DNA of 64,000 bases from an uncultured SAR116 cluster alpha proteobacterium. Its GTDB lineage: Bacteria > Pseudomonadota > Alphaproteobacteria > Puniceispirillales > Marisalimonadaceae. The translations under genes and the position numbers were made by a program. The stretch is from assembly GCA_902528415.1 (NCBI GenBank), contig CABZSR010000007.1, forward strand, positions 1 to 64,000. Reading direction: 5' to 3'. The notes beneath the pieces were generated by a model. The model made no database searches and had not been told where the DNA came from. It was given only the letters and a program-made list of their open reading frames with translations. This document shows, one piece after another, positions 1 to 64,000 of the stretch (positions are counted from its first letter, which is position 1; each line of letters starts with the position of its first letter).

Positions 1-180
1 GAAGTTGGACCTGTAATTACCTCAGTTTGTGCATTTCCAGACAGGTCTGTTCCAACAATAGTAAATGAATAACCACTTTCATTACCACTTTCACTTGTTA
101 TTGATAACCTTTTACCTGTATTATCGGTAAATGATCCAGAATTAATTGAACTACCATTTAATGTTAATGCTGAAGAAGCC
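1..180 (-). repeat. FlgK-type repeat unit inside FliD (continues past window edge)
   Basis: SGTASSALTLNGSSINSGSFTDNTGKRLSITSESGNESGYSFTIVGTDLSGNAQTEVITGPTS matches the FlgK repeat pattern. Confidence 0.8.
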
Positions 181-1796
181 GTACCGGATTGTGAAGTAGA
201 AATAGAATCCGTGTCTGCTACTCCTGACATTTTTAAAAAACTATTAAGATTACTTCCAATGGCGTCAACTACAATTGAAGATGAAGCACCTATTGACCCT
301 GAAGTGATTGAATATGTCCCATTTGAGTGGTTTACAGCCACTGTTTTGCCTGCAGCAGTTAAAGTACTGTCTGTATTTAAAGCTGTTTGAATTGCTGTAG
401 CAAGGGCCGCTTCTGATGTGTAGTGGGCAGCTGGGATACTAACTGATCCAGATTGAGTTCCATCAACTGTGACTTGAATAGTATTGTTGGATGCAGTGAT
501 TTCAGGTGAAGTGTCATTAGTGTTAAGTCCTGTAAACGCGCCAGCAACATATGCAGTCATAACAAAGGCATATGATCCAGCTATAGGTGCTTTGACTGAT
601 CCACCACTTGCTGTTAATAAACTGGATGATGAAGAATACATCGAATTAAAAATAGCATCTAAAGATGTTGGATTATTTTTCAACTCGTTTTCAAGTACAG
701 TTGTATTTAAACTAAGAAGTCCATCTTTTTCAGTTCTTACACCAAGATTAGATAAATATACTCCATTCGCTCCAAATCCTGTTAATTGAGTAGATGTAAG
801 TGAATTCAATTGCTTTTGGATGCTTTTAATAACTGGATCATCAGATAAGTCTCCAGCCTCATCAGTAAGTGAGCCTCTAAAGGTTTTTTCATTAAGTAAA
901 CCTCTAGCATCATTAACAGCACTTATGAAAGATTGTAGATTTGTAGTGGCAGAGCTTGTATCTACAGAACCCATTAAGCTTGCTGGTGTGTCAGTCCCAT
1001 TAACCGTTGTTGATGAAAGTAAATTTACGTTGTAACCTGTAAATAAGTCTGTTATCGAATTTGATGATCTTGTCAATGAGATTCCATCAACAGTGAAAGA
1101 TGCATCTGTCCCAGCTAATTTTTGCTTTGAAGCATTCGTTGTTGTATTATCAATACTTGCTAAACCTGAACCAGACGGATTCTCAGTTGCTGTTATTCTT
1201 AAAGCATTTTCTTTTCCGTCTTGGGACTTTAATACAAGAGTAAAAGTACCATCACCTGCTCCTAGAACACTTGCCGTAACCCCATAATCTAATGCATTAA
1301 TTTTATCCTTCAAAGACTCTAATGTGTCAGTATTTAGAACAGTAAGTGATTTTGAACTTACTGTTGAACTCGCCACAAAACTACCTGAAGACCAATCCCC
1401 TCTTTCGAGTACAAGACTGCCCGCTCCAACAATGGATGTACTTGAAGTATAATCCTCAAAAGCTAATGTTTGTCCTTTTGCTAATGTTGAAATACTGATT
1501 GATGAATTTATAGCAACAGCCGTTGATGGATCAGATATAGTTGCACTTATTGCAGAACTTGTTGAACTTACATTTAATGAAGTATTTCCAGTAAGTGATT
1601 TAATAGAAGTGGAAAGTTTTGATAACGCACTTTTTATTTCACCAATTGCAGAAATAGCAGTGTTTTTTGTATCAATTTTAGATTGAATTTGGTTTTCTTT
1701 TGGTGCCTGTTCAGCTTCGACAAGGCTGTCAACAATTTGAGTTACATTTAGACCACTTCCACCTTGATTGAGAGTACTTAAATAATCTACAGTCAT
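1..1796 (-). CDS. fliD: Flagellar hook-associated protein 2 / filament cap FliD, 3' end truncated by window edge
   Basis: Manual reverse-strand translation from the ATG at 1796: MTVDYLSTLNQGGSGLNVTQIVDSLVEAEQAPKENQIQSKIDTKNTAISAIGEIKSALSKL..., a typical FliD N-terminus; frame open to window edge. Not in the ORF track because it runs off the edge. Confidence 0.88.
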   Translation of the reverse strand, partial: MTVDYLSTLNQGGSGLNVTQIVDSLVEAEQAPKENQIQSKIDTKNTAISAIGEIKSALSKLSTSIKSLTGNTSLNVSSTSSAISATISDPSTAVAINSSISISTLAKGQTLAFEDYTSSTSIVGAGSLVLERGDWSSGSFVASSTVSSKSLTVLNTDTLESLKDKINALDYGVTASVLGAGDGTFTLVLKSQDGKENALRITATENPSGSGLASIDNTTTNASKQKLAGTDASFTVDGISLTRSSNSITDLFTGYNVNLLSSTTVNGTDTPASLMGSVDTSSATTNLQSFISAVNDARGLLNEKTFRGSLTDEAGDLSDDPVIKSIQKQLNSLTSTQLTGFGANGVYLSNLGVRTEKDGLLSLNTTVLENELKNNPTSLDAIFNSMYSSSSSLLTASGGSVKAPIAGSYAFVMTAYVAGAFTGLNTNDTSPEITASNNTIQVTVDGTQSGSVSIPAAHYTSEAALATAIQTALNTDSTLTAAGKTVAVNHSNGTYSITSGSIGASSSIVVDAIGSNLNSFLKMSGVADTDSISTSQSGTASSALTLNGSSINSGSFTDNTGKRLSITSESGNESGYSFTIVGTDLSGNAQTEVITGPT

Positions 1797-1839
1797 TTAA
1801 AATCCATGAAATTAATAAAATATAATACGACTTTTAAAC

Positions 1840-1856
1840 TGCAACTTTTATGCCTT
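1840..1856 (-). promoter_or_regulatory. Sigma-54-type promoter upstream of fliD
   Basis: Minus strand AAGGCATAAAAGTTGCA; GG-GC spacing matches -24/-12 geometry. Confidence 0.65.
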
Positions 1857-1945
1857 TTATAAGATAATATTCTAAAATCTTACTTAAAGTATTTATTTAA
1901 ATGACATTCTTATAAAAATATGTAGTAATTTTATCGGAGCTCATA

Positions 1946-3658
1946 ATGTTTAAGAAAATAAACATCAAAGCGTTTGGAGAAAGTCTTTCATTATTATTAA
2001 TTGCAACTATAATTGGGGCAATAGTATCATTTGTTGCCCAACTTTTCATTATAGGCGCAAAAAATATTTATGAGTTTATCTTCAACAATAATGACTTTAT
2101 ACTTGCATTTTATATAGGAGACACCTCTCTAAATTTAATACCTTTAATTGTTTGTGTACCAAGTTCAATCTTGGTAGGTCTTTTAATGTATTATCTAAAA
2201 TTACCAAGGTGGTTTGGACCTGCAGATACAATTTATGCTGCTCATCACAAAGCTGGAATTCTTAACCTAAAAGGTGGGTTTGGATCTACTTTAGCATCAT
2301 TTATCTCAATAAGTGGTGGTGCGTCAGTTGGTATTTATGGTCCCCTTGTTCATTTTGGTGCGACTGTCTCATCATTTATAAGACGCCAAAAATATATTCC
2401 TAAAATTCCACACGATATAATAATTGGTAGTGGTGTCGCTGCTGCTATTTCGGCTGGTTTTGGAGCTCCTCTTGCAGGAATTATATTTGCTCATGAAACT
2501 GTATTGAGACATTTTTCTATGAAGGCTGTAGCAGCACTCGCCATTGCATCTATGGTAGCCAATTACTCGGCTACTGAAATAGGAATTGTAAACCCACCTC
2601 TATTGTTAACAGCAATCCCATTTGAAATGAGTGATATATTAACCAGCTTAGCCTTGATAGGTCCATTAGCTGCATTTGTTGCAATAATTTTTATGAAATC
2701 AATGATCTATCTTGGTAGTATTCCAACAAAATTTAAATTACTAAGTTGGCAAGCTCCAATAATCGCAGGATTTGCTTGTGGTTTATGTGGAATGATATTT
2801 AGTGAAATACTTGGTTTGGGCACTGAAACACTTATTTCAGTTATTACAAACGAACAAAACACAGTTTATTTGTTAGCTTTATTAGTTGGAAAACTTGTTC
2901 TAACTAGTATTTGTATTGGTTTTGGTTTCTTTGGAGGTACATTTTCACCAGCTCTTTTTTTAGGAGGTGTCCTAGGTGCTATAGTTTATCAATTACCAAT
3001 GACTTCGGTTAACCCTGATTTATTGTCAGTTCTTGCTGTTTCGGGCATGGCAGCTGTTTCCAGCTCTGTAATTGGAGCTCCAATAACCGCAATAATTTTG
3101 GTTTTAGAACTTACAGGATCTTACGAATACGCAATAGCGGCAACATTGCCAATAGTGATCTGCTCATTTATTACAAGTAGGACATTTGGAAATAGTTTAT
3201 TTGATAAACAACTAACGTTAAGAGGTGTTGCCATAACAAAAGGTCGAGAACGTATACTTTTAAATGAAGTAAAAATAGAGAATTATGTAAATAAAAAATT
3301 TACTAAATTCACTTCAAAGACATCTATTGATAAGGCTTTAAAATTATTGACTAAGGAAAAAACAACTGAAGGATATATAGTATCAAAAGAAAATATATAT
3401 ATCGGTAAAATCAGTCTATTAAGTCTAGTCAATAAAAATCACTCAAATATAGTTGACTACACAGAAATAAAACCTCTTATAATTGATCCAAATTCAAGTT
3501 TAATATTTGTAATCAAAAAACTGTCAAAGTTTGTTGGAGAAAGTATTCCTATTGTTAATAAAAAAACTTCTGAAATGATTGGTATTATTTCAGAAAATGA
3601 TGTTTTAAAAGCATATTTAGATATTTCGGAAGAAATTAACCAAATAGAAAAACATTAA
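1946..3658 (+). CDS. ClC-family chloride channel with C-terminal CBS domains
   Basis: 570 aa; GSGVAAAISAGFGAPLAGIIFAHE, GFFGGTFSPALFLGG and GAPITAIILVLELTGSYE motifs; C-terminal CBS-like segment. Confidence 0.93.
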   Translation: MFKKINIKAFGESLSLLLIATIIGAIVSFVAQLFIIGAKNIYEFIFNNNDFILAFYIGDTSLNLIPLIVCVPSSILVGLLMYYLKLPRWFGPADTIYAAHHKAGILNLKGGFGSTLASFISISGGASVGIYGPLVHFGATVSSFIRRQKYIPKIPHDIIIGSGVAAAISAGFGAPLAGIIFAHETVLRHFSMKAVAALAIASMVANYSATEIGIVNPPLLLTAIPFEMSDILTSLALIGPLAAFVAIIFMKSMIYLGSIPTKFKLLSWQAPIIAGFACGLCGMIFSEILGLGTETLISVITNEQNTVYLLALLVGKLVLTSICIGFGFFGGTFSPALFLGGVLGAIVYQLPMTSVNPDLLSVLAVSGMAAVSSSVIGAPITAIILVLELTGSYEYAIAATLPIVICSFITSRTFGNSLFDKQLTLRGVAITKGRERILLNEVKIENYVNKKFTKFTSKTSIDKALKLLTKEKTTEGYIVSKENIYIGKISLLSLVNKNHSNIVDYTEIKPLIIDPNSSLIFVIKKLSKFVGESIPIVNKKTSEMIGIISENDVLKAYLDISEEINQIEKH

Positions 3659-3740
3659 TTTTAATAAATTCTAAACATAAAGATAAATATACCGTACTTA
3701 TCATTAGACATTCAATTAAACTGACAATCTGGGGATAAAA

Positions 3741-4124
3741 ATGAACTACAATGCGTCTATGAAGCAGTATATTGATAATGAGATTTCTGCAAAAACATCT
3801 AATTTAAATCCTCATAAGATAATAGAAGAGGTTTTACAGGATTTGAAGAAGAATATGGAGACATTGGCCTATTCTTTAGATAACGAGCCTGTGGTTTCAT
3901 CTATAAAATCAAACAGTTTTTCAAAATCATTAACGGCAATTTATATTCTTCAATCTAGTCTTAATTTTGAAGAAGGTAAGGAAATTGCTGAAAACCTTTA
4001 TAGTATTTATGAGTTTTGTAAAAATGGCATAATGAAGGGTTTTACTAAAAGAGATTCAAAATTAGTATACGATGCAATTCCTCCTATTGACGAAATTTTA
4101 GACGGTTGGAAGCAAATAAAATAA
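3741..4124 (+). CDS. fliS: FliS-like flagellin export chaperone
   Basis: 127 aa; SLTAIYILQSSLNFEEGKEIAENLYSIYEFC resembles FliS helices; next to fliD and flgL. Confidence 0.65.
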   Translation: MNYNASMKQYIDNEISAKTSNLNPHKIIEEVLQDLKKNMETLAYSLDNEPVVSSIKSNSFSKSLTAIYILQSSLNFEEGKEIAENLYSIYEFCKNGIMKGFTKRDSKLVYDAIPPIDEILDGWKQIK

Positions 4125-4189
4125 AATTACTATTGATTTAAAAATTAAAAAGTATATTTAATAATTATTTTATATTTGTAGGTGTTAGA

Positions 4190-4672
4190 TTGTCAAAATA
4201 CTGCCCTGAATGGATATTTGGTGTATTTTCTGCTCAAACAAGCAAGGAGTTTTTATATTCTAACAATTCTATTGCCGCCGTCGCTAGGAAATATGCTAAT
4301 GCTATTTCTGAAAGGTACGAAGATGTTAGAACTGAAGAAATTATGGATGTTGCTGAAAAAATACTTCAGTTCTTATCTGAAATTAATGCGGGTGACCAAG
4401 CTGCTACCTATATAAATGACTATATTCACTACAGAGTTTGCTTTGAAGCTACTGGAAGCGAAAGAAAATTATCAGGAATTTTTTCATCTGCATTTAATCC
4501 AGAAAAAATACAAGACTATAATTCAGATAAAAGTTTTAGAGTTTTTAAGGCAACTGTCTTCAGTATTAGAAACGACGCTTTGCCGAAAGCTACTCCTGGC
4601 TGGGCAATCACTGATGTTAAGGATATTGGCTGGATTGGTGAAGTATTTAACCAAGAATCTGATTTATTCTAA
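4190..4672 (+). CDS. Uncharacterised protein in flagellar context
   Basis: 160 aa ORF with TTG start, between fliS-like and flgL; no family recognised. Confidence 0.55.
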   Translation: MSKYCPEWIFGVFSAQTSKEFLYSNNSIAAVARKYANAISERYEDVRTEEIMDVAEKILQFLSEINAGDQAATYINDYIHYRVCFEATGSERKLSGIFSSAFNPEKIQDYNSDKSFRVFKATVFSIRNDALPKATPGWAITDVKDIGWIGEVFNQESDLF

Positions 4673-4679
4673 GTATTAA

Positions 4680-5960
4680 TCATCTTAAATAATCAAATAA
4701 ATTTAATTGTGAGATTTTAACAAAAGACTGCTGACTAGCTTGCATTGATGTTAACATACTTTGTAAATCAGTTACTAAGGCCGCAAGGTCTGCATCTTTC
4801 AAATCACTAACGTCTTTTTCAACAGCCAATCTTCTTTGTGCTAAATGTTCAATTTGTCTATCAAGTGAATTATTTCTTGCCCCAATTTCACCTCTATTAT
4901 TAGCAATATGAACTTGAACAGAAGCTATATTATCAATTTGCTTTGACGGTAACTGGTTGTTGTCATATAATTTTTGAACACTACCTATTTTATTTCCAGT
5001 TCCGTCGGTGGGTTGAACATTGAAAAAAGAGCCAGGAGTTTTCTGCGCAGAATTGACACCGTACACAGACAAATTTTTGATTTCCATGGGTCCATTTACT
5101 GAGTCAGTTAATTTTATTGTCTTACCGTCATCATTAATGGAGGCTGTAACGCCAGTAGAACTTAAATTAATTTGTTTTACAAATTCTGAAGGATCTTCTC
5201 CGGTAATTTCCGTTGTAATGGTTGCAGTTCCTAAATTTCCTGTAAGATCAAAGGTCCAGGTTCCAGGATTTTTATTTTCAAACGTTAATTCGGCTACACC
5301 ATTAGACTTAACTGAGTTAACTCCACCTGAAGCAGTTCTAATAGAAAAACTGATATCTTCTAACATTTGGAAGATTGATACATTTATTCCATCTGATCCC
5401 TTAACAGCTTCAAACAATGTGCCACCATCAAGAGTTGTTTCCATTACTCGAGATTCTGAAATAGAAAGGGATGATATTCCCCTATCACCTTTGTAATTAA
5501 TTTTACCAGCTAGATCTTTTACGAAAGGCATAGTATTAGTTTTATAACCACTGAATAAGTAACTACCATTACTGTCTTTGGCATTTGCTACACTCAAAAT
5601 TTCTTCTTTCATTTCGTCAACTTCTAGAGCAATAGCGTCTCTATCAGAAGCACCAAGCACATCGCTAGATGCTTGTATAATTAATTCTTGAGTCCTTATC
5701 ATAATATTAGTTAAATTTTCTAAGTTTTTGTCTAATAGATTTAATCTATCTGAAGCAGAATTTACATTTCTTTCATACTGTTCAATTCTTTTTTTAACCA
5801 CATTTAATCCTGACAATTCAACTGAACCCACTGGATCATCTGAAGCACGTAAAATATTTTCTCCAGTAGCAATTTTATTTTGTAAATCTTGCAATTCTTC
5901 AGTTGTAGAGGAAAATTGTTTAAGTTGTTGTTGATTAAATAGTTTTGAACTTATTTGCAT
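4680..5960 (-). CDS. flgL: Flagellar hook-associated protein 3 FlgL
   Basis: 426 aa; MQISSKLFNQQQLKQFSSTTEELQDLQNKIATGENILRASDDPVGSVELSGL flagellin-like N-terminus and matching C-terminus. Confidence 0.9.
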   Translation of the reverse strand: MQISSKLFNQQQLKQFSSTTEELQDLQNKIATGENILRASDDPVGSVELSGLNVVKKRIEQYERNVNSASDRLNLLDKNLENLTNIMIRTQELIIQASSDVLGASDRDAIALEVDEMKEEILSVANAKDSNGSYLFSGYKTNTMPFVKDLAGKINYKGDRGISSLSISESRVMETTLDGGTLFEAVKGSDGINVSIFQMLEDISFSIRTASGGVNSVKSNGVAELTFENKNPGTWTFDLTGNLGTATITTEITGEDPSEFVKQINLSSTGVTASINDDGKTIKLTDSVNGPMEIKNLSVYGVNSAQKTPGSFFNVQPTDGTGNKIGSVQKLYDNNQLPSKQIDNIASVQVHIANNRGEIGARNNSLDRQIEHLAQRRLAVEKDVSDLKDADLAALVTDLQSMLTSMQASQQSFVKISQLNLFDYLR

Positions 5961-5977
5961 TTATTAGCCTATTATTT

Positions 5978-8900
5978 TTATACAACCTCAATAAGAGATT
6001 GAAACAATTCTTTAGCTGTTTGCAAAATACGTGCCGAAGCTTGGTAAGCTTGTTGAAATTCAAGTAAATGGGCAGCTTCTTCGTCTAAATTAACTCCAGC
6101 AAATTCGCTTTGACTTGCTTCTGCTGCTTCTAATATATTTGAAGCTGAATCAAGCGAAAGTTTACTAGCTTGTACATTTGAACCTATCTTAGAAACGGTT
6201 ATATTGAAGGTTTTTTGAAAATTTCCTCTATTTTCTCCAGTTTTATCCTCGCCCTGTAAACTTAAGATATTAAGAATATTTCTATTATCTCCTTTACCGT
6301 CCAAATTGGTTGAAAATTCAAAACTATTACTCAAAATAGGTTCTTCTGAAAATTGAAATTTAGAATTATTTACTTCAAAAACTCTGTTTACATCTAAAAT
6401 TCTAGATGCGATCGAATGACCAGATTTTTTATCAAAGATTTCTACTTTATTTTTGTTATTAGCATCAACCTTAATTGTTAATTCTGGATCAAAGTCACTC
6501 TTGACACTTTTATTTTCAGGAACCTTATCAAATTCAGCACTAATCTTTCTTGCACCTTTTCCCATTACTATGGTGATCAAGTCCTCTGGAGGCAGATCAC
6601 TTATATTTACTTTTTCAGCAACTGAGTTTTGAATAGAGTTATTAGGTATATCAATCTTTACAGGTTTACCAGAAAACGAAGTAATTTTTAATCCGTCATT
6701 ATCTACAGTTGCACGAATATCTTGTGTTTTAATTCCATAAAGTCGATTAGCGTTGGGACTGCCATCCATTTTAAAATTGACATCATCAATAGTATGACTA
6801 AGGGTTAGTCTTCCTACTTTTTGAGTTCCTACTTTAACAGTTGAGGCAGAAGCACTAGCAGGGGTTATAGACGTAATCTGAGAAAAAACTTTTTCACCTA
6901 CAACTTTTGCTCCTGCTGCTTGGGCTGTTATTACTTCAGTTTGTGTGTTCCCGAACTGGTCTAATCCAACTATAGTATATTTTTCTCCAAGATCATTACC
7001 TGCAGGTGTAATAGTAATAACTTGCGGATCTATAGTAACATGTGTAGCCTGGACCCCAATCTCTATAGTGCCAGCTGTATTGTTAGATGCTGAAATAGAT
7101 AAAACTTCACTGAAAGAAATACTACCTAACGCCGTTCCTCCGCTAACACCTGTAATAGTTTCCGTTCTGTAAACTCCTGAAGTGTCATATCCATTAACAA
7201 CAAAGGAATTACCTGTTTCATTTCCATTACAAAGAACTGTGATTTTTCCATTCAGTGCCTTTGAGCCATTTAAAACCCCGTCTAGAGTTAACGCACCTGC
7301 TAACGGTGACTTACTTATCATCATTCCGTCAACATCTGTGGTAGAAAGAGTACCATCAGTAATAATTGGAACACCTGCAGACAGATTGTTATTAAATAAG
7401 GAAACATCATCTGTTATGCCGGAAGACTCACTCCACGATAAGGATATGCCGGATGGAGGAGAACCGCTTAAGGCTGATCCCTCACTATTAAAAAAAACTG
7501 GCACATTACTATCATTGAATTTAATTGAAAAATTAGTTGTAACATAATTTTCTGTTACCTCAATTGAAATAGCTGGATCAGATGCAGTTGGTTGTACAAC
7601 AAAATTACCTACAAGAGACGCTTTAGCTTTCTTTAAACCAAATGACTCTGCATTCATTGTATTTGCTGTATTTGAAACTAATTCAAATTGCGCACCCTCA
7701 ACTGTTCCTTCAGCTGTTGCTATTAATTCAAAACCAGGGGCTGTTCCAATTTCTATATTTCCACTCGTGTTAATATTGGGAGTAATAGTAGTGATTGTCT
7801 TAAAAAGACCTAAAGATGTAACTGTATTGCCTTGCGTTGGACCAATAATAGTTTCTGTTTTACTTTGTCCATCGGTGTCAGTACCAACTATAGTGAATGT
7901 TTTGTCACTTTCATTACTTGTAGATGTTATTGACACTCTAGTTCCAGATCCAAAACCAGGTGTTGCTCCCACATATATGTCATTAGCATTATTATCAGTT
8001 GAAATTTGAGTAACAGTCTTAAAATATTTTGTTCCTGTCACACTATTATTGTTGATCCCAGTTATTGTTTCAGTCTGAGCATTTCCATCTATATCTGTTC
8101 CTGTAATTGTAAAAGTTGCAGAAGTATTATTAGTTGGACTAGAGATTGTAATTCTTGAATTCAAAGATGAAGAAGCTAAACTTGACAAGGCACCAGTAAT
8201 GTTAAAGTTGCTGTTATTTCCAACTGTTTGGTTAACTACTAATCCATCACTATCAACCACGGAATTTATTCCATTCATAGTCAAAGCATTAGAGGCTGTA
8301 CCAGACTGGGCTGTTGCAATTGAATTAGTAATATTTTCTGATGTCCCATTAAACCGAGCCTTTATTCTATTTTCCTCAGGTCCTTCAACTAATAATTCAC
8401 CTGAAGTCATATTTAGTCTAAAAATTTGACCTTCAAAACTTAAATCAACAGACTGGCCGTCTTTTGGTAATGAGTTAAGAACTATTCCTTTAAGTTGCGA
8501 TGTTGGCGTTTCTGATCTTAAGCTTGATAAAATAGCTGTAGAAATTTCTTTTTCGGTGTCTGCATTAAGAGCATTTGCGTCTATAGTAGTATTCCAATTT
8601 CCGTCAGCTGCTTTGGTGCCAATCCTAATACTACCATTATTTGTTCCAGAACTATTTATTGAGGTTACTGTTTTAAATATGTTAGTAGTTGTGACCACAC
8701 CTCCATTTGATCCTAATATAGTCTCACTTATAACTTTATTGTCCAAATCTGTACCACTGATGACAAAACTTGTGCCAGTAGTATCTTGTCTACTTTTAAT
8801 TTCTATTTGTGCGCCAAGATAATTTGAAGTTGATAAAACTCCATCCATTGTTAAAGCACCAGACGAAAATGTTGTTAATTCAACTAAACTGTCGTCGTCA

Positions 8901-11900
8901 TTGATATCATTTCTACCTATTGTTCCTATTTTTATATTTCCACTTGTAGTAGCAGACGATACTATAGATGTTATGGTTGTAAACTTTGTAGACCCAATTG
9001 CAGTATTAGATGAACCAACGCCAGTAATTTCTTCTGTTATAACTGTACCACTTGCGTTGGTACCTGTAACTGTAAATTTATTTCCAGTTTCAGTCGCTGA
9101 GCAATAAATTGTTACAACTGAGTTTAAGTCATTTGCGTCTTTTAGAGCACCATTTAGAGATATTGTTCCGGCTGCACCAGGATTATTTGAGGTGTATAAG
9201 CTATCATCGTCGTTTACAAATAATTTATAGTCTTTTTGATTAATATCTAAACCATATTTAGAAAGACCAACTACTGCTTTTTTACCGTCTGGTGCTCCTA
9301 AACTATTGTCTAGACTGTTAAAAACCTCAGGATTAATTGTAACTTTTTCGCCTGTTTTATTTCTGTCAACTTTAATGTATCCGTTAGTGAGTGAGTCTAA
9401 AGTTGCAGAATTGACTACCCCTGTATTAATTTGTGTAGAAAAACTCTCACTTGAAACGAATTTCAATTCACCCTTTATATTGGCCGATGTTTTGTTGTTA
9501 TTACTTACATCTATTAATAACTTAGAATTTAATTGTGAATTATTTTCACTTAATCTATCAAAATTTTCTCCAAATGTTTCAAGAAAAAAGTCGGAAGGAG
9601 CAGAAATATTTTTAAGGTTTACATCATATCCATCTTTGGAATCAATTATTATTTTTTTAGAGTCACCTGTGACATTTGCTATCAAACCTGTTTGAGATGA
9701 ATATTCATTAATACTTTTAGCCAAAGCAGATAAGTCACTTGCTGCAACACTCGCATTAATTGATACAGCATTACTATTCTTAGCTTTTAGATCAAAAGTA
9801 ATTGATCCACTTGTACCTTCATCCAATGGTCCTAGCATAACCTTAGTACTAGCGGATACATTTACACCTGTTCCTGCTAAATCAGTTTTGAGTTTATTAG
9901 CCGAATAATACGCGTTTGTTCCTACAGGTACATTTATAGTTTTCACAACATTATCACTATTAGTAATATTTAGAGAGTAGCCAATTGCTTCAGTTCCAAT
10001 TGAAATTTTTCCAGCTGAGTTACCATCAATACTAATACTTCTAACTTTACTGAAAATTTTGCTTCCTGTTACAGTTACTATATTGCCGCCGGTAATTGTT
10101 TCAGTTTGATAAAGTCCATCTAAATCATATCCAGTAACTGTAAAAGTCCTAGTTGATTCATCTTTTTCACAGGCAATTGAAATATGTGAATTTAACTCTT
10201 TAGAGTATATTTTTTCACCATCAAGCGTCAATGAACCACTGGTCACAGTTTTAGTTGTAAGCAAACCATCCATGTCCGTACTTTGTTCATTGTAACTTAA
10301 GTTTGAGCCAAAACTACTAACATAATCTCCACTAGCAGTTTTCCTTGATAAATTCATACCTCTATAATTATTATTTAAATAATCATTTCTATACTCAGCA
10401 GACTCTAAAAACCCATTCTCTTTTTTAATTAAAGAAGCTACCTCAGAGGCATCTAAAGTTGTGCCAGAAACATGTCTTCCGTCTCGGGTAAAGATTTGAA
10501 TCTTACTAGGTAACGCAGCCAAAGCAGAAATATTTGAAATTGAGGCTGAAAAAGAATTACCTTTAGAAAATATTGAAGCGTTTGAAATATCAGATTCTGA
10601 GGATGCTATTGTGAGATATCCATTAGCACCAGAGGCAAATAATCCATACTTTCTAAAATCATGTTGACTTTTCCCATCCAACATCAAACCTGAATTTAAT
10701 AAGTCTGCAAACTCTTCTACAGATTTTATTCCATCTCCAGGATCGGTAGCGGCTGAACTTAAATTTACTTCATTTCCATTTGCAAGAGTGATTTTAAATG
10801 ATGAAAAACCTTTGATATCGGCGTCTGAAATAGTAATCGTTCCAGACGATTGATTACCTATTGAAGATAAATTAATTGACTTTATTGACGGTTGTATAGT
10901 TGATATAGGTCCATCTTGCAAAAAAGATGTTGCTACTAAAGGATTATTACTTGAGGTAAAAACATCCTTTATTTGTGGAGGATGACCTAATTTTGGTTGT
11001 TGAATAGTACCAATTAAATTTAATTCAACTTCGCCTACATTAGCGGAGCTTTTGGAAATTAAATTTTTAGATGACGCAGCAAAATCTTTGGGATTTGTTA
11101 GATTAAATTGCATTGCACCAGATTTAGTCGTACTTGGAGATATTATAAAACCATCATTGTCTTCAGGCTCTCCTATAACTTCGATTTGATAACCATTAAA
11201 ATTAAGCAAATTTCCTCTTGTAAAAGAAACACCAACCGAATCTCTTATTTTCCACTCATTATTAGTATTATTGTAATTTACATATATTTTTTCTTGTAAG
11301 ATGTTGCTTGGATCACTTTCAACAATGTTGAAACTTAGAGAACTCTTATTATTGTAGTTAGCCTTTGGAGTCATTGAGTTAACTGAAAACATTGCTTTTC
11401 CAGTCTGTCCGTTAAGATTAATACCGGAAGTTTGAATATTATTTATTTCATTTGAAAATTGTTCAGCAAGACTACTTATTTCACTTTGGACCAGTCTAAC
11501 TAAACTATAAAATTGTGAAATTCCAGATAATATGCCTGAAGAGAATGTAGCAGTTGATTTTATTCCCTGTTTATTAACAATAATTGATATATTATTTTCG
11601 TCTGAAGCTGATGTAAGTATCGCAGCATTATTTCTTTTTAGAATATTTACTCCGTTTCCTGAATCACCTAATCTAATTTCAGCTGCTCCTGTTTCATCGA
11701 AATTTACAGTGAAATTAAGTATTTTAGAGAGGTCTTTTAACAATTTATCTCTAGCATCTAAAACATCATTAGAAGCATCTTTAATACCGCTCGTAGAGAT
11801 TAAACTGTTAACTTTAGATAGTTGATCTAAATTTAAATTTACTTCAGTTAATTTAATATCAACTTGTTTAAGAACACTTGAATTAAAGTTTTTCAGTTGA

Positions 11901-12358
11901 GTATCATAATTATTAAAAGATGAGGCCAATGCTTTTCCTGCTTCTAAAGCAACAGTGCGAGCAGCAATACTATCAGGGTTACTTGCAACGTCTTGTAGAG
12001 AATCAAAAAATCTTCCAATGAAAATACCTAAATCACTTCCTGAAGGTAACAACATATCTTCTAAATCGCTTAATTTTGAGACTAACTCATTTAGCATTTC
12101 ATAGTCTGATTGAGATGACCTGGTTTTATCGGACAAGTATGCATCAAATGATCTTTTAACTCTTGCAACTCTTACCCCTAGACCAGAATTATCTGACACA
12201 TTAGTTGGTCCTCCAGAGACGCCTGCAACTTCAGTAATATCTGCGCTTCTTTTATTATAACCTTCTGTATTAATATTAGCTATATTTTGACCGGTAACAG
12301 ATAAAGCTTGTCTATAGGCTTGTACCCCAGTTTTTCCGATTTCAAATAAAGAAGCCAT
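5978..12358 (-). CDS. flgK: Giant flagellar hook-associated protein 1 FlgK (2126 aa)
   Basis: N-term MASLFEIGKTGVQAYRQALSVTGQNIANINTEGYNKRSADITE and C-term AGVNLDEEAAHLLEFQQAYQASARILQTAKELFQSLIEVV are FlgK; long central repetitive insert. Confidence 0.93.
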   Translation of the reverse strand: MASLFEIGKTGVQAYRQALSVTGQNIANINTEGYNKRSADITEVAGVSGGPTNVSDNSGLGVRVARVKRSFDAYLSDKTRSSQSDYEMLNELVSKLSDLEDMLLPSGSDLGIFIGRFFDSLQDVASNPDSIAARTVALEAGKALASSFNNYDTQLKNFNSSVLKQVDIKLTEVNLNLDQLSKVNSLISTSGIKDASNDVLDARDKLLKDLSKILNFTVNFDETGAAEIRLGDSGNGVNILKRNNAAILTSASDENNISIIVNKQGIKSTATFSSGILSGISQFYSLVRLVQSEISSLAEQFSNEINNIQTSGINLNGQTGKAMFSVNSMTPKANYNNKSSLSFNIVESDPSNILQEKIYVNYNNTNNEWKIRDSVGVSFTRGNLLNFNGYQIEVIGEPEDNDGFIISPSTTKSGAMQFNLTNPKDFAASSKNLISKSSANVGEVELNLIGTIQQPKLGHPPQIKDVFTSSNNPLVATSFLQDGPISTIQPSIKSINLSSIGNQSSGTITISDADIKGFSSFKITLANGNEVNLSSAATDPGDGIKSVEEFADLLNSGLMLDGKSQHDFRKYGLFASGANGYLTIASSESDISNASIFSKGNSFSASISNISALAALPSKIQIFTRDGRHVSGTTLDASEVASLIKKENGFLESAEYRNDYLNNNYRGMNLSRKTASGDYVSSFGSNLSYNEQSTDMDGLLTTKTVTSGSLTLDGEKIYSKELNSHISIACEKDESTRTFTVTGYDLDGLYQTETITGGNIVTVTGSKIFSKVRSISIDGNSAGKISIGTEAIGYSLNITNSDNVVKTINVPVGTNAYYSANKLKTDLAGTGVNVSASTKVMLGPLDEGTSGSITFDLKAKNSNAVSINASVAASDLSALAKSINEYSSQTGLIANVTGDSKKIIIDSKDGYDVNLKNISAPSDFFLETFGENFDRLSENNSQLNSKLLIDVSNNNKTSANIKGELKFVSSESFSTQINTGVVNSATLDSLTNGYIKVDRNKTGEKVTINPEVFNSLDNSLGAPDGKKAVVGLSKYGLDINQKDYKLFVNDDDSLYTSNNPGAAGTISLNGALKDANDLNSVVTIYCSATETGNKFTVTGTNASGTVITEEITGVGSSNTAIGSTKFTTITSIVSSATTSGNIKIGTIGRNDINDDDSLVELTTFSSGALTMDGVLSTSNYLGAQIEIKSRQDTTGTSFVISGTDLDNKVISETILGSNGGVVTTTNIFKTVTSINSSGTNNGSIRIGTKAADGNWNTTIDANALNADTEKEISTAILSSLRSETPTSQLKGIVLNSLPKDGQSVDLSFEGQIFRLNMTSGELLVEGPEENRIKARFNGTSENITNSIATAQSGTASNALTMNGINSVVDSDGLVVNQTVGNNSNFNITGALSSLASSSLNSRITISSPTNNTSATFTITGTDIDGNAQTETITGINNNSVTGTKYFKTVTQISTDNNANDIYVGATPGFGSGTRVSITSTSNESDKTFTIVGTDTDGQSKTETIIGPTQGNTVTSLGLFKTITTITPNINTSGNIEIGTAPGFELIATAEGTVEGAQFELVSNTANTMNAESFGLKKAKASLVGNFVVQPTASDPAISIEVTENYVTTNFSIKFNDSNVPVFFNSEGSALSGSPPSGISLSWSESSGITDDVSLFNNNLSAGVPIITDGTLSTTDVDGMMISKSPLAGALTLDGVLNGSKALNGKITVLCNGNETGNSFVVNGYDTSGVYRTETITGVSGGTALGSISFSEVLSISASNNTAGTIEIGVQATHVTIDPQVITITPAGNDLGEKYTIVGLDQFGNTQTEVITAQAAGAKVVGEKVFSQITSITPASASASTVKVGTQKVGRLTLSHTIDDVNFKMDGSPNANRLYGIKTQDIRATVDNDGLKITSFSGKPVKIDIPNNSIQNSVAEKVNISDLPPEDLITIVMGKGARKISAEFDKVPENKSVKSDFDPELTIKVDANNKNKVEIFDKKSGHSIASRILDVNRVFEVNNSKFQFSEEPILSNSFEFSTNLDGKGDNRNILNILSLQGEDKTGENRGNFQKTFNITVSKIGSNVQASKLSLDSASNILEAAEASQSEFAGVNLDEEAAHLLEFQQAYQASARILQTAKELFQSLIEVV
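6806..10245 (-). repeat. At least seven diverged ~75-95 aa repeats within flgK
   Basis: Repeated pattern GxLTLDGxL...ITIxxxxNETGxxFTVTGTDxxGxxxTETITG...TGTxxFKTVTSI...AGxIxIGT; approximate copies at 9972-10245, 8905-9185, 8600-8872, 7950-8216, 7729-7945, 7037-7298, 6806-7034. Confidence 0.85.
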
Positions 12359-12691
12359 TTACTTTTCTTTCTTTAATTGAAAATGTGGTTGAAATTGTTT
12401 AATAAGTGCTTCTGCTATACCAAAATTATTTTTCTTAGATAAAATTTGGGAATATTCTATGTCAAGCATATTATTAAATGTATCTTGAGCCTCAGAACTA
12501 AAAACCCCTTCAGCTAGCCTACTTTGTCTTGCCTGTTTTAACATTTGATGTACAAAGATAGACTCGAACTGCTCTGCTACATTTTTTAAGTCTTGATTAT
12601 TTCTTTCTTTTAAAAACAAAGAATTTTGATCTTGTGAAACCTTTGTTGCAAGAAAATTAATATGATTTGTTTTTGAAATAGAATTATCCAT
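12359..12691 (-). CDS. flgJ: FlgJ-like rod assembly protein, rod-binding domain only (no muramidase domain)
   Basis: 110 aa; LKNVAEQFESIFVHQMLKQARQSRLAEGVFSSEAQDTFNNMLDIEYSQILSK. Confidence 0.85.
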   Translation of the reverse strand: MDNSISKTNHINFLATKVSQDQNSLFLKERNNQDLKNVAEQFESIFVHQMLKQARQSRLAEGVFSSEAQDTFNNMLDIEYSQILSKKNNFGIAEALIKQFQPHFQLKKEK

Positions 12692-12702
12692 TAACTCTAC
12701 CT

Positions 12703-13827
12703 TTAAATAATAATCATTTGCGCTCTAAGAGCACCAGCAGCTCGTAAAGCTTCTAAAATTGCAACTAAATCCGCACTAGTAGTACCTATTGCGTTAATTG
12801 CATCAACTACATCCGCCAAGGATGTTCCTGCGTCAAAAACGAAAGCTGACGCTTTGTCTGCACCTGCCTCTATGTCAGTATCATTTTCAGTATTAGCAGC
12901 AGTCGTAGTTGTAACGTTACCTGCATCGTCATATAAAACTTGGCCAGGAGTTGTGTTAGTATCTTCATTGACTTTAACTGTTAGACTACCGTGACTTACT
13001 GCCGCCGGTGTAACTCTTACGTCTCCTCCTATTACAATTGTTCCAGTTCTTGCATTTACAACCACCTTGGCAATTGGTGACGCTGGATCAACCTCTATAT
13101 TTTCAAGTAAACTCATAAAACTAACTTTTTGAGATGAGTCTTTAGGCGCCCTAACTGAAATAGAGGTATGATCTAGAGCTTTAGCAACGTCTGGGCCAAA
13201 TACTTTATTAATTTCTTCTGTAATACGATTGGCAGTTGTAAAATCTCCTTGATGAAGATTCATTACAAAGTTATTTGAATTTATAAATGGTGCTTCAACC
13301 ATCCTTTCTACGGTAGCTCCATTAGCTATTGTACCGACAGTAGGAATATTAACAGACATTGAAGAACCATCAGCACCTTCTACCCCAAAACCACCTACTG
13401 CTAAATTTCCTTGTGCAATTGCGTAAGTTTTTCCATCAGCGCCTTTTAAAGGTGTCATTAAAAGAGTTCCTCCTCTCAAGCTTTTTGCTTTACCCATTGA
13501 AGAAACCGTAACACCAATTTTTTGGCCAATTTTTACAAAGGGATCTAAGTCGGCAGTAATCATCACTGCAGCAGAATTTTTTCCACTTAAACTGCCTGTA
13601 TCAATATTCATCCCAAATTGAGATATAGTTGATTGCATACTTTGCAGAGTAACTCCTAGAGAAGAGTCACCAGTTCCGTCTAGGCCTACAACAATTCCAT
13701 AACCCATTAATTGATTAGTTCTAATTCCTGCAAAACTAACCATATCTTTTAATCTATCTGCCATTACTTCATTAGTAATGAATAAGAATAAGAAATTAAC
13801 TAATATAATTTTTTTTAAGCTTTTCAT
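12703..13827 (-). CDS. flgI: Flagellar P-ring protein FlgI
   Basis: 374 aa; [33 protein letters not shown] and [18 protein letters not shown]. Confidence 0.97.
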
Positions 13828-13838
13828 TTATAAATTTC

Positions 13839-14504
13839 CTAAAACGGTGATATTGCTCTAAAAATCTTACTTCCCCATCCGGGTTTTGTGGCGCTATCTA
13901 ATATTCCTGCGCCAACGTATTCAATTTGTGCCTCTGCGATTTTTGCTGACGAAACTGAATTTGTAGTAGATATATCTTGAGGCCTAATTATCCCACTTAA
14001 TCTGATATATTCTGTACCTTCAGTTATCCTTAATTTCTTTTGTCCTTTAATTTCTAAATTACCATTTGGAAAAACTCTAACAACAGTAGCAGAAAGTGTT
14101 CCACTCAAACTATTTGATTGGTTAGTGGCCATAGAGCCTGAAAAAGAGTTCGTTTTGGAAGCACTACCTCCCAATCCTGCAAAATTTCTTAATATTCCAG
14201 TTGGGCCAACCTCAGCTCCAATCGTATCAGTTTTTCCAGATGAATTTGTGACTGCTTTGTTAGAAGAAAAAGTTTCACTTAAAGTAACTGACAAAATGTC
14301 ACCAACTTTCTTAGCTCTTCTGTCTGATGAAAAAAGACCTGCCGAAGTAGCACTAAAGATTGCACCGTTTGATGGATTTTCACTATTGAACTCTTCAAAT
14401 GATGGTGTCAGCGGTTTAAATTGTTTATTATTGACTTCTTCCACATAAGTTGAACAACCATTAATGAATAAAATAGAAACAATAATAATTAATTTTTTCA
14501 TCAT
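13839..14504 (-). CDS. flgH: Flagellar L-ring lipoprotein FlgH
   Basis: 221 aa; lipobox FINGCS; GDILSVTLSETFSSNKA, GNLEIKGQKKLRITEGTEYIRLSGIIRPQDIS. Confidence 0.96.
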   Translation of the reverse strand: MMKKLIIIVSILFINGCSTYVEEVNNKQFKPLTPSFEEFNSENPSNGAIFSATSAGLFSSDRRAKKVGDILSVTLSETFSSNKAVTNSSGKTDTIGAEVGPTGILRNFAGLGGSASKTNSFSGSMATNQSNSLSGTLSATVVRVFPNGNLEIKGQKKLRITEGTEYIRLSGIIRPQDISTTNSVSSAKIAEAQIEYVGAGILDSATKPGWGSKIFRAISPF

Positions 14505-14514
14505 AACCTCTTAA

Positions 14515-15300
14515 TTATAGATTCTGACTTATAAATCTAAGCATATCATCCACACCAGATATTGCTTTTGAGTTTACTTCATAGGCTCTTTGCGTTTCAA
14601 TCATATCGACTAATTCTTGAACTACATTTACATTTGAACTTTCAAGGGCCCCTTGAACTAAACTGCCAAAACCATTTTCAAAAGGATTGGCTACAACTGG
14701 AACACCACTTCCAGGTGTCTCTACCAACATTGACTGTCCAATTGGTTGTAAACCTCTAGAATTTGGAAAATCTGCCAACTGAAACTGTCCAACTTCTTCT
14801 GCCTCAACCTCACCTGGGTTTTGAACAGAAACAATCCCGTCAGCAGAAATATTTATATTTGTAACACCCTCAGGTATAGCTATTTCAGGTTGAATTACAT
14901 ATCCAGATGCTGTTGTTATAAGACCTTCAGCATTCCTACCAAAAGCGCCATTTCTTGTATAACCAACTCTTCCATCAGGCATTAAAACCTGAAAAAACCC
15001 TGAACCATCTATTGATACATCTAATGCATTGTCTGAAGAAACTATATTACCTTGTGAAAACAATTTATCTGCATTAATAATACGAACACCTGTTCCTACT
15101 GAAAATGCAGAATTTGATTTTGTTTCTCCTGAAGTTTGTGCACCAGATGCTTTTATAACTTGATATAAAAGTGTTTCAAAATTTGCTCTATCTCTCTTAA
15201 AACCTGTAGTATTCACGTTAGCTAAGTTATTGGCAATAACCTGCATTCTACTATTTTGAGCATTTAAACCAGTTTTTGCAACGTGCATCGCATTAGACAT
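14515..15300 (-). CDS. flgG: Flagellar distal rod protein FlgG
   Basis: 261 aa; NLANVNTTGFKRDRANFETLLYQ and ESSNVNVVQELVDMIETQRAYEVNSKAISGVDDMLRFISQNL. Confidence 0.97.
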   Translation of the reverse strand: MSNAMHVAKTGLNAQNSRMQVIANNLANVNTTGFKRDRANFETLLYQVIKASGAQTSGETKSNSAFSVGTGVRIINADKLFSQGNIVSSDNALDVSIDGSGFFQVLMPDGRVGYTRNGAFGRNAEGLITTASGYVIQPEIAIPEGVTNINISADGIVSVQNPGEVEAEEVGQFQLADFPNSRGLQPIGQSMLVETPGSGVPVVANPFENGFGSLVQGALESSNVNVVQELVDMIETQRAYEVNSKAISGVDDMLRFISQNL

Positions 15301-15333
15301 ATTAAACTCCTTATTATTAATATAGAAGTATAA

Positions 15334-15350
15334 TGCAATACATATGCCAA
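15334..15350 (-). promoter_or_regulatory. Sigma-54-type promoter upstream of flgG
   Basis: Minus strand TTGGCATATGTATTGCA. Confidence 0.75.
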
Positions 15351-15364
15351 TTTATAGTGGATTA

Positions 15365-16117
15365 TTAACTCGGCATTCTCATTAGAGATGCTGTAGCTTC
15401 ATCAATTTCTTTTGCTGTAGTAACAAACTTTACATTTATTTCGTAAGCTCTTGACTGATCGATACCTGCGACAAGCTCGTCTACCGATTTTACATTGGAA
15501 CCCTCTAAAAATCCACTTAATAACACTGTTCTATTATCCGCTGCAGGTATAGATCCATCTATTGGCCTTACAAATCCATCAATTGTCTTTGCCAAGGGTA
15601 CTTCAGATCCAAAAGTTGTAGCCAATTGTGCAACTTTTATTTTTTGACCAAGGGGTGAATTTAGTGGCTCGATTTCTATTATTCCATCACCTGACACCGA
15701 AATTCTTCTATGTGGTGGAACTATAATTGGTTCAAGATCTACACTAAGTGGTTGAGTTCCAGTCCCATCTCTTAAAGTTCCATCTGCAGAAACTGTAAAG
15801 TCTCCCCTACGAGACAACGCCACTTTGCCATTAGAAGGCTTAACAATAAAATACCCACTCCCGTCAACACTTAAATCAAGGGGTGCGCCTGTTTGCTGCA
15901 TAGGGCCAGGAGTCGAATCAAATCCGCCAGGTTCTTGAAGTGCTAATACCCTAGGGTCTATACCTTTATCACGATCCAAGTACACAGAGGAAAAGTTAAT
16001 TTGCACATCTTTTTGAAACCCTGTCACGCCTATGTTAGCCAAGTTTTGTGCTGTAACTGATTGATTGTCTCTCAAAATATTCATGCTATTGAGAGCTGTG
16101 TAAATACTGCGATCCAT
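15365..16117 (-). CDS. flgF: Flagellar proximal rod protein FlgF
   Basis: 250 aa; MDRSIYTALNSMNILRDNQSVTAQNLANIGVTGFQKD. Confidence 0.93.
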   Translation of the reverse strand: MDRSIYTALNSMNILRDNQSVTAQNLANIGVTGFQKDVQINFSSVYLDRDKGIDPRVLALQEPGGFDSTPGPMQQTGAPLDLSVDGSGYFIVKPSNGKVALSRRGDFTVSADGTLRDGTGTQPLSVDLEPIIVPPHRRISVSGDGIIEIEPLNSPLGQKIKVAQLATTFGSEVPLAKTIDGFVRPIDGSIPAADNRTVLLSGFLEGSNVKSVDELVAGIDQSRAYEINVKFVTTAKEIDEATASLMRMPS

Positions 16118-16144
16118 AATCTTTTCCTCTTATTTTTCGATAAA

Positions 16145-19100
16145 TTATGTCCTAATTTGAATGATTGCTTGAGTTAAGCTTGTATTAGTTTCAATTGTTT
16201 TTGCATTCGCCTGAAAGTTTCTCTGCGCTGTTATTAAGTTTACAAGTTCTTCGGTAATATCAACATTAGATCTTTCTAGTGAACCAGAGAGTATCGTTCC
16301 ATATCCATCAGCTCCTGCCTCTCCAACTGCGGCAACACCTGAGACCGAAGTTTCAACGTACGTTGCGTTACCAACTTGCTTGAGGCCATTCTGGTTATTA
16401 AAGTTTACCATTACAAGTCGTCCAAGTGCAATATTCAATCCGTTTGTATAGTTAGCACTAACCAATCCGTTAGCTGCTACATCCAAACCATCTAACTTAC
16501 CAACAGTTTGTCCATCTTGCGTAACTGTTCTAACATTAAAGTCAGAAGCAAACTGTGTTGAACCATCGAAATTTAAGTCTAAGTCAATGGAAAGAGCATT
16601 AGTACCAGCTGCAGCGTCTGCTGCAAAGTCACCTTGATATCCAACTTTTTGAATAGGACTTACTAAGTTACCTTGAGTATCAAATGTCAACTCTCCTGGT
16701 CTTATGAAAACTTTAGCAAAAGTACCATCAGTTGTTGGGGTCCAGGCATTATCTGGAGCAAGAGTCGTAGTTGTTCCAGCATCATTAACGTATAAAGATT
16801 GACCTGTATCTGATTTAGCTATTGTATTTGCCATGTTAACAAATGAAGGAGTAGTTCCAGTTACCAATTCGAGGTTGTCTAAACCCATACGTGCACTAGC
16901 TGAAACGAATATTTTACTTTTTAATCCAGTTGTGCCAGTAGTAAACGTAAACGAGTTACTTGTAGAGTTGTAAACAACAGTAACTCCATTTACTGTGTTA
17001 CCTGAAGTATCTTCCATTTGATTAATTCTTGATTGAAGAGCCGTTGCTAAAGAAGTTCCATTATAAACTCCTTCAGGAACTTGAATAGCAGCTGTAATAT
17101 CGTTAACGTTTACAACAAAAATTGTCTCTTCAGCAGCATCGGATAAGAAAAAATCCTCTGATAAATCCTCGTTAGATGTTCTACCATTTAAAACTGCTGG
17201 TTCTGACTTTAAACCTTTACCCGAGGTATCTGCTGTTACAGTCGTAATTGCATTAGTAGCGTTTATTCCTAAGAGAGCACTTGTACCCCCTGTTCCAGCA
17301 TTAGATGCAGTAGCAACACCGTCAACTATTGCTAATCTTCCTATTTCAATATTAGATGACGCTTGTCCACCGTCTCCAACACCAACAGCTGAATTTGCTG
17401 GTATATTTTCACCAGTTGTACCACTGGCAATGCTAAATTTTCTTGTAAGATTATTATAAGATACTTCAACTCCAAAAGCCTGTTGAGTGTCAGCAGCTAT
17501 CTGGTCACCTGTAAACAAGACTGATTCTGCTTTTAATAAAGCACCACCACCAATGTTTGATGAGGCTTTATTAGTTTGTGTTTTTAAACCAATTGCATTT
17601 GCACTGTTACCTTCTCCAGGTCCGTATGCTGAAAATGAGAACATTTTACTGGCCGTTGAAGTACCTATTTTAGAGGGAATACCTTGCAGAGTAAAATTTT
17701 GGGATGAAAAATCATATGCAATTCTTAAGGCAGGATCATTTTCATCTACCCAATCATCTGAACTTGATACATCTTGTGTAATGACTGAATCTATCTCATG
17801 TTGAAGAGCTGTAGTTCCACCAGCACCTCTTATTAAACCAGTAAAACTAGTTGCTGTTTTACCAGTATATTCAATGAGTTCATTACCAATTCTAATAAAA
17901 CCGTTATCTTCAAAATCAGCAGTTGAGTCAACTGTAAGAGTAGTAGCAGTTGTTGTTAGTTGCGCGCTTACGTCTGTACTCCTCGAGGCTAATCCAAGAT
18001 TTTCTACACTATCAAATAAACTTAGAGTTGTTGTTGCTGCTACAGATTTGCTTTCACTGTTATCAACACCTCTGGTTATACCAGTTAAAGTTGTTCCGGT
18101 TTTACCAGTATAAGTAATTATTTCATCACCTAATTTAAATTTCCCAGGTGCGTCTGCACTAGCAGCTGTAAATCCGGCGGTCGTTCCCACAGTTAACGTT
18201 TCTGAGTCAGGTGGTAAAAAAGTAATTGATGTATTATCAGGTATAATTGCTGTTGTGGCAGCGCTTATTGTTATAACTGCATTGTTAATAGCTGTAACTG
18301 TCGTACCTACTGTTACACCAGCGACTTCGACAATGTCACCGACTGATATATTAGTGTTTGCATCAACCGTTATATTGGTTGCTCCCTCTGCAACTTCACC
18401 GTTAATAAGTACTTGAGCCCCTAAACCGTCTTCATCAACAAAACTTAATTCACCTCCAACAATATCCGCAGTAGCTGCATTTGATAAAGTAATAGTTGTA
18501 CCTGTGATCCCAGTTACGGTTGTATTAGCAGGTATATTAGTTCCAAAAACAGCATCTCCAACTGCAATATTGGTAGCATCTAATACAGCTAGAGTTGTTG
18601 CTGTACCACCTGTTACGTCAACAGTTCCAGTGGTATGACTACTAGCTAAAAAAGTAACTTTTGTGCCTGCAGCTGTTGCTGAATTAGCATTTAATACGGC
18701 TGTAGGATTTGCACTTAGTTGTAGTTGTCTGTCATTTGTAATTGCAATAACTCTAGTACCTGCTGTTATTCCAGCTCCTACAACCCTGTCCCCTATCCTA
18801 ATACCTTTTGTTCCACCGTCAACTGTAAGAAGATCAGAGTTTGTAGCACCAGCCGCAGTTCTCTCATATATAACGTTGGTACCAGCTGTGCCTGCTGTTC
18901 TTCCGGCAGTAGCTGGTGTAGCCGTAAGTGTAGTACTTCTTAAAATATCAGTAAAGTCACTCATAATTCCGTCAGTGAAAGTAACTAATTTGACAGTTGC
19001 ATCGTCTTGGGCAGTAGCTTTTGTAGTGCCATTGACTTCCCTGGTAACTCCCGTAAATGATGTAGCGGTAGTACCAGTATAATTCACTTGTTCAGTACCT

Positions 19101-21265
19101 ATCAACAAAGTACCACTAGCAGGGAAACCAGCAGTGGTGTCTACTGTAAGTGTTGTTACAGTATCATTTATAGCACCATTTAAAAGTGTATTTGGCTGTT
19201 TAACATCTTTGTTAAGATAAGAATGTTTATTTAACTCCTTTAAAACTATTCTATTGCTTCCAAAATGTTCTGTTTGTCCTGAGAAGACATCCGTACCACC
19301 TTCAAAATAAGCAGATATATCTTTAGATTCTGTATGTAGAACTTTGATTTTTGTGTCTGTAATATTTATTGCAGTTGTTGAGTCTGATTTTAAATTTAAA
19401 AACTCATTACCATCAGCATCTGTACCAGCACTAGATACAGAAAATTTTGCACCGTTATATTTTGCATCATTTACCGTAGAGGCTGTCGTGTCAAATTCAC
19501 CAGCTAAGAACACCTCAGTTGGAAAACTGGTAGAGCTTATTGTATTAGCTGTGTCATTTATATAAACTTTCAAAGTTCCACTGGCATCTTGAACCATAGT
19601 ATTTCCGCTTACTGCTGTAACATCCAGAGCCTTATCAAAAACTTTTAGCGTAGGAGAGGCATTGTAATAACTATGTAATAAAAATTTTTCTTCGTTTGTT
19701 ACGTTATTTTCGTCTGATAAGTCTGCTGTAGGATGTTTATAATTAAAACTTAATACTTCAGTTTCTTTAATTGCACCATCAAGTGCTTTCCCATTCACTC
19801 TGCTAAATAATGAAGAATTAACACCGTAGGTAGAAGAGTTGTTAGTATTACCGTCAGAGGAAACTGCTGCCCTATTTAAAGCATCATTTATCCTTAATTG
19901 AGCGTGGGCTAAAAATTCTTCTCTTGTAAAATTTGGTGATGCAACATTTTCTATTCCATTTGTAATAGAAAAAAGGTCTTCTGTTACAAAACTGTCTTTC
20001 ATTAAATCAACATTAATAGCTGCCAAAGTTTGAATTTCGTCGTTATTGTCAAGCTGATTAAATTGTATTGAAAAACTGCCATCAGTTACAGGATCAATGG
20101 CTAATTTAGAATCATCTGACAAACCTGCATTTATAGCTCTTTGAACCTCAGACGCAAGAGAGGTTGCAGTGTAAGTCCCAGGTCTAATATCAATACTCTT
20201 AAAACTCGCGCTTCCTGTTGTATCATCGACTCGAACTGTTAAGAAATCCTTACCCCAGTAAGTTGATTTGTTAAGAGTTGGGTTAGCTTCATAAGTGGTA
20301 TAATATTGTAGGGGGTCTGTTACAACTGTTATAGAAGGCGCTGTTGCAGTGAAAGCAGCATCCTCTAAAACTGTTGACTCGACTGTCGCGGCTTTCGAAA
20401 CCGTCTTGTTAGATAAATCATCTAGAAAAAATAGAGGTTGAGTTTGGGCAACAGAAATAATTTGTGGTTTTTCATTAATTGGGATTATTTGACCAAAACG
20501 ATCAACAACTAACGTTTGACCAGTTGGAGAAATAGCTTCAGTTAGAGATGGTTGAACCTCTCTTCCGTCCACTATAAATTTTGTTTGATATTTGTGAGTT
20601 GCTTGATCACCTGAAGCTGCTTGTGTTTTTATAAAAAAGGCTGTCGCAATAACCGGGTTACCTAAATTATCAAAAATTGTAACAGAAGTAGAAGAATTAA
20701 ATGTAGCTGGATTTTTTGGATCAAAATCAGCAGCAGATTCAAAAACAGTTGATGACGCTGGTAAATTTACCGCTAATTCTAAGTTATCTGTCTTTTTAGC
20801 CTCTCCTGCCTCTAACTCTAATTTAAGAGGTTTAGCATCAACAATTTCACCACCTTGAACAGATCCATCATCAGAAACAGGTAACGCGAGTACAAACTGA
20901 CCTGCAGAATCTACAACAAATCTGTCATTATTTACTGAAAAAGAACCGTTTCTGGTATAAACGGTTTGATTAGTAGTTAAAGATGGCTTCAAAGCAAAAA
21001 AACCTTGTCCTGAAATAGCCATATCCAAAGCATTAAGTGAGGAAGAAACGTTACCTTGAGTAAATTGCTGTTTAATTCCCTTCAAAATAGTTCCAGAACC
21101 AATCGATGAAGAGCTGTTCTGTAATGGAGAAGTCGCAAAGATATCGCCAAATTCAGCTTTACTTCTTTTATAACCTGTAGTCGCAACGTTAGCGATGTTA
21201 TTTGACGTTGCTGATATATCTGCTTGTGATCCGTTTAATCCTGTAAGAGCGGTATAAAATGACAT
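16145..21265 (-). CDS. flgE: Giant flagellar hook protein FlgE (1706 aa)
   Basis: N-term MSFYTALTGLNGSQADISATSNNIANVATTGYKRSKAEFGDIF and C-term GSLERSNVDITEELVNLITAQRNFQANAKTIETNTSLTQAIIQIRT are FlgE; very long central insert. Confidence 0.94.
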   Translation of the reverse strand: MSFYTALTGLNGSQADISATSNNIANVATTGYKRSKAEFGDIFATSPLQNSSSSIGSGTILKGIKQQFTQGNVSSSLNALDMAISGQGFFALKPSLTTNQTVYTRNGSFSVNNDRFVVDSAGQFVLALPVSDDGSVQGGEIVDAKPLKLELEAGEAKKTDNLELAVNLPASSTVFESAADFDPKNPATFNSSTSVTIFDNLGNPVIATAFFIKTQAASGDQATHKYQTKFIVDGREVQPSLTEAISPTGQTLVVDRFGQIIPINEKPQIISVAQTQPLFFLDDLSNKTVSKAATVESTVLEDAAFTATAPSITVVTDPLQYYTTYEANPTLNKSTYWGKDFLTVRVDDTTGSASFKSIDIRPGTYTATSLASEVQRAINAGLSDDSKLAIDPVTDGSFSIQFNQLDNNDEIQTLAAINVDLMKDSFVTEDLFSITNGIENVASPNFTREEFLAHAQLRINDALNRAAVSSDGNTNNSSTYGVNSSLFSRVNGKALDGAIKETEVLSFNYKHPTADLSDENNVTNEEKFLLHSYYNASPTLKVFDKALDVTAVSGNTMVQDASGTLKVYINDTANTISSTSFPTEVFLAGEFDTTASTVNDAKYNGAKFSVSSAGTDADGNEFLNLKSDSTTAINITDTKIKVLHTESKDISAYFEGGTDVFSGQTEHFGSNRIVLKELNKHSYLNKDVKQPNTLLNGAINDTVTTLTVDTTAGFPASGTLLIGTEQVNYTGTTATSFTGVTREVNGTTKATAQDDATVKLVTFTDGIMSDFTDILRSTTLTATPATAGRTAGTAGTNVIYERTAAGATNSDLLTVDGGTKGIRIGDRVVGAGITAGTRVIAITNDRQLQLSANPTAVLNANSATAAGTKVTFLASSHTTGTVDVTGGTATTLAVLDATNIAVGDAVFGTNIPANTTVTGITGTTITLSNAATADIVGGELSFVDEDGLGAQVLINGEVAEGATNITVDANTNISVGDIVEVAGVTVGTTVTAINNAVITISAATTAIIPDNTSITFLPPDSETLTVGTTAGFTAASADAPGKFKLGDEIITYTGKTGTTLTGITRGVDNSESKSVAATTTLSLFDSVENLGLASRSTDVSAQLTTTATTLTVDSTADFEDNGFIRIGNELIEYTGKTATSFTGLIRGAGGTTALQHEIDSVITQDVSSSDDWVDENDPALRIAYDFSSQNFTLQGIPSKIGTSTASKMFSFSAYGPGEGNSANAIGLKTQTNKASSNIGGGALLKAESVLFTGDQIAADTQQAFGVEVSYNNLTRKFSIASGTTGENIPANSAVGVGDGGQASSNIEIGRLAIVDGVATASNAGTGGTSALLGINATNAITTVTADTSGKGLKSEPAVLNGRTSNEDLSEDFFLSDAAEETIFVVNVNDITAAIQVPEGVYNGTSLATALQSRINQMEDTSGNTVNGVTVVYNSTSNSFTFTTGTTGLKSKIFVSASARMGLDNLELVTGTTPSFVNMANTIAKSDTGQSLYVNDAGTTTTLAPDNAWTPTTDGTFAKVFIRPGELTFDTQGNLVSPIQKVGYQGDFAADAAAGTNALSIDLDLNFDGSTQFASDFNVRTVTQDGQTVGKLDGLDVAANGLVSANYTNGLNIALGRLVMVNFNNQNGLKQVGNATYVETSVSGVAAVGEAGADGYGTILSGSLERSNVDITEELVNLITAQRNFQANAKTIETNTSLTQAIIQIRT
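17760..19195 (-). repeat. Two interleaved internal repeat types within flgE
   Basis: Type A (3 copies): TTLTVDTTAGF..GxxxIGxExxxYTGxTxTxxTGxTRGVxGTT. Type B (about 3 copies): ISVGDxVxGxxIxAGTTVTAITxxxITLSxxATA. Confidence 0.8.
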
Positions 21266-21295
21266 CTCTAATTTCTCCTAGTATTTTCTTATTAA

Positions 21296-21988
21296 TTAAT
21301 TCTTAAATCTGACAACTTGTGAGGGGTCAATCGTTCCATAATCTTCAACTTCTAACATTACCCCGTTTTTAGTTTTTGAAGTTCCATTAACATTTGCGTA
21401 TACTTGTGTTGAAAGTTCACCAGTATCACCCAAATTACCAGTAAATGCTCTTATTGTTATTGGAGAGTTAGAAGTTTTAATATCCTCGGGTAAATCTTTC
21501 CACTCGAAACCTACTAAACCAGCCTTTTGCATTCCAAGTGTATCTTGATGTAAAACCTCACCATCACTATTTTCAAATATAATACTTAAGTTAGAAGCCG
21601 TGTCAGGCAAGTCTACAATGCCACTTATAATACCTTCTTTATCTGGTCGAGCATATTTACCAGGGACTAATACAGAATGACCCATTAATTGTGTTGTTGA
21701 AGCAATTCTCATTTCAGATAGTTGTTGGCTTACAGACTTCATAGTTTCGTCCATAGAAGTAATACCAGTAACTGTAGAAAACTGCGCCATCTGGGCTATA
21801 AAATCAGCGTTATCGACAGGAGCAAAAGGGTCTTGGTTTTGTAATTGTGTAGTCATTAATTTAAGAAAATCTTCTTGTCCAAGCTGATCTTTTGTCTCTT
21901 TAGGCGTAAATTTTTCTTTAGCAGAATTAATGCCTAATTTATCTAAAATATTTGTTAGTGATTGATTTGATGAATTAATTTCAGACAT
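21296..21988 (-). CDS. flgD: Flagellar hook capping protein FlgD
   Basis: 230 aa; LGQEDFLKLMTTQLQNQDPFAPVDNADFIAQMAQFSTVTGI. Confidence 0.96.
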   Translation of the reverse strand: MSEINSSNQSLTNILDKLGINSAKEKFTPKETKDQLGQEDFLKLMTTQLQNQDPFAPVDNADFIAQMAQFSTVTGITSMDETMKSVSQQLSEMRIASTTQLMGHSVLVPGKYARPDKEGIISGIVDLPDTASNLSIIFENSDGEVLHQDTLGMQKAGLVGFEWKDLPEDIKTSNSPITIRAFTGNLGDTGELSTQVYANVNGTSKTKNGVMLEVEDYGTIDPSQVVRFKN

Positions 21989-21994
21989 AATTTA

Positions 21995-22408
21995 TTACTT
22001 TCCTATGTTTAGTGTTCGCATTGTTAGAGCTCTTAAAGTTGTTATAACTTCAACGTTATTTTGGTACTGCCTGGATGCCTCCATCATATCTACCATTTCT
22101 TCGTCTACATTTACGGCTGCTTTATATATGTATCCATCCGCATCTGCCGCCGGGTGGGCAGGCATATAGGACTTGATGGGCTCTCTTCCAATTTCTTTCA
22201 CTTCAACTGCGTCAACTGTTGCGACACCGTTTTTCTTGACTAAATCACTATATTGCGTTTCAAAAATTGGTTTTAGTGGCTTATAAGTAGTCTTTGGATC
22301 ACCAGTGGTAGATCCTGCATTAGCAAGGTTTGAAGCTACCGTATTTAATCTTACTAATTGGGCAGCCATTGCTCGACCAGCTATATCATAAACTGATTTA
22401 ATATCCAT
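21995..22408 (-). CDS. flgC: Flagellar proximal rod protein FlgC
   Basis: 137 aa; VNVDEEMVDMMEASRQYQNNVEVITTLRALTMRTLNIGK. Confidence 0.96.
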   Translation of the reverse strand: MDIKSVYDIAGRAMAAQLVRLNTVASNLANAGSTTGDPKTTYKPLKPIFETQYSDLVKKNGVATVDAVEVKEIGREPIKSYMPAHPAADADGYIYKAAVNVDEEMVDMMEASRQYQNNVEVITTLRALTMRTLNIGK

Positions 22409-22794
22409 TATTCACCCCTGATCGCCGACATAATTTTGTTAATTTTTCCATTTAGAAAATTTACTGTAGTAGAATATCTCATTGAATTTTCTGCAAATTG
22501 CATTTGCTCAACAGCTAGTTCAACTGTGTTTCCATCTAATGATGTTATTAGAGGCTCTCTATATGAAACTTCGTTAACTGATTTACCTGAATTTTGTACT
22601 ATATGGTTAGAATGTGATGTGATTATAGGCCCGTTTTTATCTAGTTTTTTAATTTCATCTTCAAAACTTATATCTCTTGCCTTGTAATTAGGTGTTGCTG
22701 CGTTAGCAATGTTGGAAGCTAAAATATTGTTACGCTTACCTCTTAATTGTAGGGCCGATGAATAAAAAGATAATTGATCTTTGATTGTATCCAT
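22408..22794 (-). CDS. flgB: Flagellar proximal rod protein FlgB
   Basis: 128 aa; RGKRNNILASNIANAATPNYKARDISFEDEI. Confidence 0.95.
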   Translation of the reverse strand: MDTIKDQLSFYSSALQLRGKRNNILASNIANAATPNYKARDISFEDEIKKLDKNGPIITSHSNHIVQNSGKSVNEVSYREPLITSLDGNTVELAVEQMQFAENSMRYSTTVNFLNGKINKIMSAIRGE

Positions 22795-22835
22795 TACTAA
22801 AAAACTCGAATAATTACTATATTTAAGACAATATT

Positions 22836-22852
22836 TGCAAATAAGGTGCCAA
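22836..22852 (-). promoter_or_regulatory. Sigma-54-type promoter upstream of flgB
   Basis: Minus strand TTGGCACCTTATTTGCA, near-perfect match to TTGGCACNNNNNTTGCA. Confidence 0.85.
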
Positions 22853-22941
22853 TTTAATTAAAGGTAAAATTTAATTATTTATTAATAAAACTTTAATAAT
22901 TTTTTTATTGTCGTTATTAATTAAAGGTGTAGGGTAGTCTT

Positions 22942-23394
22942 ATGGATTTTTCAGAAAAAATTATTGATAAAAAAGAAGAAATTCTAGATGAGTTTGAAGA
23001 ATTAACACTTAAAGAAATAGCGGTTAAAATAAAACAAGCATCCAATCGTGAAGATGGGTTAATATTTACAATTGCGTGCTTAGCTGCTAGGATTTCAGTT
23101 TTAAATCGAAGAATACAAGAAATTATTGATGAAAATAGTGCCAATGATAATCGTGCCGATAATGGAGCAAATAGCAAAGGCAATATTGTTGAAAAGATTA
23201 TCAAACGTTCTAAAAAGCCCTCAAACGTTCCTGTTGAATGGGTAAGAGTTCAAATAAAAGAAACAACTGAAGTAAATGGTGTTAGGTTCCCTTCTGGTAT
23301 CCAAATAGATGTCACAAAAGAGGATGCCCAACAAATGATAGACGGAAGTAAAGCAATTTTACTTGAAGATTCAGAAAATACCGATGAAGTTTAA
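22942..23394 (+). CDS. Uncharacterised protein divergent from flgB
   Basis: 150 aa ORF with ATG start and no overlapping competing feature; no family recognised. Confidence 0.6.
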   Translation: MDFSEKIIDKKEEILDEFEELTLKEIAVKIKQASNREDGLIFTIACLAARISVLNRRIQEIIDENSANDNRADNGANSKGNIVEKIIKRSKKPSNVPVEWVRVQIKETTEVNGVRFPSGIQIDVTKEDAQQMIDGSKAILLEDSENTDEV

Positions 23395-23400
23395 AGCAAG

Positions 23401-23817
23401 TTATTTTTTATAATAAGTATAAATAGCCTCAATCTCATCTTCCCTTAGACCTGTTTTGTTTTTTATTTCTTCTCTATTGTTACCATTTTTAGCCATATCA
23501 ATAGCTATACTTAACATATCTTCGGAACCTTTTATATTTCCTAACCTACTAATTTCTCTTTCAATAAAACTAATTTTGTCCGACAAATTAGCTAGCTCTT
23601 TTTTCTGATGTTCTAATAAATTACCAACAATAATAAGATATTCTTTTATTTCTTTATTATTTTTGTTAATTACATCAGCATACACAATTATTGCATCTTT
23701 ATTATTTTGAAATTTTAAATTTTGAAAAAAAAATATTAGAAAAAATCCTATCACCAATAAACAAATAGAAAAGAAAATAAAAATCTCAAAATTGGATAAA
23801 AGATAATCTACAAACAT
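23401..23817 (-). CDS. Membrane-anchored DUF2802-like protein
   Basis: 138 aa; N-terminal TM segment and C-terminal MAKNGNNREEIKNKTGLREDEIEAIYTYYKK. Confidence 0.55.
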   Translation of the reverse strand: MFVDYLLSNFEIFIFFSICLLVIGFFLIFFFQNLKFQNNKDAIIVYADVINKNNKEIKEYLIIVGNLLEHQKKELANLSDKISFIEREISRLGNIKGSEDMLSIAIDMAKNGNNREEIKNKTGLREDEIEAIYTYYKK

Positions 23818-23871
23818 AATGTATATTTATTCATTATTTTATACAAAATTACTATAAGTAATTTAAAATAT

Positions 23872-24144
23872 TTATATGATAGATTTTGAAAAGGAATTTA
23901 AGAGATTTGCTTTTGGTAGAATTTTTAATTCAAGCATTTCTATTTTATTTAATATTTTTTGTAAAAAAACCTGTTCTTGATTAATAGTTTTTTCTTGGTC
24001 AATATTAATTGTAGAAACTAATTCACTTATAGCAGTTTCTAACTGTTGATTAACTTCTTTGAAATCAATAGAAGAGAATTTGTTTTTATTCAGTTCTTCT
24101 AATTTATTTAAGTTTAAGTCAATTATGTCTAGTTTATCAATCAT
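23872..24144 (-). CDS. Small coiled protein in the flgN position (putative FlgN-like)
   Basis: Helical ORF immediately downstream of flgM; FlgN assignment is positional only; start set at internal ATG (track start 24153). Confidence 0.4.
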   Translation of the reverse strand: MIDKLDIIDLNLNKLEELNKNKFSSIDFKEVNQQLETAISELVSTINIDQEKTINQEQVFLQKILNKIEMLELKILPKANLLNSFSKSII

Positions 24145-24159
24145 AATAACCAAAGAATA

Positions 24160-24471
24160 TTAAGATTTCATTTCTCTGTATGCTTGCATAAGAGCATCAG
24201 ATAACTTATCTAAATCAAGAGGATAGTTACCAGATGAAATTGCTTCTTTAATCTTCGCAACTTTATCTACATCAATAGGTGCTGACTTAGCCATTTCAGA
24301 AACCAATTTCTTAGTATCTTTTATATCAACGACATTTGAAGACATCGCTTTATCAACTTTAGACGATGATTTAACCAAATCATTCAAAGAATTTTTAGTA
24401 TCTTTAACCTCATTCTTAGGAAGATTATTTATGATGTTATTTGTTATTTTGTCCATTTTATTTATCTCCAC
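24160..24471 (-). CDS. flgM: Anti-sigma-28 factor FlgM
   Basis: 103 aa; VDKVAKIKEAISSGNYPLDLDKLSDALMQAYREMK. Confidence 0.85.
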   Translation of the reverse strand: MEINKMDKITNNIINNLPKNEVKDTKNSLNDLVKSSSKVDKAMSSNVVDIKDTKKLVSEMAKSAPIDVDKVAKIKEAISSGNYPLDLDKLSDALMQAYREMKS

Positions 24472-24502
24472 AGTATTAATAACGACAACTGATTTAATTA
24501 TT

Positions 24503-25255
24503 TTAGCGAAATACCCTAATTATTTTATCTTTTTTAATATAACCTTTAATTGTTTTCCCACTTCTTAAATTTTTTACTTTTATCAAATCACCTAAATTTC
24601 CAGAACCTTGGGCTTCTCCAGATACGCTAACTGAGGCATTACCTATATTTGAAACAATTGAAATTACATCTCCGTTGTTAACTTCATATTTCTCATATAA
24701 ATGTCTAGGATGCAATAATTGTCCCATTTTTAAATTTTTTTTGATTTTTCTACCAACTAATTCTTTTTTATAAGAGAAAAATGATTTTTGAGAAGAATTA
24801 GATACTTCTACTAATTCTATATCATCCAAACCTATAATATCATTTTTTTCTAGTGATTGCTTTAATCTTAAAACTTTATAAGTTCGATTTTTTTTGATTT
24901 TTACTAGTTTATTTTTATATATTTTTTTTGATTTAACTATTGAATCTTTTGAAGTCTTTTCTTTGTTTTTTTTGTTAGGAATTTTTATCCTTATTAATAG
25001 TTGATAACCCTTTTTATCTGAACAATTTACTTTTACTGTTCTATAATCATTGTATATTTTTTTTATTTCAAGATTATTATTGCAGTCCTTATATACACTA
25101 GAATTCGAAAAAACAGGCTTTCCATTTACCCCTTCTGAAACAAGCCAATTTGAAACTATTTCTGAAATATCTTTTCCTGTTAAGGCTATAGTTGGTTTGC
25201 TCAGTAAAGTAATTGTCAGAATATGTAGAAAATATTTAGAAGTTATTTTAAACAT
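24503..25255 (-). CDS. flgA: Flagellar P-ring assembly chaperone FlgA
   Basis: 250 aa; LVGRKIKKNLKMGQLLHPRHLYEKYEVNNGDVISIVSNIGNASVSVSGEAQGSGNLGDLIKVKNLRSGKTIKGYI (SAF/FlgA domain). Confidence 0.9.
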   Translation of the reverse strand: MFKITSKYFLHILTITLLSKPTIALTGKDISEIVSNWLVSEGVNGKPVFSNSSVYKDCNNNLEIKKIYNDYRTVKVNCSDKKGYQLLIRIKIPNKKNKEKTSKDSIVKSKKIYKNKLVKIKKNRTYKVLRLKQSLEKNDIIGLDDIELVEVSNSSQKSFFSYKKELVGRKIKKNLKMGQLLHPRHLYEKYEVNNGDVISIVSNIGNASVSVSGEAQGSGNLGDLIKVKNLRSGKTIKGYIKKDKIIRVFR

Positions 25256-25258
25256 TAA

Positions 25259-25699
25259 TTAACCCCCAAAAAAATATATCTGAGATGTAATTGATGAATT
25301 GTTTTTTTCAGTATTTTCTTTGTTTTTATTTTTTTTAATAATTAAATCTTTGATCTCGTTGATACTCGGAAGATATAAACTTTTTCCTGAATATAAATAA
25401 TTTGGGTTGTTTCTTACAAAAGCTTTTTTATTAAAGTGAACAATAGCTAAACTCAAAATATTATTATTAAATGATTTTGATCCATAATAATTCAGCATTA
25501 TATCACTTAATGTTTCATTTTTTAATACAACATGTTTTGAGCTATGATCTAAATCTTTTAAAAATTCATTATCAGAGGTTAAATTGCCTCTTTCTATGTT
25601 GCCTCTATATTCTAATACTACAAAAGGTTCTGAAAAGGAGACTTTAGAAAAGAAAAAAATAAAGACTAAATAAACGTAAAAAATTTGATTTTTTTTCAT
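25259..25699 (-). CDS. Exported LysM/FimV-like protein
   Basis: 146 aa; signal peptide; LKNETLSDIMLNYYGSKSFNNNILSLAIVHFNKKAFVRNNPNYLYSGKSLYLP. Confidence 0.6.
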   Translation of the reverse strand: MKKNQIFYVYLVFIFFFSKVSFSEPFVVLEYRGNIERGNLTSDNEFLKDLDHSSKHVVLKNETLSDIMLNYYGSKSFNNNILSLAIVHFNKKAFVRNNPNYLYSGKSLYLPSINEIKDLIIKKNKNKENTEKNNSSITSQIYFFGG

Positions 25700-25703
25700 T
25701 CAA

Positions 25704-26864
25704 TTACTCCACAAATTCTACAATCATATTTTCTAAATTACTTAATTTCATATTGTCATTTAAAGGTAATAAAATGCTATAGTTGTCATATATCTTATTA
25801 GCATGCACTATAACCGAACTATTATTAAGCATTGAATTTTTTATATTTATACCTTTTACCAAACCAATCTGTTTTTGTTTAAGACCTTGTTTTCTTCCTA
25901 AATCAACAATCAAGCTTCCTTCGTTTACCTTTAATTTACCCTCCAATGGACGACAATTTAGATCTTGCAAAAATTTAGTTGCGGCAAGAATCATATGGTC
26001 ATGTACATTTTGATCAACTAATTGAATGTCCGAAGTAGATATATTATTAATAAACTGAAATTTACTTTTATACTGGTATTCAATTGGTAAATCATATGTT
26101 TTGGTAGCTATTAATTTAATTCCAGGACCTTTAAAAATCTTGAAGGATACTCTTAACAAATAATTTGAGAAACTATTTTTTTTATTACTTTCTGTTAACA
26201 ATAATGCAGGAACAAGACTATAATCACCTGCTTGAATAACAGGTAATCCATTTGTAAGTGCATTATAATCGAAGGACATATTTGATGTAGATTTGATTAT
26301 TTGCTCTAGCGATTTTCTTTTATGATTTATTGCCTTCACATTTGGTAGTCTCGAAATCACATCATAGATTCCAGCATACCATATTGATGTATATCTAGCC
26401 AACTTTGACGGTACATTAGACTCAATGTTATAAGATCCTTTAAATAAAGTAATATTTATTGGTCTATTTTTACAATTATTCTTTGATAATTTTCCACCAA
26501 CAACAGCACTTATTTTAATACTGATAAATTCTTTACTTTGCTTTTCTGACAATATTTTAAAATCTAAAACTCTATTAGTAGCTTTCACAATTGATTGGTC
26601 ATTGATTACTGTATTGGAAGTAATAGCAGAAAATCCATTTATATCCGCTCCGCCTTGCAAAGCAGCTATATATAATGCATCCTCCAAAGCTCTTTTTCTT
26701 GAGGTTTCAATATCATCAGAAATTAAAACTGCTCTTCCAGTAGTCTCAACTTGTCTGAAATTTGTATTATCATCAGCTAATAATGAGCTGCTTAATAATA
26801 CTAAAATTCCTATAGATATAATATATTTTATTAATTTAATAATATTAACAATGCTATTTATCAT
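25704..26864 (-). CDS. FlgT-like flagellar H-ring/assembly protein
   Basis: 386 aa; signal peptide; VETTGRAVLISDDIETSRKRALEDALYIAALQGGADINGFSAITSNTV...FKILSEKQSKEFISIKISAVVGG. Confidence 0.7.
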   Translation of the reverse strand: MINSIVNIIKLIKYIISIGILVLLSSSLLADDNTNFRQVETTGRAVLISDDIETSRKRALEDALYIAALQGGADINGFSAITSNTVINDQSIVKATNRVLDFKILSEKQSKEFISIKISAVVGGKLSKNNCKNRPINITLFKGSYNIESNVPSKLARYTSIWYAGIYDVISRLPNVKAINHKRKSLEQIIKSTSNMSFDYNALTNGLPVIQAGDYSLVPALLLTESNKKNSFSNYLLRVSFKIFKGPGIKLIATKTYDLPIEYQYKSKFQFINNISTSDIQLVDQNVHDHMILAATKFLQDLNCRPLEGKLKVNEGSLIVDLGRKQGLKQKQIGLVKGINIKNSMLNNSSVIVHANKIYDNYSILLPLNDNMKLSNLENMIVEFVE

Positions 26865-26871
26865 TTTTATA

Positions 26872-27393
26872 CTATGTTCTTCTTGCGTTTCTTAACATCA
26901 TAAGCATCATATCTTTATCAATTTCTAAAACAGTCTCGTAAGTGTCAACACCTGTTGGATTTATTCGTACTGTTTTTGCTCCTCTTATAATACCTTTAAC
27001 TACAGCCCTAAAAGTGTCATTTTGAACCATCAAATCTATTACTGTAGTATTAGAGTCAACTTGTATACCGTGTATTTGTTCAGCTAACTCTCTCATAGCA
27101 GCCATTCTTGCCGACCTTATAGCCATCAATCGTTTTTGTGCATCAGTTCTTCCCGGCTGACTAGATACAACTGCATACCCTACAGCCGATAAAGTAGGAA
27201 TTTTTTCAACTGAACTGTCAAAAACTTCTTTTAACGCTACGATGCCATCACTTTCAGAGTTAATTTTTTTGGCACTTAAACTGTTAGTTGTTGAAAAGTG
27301 AGAATTTGCTAAATTTTGAAGGCATCCAGTGCTTAAAAATAATGAGCAGATTGTAAAACTTACAAGTATGTTTTTTTGATTTATTAATAACAT
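26872..27393 (-). CDS. flgP: FlgP-like outer-membrane lipoprotein (LPP20 type)
   Basis: 173 aa; lipobox LSTGC; YAVVSSQPGRTDAQKRLMAIRSARMAAMRELAEQIHGIQVDSNTTV...VVKGIIRGAKTV. Confidence 0.8.
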   Translation of the reverse strand: MLLINQKNILVSFTICSLFLSTGCLQNLANSHFSTTNSLSAKKINSESDGIVALKEVFDSSVEKIPTLSAVGYAVVSSQPGRTDAQKRLMAIRSARMAAMRELAEQIHGIQVDSNTTVIDLMVQNDTFRAVVKGIIRGAKTVRINPTGVDTYETVLEIDKDMMLMMLRNARRT

Positions 27394-27428
27394 GGAAACT
27401 CCTAAAAAATAATTATTTCAAATTTCAA

Positions 27429-27445
27429 TGCAGATAACATGCCAA
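27429..27445 (-). promoter_or_regulatory. Sigma-54-type promoter upstream of flgP
   Basis: Minus strand TTGGCATGTTATCTGCA. Confidence 0.7.
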
Positions 27446-27513
27446 TCTTTAAATTTTAATGAATAGAAAATAAGCTAGTAAATTTAATTATTTTATATGT
27501 TTACCTAAAATGA

Positions 27514-27530
27514 TTGGCATTGTTCTTGCT
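27514..27530 (+). promoter_or_regulatory. Sigma-54-type promoter upstream of flhA
   Basis: Plus strand TTGGCATTGTTCTTGCT. Confidence 0.75.
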
Positions 27531-27623
27531 TCTTAAATAATTAAATATTTTAAAAATTATTAAATTAATTAAATCACTGTTTTTATTGATTTTTTAATAG
27601 ATTATGAATTGCTAGGAGATGTC

Positions 27624-29744
27624 ATGAATTTGACAAATACATTAAGCACCCAAATTTTTTCTCCAGGAAAACTTAAACCATTTGGTTTGCCAATTGCTAT
27701 ACTAATGTTAATGGTAATGATGGTGATACCCTTGCCTTCTATATTGCTAGATGTATTTTTCACTACAAACATATTGTTATCATTACTAATATTAATGGTG
27801 TCTATACATACTTTTAGACCTTTAGATTTTTCAAGTTTTCCAACAGTTTTGTTATTTGCAACTATTTTAAGGCTTGGTTTAAATGTTGCTTCGACAAGAA
27901 TTGTGTTAAGTGCAGGTCATACTGGACCTGACGCAGCAGGTAAAGTTATAGAAGCTTTTGGAGAATTTGTAATTGCGGGTAACTATGTTGTAGGTATTTT
28001 TGTATTTGCAATTCTTATAATTATAAATTTAGTTGTTATTACAAAAGGTGCTGGGAGAGTTTCAGAAGTTTCTGCTAGATTTACACTAGATGCTATGCCA
28101 GGAAAACAAATGGCTATTGATGCTGACTTGAATGCAGGACTTCTAACCAGTGAAGAAGCAAAACAAAGGAGAGATGATATTGCTAAAGAAGCTGACTTTT
28201 ATGGATCAATGGATGGTGCGTCTAAGTTTGTAAAGGGTGACGCTATTGCTGGAATTTTAATACTTCTAATTAATATCATCGGGGGCCTAATAATAGGTAT
28301 AGCACAACATGACCTACCAGTTTCAACGGCTGCAGAGAACTATATTATTTTATCAGTTGGTGACGGATTAGTTGCTCAGATACCATCTCTTTTACTAGCA
28401 ATTGCGACAGCAATCATTGTTACTAGAGTTTCAACCAGTCAAGACCTCTCGAAACAAATTGGTTCACAGATAGGCGTTAAGCAAGCGTGGTTACCCAGCG
28501 CATGTGTGCTATTTCTTCTTGGTTTAATACCAGGAATGCCAAATACTTTGTTCCTAATAGGTTCTGGTTTAACTTTTTTTGTATGGTGGATCTTAAGAAA
28601 AAATAATGAAGCTCTGGATGATAATGAAAACATTATCTCTGAAAAAGATGCTGATGTTAAAAAATCAGATAATAACACAGATCAAAACAATATTTCTTTA
28701 TCTGAGATTGCTGACAATTCTGCTATTTCGATGCAATTAGGATATGGACTAATTCAACTTGTAGACGATGAAAATGATGGTCCTTTAATTGCCCGAATTA
28801 CTGGAGTAAGAAAACAAATTTCAAAAGAATTAGGTTTTATTATTCCTCAAGTCAGAATAAGAGACGATTTATCATTAGAATCAAATCATTATAGAATAAG
28901 AATTGGGCAAGAAATTGTTGCTGAAGATAAAATTTTTCCACAACTACTATTAGCTATTCCAGGAGATAATGCCCAAACTAAAATTGAGGGTACCGATGTT
29001 AAAGACCCAAGCTTTAATATGGATGCGACGTGGATTGAAGTTCATCAACAGGCAAGAGCTGAAAATTTAGGTTACATGGTTGTAGAACCTGAAGCTGTAA
29101 TTGCTACTCATCTAAACCAAATTTTGTCCAAACAAGCAGCTGAACTACTAGGTCAAGACGATGTTCAAACATTATTAGATAATTTATCACAAACTTCACC
29201 CCAATTAGTCGCTTCAACTGTACCAAAACTAGTAACATTGAATATTCTTACGACTATTCTTAAAACTTTATTAGCTGAAAAAATGCCCGTAAGTGATCTG
29301 AAGCGTATATTAGAAGTATTAGCCTCTCAAAATGTTAAAAATATGACAGCAATAGAATTAGCTGAGGCTATTAGACCTTCAATAGCTGGATTATTAATTC
29401 AACAAATTGCCCCCTTAAACAGTCCACTTCCAGTAATAACATTTTCAGCAGATCTTGAGCAAATGATAGTCAATGTAGCAAAACAAACAGGTGCAAATGG
29501 TTTAATTCTTGAAGCCAATTTAATACAGAAAATTGTGTCTGCAATAAATAATATTATGGAAAAAATGCAAAGTGAAAATAGAAAAGCAGTCATGATTACA
29601 GCCCCTGTAATTAGAAGAGATTTATCTCATATGCTCAGACAACACATTCCATCATTGGATGTATTGTCTTTCACAGAATTACCTGACAGTAAAAAAATAG
29701 AAGTAGTAGCCAATATTGGTTCTGAGGAAGAAAGTAAAAATTAA
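27624..29744 (+). CDS. flhA: Flagellar export apparatus protein FlhA
   Basis: PSILLDVFFTTNILLSLLILM..FPTVLLFATILRLGLNVASTR, MPGKQMAIDADLNAGLL; ATG at 27624 preceded by AGGAGA preferred over track TTG at 27609. Confidence 0.97.
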   Translation: MNLTNTLSTQIFSPGKLKPFGLPIAILMLMVMMVIPLPSILLDVFFTTNILLSLLILMVSIHTFRPLDFSSFPTVLLFATILRLGLNVASTRIVLSAGHTGPDAAGKVIEAFGEFVIAGNYVVGIFVFAILIIINLVVITKGAGRVSEVSARFTLDAMPGKQMAIDADLNAGLLTSEEAKQRRDDIAKEADFYGSMDGASKFVKGDAIAGILILLINIIGGLIIGIAQHDLPVSTAAENYIILSVGDGLVAQIPSLLLAIATAIIVTRVSTSQDLSKQIGSQIGVKQAWLPSACVLFLLGLIPGMPNTLFLIGSGLTFFVWWILRKNNEALDDNENIISEKDADVKKSDNNTDQNNISLSEIADNSAISMQLGYGLIQLVDDENDGPLIARITGVRKQISKELGFIIPQVRIRDDLSLESNHYRIRIGQEIVAEDKIFPQLLLAIPGDNAQTKIEGTDVKDPSFNMDATWIEVHQQARAENLGYMVVEPEAVIATHLNQILSKQAAELLGQDDVQTLLDNLSQTSPQLVASTVPKLVTLNILTTILKTLLAEKMPVSDLKRILEVLASQNVKNMTAIELAEAIRPSIAGLLIQQIAPLNSPLPVITFSADLEQMIVNVAKQTGANGLILEANLIQKIVSAINNIMEKMQSENRKAVMITAPVIRRDLSHMLRQHIPSLDVLSFTELPDSKKIEVVANIGSEEESKN

Positions 29745-29758
29745 CTTTTAGTTAGAAT

Positions 29759-30961
29759 ATGGAGAAAAAAATGACACAACACAAAGTAATTGCGGAAGAC
29801 AGCCTATCTGCAATGGATAAAATATCTAAAGTACTCGGGAAGGACGCAGTTATTTTGAAAACTACTAAGGTTAATGGAAAAATTGAAATATTGGGCTCTA
29901 ATAACATTGAAGATATTGCTTCCTCGAATGCGAAAAAAATCGTCAAACAAAAATCAAATTTTAGTCATTTATTTTCAAATCACAATCTTGAACAGAAGAT
30001 TCAAAATAGGAAAGTTAATAACATACTTGATGAAAAAAAACTAAACCAAAACGAACATTTAGAAAATGAAGTTCAATCAAATATTGAAAATTTGAATTCT
30101 AAATATGTTGATGTGAAAACGTTCTCTGAATTTACCACTAAAATAGAAAAACTATTAAAAAATATGGTTGTTTCGGATATCGATGAATTATACCGTTCTG
30201 ATAATAAGTCTGTAACTATTGAGTTATTAAAAAAAGGGTTTTCAAAAAGTATAATATCTGAATTTCAAGAACAAAATTTTAATAAAGAAGATGTTGGTGC
30301 TGAATTATTATTCTATCATTACCTAGCAAAAAAATTAGTGCTTCCCTACAAAGACCAAATTGCAGACTCAGAAATTATTTTTGTTAATGGCCCAAGTGGT
30401 TCAGGGAAAACAACCTTATGTTCAAAGATCGCTTCACATATTTTAGATAATAAATTTGTAGCAAATGAAAAGGATAAATTATCAATAGTTAATTTTGCAC
30501 CAAAATCGTCAAATAATTCTGAACTTGTAAATTTTGGAAGACTATTAAATTTAAATGTATCTTCTATTTCTTCTATGGAGGATTTTATTAATTTGATTAG
30601 TACTAACCATGATAATAAGAAAATAATAATAGATGTATCACAAGAGATTATAAATACTTCAGGTTACATACAATATTTAGAAAAACTTACTTTAAATAAA
30701 AAATGTTCTAATTTAATAGCGCTTCCTGCAAGTACAAATAAAAGTATGATTGAAACTATAATAAGATTTTATAGAGATACTTTTCCTGTAATTGGACTTA
30801 CAAAATTAGATGAAGCAAATATAAATGCAGAAGAGTTGTCAGTTTTAGGAGAATTAAATTGTAAAATTGGCATTCTATCTGGATCTAGATCAATAATTGG
30901 TTCAATTGCTTTTGCTAAAAGGGAAGTTTTGGCACAATATATGAAAGATATGAGTATATAG
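29759..30961 (+). CDS. flhF: Flagellar SRP-like GTPase FlhF
   Basis: 400 aa; FVNGPSGSGKTTLCSKIASHIL G1 motif, FPVIGLTKLDEA; between flhA and flhG; start may be ATG 29771. Confidence 0.88.
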   Translation: MEKKMTQHKVIAEDSLSAMDKISKVLGKDAVILKTTKVNGKIEILGSNNIEDIASSNAKKIVKQKSNFSHLFSNHNLEQKIQNRKVNNILDEKKLNQNEHLENEVQSNIENLNSKYVDVKTFSEFTTKIEKLLKNMVVSDIDELYRSDNKSVTIELLKKGFSKSIISEFQEQNFNKEDVGAELLFYHYLAKKLVLPYKDQIADSEIIFVNGPSGSGKTTLCSKIASHILDNKFVANEKDKLSIVNFAPKSSNNSELVNFGRLLNLNVSSISSMEDFINLISTNHDNKKIIIDVSQEIINTSGYIQYLEKLTLNKKCSNLIALPASTNKSMIETIIRFYRDTFPVIGLTKLDEANINAEELSVLGELNCKIGILSGSRSIIGSIAFAKREVLAQYMKDMSI

Positions 30962-30973
30962 TAAGGATTAATT

Positions 30974-31753
30974 ATGACTACAACAATCGCAATTGCTTCT
31001 GGAAAAGGTGGTGTAGGTAAAACCACAATAGCTGTTAATCTTTCTTTAGCTCTTACCAAACAAAATAAGAATACGCTACTTCTTGACGCCGACTTGGGCA
31101 TGGCAAATTCTCATATTCTACTGGGAATAAATCCTAAATTCTCATTAGAGGATTTCGTGTTAGGGAGCAAATTATTAGATGATGTAATAAAGACTACAAA
31201 CGATAAGCTAAGATTTGTATCCGGTGGAAGCGCGATTAATCATCTTTTAAATTTAAGTGATTTAGAAAGGCATAAAATAATACAAAATTTTGGCAATGTT
31301 AAAAATAAACCTGAAACTATGATAATTGATGTAGGTGCTGGAGCAGAATCTTCTTCATTAACTTTTATGGCATCTGCAGATAAAGTTATTGTAGTTATTA
31401 CGGCTGAACCCACAAGTTTTATTGATGCTTATGGACTAATCAAAACCGCTTTTTTAGATCATAAAATGGAAAATTTTGGTGTAATTGTAAATATGGCTCA
31501 TTCTCAAATACAAGCAAAATTAAATTTTGATAAATTTAGAGCTATTACTCAAAAATTTTTAGATGTTAATTTAAAATTTATTGGAGGCGTTTCTTCTTCG
31601 CAAAGAATTAAAAACTCAATAATTAGCAGAAAACCAATCATGTCAGGCAATCCAAATAAAAATCCTGATGTAGAAGCTTTTTTGAACTTAGCAACAAACT
31701 TAAATACTTTGGCAACCAATAACACTGGAACAATTAAATTTTTTGATAATTGA
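30974..31753 (+). CDS. flhG: MinD-like ATPase FlhG/FleN
   Basis: 259 aa; IASGKGGVGKTTIAVNLSLAL..LLDADLGMANSHILLGI; follows flhF. Confidence 0.92.
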   Translation: MTTTIAIASGKGGVGKTTIAVNLSLALTKQNKNTLLLDADLGMANSHILLGINPKFSLEDFVLGSKLLDDVIKTTNDKLRFVSGGSAINHLLNLSDLERHKIIQNFGNVKNKPETMIIDVGAGAESSSLTFMASADKVIVVITAEPTSFIDAYGLIKTAFLDHKMENFGVIVNMAHSQIQAKLNFDKFRAITQKFLDVNLKFIGGVSSSQRIKNSIISRKPIMSGNPNKNPDVEAFLNLATNLNTLATNNTGTIKFFDN

Positions 31754-31777
31754 AATGATTTTATGAAAGTTATTTAA

Positions 31778-32482
31778 ATGAATAGTTATTCTAAAATAAT
31801 AAAACCAAATATTAATCAATTGATCAGTGATCATACTAATTTGGTTAAAAAAATTTCATGGCATCTTCATGGACGTGTAAATTCAATAGTTGATATAGAG
31901 GATATCATCCAAATTGGAATGCTTGGATTAATATCCGCTGCTCAAAATTATGTCCCTCAAAAAGATGCTTCTTTTGCTTCTTATGCAAGCATTAGAGTAA
32001 AAGGAGAAATTTTAGACTATTTAAGAAAGAGTTCTAATTTAGATAGAACTACAATTGCAATAAAGAAAAACTCCGAAAAAGCTATAAACAATTTACGTAA
32101 TAAATTAGGCCGTGAACCATTTCACAATGAAGTTGCAAATGAACTTGGTATATCTATCGATAAATATTTTGAATGGTCTCACGCATTTGAGGCTAGCATA
32201 ATAAAAAGTTTGGAAGATTCATATGATGATTATTCAAATTGGTTTGTTACTAATGAATTAAACCCAGAAGAACAAATTAATGACATAGAACTAAGAAATA
32301 ATTTAAAAGAAGTTCTGAAAACACTTCAAGGTAAAGAAGCACTTATTATACAGCTATATTTTGTTGAAGAGTTAAATATTTATGAAATTGCTGAGATAAT
32401 GGAGGTATCTACAGGAAGAGTTTCACAAATTAAAACTTTGGCTATAAAAAGAATAAGAGAAAATTTACAAAAAGAAAATTAA
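31778..32482 (+). CDS. fliA: Flagellar sigma-28 factor FliA
   Basis: 234 aa; VDIEDIIQIGMLGLISAAQNYVPQKDASFASYASIRVKGEILDYLR and EIAEIMEVSTGRVSQIKTLAIKRI. Confidence 0.93.
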   Translation: MNSYSKIIKPNINQLISDHTNLVKKISWHLHGRVNSIVDIEDIIQIGMLGLISAAQNYVPQKDASFASYASIRVKGEILDYLRKSSNLDRTTIAIKKNSEKAINNLRNKLGREPFHNEVANELGISIDKYFEWSHAFEASIIKSLEDSYDDYSNWFVTNELNPEEQINDIELRNNLKEVLKTLQGKEALIIQLYFVEELNIYEIAEIMEVSTGRVSQIKTLAIKRIRENLQKEN

Positions 32483-32489
32483 ATCTATA

Positions 32490-32870
32490 ATGCAAAAATT
32501 AGAGATGCTTATTAAAACCGTAGACGCGCATTACGACAGCCTACACCATATTCAATGTTATTATTTATCATGTAGCCTTCTAAACATAGCTAGAGGAACT
32601 TGCAATATGATGATTGTTAAGGAAGCTAGCAATTTTAAAAATAAAATAACTATAAAATTTGAAAGAGCAGTTATGTCAGGTTCTATAAAAGTGACAAACG
32701 ATTTTTTCAATTCATTACAAACTCAGCTATCTGTTAGAAATGAACGTCCAGCAAGATTAGAATTGGTTATTAATGATAAATTAAATATTAATAAAAATGG
32801 AATTTTATTTCTAGAAGAAGAACTTACTTCAGATATAATTGAATATAAATTTTTTATTCCACTTTTATAA
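32490..32870 (+). CDS. Uncharacterised protein downstream of fliA
   Basis: 126 aa ORF, 7 nt after fliA; no family recognised. Confidence 0.5.
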   Translation: MQKLEMLIKTVDAHYDSLHHIQCYYLSCSLLNIARGTCNMMIVKEASNFKNKITIKFERAVMSGSIKVTNDFFNSLQTQLSVRNERPARLELVINDKLNINKNGILFLEEELTSDIIEYKFFIPLL

Positions 32871-32908
32871 AAAATTAGGTGTATTTTATATTTTAATCAT
32901 TTACGAAA

Positions 32909-33712
32909 TTAACCGTCAATTAATCTTTTTGTTATATCAACTTCAGTCTGTAGCAGTCTAGAAACACCTGAAAATGCTTGCTGTGTCTTTAGCATTGTTA
33001 CCATCTCAGAAGTAATATCTACATTTGCTCTTTCTAAGTTGCCTGCTTCAAGTTTTCCAAAAGCACCATCCATAGGAACACCAAATTTAGGCAAACCTGA
33101 TTTAGCATTATTTTGAAAGCGATTATTTCCGACAGGTTGTAATCCCTGATCATTTACAAAAGAAGCCAATACAAAATTTCCAATATCAACTTCTTGATCA
33201 AGTCCATATATAGCTGTGATCTTACCTTTTGAACTAACATTTATGTTAGAAATTATAGAAATACTTTGATCTGTATTTTCTTTTGTTGTTGGAATAACTA
33301 AATTTTTTAAAACTCCTTTGTTATCTCCCATAAAACCCATAACACTTAATCCGTCGTTAGTAACAACTTCACCATTGGCTTTTATGTTGAATGAACCATC
33401 TCTAGTAAAATATGGCTTATCAATTTGATTTCCTTGAACCACAGGAAAAAAACCTAATCCAATTACTGCTAAATCCAAGGCACCTCCTGTTACCTGCAAA
33501 GAACCTTGGCTCATTTGTAAACGTGGATCACTAATATTTACGCCTTGTCCGGAAAACTTATCCGGATCTGTTGAATTATGAGTTGAGTAAATATGTTCAA
33601 AATTTGTACTACTTTTTTTAAAACCTGTACTATTTGCATTTGCTATATTGTTAGAAACTATTCCCATTTCTTTTGTGTTAGCATTTAAAGCACTTTTTAG
33701 AATTGATAACAT
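32909..33712 (-). CDS. Additional FlgE/FlgF/FlgG-family rod/hook protein
   Basis: MLSILKSALNANTKEMGIVSNNIANANSTGFKKSSTNFEHIY and LERANVDITSEMVTMLKTQQAFSGVSRLLQTEVDITKRLIDG; start at 33712 because the track start (33742) would overlap a sigma-54-like promoter. Confidence 0.88.
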   Translation of the reverse strand: MLSILKSALNANTKEMGIVSNNIANANSTGFKKSSTNFEHIYSTHNSTDPDKFSGQGVNISDPRLQMSQGSLQVTGGALDLAVIGLGFFPVVQGNQIDKPYFTRDGSFNIKANGEVVTNDGLSVMGFMGDNKGVLKNLVIPTTKENTDQSISIISNINVSSKGKITAIYGLDQEVDIGNFVLASFVNDQGLQPVGNNRFQNNAKSGLPKFGVPMDGAFGKLEAGNLERANVDITSEMVTMLKTQQAFSGVSRLLQTEVDITKRLIDG

Positions 33713-33737
33713 ATTAAATCTCCTATACGTTAATATG

Positions 33738-33753
33738 AGCAAAATTTATGCCA
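33738..33753 (-). promoter_or_regulatory. Sigma-54-type promoter upstream of extra FlgE/F/G-family gene
   Basis: Minus strand TGGCATAAATTTTGCT. Confidence 0.7.
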
Positions 33754-33850
33754 TTGACTTTATATTAAATTAAATTTTATAAACATATGGTAGATTTAAT
33801 CGTAATGTTATTTAGAATTATTTTTATATAAATCTGGAGAATATATTAAA

Positions 33851-34249
33851 ATGAGCAAACCCTCTAAAAGTACAGATTTAGTAAAATTTAATAAAAAAAA
33901 ATCTAACCTCCCAATAAAATTTGATCAAACTGAAGTGAAACAAGCTCTTGAATTAGTTGATAAAGATTTAATTTTAAAAAATAGAGAAGATGTAAAAAAA
34001 TATTTACCTGATATATTAGGAAGAGTTTTAGCTAGAATATGGATTGATAAATCTTTCAAGAATAGTTTTAAGTCAAACCCCAAGGAAGTTTTAAATGATA
34101 ATGGTGTTTTTTTACCAGACGATATGATACTGGAATTCCAAAAACCAAATTCCGATAGGCCTAAAATTATAGTTTATGAAAAAAAAGAAAAATCAAATTT
34201 TAAGGTTAGGGTTGTACAGTTACAATTAGTAATGTTAGCAGGCAGATAG
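33851..34249 (+). CDS. Nitrile-hydratase-alpha/NHLP-leader-like protein
   Basis: 132 aa; LGRVLARIWIDKSFKNSFKSNPKEVLNDNGVFLPDDMILEFQKPNSDRPKIIVY resembles NHLP leader peptides. Confidence 0.55.
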   Translation: MSKPSKSTDLVKFNKKKSNLPIKFDQTEVKQALELVDKDLILKNREDVKKYLPDILGRVLARIWIDKSFKNSFKSNPKEVLNDNGVFLPDDMILEFQKPNSDRPKIIVYEKKEKSNFKVRVVQLQLVMLAGR

Positions 34250-34251
34250 AA

Positions 34252-34887
34252 TTGTTTGACTTTTTAAAAAGTAATTTAAAGTCTATAAGGATTTTAATAA
34301 GTTTAATATCATTAAGTTTCAGTGTCTTAGGATCTTCGGTTTATGGAGCAGAGGATAGAAGCAAAGATATGAAAATTGTTTATAAACTTTTACAGGAGAA
34401 AAAGTTTGATGAGGGTATCCAAAAGTTACAGGCTCTTTCAGAAAATAATAATATTAGCGCACAACTCCTAATTTCAAAAATTTTTCTTACTGGAGATTTA
34501 ACACCCCAAGACTTTCAAAATTCTTATTTTTGGGCATCTTCAGCATTATTAGGTGGATTAAAAAAATCAGAAAAAATTCTTGAAAAATTAAGTAATTACC
34601 TCACAGAAAAACAAATTAATGAAATTAAAGATAAACTTAAAATATTTTTAGAAAAAAGAGCTATAAATAACGATAAAAGAGCAATTGTACAAATTGCAAA
34701 GCTCTATGAAAATTATTTAGACCCTCCTGACATGATTAATGCATACACATGGTATAATATTGCTGTAGCTAAGGGTGTTAAGTCTGCTAAAGCTAAAAGA
34801 GACGAAATTTTGAATGAATTAAATGAAAAAGATTTACTTGAAGCTCAATCTTTATCATTTAAGCTGTTTAAACAAATTAACAATTAA
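34252..34887 (+). CDS. Exported Sel1-repeat (TPR-like) protein
   Basis: 211 aa, TTG start; signal peptide; AQLLISKIFLTGDLTPQDFQNSYFWASSALLGG and DPPDMINAYTWYNIAVAKGVKSAKAKRDEI. Confidence 0.7.
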   Translation: MFDFLKSNLKSIRILISLISLSFSVLGSSVYGAEDRSKDMKIVYKLLQEKKFDEGIQKLQALSENNNISAQLLISKIFLTGDLTPQDFQNSYFWASSALLGGLKKSEKILEKLSNYLTEKQINEIKDKLKIFLEKRAINNDKRAIVQIAKLYENYLDPPDMINAYTWYNIAVAKGVKSAKAKRDEILNELNEKDLLEAQSLSFKLFKQINN

Positions 34888-35084
34888 TGGAGATATTCAT
34901 GAAATACAAAGTTCATTGGTTAATTGATGGTCTTATCGAAATAGACGCTAATAATACTGATGTAGCTGAAAAAATTATTAAAGAAAAAATTGAATCCTTC
35001 GTAGAGAACAATGCGTCTTTCTTTAAAGAAATTGGAGCAAAAGCTGTACAGGGTCAAGCATATCTCCCAGGAAATGATGAATAA
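34887..35084 (+). CDS. Small uncharacterised protein
   Basis: 65 aa; translationally coupled to upstream Sel1-like gene. Confidence 0.5.
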   Translation: MEIFMKYKVHWLIDGLIEIDANNTDVAEKIIKEKIESFVENNASFFKEIGAKAVQGQAYLPGNDE

Positions 35085-35098
35085 TTGATTGGAGTATT

Positions 35099-35398
35099 AT
35101 GATTTTAAATTTTAGGAATAATTTTATTAGTTATTTATTTTTAACAATTAGTTTATGTCTTTATTCATCATATTCTTTTTCTAAAGGTAAAATTTATGGT
35201 CAATCCAAAACTTTATCTAAAGAATACATTAAATATGAAAACTGTCGTCTTAAACATACACTAATTAATATGAAAGATGGCCAAAAAGATGGTTATAAAT
35301 GTATTTATAGAAGACAGGGTAAAGGTAAAGATGTTACAGTTTTTCAACCATCGCACATTTGTCAAAAGTCTTTTAAGTGTAAAACTGAAAATCAATAA
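35099..35398 (+). CDS. Small secreted cysteine-containing protein
   Basis: 99 aa; signal peptide-like N-terminus; four Cys in mature part. Confidence 0.5.
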   Translation: MILNFRNNFISYLFLTISLCLYSSYSFSKGKIYGQSKTLSKEYIKYENCRLKHTLINMKDGQKDGYKCIYRRQGKGKDVTVFQPSHICQKSFKCKTENQ

Positions 35399-35528
35399 AT
35401 TATTTGACGTCTACAACATTTTATTAAAGTAATTTGATAAACATACAACATATAGTATATATTCTTAATTTTAACAATAAAATCATATATTTATAGTAAA
35501 AAACTATATTTTATATTAAAATGAAAAT

Positions 35529-35888
35529 ATGGATAATTATGAAATAAATATTTTAAGAAGAGACGGTAACTGGAAAAAAGTTAATCCTAATGATCGCATT
35601 ATGGATAATTTGGAAAAGAATGATGATAATGAAGTGAAGTCAGTAAACTCAAAAGATAATAAATTCAAAAATAATTTTCTTTTTTATCTTGATAAGGTTA
35701 ATTCTATAATTGGTAAATTAGAAGTTTTAGAAAACGAGAAAACTAGATTAAAAGATCAGCTCAAAAATTATGAACAAGAGTTTTTGAATGAAAAGATTAA
35801 CACTGAAGATAAAATCAACTCATTGACTAAAGAAAAAGAAATGCTTGATAAAACCATAAGTGTGATCAAAAATTTAAAAAAAATTTGA
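35529..35888 (+). CDS. Predicted coiled-coil protein upstream of ParA-like ATPase
   Basis: 119 aa; charged N-terminus and C-terminal heptad-like helix; 13 nt before the ParA gene. Confidence 0.55.
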   Translation: MDNYEINILRRDGNWKKVNPNDRIMDNLEKNDDNEVKSVNSKDNKFKNNFLFYLDKVNSIIGKLEVLENEKTRLKDQLKNYEQEFLNEKINTEDKINSLTKEKEMLDKTISVIKNLKKI

Positions 35889-35901
35889 TGTGGAGGTGTA
35901 G

Positions 35902-36666
35902 ATGGCTACTAATAAGGTTAAGGATGCTAAATCAATTTTCGTTGCAAATGTTAAAGGTGGTGTTGGGAAGAGCACTTTGTCAATTATGCTTGCTAGAGTT
36001 TTAGCTGAAAAAATACCCCCACAAAATATTACCGTTATAGACACAGATCTCCAAAGAACAGCAACAGAATTTCTAACAAATAGTAATCCTGAAATAAACG
36101 TGGAGTTTTTACCTATTACACCAGCTTTTGAAAATACTAACATTTCTTTAGTTCAGCAGTTTATTAAGCAAAATGAATTCAGACCTGGCCATGTTGTAAT
36201 TGTTGATACTCCAGCAGGAAGCTCTCAAAGGCTTTGGAACCTTGTTGCTGAAGGTTATTGTGTTTTAATCCCAACTACGCTTAGCAATGCAGATTTATTC
36301 CCTACTGAAAATTTTATAAGAAGTATGGACAAGGTAAAAGCAAGATATACAAAATCACACCCACACTTAGTGGTATGTCCAAATAAAATACCATTTGGTC
36401 AAAAAGATTTTTCTTTAATGGCCGAAAGACTAAAAAATCATGATGTTGTAATTGGACCACCCTTGAGAGACTTAGCTAGCGTAAGACATTTTTATAATGG
36501 TAAAATGGAAAGTTGGGAAAATAAATCTAATAATAACGCACAATCTGATTTTAAACAATTTGGGTCTTTTATTGAAAAATATGTTTTAGATGGTGAACTT
36601 GACAAAATCTATTTGCAAAAAGAAGGTGCAAAAAATATTATTCCTTTTGAAAAGGCTAACAATTAA
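35902..36666 (+). CDS. ParA/MinD-family ATPase
   Basis: 254 aa; VANVKGGVGKSTLSIMLARVLAE deviant Walker A, VVIVDTPAGSSQ; GGAGGTG upstream of ATG. Confidence 0.88.
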   Translation: MATNKVKDAKSIFVANVKGGVGKSTLSIMLARVLAEKIPPQNITVIDTDLQRTATEFLTNSNPEINVEFLPITPAFENTNISLVQQFIKQNEFRPGHVVIVDTPAGSSQRLWNLVAEGYCVLIPTTLSNADLFPTENFIRSMDKVKARYTKSHPHLVVCPNKIPFGQKDFSLMAERLKNHDVVIGPPLRDLASVRHFYNGKMESWENKSNNNAQSDFKQFGSFIEKYVLDGELDKIYLQKEGAKNIIPFEKANN

Positions 36667-36931
36667 TTTCTAGTCTGTTACCTAATTGTTCTAGCCATTT
36701 TTCAGTTGCTACGTAAGATAAAGTAGGTACTTTACCTTTATCTTTATTAACGATAATATTTTTAACAAATAAATTCTCTTCAAATTTATTTTCGTTAAGT
36801 CTTTCTGAAATATTATCCAAGATTATATCCATATAATTAATTACGTCATCTTTAAAATTTTGTTTAACTTTGCCGTAATAATAAGTAATAAAAAAATAAT
36901 AGAAGTGAATATTTTTAAATGAATAATTCAA
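36656..36931 (-). CDS. Small hypothetical protein
   Basis: 91 aa ORF, convergent with ParA gene; composition plausible only. Confidence 0.3.
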   Translation of the reverse strand: MNYSFKNIHFYYFFITYYYGKVKQNFKDDVINYMDIILDNISERLNENKFEENLFVKNIIVNKDKGKVPTLSYVATEKWLEQLGNRLEINC

Positions 36932-37134
36932 TAAAAAAAGATGGTCATGAATTAATAAATAAAATTATTTTAATTTTAAATGATTTTGAAAGTTTTGAAA
37001 AACCATTTGTTAATGAACAAGGTGATATAATCATAAGAAATAAAATAATTAGAAAAAGGAAGAGGGACAAATATATTTTAACAAATGTTTTCAAAAAAAT
37101 TATTGGTGATGATATAAAAAAAAACAGGGTTTAA
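36919..37134 (+). CDS. Small basic hypothetical protein
   Basis: 71 aa ORF whose stop lies inside the terminator hairpin. Confidence 0.35.
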   Translation: MNNSIKKDGHELINKIILILNDFESFEKPFVNEQGDIIIRNKIIRKRKRDKYILTNVFKKIIGDDIKKNRV

Positions 37135-37145
37135 AAACCCTGTTT
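37116..37145 (-). terminator. Intrinsic terminator reading on the minus strand
   Basis: AAACAGGGTTT-AA-AAACCCTGTTT inverted repeat (37122-37145); minus-strand RNA has U9 directly after the stem. Confidence 0.85.
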
Positions 37146-37170
37146 CGTATTTGATTGAAAATTATGCCTT

Positions 37171-37251
37171 TTAAAGGGATAATTTTATCAAAGGCTGCTC
37201 TGATAAATTTAAAACCTTAAGAGAACAATTTTCATAAAAAATACTAGACAT
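37171..37251 (-). CDS. Predicted 26-aa microprotein MSSIFYENCSLKVLNLSEQPLIKLSL
   Basis: Minus strand reads AAGGAGGTGATCTG-ATG...TAA; 12-nt Shine-Dalgarno match at ideal spacing and intrinsic terminator ~25 nt after the stop; absent from ORF track. Confidence 0.55.
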   Translation of the reverse strand: MSSIFYENCSLKVLNLSEQPLIKLSL

Positions 37252-37370
37252 CAGATCACCTCCTTTTGATTTGTTAAAATAATTTCTTATAGTATTATTA
37301 ACCATATAAGATGTATTTTACAAACTGTTTAGATTAAAAATAAATTTATATTTCTATTAAGGTAATATTT

Positions 37371-37760
37371 ATGACAAAAAGTAATCAAGAAACTAAAACT
37401 TTTAAAGCAGGAGAAACTATTTATTCTCATAATGATCCAGCTGAATATATCTTTTTAATTCATAGCGGCAAAGTAAGAATAGAATCCAAGCATGGCCTAG
37501 AATTAGGAATACTTGATACTGGAGAGATATTTGGAGAAGTTGGACATATCATAGAATCTCCTAGAACTGTTACAGCTGTAGCTGTTACTAATTCGATAAT
37601 AAGAGTTATTGACGAAAAAACAGTTAAAGAGAAAATGAATAAAGCTGATCCAGTTTTGGCAGCAATAATTAGAGGATTATCCCTAAGGATTGGAGATGCT
37701 AATGCTTTAGCTGAAAAGCATTGGTTAGAGTTAAGTGTATATAAATCTCTTGGTAAATAA
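37371..37760 (+). CDS. Stand-alone cyclic-nucleotide-binding (CAP_ED) domain protein
   Basis: 129 aa; FKAGETIYSHNDPAEYIFLIHSGKVRIE..LDTGEIFGEVGHIIESPRTVTAVAVTNS; no DNA-binding domain. Confidence 0.85.
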   Translation: MTKSNQETKTFKAGETIYSHNDPAEYIFLIHSGKVRIESKHGLELGILDTGEIFGEVGHIIESPRTVTAVAVTNSIIRVIDEKTVKEKMNKADPVLAAIIRGLSLRIGDANALAEKHWLELSVYKSLGK

Positions 37761-37805
37761 AAAATATCAAAAGGAGATACAAAAATATCTTTAAAAAATA
37801 AAATT

Positions 37806-38378
37806 TTGAATATTAAAAATTTATATGTTTACTTAATTGCATTCTTTTCTTCAGTTTTAACTTTTGTGTTTTTTTATTTTAGTAGTGAAGTCATTAAAGA
37901 AGAAAAAATTGTTGAAGAAAAGATTGATGTTTATAAAGTCGCAAAAGAAGAAGCCATTAAACTTGGAAGAATGGAACCAGATGAGAAACCTATAGTTCAA
38001 GAGATTGGACCTGATGGAAAAGTTATTGTTCCAACATTAACTTATGTTGATATTGGCGGAATGGGAGATAACGCCAATAAAAGTTTTTGGACGAATATAC
38101 CTGGTTCAAACTCATTCATAAGTTTTGATTTAGCTCTTTCATCCTATGAAGGTGAAATGTTAACAAACTACTTAACCGATTATGATCCTGATCTTAGAAA
38201 AATTGTATATCAGGAAATAAGTAAACAAAATCTTTCTAAATTAGAAGGAAGTAAAGGAAAAAAGAAATTGCTTGAAGACATTAAAAATGAATTTAATGCT
38301 TATTTTGCTGAAAAAGAATTAGATCCAGTAGTTTTTGGTGCTCATTTTAAGGTACTTGCTATTACAACTAGAGGATAA
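37806..38378 (+). CDS. FliL-like flagellar basal-body-associated membrane protein
   Basis: 190 aa; single N-terminal TM and C-terminal periplasmic domain of FliL-like layout; start codon uncertain. Confidence 0.5.
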   Translation: MNIKNLYVYLIAFFSSVLTFVFFYFSSEVIKEEKIVEEKIDVYKVAKEEAIKLGRMEPDEKPIVQEIGPDGKVIVPTLTYVDIGGMGDNANKSFWTNIPGSNSFISFDLALSSYEGEMLTNYLTDYDPDLRKIVYQEISKQNLSKLEGSKGKKKLLEDIKNEFNAYFAEKELDPVVFGAHFKVLAITTRG

Positions 38379-39605
38379 TTAAAGAAAAGTACTATAATTA
38401 ATATTTTTATTTTTATCTATTGTATTTATTACCTCAGGCAAAGGGTATTTTAAACCTATAGCACAGTTAAAAAGTATAACTTTATCATTACGTGTTATTA
38501 ATTCAGAAGTAATAGCCTTTTCGTAGGCAGTCATTGTCGCAGCACCTTCAGGACATAAAAAGCATCCATCGACTGCCGCCACTCTGTCTCTTGCCTCCAT
38601 TATATCTTCATCTGAAACAGATATTGCAAATCCATTACTTTCACGTATAGCTCTTATAATAAGGAAGTCTCCTACTGCTACTGGCACTCTAATTCCTGCA
38701 GCTTTTGTGGATGCATTTTCCCATAATGGGGCATGTTCTTCACCACTTTGCCAAGCCTTAACTATAGGTGCACATCCATCTGCTTGAACGGCTACCATTC
38801 TTGGTAATTTCTTTTTTATCCAACCAAGTTCTTTTAATTCTAAAAAAGCTTTCCACATACCAATCAAACCAGTTCCACCACCTGTTGGATAAAAAATAAC
38901 ATCTGGTAATTCCCAATCAAGCTGTTCAGCTAATTCAAGTCCCATTGTTTTCTTGCCTTCTATTCTGTAAGGCTCTTTCAAAGTTGACACATCAAACCAC
39001 CCTACTTTGTCTTTACCTTCTCCAACTATTTTTCCGCAATCATTAATTAAACCATTAACTAAGTACGTTTCAGCTCCAAGTGATTGAATTTCTCTTGCGT
39101 TGATATCAGGAGTGTCGTCAGGACAAAACACTGTTGACTTTATGCCCGCATGAGTTGCATATGCAGCCATAGCGGCACCTGCATTTCCGTTGGTTGGAAT
39201 GGCTAAATGATCTAATTTAAACTGTTTTGCCATAGAAACAGCCATACATAGTCCCCTTGCTTTAAAAGAACCTGTTGGTAATCTGCCTTCATCTTTTACA
39301 AGAACACATCCCTTATCCTTATTATTATAATTTAAGGACCTATCTAATTTAATTAATGGCGTGATGGTCTCACCAAGAGTTATTCTATTTTTTGGATCTG
39401 CAACTGGCAAAAGAGGAAAGTATCTCCATAGGCCATCTATTTTAGAGTTAGAAATATCATCTCGTGAAACTTCTTTTTTTAATTTATGTAAATCATATTT
39501 AACCAGTAAAGGTCTTCCTGCTTCTGATAAACCATGGACTTTATTGGCTTCATATTGCTTACCCGAAATTGAACACTCCAAGTGACTTACATAACTTTTA
39601 TCCAT
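38379..39605 (-). CDS. Threonine-synthase-like PLP-dependent enzyme
   Basis: 408 aa; KDEGRLPTGSFKARG, PTNGNAGAAMAAYA, PTGGGTGLIGMWKAF. Confidence 0.85.
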   Translation of the reverse strand: MDKSYVSHLECSISGKQYEANKVHGLSEAGRPLLVKYDLHKLKKEVSRDDISNSKIDGLWRYFPLLPVADPKNRITLGETITPLIKLDRSLNYNNKDKGCVLVKDEGRLPTGSFKARGLCMAVSMAKQFKLDHLAIPTNGNAGAAMAAYATHAGIKSTVFCPDDTPDINAREIQSLGAETYLVNGLINDCGKIVGEGKDKVGWFDVSTLKEPYRIEGKKTMGLELAEQLDWELPDVIFYPTGGGTGLIGMWKAFLELKELGWIKKKLPRMVAVQADGCAPIVKAWQSGEEHAPLWENASTKAAGIRVPVAVGDFLIIRAIRESNGFAISVSDEDIMEARDRVAAVDGCFLCPEGAATMTAYEKAITSELITRNDKVILFNCAIGLKYPLPEVINTIDKNKNINYSTFL

Positions 39606-39626
39606 TTTGTTTCCTTAAAATTTTAA

Positions 39627-40697
39627 TTAATTATTTTTACCCGAAAGAATGTCTATCATTACTTTTGTTATTTGTTTAGTGGTGCTTTTTCCACCTAGAT
39701 CCTTGGGTAAAACTTTTTTGTCTTCAGTAAGTTTTTCTATCGCAAACATTAACTTTTGAGCAGCTTGAAGTTCTCCTAAATTTTCTAACATCATAACAGC
39801 TGACCAATATGAACCAATTGGATTGGCAATACCTTTACCCATTATATCAAAAGCAGACCCATGAATTGGTTCAAACATTGATGGATGACGTTTATCAGGG
39901 TCTAAATTTGCTGTAGGTGCAATTCCCATGGAACCTGACAAGGACGCAGCTAAATCAGTTAAAATATCTGCATGTAAGTTTGATGCAACAACGGTATCTA
40001 TACTTTTAGGATCTAAAACCATTCGGGTAGTCATTGCATCAACAAGCATTTTATCGGTGTTAACGTCTCTATAATCTTCTGAGATTTCTTTAAAGGTTTC
40101 GTCCCACATAACCATACCATGCCTTTGTGCGTTAGATTTTGTTACTAAAGTTAATAATTTTCTGGGTCTGGAACGTGCTATCTCAAATGCAAACCTCTGT
40201 ATTCTCTCAACTCCTTGCTTTGTGAAAAGAGTTACATCCATTGCAGTATCGTTTGAATAGCCCTTATGACTTCTACCTCCAATTCCTGAATATTCCCCCT
40301 CAGAATTTTCTCTAATAAAACTCCAATCAATATCTTTTTCTTCAACATTTTTTAATGGAGATGAGATACCAGGAAGCAACTTTACAGGTCTTAAATTTGC
40401 ATATTGATCAAGCCCTTGACATATTTTTAATCTTAATCCCCATAAAGTTATATGATCAGGAATGTCTGGAACTCCAGCTGATCCAAAATAAATTGCATTA
40501 TAATCTTTAAGTTCGTCTACCCCTTCATCTGGCATCATTATTCCATGTTCTTTATAATATTCTGCACCCCAATCAAAATGATTAAATTCTATTGGCAGAT
40601 TAGGAACAATCTTTGAAAGAGCTTGTAAAACTTCAACCCCACTTTTGATTACCTCAGTCCCTATTCCATCACCTGGAATCACTGCAATTTTGTACAT
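39627..40697 (-). CDS. Isopropylmalate/tartrate dehydrogenase family
   Basis: 356 aa; IAVIPGDGIGTEVI, FIRENSEGEYSGIGGR, VASNLHADILTDLAASLSGSMGIAPTANL, FEPIHGSAFDIMGKGIANP. Confidence 0.9.
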   Translation of the reverse strand: MYKIAVIPGDGIGTEVIKSGVEVLQALSKIVPNLPIEFNHFDWGAEYYKEHGIMMPDEGVDELKDYNAIYFGSAGVPDIPDHITLWGLRLKICQGLDQYANLRPVKLLPGISSPLKNVEEKDIDWSFIRENSEGEYSGIGGRSHKGYSNDTAMDVTLFTKQGVERIQRFAFEIARSRPRKLLTLVTKSNAQRHGMVMWDETFKEISEDYRDVNTDKMLVDAMTTRMVLDPKSIDTVVASNLHADILTDLAASLSGSMGIAPTANLDPDKRHPSMFEPIHGSAFDIMGKGIANPIGSYWSAVMMLENLGELQAAQKLMFAIEKLTEDKKVLPKDLGGKSTTKQITKVMIDILSGKNN

Positions 40698-40783
40698 ATT
40701 TGATCCTTAAGAGAAAAATTTATGAAGAGTTTAAATGTAAACTATGCTAAATCAATAATTTATTAATTTTAAAAGTATAGACT

Positions 40784-42436
40784 ATGAAGTTAGATTTATC
40801 TCTTTCTTATTTTAAAAATTTACTAAATTTTTGGAAAAACACTTCTTATATACTGATAATTTTACTATTAACCCCTATTGCAATGTTAATCCTCTACTCA
40901 TTTCAAAATAATTTTGAAACGTGGTTACACCTTTTTAATACAAAATTATCCCTTTATTTTTTTAATACTTTTTTTTTGATGCTTGGTGTTGGAAGCTTTT
41001 CATTAGCTATAGGTGTTTCATGTGCTTGGATTGTTACGAAATACAAATTTTTCTTATCTAATTATATAGAATGGGCGCTCCTTTTACCAGCTGCAATACC
41101 TGCTTACATTGTTGCATACAGTTATACAGATTTTCTTGAGTATGGGGGAATTGTTCAAACAATGTTAAGGGACATATTTGATTGGAGTTCCTCGAAAGAA
41201 TACTATTTTCCTGATATACGATCAATGATTGGCGCTATTTTTATTTTATCATTTGCTTTGTATCCATATATATATTTCATCACTAAAGCTGCTTTTCGAT
41301 CAACTCCCAAAAGCTTATTTGATGTAGCCAAAATTCACGGTAAATCTGGTTTTATATATGTAGCTTTGCCCATGGCGAGACCAGCTATAATTGCAGGTTT
41401 ATCCCTAGTTTTAATGGAAACTATTTCTGATTTTGGAACTGTTGAGTTTTTAGCTGTAGAAACAATTACACTTGGAATATTTAACCTCTGGTTGGGTATG
41501 AATAATTTTAGTGCTGCTTCGCAATTATCAATTCTAGCATTTACCTTTATTGTTGTTTTGTTAGGGATTGAATTAAGTGCTAGAAAAAATCAAAAATTTA
41601 ATAATCCAAGGGTCTCTTCTTTTGAAAATAAATTTGATGAAATTAATTTAAGGCAAAATATAATTTTATTATCCATTTGTCTGATACCAATCATATTTGG
41701 ATTTATAATCCCAGTACTTATCCTAATAAATTTATCATTACAGAGTTTAAACCAGGATAATTTTTCCACTTTTTTAGAAATATCCATCAATTCTATTTCT
41801 ATTTCATTTTTTGCAGCATTCCTGATTATTTTATTCTCATTTATCATTGTGGTTGCAGTCAGATATCACGGTGGTAAAAAATTTACTTTTTTATCTACAT
41901 TAGCTGGAAGTGGTTATGCTTTTCCAGGTGTTATTCTTGCTTTAGGTACAACATTTTTCTTATCTTTAGTTCAAGATAGCATTAATAGATTATTCATTAC
42001 ATTTGATGTAAATTGGAACTTAACTATAATAGGAACATTTACTGCTTTATTGTACACTTACATTTGTAGATTTAACGCTATCGGAATTGGATATATAAAT
42101 TCAGGCATTCAAAGAATTTCTCCAAACTTACTTGAGGCTGGGAGACTACAAGGTGTATCTTTTGAAAAAAGTCTTTTCAAAATTATTTTTCCCCTAATAC
42201 GTCCTTCTATTTTAACTGGTTTTTTGATTATTTTTGTAGATATAATTAAAGAATTACCTGTAACGCTTTTACTTAGACCCTTTAATTTTGAAACTTTAGC
42301 AACTTATGTTTATCAATATGCTAAAGAAGAAATGCTTGAACAATCTGCATTAGCAGCTCTTTTAATAATTATAATTGGTATAGTTCCAGTAATTGTATTA
42401 AATAAAGTTATTAATTTGTCTTATAAAAAACAATAA
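40784..42436 (+). CDS. Ferric-iron-type ABC transporter fused permease (FbpB/SfuB-like)
   Basis: 550 aa, multi-TM with two permease halves; PSILTGFLIIFVDIIKELPVTLLLRPFNFETLATYVYQYA. Confidence 0.9.
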   Translation: MKLDLSLSYFKNLLNFWKNTSYILIILLLTPIAMLILYSFQNNFETWLHLFNTKLSLYFFNTFFLMLGVGSFSLAIGVSCAWIVTKYKFFLSNYIEWALLLPAAIPAYIVAYSYTDFLEYGGIVQTMLRDIFDWSSSKEYYFPDIRSMIGAIFILSFALYPYIYFITKAAFRSTPKSLFDVAKIHGKSGFIYVALPMARPAIIAGLSLVLMETISDFGTVEFLAVETITLGIFNLWLGMNNFSAASQLSILAFTFIVVLLGIELSARKNQKFNNPRVSSFENKFDEINLRQNIILLSICLIPIIFGFIIPVLILINLSLQSLNQDNFSTFLEISINSISISFFAAFLIILFSFIIVVAVRYHGGKKFTFLSTLAGSGYAFPGVILALGTTFFLSLVQDSINRLFITFDVNWNLTIIGTFTALLYTYICRFNAIGIGYINSGIQRISPNLLEAGRLQGVSFEKSLFKIIFPLIRPSILTGFLIIFVDIIKELPVTLLLRPFNFETLATYVYQYAKEEMLEQSALAALLIIIIGIVPVIVLNKVINLSYKKQ

Positions 42437-42499
42437 TAACTTTAAACTTGCACTTTTGTGTTTTTAGTAATTAACTATACCTAGTTTGTAACGATTATA

Positions 42500-42922
42500 A
42501 TGTATGTAGAGGGTCCAATGGCAGAGCTTTATGAAAAATGTTTAAGAGTTGGCTTAAGAATGACTTTGCCTAGGAAAATTATTTTAGAAGTTATTGAGGC
42601 AGCAGAAGATCATCCTGACGTTGATGAGATGTACAGACGAGCTGTAGAAAAAGATAGATCCATTTCAATTGCTACAGTCTATAGAACTATCAAACTTTTT
42701 GAAGAGGCTGGTATAATTGAAAAACTAGATATTGGAGATGGTAGATCAAGATATGAAGAAGCAGGAGAGCATCATGAACATTTAATTGATGTTGAAAGTG
42801 GAGAAATTATTGAGTTCCAAAACGAAGAACTTGAAGAAATGAAAAGACAAGTCGCTCTAAATATGGGTTACGAGTTGGTGGATCACCGTTTAGAACTATT
42901 TGGAAAGAAGATTAAAAAATAA
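42500..42922 (+). CDS. fur: Fur-family metal-responsive regulator
   Basis: 140 aa; RMTLPRKIILEVI..HPDVDEMYRRAVEKDRSISIATVYRTIKLFEEAGII, HHEHLIDVESGEIIEF; start may be ATG 42518. Confidence 0.93.
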   Translation: MYVEGPMAELYEKCLRVGLRMTLPRKIILEVIEAAEDHPDVDEMYRRAVEKDRSISIATVYRTIKLFEEAGIIEKLDIGDGRSRYEEAGEHHEHLIDVESGEIIEFQNEELEEMKRQVALNMGYELVDHRLELFGKKIKK

Positions 42923-43004
42923 ACTTTCTAATAAGAAAAAATTATTGCAATATTAGCTATTAATGTTAAATTTAAGAATGATTATCAATATCAGAAAAGT
43001 ATAA

Positions 43005-43745
43005 ATGGAAAATAACGAAAAAATTATTATTCTTTCCGGTGGAAGCCGTGGGATTGGGCATGCCACGTCAAAAAAATTCTGGGATGATGGATGGACAGTT
43101 ATTACATTCTCAAGATCTGAAGTCGCACCTCAATGCCCCTGGTCTAATAATAAACAATTTCACTTTCAAGTTGATTTGGAAAATCAAATTTCTTTAAATA
43201 AAACTCTAATAGATTTAAATAAATTTCTTAATGGTAGACCAGTAAAAGCATTAATAAATAATGCTGCAATCTCGCCTAAAAACGCGGATAATAAGAGACT
43301 AGGGTTTACTGACACTGACTTAAGTTTATGGAGACAAGTCTTTAATGTTAATTTTTTTGCTCCAATAATAATTTCTCAATCAATCATTAATAATCTAAAG
43401 TTAGCTAAAGGCGTAATTATTAATGTCACATCAATTGCTAGTGATAGTGTACATCAATTTGCTGGACCAGCGTATGCCACCTCAAAAGCAGCTTTAAAAT
43501 CTTTAACTCGTGAAATGGCCTCAGACTTAGCACGTGAGGGTATAAGAGTTAATGCAATTGCACCTGGTGAAATTGAAACTTCAATGGTAACGCCTGATAG
43601 TAAAAAACTGCTTACAGAAAAAATACCTATGAAACGTTTTGGAACTCCTGAAGAAGTTGCTGGTGTGATACACTCTATGTGTTCAGAAACATTTTCTTAT
43701 GTTAACGGAACAGAAATCCAAATAAACGGCGGTCAAACTGTATAA
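43005..43745 (+). CDS. Short-chain dehydrogenase/reductase
   Basis: 246 aa; LSGGSRGIGHATS, NNAAISP, YATSKAALKSLTREMASDLAREGIRVNAIAPGEI. Confidence 0.93.
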   Translation: MENNEKIIILSGGSRGIGHATSKKFWDDGWTVITFSRSEVAPQCPWSNNKQFHFQVDLENQISLNKTLIDLNKFLNGRPVKALINNAAISPKNADNKRLGFTDTDLSLWRQVFNVNFFAPIIISQSIINNLKLAKGVIINVTSIASDSVHQFAGPAYATSKAALKSLTREMASDLAREGIRVNAIAPGEIETSMVTPDSKKLLTEKIPMKRFGTPEEVAGVIHSMCSETFSYVNGTEIQINGGQTV

Positions 43746-43755
43746 AAGACTGTTT

Positions 43756-43796
43756 AACAAGCTTGACCTAAAAAAAACTGGTCTTGTTGTTTTTTT
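43756..43796 (+). terminator. Intrinsic terminator downstream of SDR gene
   Basis: AACAAGCTTGACC...GGTCTTGTT inverted repeat followed by GTTTTTTT. Confidence 0.6.
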
Positions 43797-43868
43797 ATTC
43801 TTTTTAATTAAAGGTATTTTTTGGTTAATAATTGGTTACTTTGGCCTTAAAATTTTTTTATAAATTAA

Positions 43869-44879
43869 TTACCAATAGACTGTATCAATAATTTCTTGAG
43901 CTTTTGGAGCGAGCTTTGCAATATCTTCAATCAACAGACTATCTTCTTTAAAAGTACCAAGAGCCTTAAGTCTTTTTGGTAATTTTGACTTATTATTTAT
44001 TGGATACTCAAAATTTACATCCCCATACAAAATTTGGGCTTCATCGGTAACTAGAAATTCTAAAAACTTAGTTGCTGTTTCTTTGTTTTTTGAAAACTTT
44101 ACAACACCTCCACCAGAAATATTTACATGAGCACCTCTGTCGCCAGGTCCTTGATTTGGAAAGACTATTATTGACGCCTTTGCCCATTTACGATGATCAG
44201 GATTTTTAGAGTATGTTAATTTACCATAATAATAATGATTAATAATAGCTACGTCACATTCACCAGAATATATTGATTTTAATTGGGACCTGTCATTTCC
44301 CTGAGGTCTTTTTGCTAGATTAGAAACTAGTCCTTTTGCCCATTTTTCTGCTTCACTAACTCCTTTTGCTGCAATCATAGACGCCATTAAAGCTCTATTA
44401 TAAACATGACTTCCAGGCCTGCTACAAATTTTACCTTTAAGCTTTGGATCAGCTAAATCTTCATATTTTAGAACATCTCCAGAATTCATTCTATCCTTTG
44501 AAACTGCTATGGCCCTCGTTCTCTTAGACAGTCCAAACCAAGTATTATTTTTACTTCTGAGATAAGGGGGAATATTTTCAATTAATATTTTAGAGTCTAT
44601 TTTAGCCAACAAATCTAAATCTTCGTATCTGTACAATCGAGCAATATCTACAGTTAGAATTAAATCTGCCGGACTATTAGCTCCTTCAGCTGCAAGCCTT
44701 TGTGCAAGCCCTTTTGATGAATATACCACGTTTAATTGCACCCCAGTTTTCTTAGTATATGCATCTATAAAAGGTTTCAGGAGATAAGGCTGTCTATGAG
44801 AGTAAATATTTAAACTTTTTGCATTTACTACATTTGAAATAAATATTGTTGAAAGCACTAATAATATACTGATTTTCAT
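43869..44879 (-). CDS. Ferric-iron ABC transporter substrate-binding protein (FbpA/FutA-like)
   Basis: 336 aa; signal peptide; LNIYSHRQPYLLKPFIDAYTKKTGVQLNVVYSSKGLAQRLAAEGANSPADLILTVDIARL. Confidence 0.93.
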   Translation of the reverse strand: MKISILLVLSTIFISNVVNAKSLNIYSHRQPYLLKPFIDAYTKKTGVQLNVVYSSKGLAQRLAAEGANSPADLILTVDIARLYRYEDLDLLAKIDSKILIENIPPYLRSKNNTWFGLSKRTRAIAVSKDRMNSGDVLKYEDLADPKLKGKICSRPGSHVYNRALMASMIAAKGVSEAEKWAKGLVSNLAKRPQGNDRSQLKSIYSGECDVAIINHYYYGKLTYSKNPDHRKWAKASIIVFPNQGPGDRGAHVNISGGGVVKFSKNKETATKFLEFLVTDEAQILYGDVNFEYPINNKSKLPKRLKALGTFKEDSLLIEDIAKLAPKAQEIIDTVYW

Positions 44880-44887
44880 ATTTTTTA

Positions 44888-45895
44888 TTACCTAGTTTGT
44901 TTATTAAATGTAAATTTTTGTTTTTTAACTTTTAGATTTTTGGAGGAGACGTAATTTGCAATTAATTTATAAATGCCTATAAGGGGGCTTAAATATAAAT
45001 ATATAATATTATTTTCATATTTATGTTCTGTTTCAGAAATTCCAAATTTTACGTCTTCATCACTTTTTGAGATATATAAAGACCCAAACATGTAATCCCA
45101 GAAGGCAAATGCAACTCCAAAATTTTTATTATGATGCTCTTTTTTTATTGAATGATGAATTTGATGTTGAGCAGGAGAAATAAAAATTTTTTCTAACCAA
45201 CTCCAATAATTAATCCTTATATGAGAGTGTCTTAAATTGGATCCAAACAAATGAAACCAAAATGAAAATAAATTTGCTCCTAATATAGTCACAAAAGTAA
45301 TATTACCACCATATACATAGTAAAATGTAGCTATAACTATACCTTGTGTAAAAGCACTTCTTACTACGAAAATAACACCTTCAATTGGGTGAGTTCTAAA
45401 TATAGTAAGCGGTGTAAGAGTTCTTGCAGAATGATGAGTTTTATGAATTTCCCATAATAATGGGACTTTGTGCATTAGTGCATGAGTTATGTACTTTGTA
45501 AAATCATCAAGTACAAAATAACAAAATGTGAAAAAAATTGGTATCATCCACATATAATTTATATCAATACCCAATGGTGTTAAAATTGTTTGTGAATGAA
45601 GATATTCAAAGACAAAATGTGCAATTGCTAATTGTGAAATTAATAATGGAGATAAAAACATCAAAATTATTATATTTAACAAAAATAAAACGTAGTCTGC
45701 TTTTGCAGATTTTGACATAAAAATTTTTTTATCAAAAATTTTGTAGATTGATTGTTTAATTTTTTCTTTTTTAACAAAGGTTAGCCATATAAATGAAATT
45801 AAGAATGCTGAAAATAAATATCCCAAAAACACTCTTTTTTTGGGATCAAAAAAGTTTTCACTTATAGTTTCTAAGTATTGATAAAATATTTCCAT
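44888..45895 (-). CDS. Sterol desaturase / fatty acid hydroxylase family membrane protein
   Basis: 335 aa; HALMHKVPLLWEIHKTHHSA, HSHIRINYWSWLEKIFISPAQHQIHHS histidine boxes. Confidence 0.92.
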   Translation of the reverse strand: MEIFYQYLETISENFFDPKKRVFLGYLFSAFLISFIWLTFVKKEKIKQSIYKIFDKKIFMSKSAKADYVLFLLNIIILMFLSPLLISQLAIAHFVFEYLHSQTILTPLGIDINYMWMIPIFFTFCYFVLDDFTKYITHALMHKVPLLWEIHKTHHSARTLTPLTIFRTHPIEGVIFVVRSAFTQGIVIATFYYVYGGNITFVTILGANLFSFWFHLFGSNLRHSHIRINYWSWLEKIFISPAQHQIHHSIKKEHHNKNFGVAFAFWDYMFGSLYISKSDEDVKFGISETEHKYENNIIYLYLSPLIGIYKLIANYVSSKNLKVKKQKFTFNKQTR

Positions 45896-45904
45896 TTTTA
45901 AATT

Positions 45905-45930
45905 ACTGACCAGTTGTATAACTGGTCAGT
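45905..45930. other. Perfect 11-bp stem-loop between the two minus-strand genes
   Basis: ACTGACCAGTT-GTAT-AACTGGTCAGT, 9 nt upstream of the hydroxylase ATG (minus strand). Confidence 0.75.
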
Positions 45931-45943
45931 TTCTTATTTTATA

Positions 45944-47395
45944 TTAATCGTTTTCAGCGGATTTTTTGGTGCCTACTTCTTCAAGTAGTGCTGCCATACC
46001 ACCAGTTGCATCATTTACTTTAGCCTTAAGAGCATATTTATCAGCCATAAGATTTTGTATTTTAAGCATATGAAGCTTGTAATATCCAATTGAAGAACCC
46101 TGGTCTTTTATATAATTTCCAGAAGAGTCAATTCCTACAACCTGTGATAAATTAGGCATCAATGGACCAAATCCCATCATGCGATTCATCCTGTTAAATG
46201 TATCGCTTTTGTTGTCAGGACCAGCTTGAAGAGCCATGGCAAATCCTTTTAACTCACCCCAATGCTTTAAATACTTTGACATTGCCTTGTCCATTCCAGA
46301 ACCTGAAGCTAGGGCTTTTTCTATCTTACTTAAATCTTTGTAAACAGATCCAGCGTATTTAAAGACAGACTCAGCTATTACATCTTCCCAATTACTACAA
46401 ATTATTTGAACATAATCTTGTATTTTATTTAATTCAGCTTCAGATAATTTATTTCCATCAGCTGCTGTAATAAGCTTTCTTCCGTCAATAAAAGCTCCTG
46501 TTACAGTTTTAAGGTAATTTGTTTTACCTTTTTTATCATAGCTTGAAGCATAGTAAGCATGCGCATATGTCATTTCAGTTTGAAGATCAACCACTCCATC
46601 TTTATTATAGTCTGCTGCTTTTAAATCTTTCTTTTTAGCAACGTCATAGCTTTGAGCAGCGGATAGCTTCATAGTATGGGCAGCAGCTCCCCAATATCCA
46701 AAAGCTTCATCCCAACTATGTTCTTTACCTGTATAATAAGCTCCTTTTTTATAAGGTTTATTGTTTGGCTTTGAACTTGCTGTCATTTTCTCGTCAAGAT
46801 AATTATCACAAGCCTGATGATATAAAACTGCTCCCATAGTATATTTTGAGATAAGTTGAGGATAATTCATGCCATTTCTAGTATCGACGCCACCCTTTGT
46901 TTTACCTGCTTTTTTAATCATAAATTTAATAACATCTACACCACTCATATTTCCAGGCCATGATGTTTGGATTCTTTTGTCTGCTTTACCTGATAGGTTA
47001 GCTCCTCCAGACAATTCACCGATCATTTTTTGTTTAACTGGAAATTTAGAACTATTTTTAGGATCCATTATCGGAAGAGATTTTGATTTATCTTTAGTAT
47101 TTAGATATGCAAGCATCTTCTTTTCAGGAGATAATGTTGGATCACCTGGGTTACCCTTTGATGCTAATTTTTTTAAACTGTTATGTAATAATTGTCTGGC
47201 CATTTGGCCGCCATATGAGACAGAATTCTTTTTAGTACCTTTATAACTTTTTTCAGTTATTGGATAAGGACCATAAACGTTTCCATGATGTCCAGCATTA
47301 ACAGAAGTAATGGATGAGCACATGAAAGAAAAAGTTACAGCACCAACAAAAGATAGTTTTGCTAAGGTTGTACCTTTAAACTCTATATTATTCAT
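45944..47395 (-). CDS. DUF4856-like exported protein
   Basis: 483 aa; signal peptide; internal segments (YHQACDNYLDEKM, EHSWDEAFGYWGAAAH, EAVKFSNWEDVI-like) consistent with DUF4856; Fur-box-like site upstream. Confidence 0.65.
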   Translation of the reverse strand: MNNIEFKGTTLAKLSFVGAVTFSFMCSSITSVNAGHHGNVYGPYPITEKSYKGTKKNSVSYGGQMARQLLHNSLKKLASKGNPGDPTLSPEKKMLAYLNTKDKSKSLPIMDPKNSSKFPVKQKMIGELSGGANLSGKADKRIQTSWPGNMSGVDVIKFMIKKAGKTKGGVDTRNGMNYPQLISKYTMGAVLYHQACDNYLDEKMTASSKPNNKPYKKGAYYTGKEHSWDEAFGYWGAAAHTMKLSAAQSYDVAKKKDLKAADYNKDGVVDLQTEMTYAHAYYASSYDKKGKTNYLKTVTGAFIDGRKLITAADGNKLSEAELNKIQDYVQIICSNWEDVIAESVFKYAGSVYKDLSKIEKALASGSGMDKAMSKYLKHWGELKGFAMALQAGPDNKSDTFNRMNRMMGFGPLMPNLSQVVGIDSSGNYIKDQGSSIGYYKLHMLKIQNLMADKYALKAKVNDATGGMAALLEEVGTKKSAEND

Positions 47396-47423
47396 TTAAA
47401 TCTCCAAGTGTAAGTTATTATGC

Positions 47424-47448
47424 GAATCATTATCATAATGATAATCAC
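47424..47448. promoter_or_regulatory. Fur-box-like palindrome upstream of DUF4856-like gene
   Basis: GAATCATTATCATAATGATAATCAC, close to Fur consensus GATAATGATAATCATTATC. Confidence 0.75.
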
Positions 47449-47519
47449 TCTTATCTAAATTACATTAGATACTTTTATTTAAAATTCAAGTTTTTTATTG
47501 ACTGTACAAAAATATTATT

Positions 47520-47547
47520 AATAATAATAGTAATTATCATTATTAAT
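47520..47547. promoter_or_regulatory. Fur-box-like site upstream of 89-aa ORF and bfd
   Basis: AATAATAATAGTAATTATCATTATTAAT. Confidence 0.6.
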
Positions 47548-47554
47548 ACTTTTT

Positions 47555-47824
47555 ATGTCTAATATTATACAAATTCATACTTTCAAAAATAATAACTTAA
47601 ACAAGCGTCCAACTAATGGAATGGATAACGTTAAGAGACTGTATCATCAATTAATCAATTCTGGTTTTTCGACCTGCGCCGCCTACCATGAAGCAATGAA
47701 GTTATTACTAGTTTCTAACCCAAGTCTTGAACTTTCTGATTTATCTCAAAAAACTTTTGAAATCATTAATCCTGTATTTGATAATTATAATGAAAATGGT
47801 ATTGACAATCATTCTCAAAATTAG
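47555..47824 (+). CDS. Uncharacterised 89-aa protein, likely iron-regulated
   Basis: ATG start directly downstream of Fur-box-like site; upstream of bfd. Confidence 0.55.
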   Translation: MSNIIQIHTFKNNNLNKRPTNGMDNVKRLYHQLINSGFSTCAAYHEAMKLLLVSNPSLELSDLSQKTFEIINPVFDNYNENGIDNHSQN

Positions 47825-47854
47825 TTTAATATATTTGCTTGGGGGAAAGTATAA

Positions 47855-48040
47855 ATGATAATTTGTGTTTGCAATGCAATTTCAGATAAGGCTATAACCA
47901 CAGCAATTACTAGCGGTGCTAATACACCCTCACTAGTTTATAAAAGCTGCGGAGCTAAGCCACAATGTGGAAGTTGTTCAGAATATATTAAACAAGAAAT
48001 AAATCAGTCTCAGACAAATTTTGAATCTAATTTAAAATAA
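47855..48040 (+). CDS. bfd: Bacterioferritin-associated ferredoxin Bfd
   Basis: 61 aa; MIICVCNAISDKAIT...CGAKPQCGSCSEYIKQEI with [2Fe-2S] cysteine pattern. Confidence 0.93.
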   Translation: MIICVCNAISDKAITTAITSGANTPSLVYKSCGAKPQCGSCSEYIKQEINQSQTNFESNLK

Positions 48041-48041
48041 A

Positions 48042-48512
48042 TTATTCAGCGATTTGCTCTTGCAAGAAATTTTTGAGGCCAGCATGTTCAATTACATGTT
48101 GCTGAGACTCAATCCAATCTATGTGTTCTTCTGTATCATCTAATATTTTGAGAAAGATATCTCTAGTTACATAGTCATTCTTGTCTTCACAAACATTTAT
48201 AGCAACTTTTAAACATGATTGATTTGTCATCTCTAAGCCCAAATCTGCACTAAACATTTCAGGAACATTTTCACCAATTTTTAATTTACCTAAATCCTGC
48301 AAATTAGGAAGACCTTCAAGTGTTAATACCCTTTCAATAATCCAGTCAGCGTGCTTCATTTCACCCATTGACTCATCATATATCTTTTTGGCTAGACCTA
48401 AGAATCCCCAATCTTTTAGAATTCGAGCGTGTAGAAAATATTGATTGATAGCTGTTAATTCGTTCTTAAGAATAATATTTAGTTGTTCTATAACAACTTT
48501 TTCACCTTTCAT
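48042..48512 (-). CDS. bfr: Bacterioferritin
   Basis: MKGEKVVIEQLNIILKNELTAINQYFLHARILKDWGFLGLAKKIYDESMGEMKHADWIIERVL; GGAG upstream of ATG at 48512 (track start 48524). Confidence 0.96.
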   Translation of the reverse strand: MKGEKVVIEQLNIILKNELTAINQYFLHARILKDWGFLGLAKKIYDESMGEMKHADWIIERVLTLEGLPNLQDLGKLKIGENVPEMFSADLGLEMTNQSCLKVAINVCEDKNDYVTRDIFLKILDDTEEHIDWIESQQHVIEHAGLKNFLQEQIAE

Positions 48513-48593
48513 TATAAGCTCCATTTATATTATAAATAATGTTAGCTTAATAACATAGATAAATTAATAAGTCATTGTTTTTGTTGATTATTT

Positions 48594-48612
48594 TTGATAA
48601 TGATAACAAATA
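48594..48612. promoter_or_regulatory. Fur-box-like half/degenerate site upstream of bfr
   Basis: TTGATAATGATAACAAATA. Confidence 0.5.
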
Positions 48613-48634
48613 TTAATATCAAAATAAAAAGATG

Positions 48635-48663
48635 TTGACAATGATAATAGTTATCATTATTAA
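48635..48663 (+). promoter_or_regulatory. Sigma-70-like promoter with Fur box in the spacer
   Basis: TTGACA (48635-48640), 17-bp spacer ATGATAATAGTTATCAT, TATTAA (48658-48663); perfect palindrome AATGATAA-TAG-TTATCATT (48640-48658). Confidence 0.7.
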
Positions 48664-48667
48664 TAAT

Positions 48668-48723
48668 TGATGTGGATGAGCTCAAGCTATATCTCCCAAG
48701 ATTGACTTAGTGCATCCACATCA
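48668..48723. other. Perfect 11-bp inverted repeat with 34-nt loop at predicted 5' end of transcript
   Basis: TGATGTGGATG (48668-48678) and CATCCACATCA (48713-48723). Confidence 0.7.
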
Positions 48724-48815
48724 CCAATTCCCTTATCGTCATAAAACTTAAATATTGTAAAACTACATTTTGAAGATTATTGTTAAACATAAGTATATAA
48801 GGTTTATTGATTAAG

Positions 48816-49937
48816 ATGGATAACTTTCATATTGCAACTGTTCCTGGAGATGGGATCGGTAAAGACATAGTAAACTCAGCGAAATCAATAGTTGATCTCT
48901 CATCTGAAATTATTGGTGGTTTTAAATGTAACTGGGAAAATATTAATGCTGGTGCAGAATATTTTGCACAAGAAGGTTGTGATGTAGAACCAGGTGGTGA
49001 AGATAGAATAAGTGATGCTGACAGTATTTTCCTTGGGGCGATTGGGCTACCTACGATACGACATAAAGATGGGACAGAAGTATGCCCTCACCTCAGATTT
49101 AGAGAAATGTTTGGATTATATGCTGGAGTTAGACCAGTTAAGGCTTACCCAAACATTACAAACAGGTTAAGTAATAAATTAGCAAGTAATATTGATTTAG
49201 TTATATTAAGAGAGTCAACTGAAGGTTTGTTCTACACAGCAGCTGTTCACAACAGATGCCCCGTAGATAACAATGACGAAGTTCAGGATATTATGCGTAT
49301 CACTAGAAAAACAACAGAGAAATTACATGACTTTGCATTTAAATTAGCACGACAAAGAAAGAGTAAGGGAAAGTTGGGGAAAGTTACTTGCGTTGATAAA
49401 GCCAATGTATTTCGCTCTCAGGCTTTATTTAGAAAAATATTTGATGAGAGGAAAGATAATTTTACAGATATAGAAGCGGACCATTGTTATGTTGATGCAA
49501 TGGCATTAAACCTTATAAGGAATCCCTGGGAATATGACGTTATGGTAATGGAAAATATGTTTGGCGATATATTATCTGACCTTGGTGGAGGGTTGGTAGG
49601 TGGAATGGGGATGGCTTCATGTGCAGAAATTGGAGACAACCATGGTTTATTTCAACCCGCTCACGGAAGCGCTCCAGATATAATGGGGCAAGACAAGGCA
49701 AATCCATTAGCGACTATTCTTAGCTCTACTTTGATGCTTGACTATTTATCAGATAAAAAAGGATGTAAAAGTGCCTCTGAAGGCTCAAAACTAATAGAAG
49801 CCGCAATTGAAACAGGATTTGAAAGAAATGAGCTAAGGCCAATTGAATTTGGTGGTGATATGGGAACAAAAGCAGTAACTGAAAAATTAGTCACATTATT
49901 AAAAGATAAAAATGTTCAGAATGAAGTATTAACCTAA
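48816..49937 (+). CDS. Isocitrate/isopropylmalate/tartrate dehydrogenase family
   Basis: VPGDGIGKDIVNSAKSIV, RESTEGLFYTAAVH, MFGDILSDLGGGLVGGMGMA, QPAHGSAPDIMGQDKANP; ATG 48816 is a more likely start than the track TTG at 48807. Confidence 0.9.
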   Translation: MDNFHIATVPGDGIGKDIVNSAKSIVDLSSEIIGGFKCNWENINAGAEYFAQEGCDVEPGGEDRISDADSIFLGAIGLPTIRHKDGTEVCPHLRFREMFGLYAGVRPVKAYPNITNRLSNKLASNIDLVILRESTEGLFYTAAVHNRCPVDNNDEVQDIMRITRKTTEKLHDFAFKLARQRKSKGKLGKVTCVDKANVFRSQALFRKIFDERKDNFTDIEADHCYVDAMALNLIRNPWEYDVMVMENMFGDILSDLGGGLVGGMGMASCAEIGDNHGLFQPAHGSAPDIMGQDKANPLATILSSTLMLDYLSDKKGCKSASEGSKLIEAAIETGFERNELRPIEFGGDMGTKAVTEKLVTLLKDKNVQNEVLT

Positions 49938-49955
49938 TAGGAGTTCAGATTAACA

Positions 49956-50246
49956 ATGTTTGTAATAACTGTTAAATTTGTAATTCACGAAAAAGACACA
50001 GAAAAATTTAAAGTAAGAATCTTACAGCAAGCTAGAGACTCTCTGGAACTTGAAAAAGATTGCCATGAATTTGATGTCTGCCACGACCCCAATAATAAAA
50101 ATATAGTATTTTTATATGAAACTTACACCGACAAAGACGCTTTTGACATTCACCTCAACAGCAAACATTATCTATCATTTAATGAAGAAGTAACACCTTG
50201 GGTTAAAGAAAAAATTGTAACACAATTAGAAAAACAAGCATTATAG
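49956..50246 (+). CDS. Antibiotic biosynthesis monooxygenase (ABM) domain protein
   Basis: 96 aa; DSLELEKDCHEFDVCHDPNNKNIVFLYETYTDKDAFDIHLNSKHY. Confidence 0.85.
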   Translation: MFVITVKFVIHEKDTEKFKVRILQQARDSLELEKDCHEFDVCHDPNNKNIVFLYETYTDKDAFDIHLNSKHYLSFNEEVTPWVKEKIVTQLEKQAL

Positions 50247-50261
50247 AATAAAGAGCGGATT

Positions 50262-51533
50262 ATGAAACTAGGTATAATAGGTGATGATTTTACAGGCTCA
50301 TCTGATATTGCAAATAACCTTAAAAAATCAGGAATGCAAGTATCCATATATGCTGGTATTCCAACTCTACTTCCTTCGGAAATAAAAAAAGAACCAACTG
50401 ACGCCGCCGTAATTGCCCTCAAAACTAGAACCATACCAATTGAAGAAGCAATATCAGAGAGCTTAAAAGCTCTTTCATGGTTAAAAGATTGTGGATGTGA
50501 ACAATTTATTTTTAAATATTGCTCAACTTTTGACTCTACCAAAAAAGGAAATATAGGACCGGTAGCTGATGCAATTATGGAAGAATTAAATACAGATTTT
50601 ACTATAGCGTGCCCGTCCTTTCCTGATGCTGGTCGAACTGTTTATTTTGGACATATGTTTGTTAATGGCAACCCATTAAATGAATCAGGAATGGAAAATC
50701 ATCCTCTAACTCCCATGACAGACCATAATTTAGTTAGGTGGCTTAATTATCAAACCAAAGATAATGTTGGCCTGATTGATTTTCAAACTATTTCAAAAGG
50801 AGCGAATAGCATCAAAGAGAGAATTCAAACGTTAAAAACAGATGGATATAAGTATGCAATTGTTGACACTATTAAAAATGATGACTTTGACATTATTTGT
50901 AACGGCGTAAAAGACTTACCATTTTTAACTGGTGGATCTGGTATTGCGCTTGGATTACCAAAAATTTATAAAGATAGAGGTTTGTTGTCTGCATCTAATT
51001 TTGAAATTCCTAAAAATAATTCCAATGCAATTATTCTTTCTGGATCATGCTCAGTTGCAACAATAAATCAAATAAATATTTATAAGGAGAATAATCCATC
51101 CTTATATGTTTCTCCTGATGAAGTAATTAACAATGAAGACTTGGTTGAAAAGGTCTTTTCATGGATTAAAGATAATGAAACATTATCTCCTCTTGTATAC
51201 TCGTCTTCTGATACTAAAACTGTCACAGAAAAACAAAAACAATATGGCCAAGAAATCTTAGCAAATAAAATTGAAAACTTTTTTGAATTACTATCTAATA
51301 AACTTGTAAAAGATAATTTTGGAACTTTTATCTCAGCTGGAGGAGAAACCTCAGGAGCAGTCATAAAAGGTTTAGGTGTCCAAGAGCTTAAAATAGGCGA
51401 AGAAATTTCTCATGGCGTCCCTGCCCTATGGTCTCCTCATTCTGATGGTAATAAGCCAATTTCTGTAACACTTAAATCTGGTAACTTTGGTCAAACAGAT
51501 TTCTTTGAGAGAGCTCTCAAAGTGTTTGATTAA
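50262..51533 (+). CDS. Four-carbon acid sugar kinase family (OtnK-like)
   Basis: 423 aa; LGIIGDDFTGSSDIANNLKKSGM, KYCSTFDSTKKGNIGPVADAI, ISAGGETSGAVIKGLG. Confidence 0.9.
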   Translation: MKLGIIGDDFTGSSDIANNLKKSGMQVSIYAGIPTLLPSEIKKEPTDAAVIALKTRTIPIEEAISESLKALSWLKDCGCEQFIFKYCSTFDSTKKGNIGPVADAIMEELNTDFTIACPSFPDAGRTVYFGHMFVNGNPLNESGMENHPLTPMTDHNLVRWLNYQTKDNVGLIDFQTISKGANSIKERIQTLKTDGYKYAIVDTIKNDDFDIICNGVKDLPFLTGGSGIALGLPKIYKDRGLLSASNFEIPKNNSNAIILSGSCSVATINQINIYKENNPSLYVSPDEVINNEDLVEKVFSWIKDNETLSPLVYSSSDTKTVTEKQKQYGQEILANKIENFFELLSNKLVKDNFGTFISAGGETSGAVIKGLGVQELKIGEEISHGVPALWSPHSDGNKPISVTLKSGNFGQTDFFERALKVFD

Positions 51534-51541
51534 CTCAAAAA

Positions 51542-52192
51542 TTAAATTTTAGAAAACTTCTTTAAAGCATTTGTAAAAGTTAATCCAGCATCCATTTCTT
51601 CCATTGCCTTTCTGTCATCGGCAGAAAACTTTTCGGAAGCTTCAGTTATATTCTCAGCATGCTCAATTGGGATACATAAAACACCTGTGCCATCAGCAAC
51701 AATAATATCACCTTTTCTTACTCTTACTCCTGCACAAACAACTGGATCATTTATAGATATAACTTTTATCCTGGTTTTTCCGGGTGTTGGTACCATGTGT
51801 CTAGAAAATGCTGGAAAGGAAAATTCTATAATTTCTTCTCTATCACGAATACCTCCATCGACCACAAGGCCACCAACTCCTTTCAACTTTGCAGCATAAG
51901 AAGCCATCCCACCCCAGGTAGACACCTGAGCTCCATTATTGGCAACAACAATGACATCTCCTGGATTTGCCGCGTCAATCATATGCCCAACTTTAAAATC
52001 ATTTGATGAAAAACTGCCAAAAGGACCTGTTGTTTCTTGAACCGTAATAGCTCTTCCTACTACCTTCATACCAAAACCTGCAGGAGCCAGGTTATTCATA
52101 ACACCATTAAAACCAACATCATCTAGTGCATTAGCTAAGGTTGGTGTAGCAATTTTTTTTAATCTTTCTAAAATTTCATCATTAACAGACAT
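51542..52192 (-). CDS. RraA-family protein (HMG aldolase/demethylmenaquinone methyltransferase-like fold)
   Basis: 216 aa; TPTLANALDDVG, GGMASYAAKLKGVGGLVVDGGIRD, GDIIVADGTGVLCIP. Confidence 0.92.
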   Translation of the reverse strand: MSVNDEILERLKKIATPTLANALDDVGFNGVMNNLAPAGFGMKVVGRAITVQETTGPFGSFSSNDFKVGHMIDAANPGDVIVVANNGAQVSTWGGMASYAAKLKGVGGLVVDGGIRDREEIIEFSFPAFSRHMVPTPGKTRIKVISINDPVVCAGVRVRKGDIIVADGTGVLCIPIEHAENITEASEKFSADDRKAMEEMDAGLTFTNALKKFSKI

Positions 52193-52334
52193 TTATAAAC
52201 TCCCGAAGTACCAAAATAATTTTACTCTTAATTAATAATGTTAATATAAGGACATTTTTTTGTATTAATTATATTGACCTTTATCCTATATAATTTAACT
52301 TATTTTAAATTAATTAACAAAATAAGTATTATAA

Positions 52335-53489
52335 ATGTCTAAGTTTAATTTTCCTTCTATTAAAGAAACGAATGATTTATCAAACCTTCGAAAAGAAGTA
52401 AGAAATTTTATAACAAAATCTTTAAATGATAAAGATTTTGAGCCTTCTGCTGATGCTTGGGTCTTTTCTGCCAGCCCAGAGTTTAGTAAGAAACTTGGAT
52501 CGATGGGATGGCTAGGCATGTCATTTCCAAAAAAATACGGCGGGAATGAAAGAACTGCACTTGAGAGGTATGTTGTGACCGAAGAGCTTTTAGCTTCTGG
52601 AGCTCCTGTCGCCGCCCATTGGATAGCTGACAGACAAAGCGGGAGTCAAATTTTAAGATATGGAAATGAGGAGCAAAAAAAATCAATTATTCCTAAAATA
52701 ACCGCAGGAGAATGCTTTTTTGCTATTGGAATGAGTGAGCCTGACTCTGGTTCAGACTTAGCTTCAGTTAAAACTAAAGCTACTAAGATAGAAAATGGTT
52801 GGAAACTTGAAGGTAGAAAAATTTGGTCTACTGGCGCTCATATAGCAAATTATATGATTGTACTTGTAAGAACTAGTCCTGCGTCAGAAAACAATAGGCA
52901 TGAAGGACTATCTCAGTTTTTGGTTGATTTATCACTTCCAAATGTAAGTGTAAAAGGTATCCCTGACATGACAGGTCAACGCCATTTTAACGAAACTCTA
53001 TTCGATAATGTTATACTTTCTGAGGATGCATTGCTTGGAGTTGAAGGAAAAGGTTGGTCTCAGGTAGTTGGTGAACTTGCACTTGAAAGATCTGGCCCTG
53101 AAAGATTTTTGTCTCATTTCACATTACTTGAGAGTTTTGTAAATGAATTCAAAAATATTTTAATAAAATCAGGTTCAAAATTAATAGGTAAATTAATTGC
53201 TGAACTTCAAACATTAAGAAGAATGAGTTTTTCTATAGCCTCTATGTTACAAAATGGAGAATCTCCAGAGACACAAGCTGCATTTGTTAAGGAGTTGGGT
53301 AATAAATTTGAAAAGACCATGGTAGAAACGTTAAGAGAGTTTTCCAATATAATTCCACTTTATGAATGGCCTTCTCAATTACAAAATTTATTTGAAGACG
53401 CCACTCTCAGAATACCCTCAAACTCGTTAAGAGGTGGAACAACTGAAATTATGAAAGGGATAATTGCAAGACAGTTAGGTCTGAGATGA
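52335..53489 (+). CDS. Acyl-CoA dehydrogenase
   Basis: 384 aa; ITAGECFFAIGMSEPDSGSDLASVKTKAT, LRGGTTEIMKGIIARQLGLR. Confidence 0.95.
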   Translation: MSKFNFPSIKETNDLSNLRKEVRNFITKSLNDKDFEPSADAWVFSASPEFSKKLGSMGWLGMSFPKKYGGNERTALERYVVTEELLASGAPVAAHWIADRQSGSQILRYGNEEQKKSIIPKITAGECFFAIGMSEPDSGSDLASVKTKATKIENGWKLEGRKIWSTGAHIANYMIVLVRTSPASENNRHEGLSQFLVDLSLPNVSVKGIPDMTGQRHFNETLFDNVILSEDALLGVEGKGWSQVVGELALERSGPERFLSHFTLLESFVNEFKNILIKSGSKLIGKLIAELQTLRRMSFSIASMLQNGESPETQAAFVKELGNKFEKTMVETLREFSNIIPLYEWPSQLQNLFEDATLRIPSNSLRGGTTEIMKGIIARQLGLR

Positions 53490-54514
53490 ATGAAGAGCTA
53501 GGTATTATTTTAGAAACAACCTCAAAAATTCTTAACAAGCATGTAGATCATAAATTAAGACAAAACATAGATAACAACAATTCTGATTTAATTAATTTAT
53601 GGAGTGAAATTGAACAACTTGGCCTTCCTAAAATAGCCGTTAAAGATAAGTTCAATGGATCAGGTTTACCTCTTTCAACCACTTTACCAATAATCAAATT
53701 ATCAAATAATATAGGAGCACCAATACCTTTATCCGAAACAATATTGTCTAATTATATTCTGTCAGAATCTGATATAAACCCTCCAAGTGGCATTATAACT
53801 TATGCAATAGATGTAAAGAACCTTAAAATCTTAGGTAATGAAATATCCGGAGAATTAATTTCGGTTCCATATTTAAATCTTACTGATAAAATTGTCTTTA
53901 TTACTGAAATTGAAAAAACAAAAAAAGTTATTCTTATTAAAAATAGCGGGGAAAACAAAGAGTTAAAAAAGAATTTTTTATCTGAACCACGCTATAATTT
54001 AAAATTAAATAAATGTAAAATCCTTGATATGAAAACAATTAACTTAAGGGTAAATTTTAAACATTTAGGCGCTATTGTAAGATCTGCTCAAATGATAGGG
54101 TCAATGGAAAAAATTTTAGATTTATGTATTGATTACTGTTCACAAAGAAAACAATTTGGAAGAGCACTCTCAAAATTCCAAGCTATTCAACATCAGATAT
54201 CTGAAATGGCCGTTGAGCTATCTGCATCTTCTGCAGCTTTATCAACAATCACTAATTCTTATGATTTTTATAAAAATAAAAAGGATATAGCTATTTTAAA
54301 AATAAGAGCTGGAGCTGCTGCAGGAAAAGTTATAGCAATATCTCATCAAGTTCATGGCGCAATTGGATTTACTCAAGAGTATGAATTAGCTTACTTTACT
54401 CGAAATATAAATAGTTGGAGAAACGATTTTGGAAATGAGAGTTATTGGGAAGACCTATTAGGAAAAGATTTTTTAGAAAATAACAATCAAAATTTATGGG
54501 AATATTTAACTTAA
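53486..54514 (+). CDS. Acyl-CoA dehydrogenase (second subunit-like paralogue)
   Basis: 342 aa; CSQRKQFGRALSKFQAIQHQISEMAVELSA, VHGAIGFTQEYEL; 4-nt overlap with upstream gene. Confidence 0.9.
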   Translation: MNEELGIILETTSKILNKHVDHKLRQNIDNNNSDLINLWSEIEQLGLPKIAVKDKFNGSGLPLSTTLPIIKLSNNIGAPIPLSETILSNYILSESDINPPSGIITYAIDVKNLKILGNEISGELISVPYLNLTDKIVFITEIEKTKKVILIKNSGENKELKKNFLSEPRYNLKLNKCKILDMKTINLRVNFKHLGAIVRSAQMIGSMEKILDLCIDYCSQRKQFGRALSKFQAIQHQISEMAVELSASSAALSTITNSYDFYKNKKDIAILKIRAGAAAGKVIAISHQVHGAIGFTQEYELAYFTRNINSWRNDFGNESYWEDLLGKDFLENNNQNLWEYLT

Positions 54515-54539
54515 ATACTATTTTAATTCGAGGTGAAAA

Positions 54540-55337
54540 ATGACTGACTCAGTTTTATATGAACAAGATGATAGAATTGTTAAAATAACACTAAATAGAC
54601 CGGACACTAGAAATGCTCTTTCCGGAGATATTATAGAAGGTTTAGTAGATTCTCTAAATAAAGCTGATAAAGATAAAAATGTAGGTTGTGTAATATTAAC
54701 AGGTGCTGGAAAAAGCTTTTCGTCTGGTGGAAATCTTCAAGAAATCAAAGATATGACCACTAAGGACAACATGTCTTTAACTGAATTAGAGGATTGGTAT
54801 AGATTTGGAATACAAAAAATTCCACTTACAATGAATAGTATTGATGTTCCAATTGTAGCTGCTGTAAATGGACACGCCATTGGTGCAGGAAACGATTTGT
54901 GTACAATGTGCGATATTAGAATTGCAGCAGAAGACGCAAAGTTTTCAGAGAGTTTCCTTAGAATTGGAATTATTCCAGGTGATGGTGGATCCTGGTTTCT
55001 TCCGAAAATAATTGGACTAGCAAGAGCAAATGAAATGATTTTAACTTGTGACGTTCTTGATGCCCAAAAGGCTCTAGATTGGGGTCTTGTTTCAAAGGTT
55101 GTAACAAATGATGAACTTTTGGATGAAGCTTATAGAACTGCAAATAAAATTGCCTCACAACCCCCTGAAGCATCAAGAAGAGCTAAAAGATTATTAAGAA
55201 TGTCACAAAATGTTTCTCTGGACAAAGCGTTAGAAATGGCGGCAAGTCAACAAAGTATTCTTCAACAACTTGATGACCATAGAGAAGCAATAGACGCCCT
55301 TTTAGAAAAAAGAAAACCTAATTACACAAACTCCTAG
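54540..55337 (+). CDS. Enoyl-CoA hydratase/isomerase
   Basis: 265 aa; LNRPDTRNALSGDIIEGL, GAGKSFSSGGNLQEI, AVNGHAIGAGNDLCTMCDIRIAAEDAKFSE. Confidence 0.95.
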   Translation: MTDSVLYEQDDRIVKITLNRPDTRNALSGDIIEGLVDSLNKADKDKNVGCVILTGAGKSFSSGGNLQEIKDMTTKDNMSLTELEDWYRFGIQKIPLTMNSIDVPIVAAVNGHAIGAGNDLCTMCDIRIAAEDAKFSESFLRIGIIPGDGGSWFLPKIIGLARANEMILTCDVLDAQKALDWGLVSKVVTNDELLDEAYRTANKIASQPPEASRRAKRLLRMSQNVSLDKALEMAASQQSILQQLDDHREAIDALLEKRKPNYTNS

Positions 55338-55353
55338 CTAAGGTTTTTAAATT

Positions 55354-55857
55354 CTACATGTACATTCTGGGAAAAAAATAATCAATAACTTCCCCGTTTG
55401 TAAAAACTGGTGGTTTAAAATTATTTTCGGAATATTCTATAATAACAACACCACAAGTCACTAAGTTAACAGGTAACTTATTATAACCTTTAGTTGATAA
55501 TTGATACATTAATGAATTTAAAATAGGATTATGACCTATTACAACCACGGTGCTAAATCCATGCACTTTGGAGGTTAATTTTTTTTTAATCTGATCTATT
55601 GATGCATGATATAAATCTTCTTCAATCGATAAAAAATTGTCTTTATTATCCCAATTTAAAAAAATATTTTCGTAAGTTAGCTTTGCCCTTAACGCTGGAG
55701 AGATTAAAAACAAATCTGGTTTATCTATTCTTTTTTTAAGTTCCTCAGAAATAACTTTACAAGAATTATAACCTCTTTTATTCAAACCCCTTTGAAGATC
55801 ATTGACGTTACCACTCCAATCGGATTTAGCATGACGTATTAATATTAATTTAGACAT
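55354..55857 (-). CDS. SixA-type histidine phosphatase
   Basis: 167 aa; LILIRHAKSDWS, VVVIGHNPILNSL. Confidence 0.9.
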   Translation of the reverse strand: MSKLILIRHAKSDWSGNVNDLQRGLNKRGYNSCKVISEELKKRIDKPDLFLISPALRAKLTYENIFLNWDNKDNFLSIEEDLYHASIDQIKKKLTSKVHGFSTVVVIGHNPILNSLMYQLSTKGYNKLPVNLVTCGVVIIEYSENNFKPPVFTNGEVIDYFFPRMYM

Positions 55858-55863
55858 TTAATA

Positions 55864-57030
55864 TTAACGTATTCTCTCCAAAATTGAGACATAATTTGCG
55901 ACAGAGGCTCCGCCCATATTAAAAATACCTGCTAATTTAGCATCTTTGACCTGCATGTCATCTGCCTCCCCAGTGAGTTGCATTGCTGACATCACATGTT
56001 GAGAAACTCCAGTAGCGCCGACAGGGTGCCCTTTTGACTTAAGACCGCCTGAGGGATTTATAGGAAGTCTACCATTTTTTTGAACCCAGCCCTCTTCGAT
56101 TGCTTTATAACCTTCGCCTAATTTAGTTAAACCCATTGCTTCATATTCAATAAGTTCTGCAATTGTGAAACAGTCATGGGTTTCTACAAACGACAAATCA
56201 TCAAGATTTATTTTAGCATCTTGCAGGGCATAACTCCAAGCTTGACGAGCACCTTCAAACTCTGTTTTTTCTCTTTTACTCAGTGGAAGAATATCATTTA
56301 CGTGTCTTCTTGCTCTAAAGGCAATTGCTCTCTTTGCAGAAAGGGCAAGGTCTATGTCTTGAATTATTAAAGCAGCAGCACCGTCAGATACCATAGAGCA
56401 ATCTGTTCTTCTTAACGGCTCTGCAACGTAAGGATTCTTTTCTGAAACAGAATTACAAAAATCAAAACCTAGATTTTTTTGCATATGAGCAAGAGGATTT
56501 ACACTTCCATTCTCGTGATTTTTAGCAGCAATTTTAGCCAGCACATCTGATTTATCCCCATATTTTTGAAAATAAGCATTTGCTATAGTTGCAAAAACAC
56601 CTGTAAACCCCCCTTTGGTTTCTCCTTCTTCTGGCCGATAACTTGCACCTAAGAGAATGTCACCAACTTTTTCGGAAGACGTGTCTGTCATTTTCTCTAC
56701 ACCAACAACAAGTGTTGTCTTTGCTCTTTTGGCTTCAATTGCATTCATCGCTGTATGAATGGCCGCTGAACCTGTTGCGCACGCATTTTCAACTCTCATA
56801 GCTGGTACATACCTTAGATCTATCTGTGAAACAGCTGGTAATGCACCATGAAAATCCTGCTTTTGAAACCCATTATTGAACGTTCCAACATAAATTGCAT
56901 CTATATCTTTTGGCGAAATTTCTGCATGATTTATTGCCTGTTCAACAACTTCTGCAATCATATTCTCTGAAGATTGATCTTTATTTACACCAAATTTATT
57001 ATGGGCCCAGCCAGTTATACAAGATGACAT
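55864..57030 (-). CDS. Thiolase-family acetyl-CoA acetyltransferase
   Basis: 388 aa; VENACATGSAAIHTAMNAI, NPSGGLKSKGHPVGATGVSQ. Confidence 0.95.
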   Translation of the reverse strand: MSSCITGWAHNKFGVNKDQSSENMIAEVVEQAINHAEISPKDIDAIYVGTFNNGFQKQDFHGALPAVSQIDLRYVPAMRVENACATGSAAIHTAMNAIEAKRAKTTLVVGVEKMTDTSSEKVGDILLGASYRPEEGETKGGFTGVFATIANAYFQKYGDKSDVLAKIAAKNHENGSVNPLAHMQKNLGFDFCNSVSEKNPYVAEPLRRTDCSMVSDGAAALIIQDIDLALSAKRAIAFRARRHVNDILPLSKREKTEFEGARQAWSYALQDAKINLDDLSFVETHDCFTIAELIEYEAMGLTKLGEGYKAIEEGWVQKNGRLPINPSGGLKSKGHPVGATGVSQHVMSAMQLTGEADDMQVKDAKLAGIFNMGGASVANYVSILERIR

Positions 57031-57053
57031 TTTATCCTCCTAAAAAAGATATT

Positions 57054-57776
57054 CTAATTACAAATTTTCATAAGTAAATTCAAAGTTTCTTTTGGATGTG
57101 TAAACATAGCATTATGCCCTGCCTTCAATTCAAAAATTGGCCAATTCATTTTTCTTACTGACACTCTTGAACTTTCTAAAGATTGATAGACTGGATCAGT
57201 ACAAAATATGTAAGAAACAGAAAGTCCATTCCCAATTTCATTTTCTAAATTCAGTTTTGATTTAAAAGTGCTTACAGGATGAGGAGTTAATTTACTAGCC
57301 AAGATTAAAGATTTTCTAATATCAAAAACTCCAAATGCTTCGGGTGATGGAGGAGGAATTGAGAGCTTGCCTTCAGATTGTTCTGCTAAAGCCGTTCTTT
57401 CTTTAACTATTTCTTTTGGAGCAATATCAAAAGGACTTTGACCACTTGATAAAATCATTGCATCAAAATAAACAAGCCTATTAATTCTCTCTTTTAATCT
57501 GTCTGCAACACCACTTATGATACTTCCCGCAAAGCTATGTCCTACTAATACTATATTTTCTAAATCTTCTAACAAAATATGATTAATTATATCATCAATA
57601 TATGTGTCTAAAGTTATCTCAGGGGACAATAAATGTTTTCTTTCACCTAAACCCGTTTGGGTAGGACAAGTTACATTATAACCTTGATATACTAAGAGAT
57701 CTGCAACTTCTTTCCAAATCCACCCACCATGCCAAGCACCGTGAACTAATACAAAATTAGGTTTATTATTTGTCAT
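57054..57776 (-). CDS. Alpha/beta hydrolase
   Basis: MTNNKPNFVLVHGAWHGGWIWKEVADLL, VLVGHSFAGSIISGVADRL; ATG 57776 preferred over track start 57824. Confidence 0.93.
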   Translation of the reverse strand: MTNNKPNFVLVHGAWHGGWIWKEVADLLVYQGYNVTCPTQTGLGERKHLLSPEITLDTYIDDIINHILLEDLENIVLVGHSFAGSIISGVADRLKERINRLVYFDAMILSSGQSPFDIAPKEIVKERTALAEQSEGKLSIPPPSPEAFGVFDIRKSLILASKLTPHPVSTFKSKLNLENEIGNGLSVSYIFCTDPVYQSLESSRVSVRKMNWPIFELKAGHNAMFTHPKETLNLLMKICN

Positions 57777-57865
57777 ATAGATCTCTTTAAATTTATCAAT
57801 TAAATGATAATATAATACTATCAATAATAAATATGTGTCACTTAATTTAAATAAAAGAAATTAGA

Positions 57866-58564
57866 ATGGAACCATTAAATATAGCTATTTTTGGGAGCTC
57901 TGGTGCAATTGGCAAAGCATTGTGTTTTGAATTTTCAAAAAACAATAGTGTAAATAACATATTTGCCTTTTCTAGGAATGGTGTTCAATTAGATCATCAA
58001 TCTATAATTTCAAAAGAAGTAAATTATTTAAATGAAAATAGCTTGGCTGAGACCGCTCAATCACTTGAATGTAAGTTGGACGTTATTGTTGTGGCAATTG
58101 GTGCGCTTGAACAACCAGAAAAATCAATAAGAGATCTATCCTCTGTTAAATTTATTGACATGTTTAATGCTAATACTATTCCAACTGCTTTAATTGCAAA
58201 ATATTTTTTACCCAAATTATACAGAGATAGAATAACAAAATTTGCTTCAATTTCAGCTAGAGTTGGAAGTATAGAAGACAACGAACTAGGTGGTTGGTAT
58301 TCTTATAGGGCATCTAAATCTGCTTTAAATATGGTTTTAAAAGGATTATCAATTGAACAAAAAAGATCAAATCCAGATAGTATCATCTTTGGACTTCATC
58401 CAGGCACAGTAGATTCAAAATTATCGAAACCTTTTCAAAAAAAAGATAAAGAATATTTTACTCCCGAATATTCTGCAAAAAAATTGGTAAGTGTTATTGG
58501 TACAAAGACAGTAGCTAGTAATGGTAAAATATTTGATTGGGATAATAAAATCATTCCCTATTAA
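57866..58564 (+). CDS. SDR-family oxidoreductase
   Basis: 232 aa; IAIFGSSGAIGKALCFEF, YSYRASKSALNMVLKGL. Confidence 0.92.
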   Translation: MEPLNIAIFGSSGAIGKALCFEFSKNNSVNNIFAFSRNGVQLDHQSIISKEVNYLNENSLAETAQSLECKLDVIVVAIGALEQPEKSIRDLSSVKFIDMFNANTIPTALIAKYFLPKLYRDRITKFASISARVGSIEDNELGGWYSYRASKSALNMVLKGLSIEQKRSNPDSIIFGLHPGTVDSKLSKPFQKKDKEYFTPEYSAKKLVSVIGTKTVASNGKIFDWDNKIIPY

Positions 58565-59532
58565 GAATTAGGTTTATATTCTGGTATATTATAATTAGTG
58601 AGATGTTTCTGCCAAAATTCTTGCGTCAATTTAGCCCCTAATCTCATAAAAACATAAACGATACATAATGTTAAAACCGCTCTTAAAAAAAGCGTTATTA
58701 TAATATTTGAACCTATAAGTGAAATGACTGCAGTATCTTCAATTATGCTATGAAGCATTCCTACTAAGACTAAAACGCCAAAAACATCCTTATAGTGAAG
58801 TTTTCCAGTTTTAACTTCTTTAATTAAAAGTCCTGCACCAAAGCCAATCCCAAGGGTCACTCCTACTATTGCAATTGTAGAAGCTTTTTCACCAACTCCG
58901 AGAAAGTTTAAAAAGGGTTTTAGAGCTTTTTCTATTAATCGTTCAATGCCTACATATTTTAAAAAATCTAAAATTATTACAAGTGCTATAATAATAATAA
59001 AGATCATGCCCAGCCCTTTTAGTTGAGATAAGCCCCAACTAAATAAATCAGGTGCGCTTTCTAAACTTGGTAATAAAATTGTAGCTGGGTAATTCATATA
59101 ACCAGTAAGTTGAAAAAAAAGATTCAAAAAATAGCATGATAAAATACCAAGGCCTAATCTAATAAATATCATAGCACGGGCTCTTACTCCTGCTTTTCTA
59201 CAAATAATAACTTCAATAGGCAATGAATGTGTGAATAAAATTAAAAGTCCTAATACACTTGCCTGAGCAGCAGTAAATGGCATGTCGGCTGGTAGACCTG
59301 AAAAAACTATTAAACCTGCATAGGGGCTTGTGAGCAATGAAGTGGTAAAAACTAATGAAATAGCCTCTGGTAATCCTAACAAAAACATTAAAGGAGCACA
59401 GAACTTATTTAATATTTCAACAAAACCTAACTCATCTAGTATTTTTACTATAATTAATGTTGGTATCATTATTATGAATAGCTCATAAGTAATTTCAAGG
59501 GATGACTTTGTAAGCTCTCTGATCTTATTCAT
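58561..59532 (-). CDS. Nucleoside-recognition/Gate-domain membrane protein
   Basis: 323 aa; multi-TM; TSPYAGLIVFSGLPADMPFTAAQASVLGLLILFTHSLPIEVIIC. Confidence 0.7.
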   Translation of the reverse strand: MNKIRELTKSSLEITYELFIIMIPTLIIVKILDELGFVEILNKFCAPLMFLLGLPEAISLVFTTSLLTSPYAGLIVFSGLPADMPFTAAQASVLGLLILFTHSLPIEVIICRKAGVRARAMIFIRLGLGILSCYFLNLFFQLTGYMNYPATILLPSLESAPDLFSWGLSQLKGLGMIFIIIIALVIILDFLKYVGIERLIEKALKPFLNFLGVGEKASTIAIVGVTLGIGFGAGLLIKEVKTGKLHYKDVFGVLVLVGMLHSIIEDTAVISLIGSNIIITLFLRAVLTLCIVYVFMRLGAKLTQEFWQKHLTNYNIPEYKPNS

Positions 59533-59545
59533 TAGTAATTCCTCT

Positions 59546-60787
59546 TCAATCCAGAACTAGCTTATCTTTTTTGAAATAAATTTGCCACATTATGAATGTT
59601 ACTATCAAAAGATTTGTAAAATTCCAAAAGATTCCATTTACAAATGCTAATTTATAAGATTGGGTAATATCAAAAATTTCACCAGACATCCAGCCACCTA
59701 AGCCCATACCTACAATTGTTGCCATAATGACTAATCCAACTCTTTCACCAACCTGTTCAATTGGCAGATATTTTCTTATTATCATAGCATATGCAGGCAC
59801 TATACCTCCTTGGGACAACCCAAACATTAACGAAACAATATAAAGCGATAATTGACTATCAAACGGCAAGAAAAATACTAAGGAAAGCATTTGTAATAAT
59901 GATCCAATAAATAAAGTGTAAACAGGACCAATCTTGTCGGACAAGAAACCGAACCCAACTCTACTTATCATTCCTGAAAAAAGCATTACTGCCAAAATTT
60001 CAGCTCCGATGCTCAATCCAAAGCCTCTCTCAACACATAAAGCAACAATATGTACTTGTGGCATTGCCATTGCCAAGCAACAACCAATTCCTGCCAAAAT
60101 TAATAAGATTTGTAATGTATTGGGACTTAAGTTGGTTAAACTGTTTCCATCAGTACTTAAATCATTATTAGATATGTTACTTGCAACATTGTTTTTTAGA
60201 AATAATGCTATTGGAAACATAATCACCATACAGATTATTGCTATATACAAGTAAACTTCTTTCCATGAAGTGTATTCAAGGAAATAACTAATGATTAAAG
60301 GCCAAAAAGCTCCAGCCACATAATTAGCACTAGCAATAATCGCAACAGCTAACCCTCTTCTTTTTTCAAAAAAATTTCCTATATCCGCCATAGATGGGCC
60401 AAAAAAAGTCGCAGCAGCCGTCCCCATGAAAATTTGTAAGATTAACAAATGCCAAAAATTGGTAGATATCATTGCAATTAAATAAGAAGAAACAAGAATT
60501 ATTATTGCGAAAATAATTGGTAACTTTAAGCCAAATTTATCAATAATTTTTCCAATTAAAAAATTACCAAGTCCAAAACCAACCATAGTAGTAGCGTATA
60601 GTAAACTTGCCTGTCCCCTATCTATATTAAACTCGTTTTCAATTGCAGGCATTACAACCACAACTGACCACATACCAACTGTACCAATAACACCTATAGT
60701 AAATAATAATATTAGCCTAATCCAAGACTTTAAGCTGTCATATTCTATGTTAGAGGTAGTATTAAATGCGCTTATGACACCCACCAT
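59546..60787 (-). CDS. MFS transporter
   Basis: 413 aa; 12-TM layout; YATTMVGFGLGNFLIGKIIDKFGLKLP and RVGFGFLSDKIGP. Confidence 0.93.
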   Translation of the reverse strand: MVGVISAFNTTSNIEYDSLKSWIRLILLFTIGVIGTVGMWSVVVVMPAIENEFNIDRGQASLLYATTMVGFGLGNFLIGKIIDKFGLKLPIIFAIIILVSSYLIAMISTNFWHLLILQIFMGTAAATFFGPSMADIGNFFEKRRGLAVAIIASANYVAGAFWPLIISYFLEYTSWKEVYLYIAIICMVIMFPIALFLKNNVASNISNNDLSTDGNSLTNLSPNTLQILLILAGIGCCLAMAMPQVHIVALCVERGFGLSIGAEILAVMLFSGMISRVGFGFLSDKIGPVYTLFIGSLLQMLSLVFFLPFDSQLSLYIVSLMFGLSQGGIVPAYAMIIRKYLPIEQVGERVGLVIMATIVGMGLGGWMSGEIFDITQSYKLAFVNGIFWNFTNLLIVTFIMWQIYFKKDKLVLD

Positions 60788-60820
60788 TAATTATATTAAA
60801 AACGATTTAATCAGGTTAAT

Positions 60821-62038
60821 TTATATTATACCTTTATCCTTTAAATTCTTGATCTCATCCAACGACAAGCCAATTTTTTCAGATAAAATTTCTTCAGTAT
60901 GTTCTCCTAATGATGGAGGTGACAATCTATAACTTGGAGGTGTCTCCTGCATTTTTATTGGATTGGCTATTAATCTTAGTGGGGCTTTTCCTGTTTTAGT
61001 GTGGTCCATTTCAACAATCATTTCTCTAGCCTTTACGTGTGGATCTGAAAAAACTTCACTCAATGTATTAATTGGACCACATCCAATTTTTTGTTTTTCC
61101 AACTCAGTCAGCCACCAAGATGAAGTATGTCTTTTGGTAATTTCATTTAGTGTATTTGTTACAAATTCTCTATTAGACACTCGATCTGCATTTGTCTTAA
61201 ATTTCGGATCTTCTATTAATTGTTCATCTCCAGACAACTTACAAAATCTTTCAAATGTAGGATCATTACCAATTGATAAAACAATATAACCATCTGATGT
61301 TGGCATAACTTGATAAGGAACAATATTTGGATGTTGATTACCTAATCTATGTGGATTTTTATTAGTAGATAAATAATTCATACCTTGATTTGCTAACCAT
61401 GCAACATGAGTATCTAACATCCCAATATCTATAAACTGGCCTTCACCTGTATTTATTTGATGCCGGACAGCTGCTAATATCCCAACAGAAGCAAACATAC
61501 CCGCCATTAGATCTCCGATAGGAACCCCAACTTTCATAGGCTCACCGTCTGGCTCTCCTGTTAAAGCCATTACACCACCCATTGCTTGAATTAATCCGTC
61601 GTAACCTGGTCTGGATGCATATGGCCCGGTCTGTCCAAAACCAGTAATAGAACAATATATTAACTTTGGAAAATCTGATTTTAAATTATTATATCCAAGT
61701 CCGTATTTTTCTAAGGTACCTGTTTTAAAGTTTTCAACTAAAATATCACATTCAGATAATAATTTTTTAACTAAGCCCTGACCTTCTTTTGTACTAAGAT
61801 TGATCGTAATTGATCTTTTGTTTCTATTAGCGCCACAAAAATACGCGCTAAGGTCTGTCTCTTCGCCATCATCATTTTTTACAAAAGGTGGAGCAAATCC
61901 TCTAGTATCGTCGCCACCTCCAGGTCTCTCAACTTTAATTATATCAGCCCCTAAATCTCCTAGCATTTGTGTACAATATGGACCAGCTAATACCCTAGTT
62001 AAATCTAGCACTTTAATACCCTTTAATGAATTATTCAT
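60821..62038 (-). CDS. CaiB/BaiF (class III) CoA-transferase
   Basis: 405 aa; LKGIKVLDLTRVLAGPYCTQMLGDLGADIIKVERPGGGDDTRGFAPPF. Confidence 0.97.
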   Translation of the reverse strand: MNNSLKGIKVLDLTRVLAGPYCTQMLGDLGADIIKVERPGGGDDTRGFAPPFVKNDDGEETDLSAYFCGANRNKRSITINLSTKEGQGLVKKLLSECDILVENFKTGTLEKYGLGYNNLKSDFPKLIYCSITGFGQTGPYASRPGYDGLIQAMGGVMALTGEPDGEPMKVGVPIGDLMAGMFASVGILAAVRHQINTGEGQFIDIGMLDTHVAWLANQGMNYLSTNKNPHRLGNQHPNIVPYQVMPTSDGYIVLSIGNDPTFERFCKLSGDEQLIEDPKFKTNADRVSNREFVTNTLNEITKRHTSSWWLTELEKQKIGCGPINTLSEVFSDPHVKAREMIVEMDHTKTGKAPLRLIANPIKMQETPPSYRLSPPSLGEHTEEILSEKIGLSLDEIKNLKDKGII

Positions 62039-62212
62039 ATTTTAATCTCTTATTGTGTTTTAATTTTTATTGTCTGGCTTGAAATATATACAAACTAAAT
62101 TAAATATGCATTGTTTTAATTAAATATTAGATTTACTAGAACTAAATTAATTTTAATGTATATTCTTAACTTCTTAAGTATTTATTACCAACCGACTTTT
62201 CATGAGATATTA

Positions 62213-63226
62213 ATGACAAAATTAGAAATTAATAAGCCAAAATTTGGTGAATTAACTCAGATAGCTTCTGATTTATATTGGGCACATTTCGAGCTACCTT
62301 TTAGATTAAACCATGTAAATTTATTTCTTATGGATACCCCTAGCGGCATTTTAATTTTAGACGCAGGTTTAAAATCAGATCATTCAGAAGAACATTGGGA
62401 GGCATTGATTAATGGACCACTCAAATCAAAAAAATTTGCTGGATTATTAATAACTCATTATCACCCTGATCACATAGGAATGGCCGGGTGGCTCCAAGAT
62501 AAATTAAACATAAAATGTTACACTAGTGAAAAAGAGCTTTTTACTGCGAAAACATTTCGCTTAATGCCAGATGATAAATATGCTGATATCTTCAGAAATG
62601 TTTTTGTAAGGGCTGGTATGACTGAAGAAGATATTATCGCAAAGGGACCAGCTACAAGACTTTATAAAAATAGAGTTTATGAACTTCCAGAATTTGAAAT
62701 TATCAAATCTGGACACGAAATTGAATCAAATGATGGTAATTGGTTAGTAAGAACTGACTCAGGTCATTCACCAGAACATATTTCATTATTGGACAAAAAA
62801 AGAAAGTTATACCTCTCGGGAGATTTTTTACTACCTCGTATATCTCCTAACATTTCTGATAATTTTTTTGATCCTTTTGATGATAGACTAGGAGGATATT
62901 TTAAATACTTAAATCAAATTCAAGTAATTGGTTCTGATACAAAAGTTTTTCCTTGTCATGATTGGCCTTTCATTAACGGTTCAGAACGGGCTCAAGATTT
63001 AATCAAACACCATAATAATAGACTTAGTTTAATTTTAAATGAGTTAGAAAATCGAAGTATTACAATTATGGATTCAATTGAAATTATCTTTGACAGAAAA
63101 ATTGGTGACGAACAAATGCATTTTGCTATTGGAGAAGCAAGAGCACACTTAATTCATTTAGATGTAACTGGACAGGCTAAAAGTGAAACGGATGATAGAG
63201 GTACGGTTCATTATTCTTGTTTGTAA
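62213..63226 (+). CDS. MBL-fold metallohydrolase
   Basis: LLITHYHPDHIGMAGWLQ, TDSGHSPEHISLLD, LYLSGDFLLP; ATG 62213 preferred over track ATG 62156. Confidence 0.92.
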   Translation: MTKLEINKPKFGELTQIASDLYWAHFELPFRLNHVNLFLMDTPSGILILDAGLKSDHSEEHWEALINGPLKSKKFAGLLITHYHPDHIGMAGWLQDKLNIKCYTSEKELFTAKTFRLMPDDKYADIFRNVFVRAGMTEEDIIAKGPATRLYKNRVYELPEFEIIKSGHEIESNDGNWLVRTDSGHSPEHISLLDKKRKLYLSGDFLLPRISPNISDNFFDPFDDRLGGYFKYLNQIQVIGSDTKVFPCHDWPFINGSERAQDLIKHHNNRLSLILNELENRSITIMDSIEIIFDRKIGDEQMHFAIGEARAHLIHLDVTGQAKSETDDRGTVHYSCL

Positions 63227-63253
63227 TTGATTCATAAAAATAATTTTTTATGG

Positions 63254-63297
63254 ATCATTACGATACTAAAATGTATGTAAATTAATCATTACGATAC
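63254..63297. repeat. 13-bp direct repeat ATCATTACGATAC, two copies 31 bp apart
   Basis: Identical copies at 63254-63266 and 63285-63297 upstream of the urtA-like gene. Confidence 0.85.
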
Positions 63298-63316
63298 AAT
63301 TGGTATTTAAAGTGAT

Positions 63317-63386
63317 TAATAAATAGACCTTTAACACATTTACATGTCGCAATTTGTAATATACGAAAAATTCATAATAAATAGAC
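63317..63386. repeat. 12-bp direct repeat TAATAAATAGAC, two copies 58 bp apart
   Basis: Identical copies at 63317-63328 and 63375-63386. Confidence 0.75.
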
Positions 63387-63425
63387 ATAACATATATTTT
63401 TATATTTATTAATGAAAGGAATATT

Positions 63426-64000
63426 ATGTTATTTAATTTAACTAAAAGATTAACACTAGTTATGTTCGCTATTTTTTTGGGAAACAGCGTTTTAGCCGAC
63501 GGTCACGGTAAAATTAAAATCGGTATTTTACATTCGTTATCAGGAACTATGGCTATTTCTGAGACAACACTAAAAGATACAATGTTAATGTTAATTGATG
63601 AACAAAATAAAAAAGGAGGTATTTTAGGAAAAAAATTAGAACCTGTGGTAGTTGATCCTGCATCTAATTGGCCGTTATTTGCCGAAAAAGCTAGAGAACT
63701 ATTAACCGTATCTAAAGTTGATGTTATGTTTGGTTGTTGGACTTCAGTTTCCAGAAAATCAGCATTACCAGTACTTGAAGAATTAAATGGATTGTTGTTT
63801 TATCCTGTTCAGTATGAAGGTGAAGAAAGTTCAAAAAATGTTTTTTACACTGGCGCCGCACCTAATCAACAAGCTATACCAGCAACTGATTATTATTTAG
63901 AAGAATTAGGTGTCAAAAAATTTGCATTGCTTGGAACCGACTATGTATATCCAAGAACAACTAATAAAATCTTAAAGCAATATCTTATTGACAAAGGAAT
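63426..64000 (+). CDS. urtA: Urea-type ABC transporter substrate-binding protein (UrtA-like), truncated at window edge
   Basis: Manual translation [93 protein letters not shown]; not in ORF track because it runs off the edge. Confidence 0.88.

Follow-up and report, generated by a model that had tools for sequence, protein, structure and literature searches.

The window, the whole 64,000-nucleotide stretch of DNA analysed here, belongs to the genome of a SAR116 bacterium, a single-cell or metagenome assembly of 1.72 Mb in 58 contigs with 73% completeness. The minus strand of the window from position 1 to ~22 kb is occupied by a flagellar gene cluster (Table 1). The positions and sequences of the ORFs place flgK in a rod/hook operon, with flgE, rod-type and flgH/flgI-like ORFs upstream and flgL downstream; of these neighbours, flgE and flgL were compared with Pfam. 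Nearby ORFs on the strand of flgK have sequences that we take to resemble FlgF, FlgG, FlgH and FlgI. FlgK contains FlgK_D1 (PF22638, 1.6e-42), Flg_bb_rod (PF00460, 2.2e-5) and Flg_bbr_C (PF06429, 2.6e-10), all above the cut-off, while FliD contains FliD_N (PF02465, 1.2e-13) and FliD_C (PF07195, 1.8e-21; partial, contig end). FliD is incomplete because the contig starts at window base 1.

Table 1. Flagellar genes and repeated modules in the window.
Feature	Residues (aa)	Window position	Strand	Basis or remark
fliD, filament cap protein	 	1..1796	-	ORF + Pfam; cut by contig start
FliD unit	536-598	3..191	-	FlgK-only profile; cut by contig start
FlgL	 	4680-5960	-	Downstream of flgK; Pfam-tested
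flgK, hook-filament junction protein, seven units	2126 in total	5978..12358	-	ORF + Pfam
FlgK unit 7	1771-1850	6809..7048	-	Profile + alignment
FlgK unit 6	1684-1775	7034..7309	-	Profile + alignment
FlgK unit 5	1471-1544	7727..7948	-	Shorter; without the N-terminal LTLDG strand
FlgK unit 4	1380-1471	7946..8221	-	Module type of this slot varies by species; modelled by AlphaFold2
FlgK unit 3	1163-1254	8597..8872	-	Profile + alignment
FlgK unit 2	1060-1151	8906..9181	-	Profile + alignment
FlgK unit 1	703-795	9974..10252	-	Profile + alignment
flgE, hook protein, three copies of second phage-type module	1706 in total	16145..21265	-	ORF + Pfam
FlgE-type module copy 3	1103-1174	17744..17959	-	Profile
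FlgE-type module copy 2	1017-1088	18002..18217	-	Profile
FlgE-type module copy 1	699-770	18956..19171	-	Profile

FlgK carries seven copies of a unit of ~75-95 residues, hereinafter designated the GTD unit. The copies lie between aa 703 and 1850 (window 6809-10252), make up about 29% of the protein, and agree with the seven-copy array that a sequence-only reading had placed at 6806-10245. They are rich in T, S, G and N. The same reading had assigned a copy to FliD, and a profile built from the FlgK copies alone indeed matches FliD aa 536-598 with E=2.3e-10 (Z=1000); it has no match in FlgE. In the alignment of the FlgK and FliD units, G41, E51 and I53 are invariant. The GC content of the FlgK units is 33-40%, compared with 32% for the window, and a marked foreign signal is absent.

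The module proved more widespread than first read. A search of the whole genome with all eight units found two further units in one protein on another contig (G000:C23). Because this protein contains the Flagellin_N, Flagellin_C and Flagellin_IN domains, it is the filament flagellin. SEG-filtered BLASTP likewise connects FliC with FlgK (E=2.8e-16) and with FliD (8.7e-7). In FlgK, FliD and several flagellins, the units are flanked by the conserved flagellar terminal domains. Separate from the GTD units, a Flagellin_IN-like segment of FlgK (aa ~813-923, window 9590-9920) is common to flagellin, with 30% identity and an unfiltered E of 8e-17.

Homologues of the unit are found in phages. A search of viral sequences with a degenerate DNA motif encoding GTDxxGxxxTE..[IVL]TG gave at least 120 stretches, 80 of which were retained as loci. 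The FlgK-only profile matches all 80, in most cases along the entire unit, at E-values between 8e-10 and 2.6e-23, compared with a best E of 0.25 for reversed and shuffled viral ORFs. Of the two outcomes that would have refuted the sequence-only reading, a FliD segment not significantly related to the FlgK units and viral matches no better than noise, neither occurred. Because the fetching motif was modelled on the unit, this count speaks for homology beyond the motif and not for prevalence. The alignment of FlgK with phage units spans the full unit, with G41, E51 and G85 fixed around the core D-x-x-G-x-x-x-T-E-T-[IV]-T-G. The phage forms are divergent. A tblastn search of annotated phages gave no match for single units, the viral protein or the FlgE module, probably because of low-complexity filtering, as profiles do find matches in these phages.

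The typical phage protein carrying the unit has ~205 residues. In every one of the 54 loci with a recognisable major capsid gene, that gene and the unit gene share a strand, and the unit gene is the downstream one, at a distance of 0.7-2.3 kb; the reference for these loci, the major capsid protein of L115, matches the major head protein phrog_371. A minority of the phage units are in tail-type proteins. The likeness to phage virion or tail proteins proposed in the sequence-only reading is thus borne out as far as virion-gene proteins are concerned, but not for the tail in the main: the phage module is one of the head operon more than of the tail.

Relatives of the capsid gene in cultured phages led to pelagiphage HTVC023P, whose gp42 carries the unit (5e-9 with the FlgK-only profile, 5.5e-16 with a broader profile). 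At the same slot, DSL-LC04 encodes a protein of 103 aa that consists of the C-terminal half, the anchor, and lacks the unit; the anchor is therefore the conserved part and the unit an optional addition. None of the flagellar proteins examined matches the anchor domain (best E 0.58), which indicates that the flagellum has the module and not the phage protein. In HMO-2011-like contigs (L053 and L081), with a capsid protein 73% identical to that of HMO-2011, the unit is inside the gp44 homologue. HMO-2011 itself, the one cultured SAR116 phage scanned, has no unit in the 50 of 55 kb covered and a gp44 without it, and was rejected as the direct donor.

The AlphaFold2 model of FlgK unit 4 is a seven-strand all-beta structure (pLDDT 76.6), and the phage protein is predicted to be a confident all-beta structure (pLDDT 92.5). 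Superposed on predicted proteins of uncultured Caudovirales, the FlgK-unit model deviates by 1.3-1.7 Å over ~71 residues, at a sequence identity of 29-40%. FlgK unit 4 has no significant fold match in the PDB, and comparison of the unit with PHROG, Pfam and PDB sequences assigned no family. Fold searches of the PDB with the FlgK unit and the viral protein gave no convincing match. Specifically, a hit to 9occ (E=6e-4) was rejected (TM 0.16, rmsd 18.8), and epsilon15 chain 3j40_H is a weak hit (E=0.16). The RTX-adhesin repeat 6xi1 in the PDB (E=0.018) was not accepted, with E>3 for each repeat. Among Ig-like sequence families, the best match is Big_15 (E=0.018, 1 of 28 members), which is not significant. 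The description of the units as Ig-like is therefore unsupported, because no solved structure matches convincingly, and the Pfam, PDB sequence and fold searches returned no Ig-domain match.

In cellular genomes the unit is largely confined to one genus. Among named bacteria, those of the SAR116 cluster are nearest in the repeat region; AG-337-N21, for example, is 84% identical. Of the incomplete genomes compared, 33 of the 37 in the source genus have units. Other families of the order are represented by 24 genomes, all of them unit-less and 13 of them with FlgK; sister families have large FlgK proteins without units. The four unit-less genomes of the genus have no FlgK match either. Flagellin was looked for in two of these (G030 and G035) and not found, and a genome without units but with FlgE modules (G029) is, because of those modules, probably merely incomplete. 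Within the genus, copy number varies from seven in FlgK to one to three in cap and filament proteins, and the FliD orthologues carry a complete unit, or two, at the position of the window's FliD unit.

A class-wide search found units in 3 of 386 other alphaproteobacteria. Two of the matches, in otherwise unrelated hosts (L198 in G156, L199 in G201), are prophages, because the unit gene lies directly beyond a major capsid gene; the third is a secreted sialidase-like protein. The phylum-wide search added one match in 398 genomes, a giant ORF of another alphaproteobacterium. This ORF (G714; L340, L331) encodes 9496 aa with two units and secreted-adhesin-like repeats. Within the source genus, a 4220-aa RTX-type protein (L167:3626-16285, G017) has one GTD unit, which groups with FlgK slot 4.

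A second phage-type module is present in the hook protein. FlgE contains three copies of TLTVDSTAGFP..G.LLIGxExVxYTG.., which matches the virion structural protein phrog_4406 (E=9e-15). The three-copy profile matches 80 of 80 viral loci that had been fetched by a motif for this module, and at least six phage contigs carry the module in the gene that follows the anchor gene. Outside the genus it is absent from the same 24 genomes of the order and from the 386 of the class. Two relatives (G003 and G014) have it also in FlgK and flagellin. A conserved non-flagellar protein of ~450-470 aa in G003 (L351:3257-4651) and same-genus relatives has a weak match to the FlgE-type module (E about 1e-9 to 1e-5); G035, where neither FlgK nor flagellin was found, has this protein too.

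In the unit tree, FlgK slots are orthologous across the species of the genus, so the array predates the spread of the genus, but the module type in slot 4 varies from species to species. Insertions in FliD occur at two sites, ~aa 150 in G031 and ~aa 536-740 elsewhere. In FliDs with two units, the first one groups with FlgK slot 4 and the unit of the RTX-type protein (SH-aLRT 98), whereas the window's FliD unit belongs to a separate FliD lineage, and a single FliD clade is not rejected by the AU test (p=0.28). Simple nesting of FliD copies within FlgK copies was rejected as a general pattern, holding for one FliD lineage only. Movement between FlgK and FliD, as claimed for the window, is thus partly supported, by the grouping with slot 4 in relatives but not by the separate placement of the window's own FliD unit.

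Mobility is seen more directly in the two FliD insertion sites and in a block common to FlgK and FliC. In G003 and G014, a 690-bp block with three FlgE-type modules lies directly before the GTD units in FlgK and in a flagellin. In G003 the FlgK and flagellin blocks agree at 89%, and two runs of 60-bp windows within them reach 95-100%; the flanks, near 70%, are unrelated. Outside the block, segments of the flagellar genes of G003 and G014 are 77-85% identical. This mosaic suggests recombination between flagellar genes. With single-cell data, an assembly chimera is also a possible source of the G003 block.

Taken together, we consider it probable that a ~90-residue all-beta module of phage virions was captured by the flagellum of one SAR116 genus, multiplied there, and was reshuffled among flagellar genes. 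Capture from phages is inferred because phages hold divergent forms of the module at a fixed place, while cells outside the genus almost never have it. In this mechanism, the module would belong to virion proteins of marine tailed phages, and would have been inserted into FlgK, FliD and flagellin between the conserved ends that form the core, at the place of outward-facing D2/D3-type domains. Tandem multiplication in FlgK would have occurred before the genus diversified, and later recombination may have reshuffled the units among flagellar genes. The unit trees (~90 residues, few columns) fix neither the root nor the number of captures, because resolution is poor and a single flagellar clade withstands the AU test (p=0.48); the module may have been captured from phages more than once, a possibility that this test neither supports nor contradicts.

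The assembled flagellum would then display phage-type modules on junction, cap and filament, and the second phage-type module on the hook. By analogy with D2/D3 domains, the units are probably exposed outward in the filament. Their most likely function would be that of exposed, replaceable outer domains that change the flagellar surface, whether for sticking to particles or polysaccharides or as a shield against grazers and flagellum-targeting phages. A bolder version, in which two modules of phage origin coat the flagellum from hook to cap and keep recombining among its genes, and perhaps with phages that infect the cell, to produce a changeable surface that binds the targets of the virion or blocks flagellum-seeking phages, is tentative and somewhat doubtful.

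Of the other explanations, the one that survives best is that the module arose in bacterial surface proteins, either giant RTX-type adhesins or flagella, and that phages took it from their hosts. A cellular adhesin source is possible because a handful of giant secreted proteins and a single sialidase-like protein also contain the unit, and the RTX-type protein of the genus, whose unit groups with FlgK slot 4, and the giant ORF of another alphaproteobacterium fit such a source. We nevertheless regard a host origin as unlikely, given that cells outside the genus are nearly unit-free, that divergent phage forms occupy a fixed head-operon position, and that the phage copy is tied to an anchor of its own.

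Less likely still is that flagellar outer domains were simply duplicated in tandem, and that their phage likeness is only deep and irrelevant to current biology. The slot-by-slot orthology of most FlgK units, the large unit-less FlgK proteins of sister families, and the extreme diversity of flagellin hypervariable regions (PMC7018530) would all fit duplication, but it does not explain why module types swap at slot 4, why FliD has two insertion sites, or why the FlgE-type module is equally genus-restricted and moves between FlgK and FliC. Convergence of low-complexity beta repeats, by which T/G/S-rich secreted proteins come to look alike and the phage match is compositional, can practically be dismissed: the T/S/G/N-rich composition and the tblastn null, itself perhaps due to filtering, are outweighed by the full-length alignment with its fixed residues and core, by E-values to 1e-23 where decoys fail, by the SEG-filtered link between FliC and FlgK, and by the overlay of the predicted structures.

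Capture from phages, if correct, bears on the origin of new flagellin hypervariable regions, which are among the most diverse protein segments. In this case the relatives are identifiable: they form a module family that abundant marine phages encode at a fixed place beside the capsid gene, and that also appears in filament, junction and cap proteins of a genus abundant in the ocean. Two module families without a Pfam entry are thereby named, and a concrete test becomes possible of whether phages supply flagellar outer domains and whether these domains bind polysaccharides, particles or other phages. In the literature searched, which was not exhaustive, no description of phage modules in flagella was found.

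On the phage side, the protein with the GTD unit resembles capsid decoration proteins in gene position, its gene adjoining the major capsid gene. Fraser and colleagues reportedly described Ig-like accessory domains on phage structural proteins in 2006-2007, and T5 pb10 is said to be an example. Like those domains, the GTD unit is a small, optional beta module on virion proteins that is variably present among related phages; unlike them, it has no detectable Ig-like match in Pfam or the PDB, and its anchor protein is unannotated and adjoins the major capsid gene. HTVC023P-type gp42 (QGZ17671.1) combines unit and anchor, and PHROG 28102 (~100 aa) matches the anchor part, the one not found in the SAR116 flagellar proteins examined; neither gp42 nor phrog_28102 has an assigned function.

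On the flagellar side, Pfam Flagellin_IN (PF07196), which occurs in flagellin and, as its name indicates, in hook-associated proteins, is a precedent for domain sharing among axial proteins; it is a different segment, and matches the SAR116 flagellin outside the GTD units. Giant flagellins have D2/D3 outer domains in the hypervariable region (PMC6248924), and flagellinolysins have a protease inserted in flagellin (PMC5595980). The SAR116 units are similarly extra domains between conserved termini, presumably exposed on the filament, and the insertion of foreign domains thus has precedent; no description of a phage source was found in the two reviews consulted. Unlike in these systems, in SAR116 one module extends to FlgK and FliD and a second is in FlgE, and each of the two has counterparts in phage virion-gene proteins.

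Follow-up and report, generated by a model that had tools for sequence, protein, structure and literature searches.

The window, meaning the whole stretch of 64,000 nucleotides that was analysed, carries an intact flgBCDEFGHIJKL cluster in a SAR116 alphaproteobacterium, and flgE within it (16145-21265, minus strand) is a reading frame of 1706 codons that starts with ATG and is flanked by flgD and flgF. The other genes of the cluster lie on the same strand, with flgB at 22408-22794, flgC at 21995-22408, flgD at 21296-21988, flgF at 15365-16117, flgG at 14515-15300, flgK at 5978-12358 and flgL at 4680-5960, together with flgH, flgI and flgJ. The hook cap protein FlgD (230 aa) and FlgL (426 aa) are of normal size, and FlgK is a giant hook-associated protein of 2126 aa. 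FlgJ, encoded at 12359-12691, has 110 aa; its match to FlgJ models is confined to their N-terminal part, and it lacks the peptidoglycan hydrolase. A 132-aa open reading frame adjoining the flagellar genes (33851-34249, plus strand) gives a match below the cut-off to the NHLP leader peptide family (31.9 versus 50.9 bits). The GC content of flgE (0.34-0.41) is not distinct from that of the adjacent genes, so there is no compositional signal of foreign DNA, and tandem repeats are absent from the gene at the DNA level and show at the protein level only.

The flgE product is a giant hook protein with a computed mass of 177 kDa and pI of 4.4, of which residues 301-1540 account for 128 kDa. Four Pfam domains exceed their cut-offs, namely Flg_bb_rod (residues 3-33), the D1 domain of FlgE/F/G (83-127), FlgE_D2, which is split into two pieces (168-290 and about 1509-1585), and Flg_bbr_C (1660-1704). 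The best matches in the PDB are FlgE hook structures and are confined to residues 1-277 and 1558-1706; ordinary FlgE of the Pseudomonas/Salmonella type (PDB 9yee, 8z5u, 6jzt) aligns at both ends, over D0, D1 and part of D2, but is without the roughly 1240 inserted residues. In the alignment the protein lacks the rod-specific insertion of FlgG and has D2, split by the insert. The score against the NCBI FlgEFG subfamily lies well above its cut-off (228 versus 70.25), whereas the best score against the FlgE equivalogs, 369.9 bits, falls short of the required 472, probably because the insert interrupts the match and not because the protein has a different identity. Pfam finds neither Flagellin_N nor Flagellin_C in it, so it does not belong with the giant flagellins. 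The sequence thus identifies the product as FlgE, and it is predicted to form the hook in the cell. The canonical FlgE ends read by the first-pass annotation are confirmed by the Pfam domains and PDB alignments at both termini. Its length estimate of about four times the usual also stands, as FlgE in an even draw across the class is mostly 400-650 aa long, with few giants. The roughly 1,200 additional residues that it placed in the central, exposed part are found as about 1240 residues inside D2, the outward-facing domain, so that every subunit of the polymer would bear a large radial decoration.

Nested layers of the insert and their distribution

An alignment of giants from different families and orders separates a conserved core from an insert whose inner part (residues about 300-690 and 1165-1540) is also conserved and whose centre cannot be aligned. 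Over the D0/D1 core, the window's FlgE shares 78-96% identity with giants from other families and orders. We divide the protein accordingly, with layer limits good to some tens of residues and all coordinates on the minus strand. The core, defined by Pfam and PDB matches, comprises residues 1-300 (20366-21265), which hold D0, D1 and the start of D2, and residues 1541-1706 (16148-16645), which hold the end of D2, D1 and D0. Layer 1 consists of residues about 300-465 (19871-20368) and of residues about 1256-1540 (16646-17500), the latter reaching the start of the second D2 piece. Layer 2, delimited by alignments, consists of residues about 465-690 (19196-19873) and about 1165-1255 (17501-17773). 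Layer 3 is a hypervariable tip of repeated beta modules (residues 700-1165; 17771-19168).

The nesting follows from two shorter homologues. An FlgE of gammaproteobacterial type (G491, 794 aa), which comes from another class, already has layer 1: it aligns at both ends to the giant profile, with smaller gaps at 320-350 and 378-401 in the N-terminal half of that layer, but it lacks window residues about 465-1255. A 1244-aa homologue lacks residues about 690-1160. From the positions of these gaps, the simplest reading is growth by insertion within insertion at one place, and the distribution suggests that it would have run from layer 1 to layer 2 to layer 3. Layer 2 gives the general giant type of marine alphaproteobacteria, and layer 3, which is missing from giants outside this SAR116 family, is seen only within it.

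Giant FlgE recurs through the order and in other marine orders. A FlgE_D2 match is found in 54 of 81 genomes of the same genus, family and order, and 13 genera of the order have unbroken giant frames of about 1260-1750 aa, three of the genomes concerned being single contigs (lengths counted from the previous stop, with contig-end and frameshift cases left out). The named relatives are SAR116 single cells and metagenome-assembled genomes. A profile of the C-terminal half of the insert fetched 80 loci, in which 68 FlgEs are complete at 1244-1741 aa; HIMB59, PS1, Nereida ignava, and Lentibacter- and Sulfitobacter-like Rhodobacteraceae are among them, the homologues in HIMB59, PS1 and marine Rhodobacteraceae such as Nereida ignava having 1244-1510 aa, with 1364 aa in the cultured strain Nereida ignava CECT 5292. 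In total, 213 stretches of the genome collection code for a relative. One genome (G596, that of locus L125) has two giant FlgE genes on contigs C70 and C87, with frames of 1265 and 1244 aa, which represent either two giant-hook flagella or a mixed bin.

Other large FlgEs are not related through their inserts. In the family f63 (G139, G318 and G238), FlgE has 1071-1263 aa with an insert that lacks similarity to that of the window, and a common origin was rejected because the cores alone align; large FlgE therefore arose more than once. In a side observation, L154 (845-4057, 1066 aa) and L155 (12656-16444, 1244 aa) encode an unrelated alphaproteobacterial-type giant FlgE in another family, alongside FlgK of normal size, and this is an independent origin of a giant hook protein.

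Selection was compared along the gene between the window and nine relatives, many of the dS values lying above 1 and being rough. The core, with a dN/dS of 0.006-0.025 (about 0.01), is under extreme purifying selection; the inner layers (0.025-0.041) are under strong constraint, and the tip (0.138-0.271, about 0.2) is relaxed. The first-pass annotation had named an in-frame assembly fusion and a second, normal-length flgE as possible grounds against its reading, and neither held. A sign of a fusion or pseudogene is the broken FlgE frame in one relative, the single cell AAA015-N04, and against it stand the intact frames in 13 genera, single-contig genomes among them, and a dN/dS below 0.3 in every part of the gene. 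Chance or assembly fusion is thereby ruled out, and we assign that already refuted explanation a practically negligible probability. The window's genome, which is 73% complete, yielded no second flgE of normal length, the paralogue present being short and lacking D2 (267 aa); in the three single-contig relatives, D2 matches fall at one giant FlgE only.

Tip modules and their probable exchange

The tip of the window's FlgE contains three copies of a module of about 55 residues (module A) and three of about 50 residues (module C), in the order A-C-C-C-A-A. On the minus strand these are A at residues 702-756 (18998-19162), C at 806-857 (18695-18850), 886-935 (18461-18610) and 961-1008 (18242-18385), and A at 1022-1075 (18041-18202) and 1106-1160 (17786-17950). 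Tips in the SAR116 family carry either this set or a run of A modules (AAAA), and a tree built from the remainder of the protein requires at least 2-3 changes between the two sets. The module models were trained on the same four proteins, where their E-values are not independent, and were then applied to proteins of other species, some of them close relatives; they found no copies in giants outside the SAR116 family. As a separate observation, residues 753-924 of FlgK in one relative (L046) hold three copies of module A, which suggests module exchange between flagellar proteins.

The tip modules resemble phage tail proteins both in sequence and in local fold. Module A is 46-51% identical to a cyanophage baseplate wedge initiator over 41-51 residues, a similarity noted for its third copy, and the insert matches PHROG structural families with E-values down to 1e-17. 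Comparison of the insert fold with predicted structural proteins of marine phages gave partial, local matches to modules and low whole-chain TM-scores. The likeness is one of module homology only, and not of membership of the whole protein among tail fibre or baseplate proteins. A permissive Pfam search of the insert returned only a weak MlaD-like match, RM6_Med14 below its cut-off and FlgE_D2.

Silent sites give signs of recombination in the tip. Between the window and L062, dS is 0.6 in the tip and 1.4-1.5 in the core and flanks. After Bonferroni correction, the fourfold-site divergence of the tip departs significantly from that of the remaining sequence in 18 of the 492 pairs compared, the tip being less diverged in 3 and more diverged in 15. 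The pairs share ancestry and so are not independent, and the tip alignment is less certain, but such discordance in both directions would be expected if lineages had exchanged tip sequence.

Giant FlgK and a mini-FlgE paralogue

The giant FlgE of this type has two companions in the genomes tested. FlgK has 1199-2374 aa at the SAR116 loci and 1285-1793 aa in 13 distinct giant-FlgE genomes outside the window's family (G596 has a 523-aa frame as well). In the normal-FlgE genomes tested it has 450-904 aa, with one exception of 1186 aa in a genome that also has a 592-aa FlgK. A strict general link between giant FlgE and giant FlgK was rejected because FlgK in f63 has 741-751 aa, and there is thus no mechanical obligation for the two giants to occur together. 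The window's FlgK holds seven copies of a module of about 76 residues (module B), two more of which lie in the 739-aa flagellin of the genome; module B was first noticed through low-identity matches from BLAST self-comparison and from cross-protein BLAST without composition correction, matches on which nothing else here is based. Two divergently transcribed and quite dissimilar flagellins of 739 and 667 aa are encoded on contig C23 of the same genome (L059, 352-2589 and 3888-5912).

The second companion is encoded in the window at 32909-33712 (minus strand, ATG at 33712, frame open to 33742). This mini-FlgE has 267 aa, without D2 and without the rod-specific insertion to which FlgG rods owe their straightness (PMC5288503). 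In the tree the mini-FlgEs form a clade (SH-aLRT 92) that is sister to FlgE (89). Matches occur in 66 of the 81 relatives, a few of them through FlgG or FlgE only. In the wider test, each of the 13 distinct giant-FlgE genomes has a separate mini-FlgE beside FlgG, as do 7 of 7 giants of this type in the class draw, and seven normal-FlgE genomes gave only weaker matches, which fall on FlgG or FlgE. Among those tested, giant FlgK and mini-FlgE accompany giants of this type. We infer that mini-FlgE is a spacer or minor hook protein, although it could serve as a main or second hook protein.

The stronger form of the latter idea would make mini-FlgE the bulk of the hook and reduce giant FlgE to a minor part, such as a decorated collar at one end. 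Like hook proteins, mini-FlgE lacks the rod-specific insertion; it is sister to FlgE and not to FlgG, and it is present in every giant-FlgE genome of this type tested. A further hint comes from G204 and G285, in which a D2-less FlgE of about 270 aa adjoins flgF and flgG (L178, 9074-9886; L179, 9169-10041), so that a minimal hook without D2 may be viable. These two proteins, however, group in the tree with FlgE proper and not with mini-FlgE. Giant FlgE holds the place next to flgD in the flgBCDE cluster, and its D0/D1 core is far better kept: the median identity to the window's copy is 80%, whereas mini-FlgE of the same genomes reaches 41%. Such conservation is what a main polymer would be expected to show. 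On balance we regard a hook made mostly of mini-FlgE as quite improbable.

A probable thick, decorated hook

The predicted structure of the window's insert (residues 311-1510) is folded and beta-rich almost throughout, with a mean pLDDT of 74.7 and a pTM of 0.73, and a Foldseek search of it against the PDB gave no match at E<=0.001. In the AlphaFold model of a shorter homologue the insert has good confidence and D0-D2 low confidence; for this reason the point at which the insert leaves the core rests on sequence alignment. Foldseek with that model recovered FlgE hook structures and the Pseudomonas D2 domain. A volume calculation for the giant hook yields outer radii of 14-22 nm at packing densities of 1.0 to 0.3, and scaling suggests that a hook with 1240 extra residues per subunit would reach a width of about 40 nm at the packing of the Campylobacter jejuni hook.

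C. jejuni offers the closest precedent. Its FlgE has 865 aa in domains D0-D4 and was named in 2016 as one of the longest (PMC5069557), its hook with the extra domains D3/D4 is 28 nm wide versus 18 nm in Salmonella and is more robust (PMC5097172), and Salmonella with a flgE encoding the extra C. jejuni domains is fully motile (PMC5069557). As in the giant FlgE, the extra domains lie in the outer part of the protein and the hook is wider, but the C. jejuni protein is half the length, and the text available of its description mentions no nested, repeated tip modules. Homology of the insert to D3/D4 was not found, the best sequence match to the C. jejuni structure 5jxl being to the core (query residues 1527-1705), and the fold search with the shorter giant gave FlgE hook structures but no 5jxl among the matches listed. 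The thick coat proposed in the first-pass annotation is favoured by the geometry and by the Campylobacter precedent (865 aa, 28 nm hook; PMC5097172). The Fla1 flagellum of Rhodobacter sphaeroides is likewise of gammaproteobacterial type in an alphaproteobacterium, with a bulky hook-associated region and a giant FlgK (FlgK1, 1363 aa) that needs its central region under load, but there the junction is enlarged and not the hook, FlgE having 423 aa (PMC7277832). Giant flagellins of marine gammaproteobacteria (PMC6248924) similarly combine a very large exposed insert in an axial protein, a thick structure and marine hosts; they are filament and not hook proteins, and the flagellins of the window's genome are merely moderately large (739 and 667 aa).

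We consider it likely that giant FlgE assembles into a hook of the normal 11 protofilaments, surrounded by a thick radial coat whose inner layers are structural and whose tip is a variable surface. It would be the hook protein of a gammaproteobacterial-type flagellum in marine alphaproteobacteria; by homology, D0 and D1 would polymerise into the usual 11 protofilaments, and each subunit would carry folded, beta-rich domains of about 130 kDa, built up outwards through repeated insertions at the same D2 region, layer 1 and layer 2 being followed by the SAR116-family tip of repeated phage-tail-like modules. With this nested mass and its variable outer tip, the joint would probably be a thick decorated cylinder. 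We lean towards a role for the conserved inner layers in lateral contacts that stiffen or strengthen the hook under load. The fast-evolving, swapped tip modules are probably an exposed variable surface, and attack by flagellum-binding phages or grazers is the preferred, though tentative, cause of their change, to which we give somewhat less than an even chance.

Two other accounts of the decoration compete with the coated hook and its variable surface. The insert as a whole could be mechanical, strengthening only the hook and its junction, with a tip that varies merely through weak constraint. Strong constraint on the inner layers fits this account, as do the robustness of the C. jejuni hook (PMC5097172) and the impaired swimming under load caused by deletions in the central region of the 1363-aa FlgK1 (PMC7277832); drift alone, however, predicts neither the replacement of whole module sets nor tip and flanks whose silent-site divergence differs in both directions, and we hold the purely mechanical account to be a serious but minority possibility. 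An adhesive or particle-binding sheath, adhesion having been suggested in the first-pass annotation and the tip modules being similar to parts of phage tail-fibre and baseplate proteins, seems unlikely, as Pfam detects no carbohydrate-binding or adhesin domain above threshold and the likeness is to small repeated beta modules and not to known receptor-binding tips. A wider scheme, in which mini-FlgE and the nested giant FlgE jointly build a spacer plus a thick armoured hook in many planktonic marine alphaproteobacteria, with the tip as a phage-like cassette traded between species much as a variable antigen, is in our view rather doubtful as a whole.

The trait being lineage-wide, the three nested layers, the recombining tip, the giant FlgK and mini-FlgE all go beyond the first-pass annotation. 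No paper on a giant FlgE was found in the open-access literature searched, and on that provisional basis a giant hook of this kind appears to be undescribed. The hook counts among the flagellum's more uniform parts. Here free-living ocean SAR116 bacteria and several other marine alphaproteobacteria have a hook protein whose length is three to four times normal, up to twice the 865 aa once called one of the longest, and it has been retained in several ocean lineages. The natural series of FlgEs of about 430, 794, 1250-1400 and 1550-1750 aa bears on how much mass the universal joint can be loaded with and what that mass does, and layered growth at one site together with a swapping tip makes the forces acting on the exterior of the flagellum testable. 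Mini-FlgE, as the constant companion of these giants, points to a possibly new axial part.
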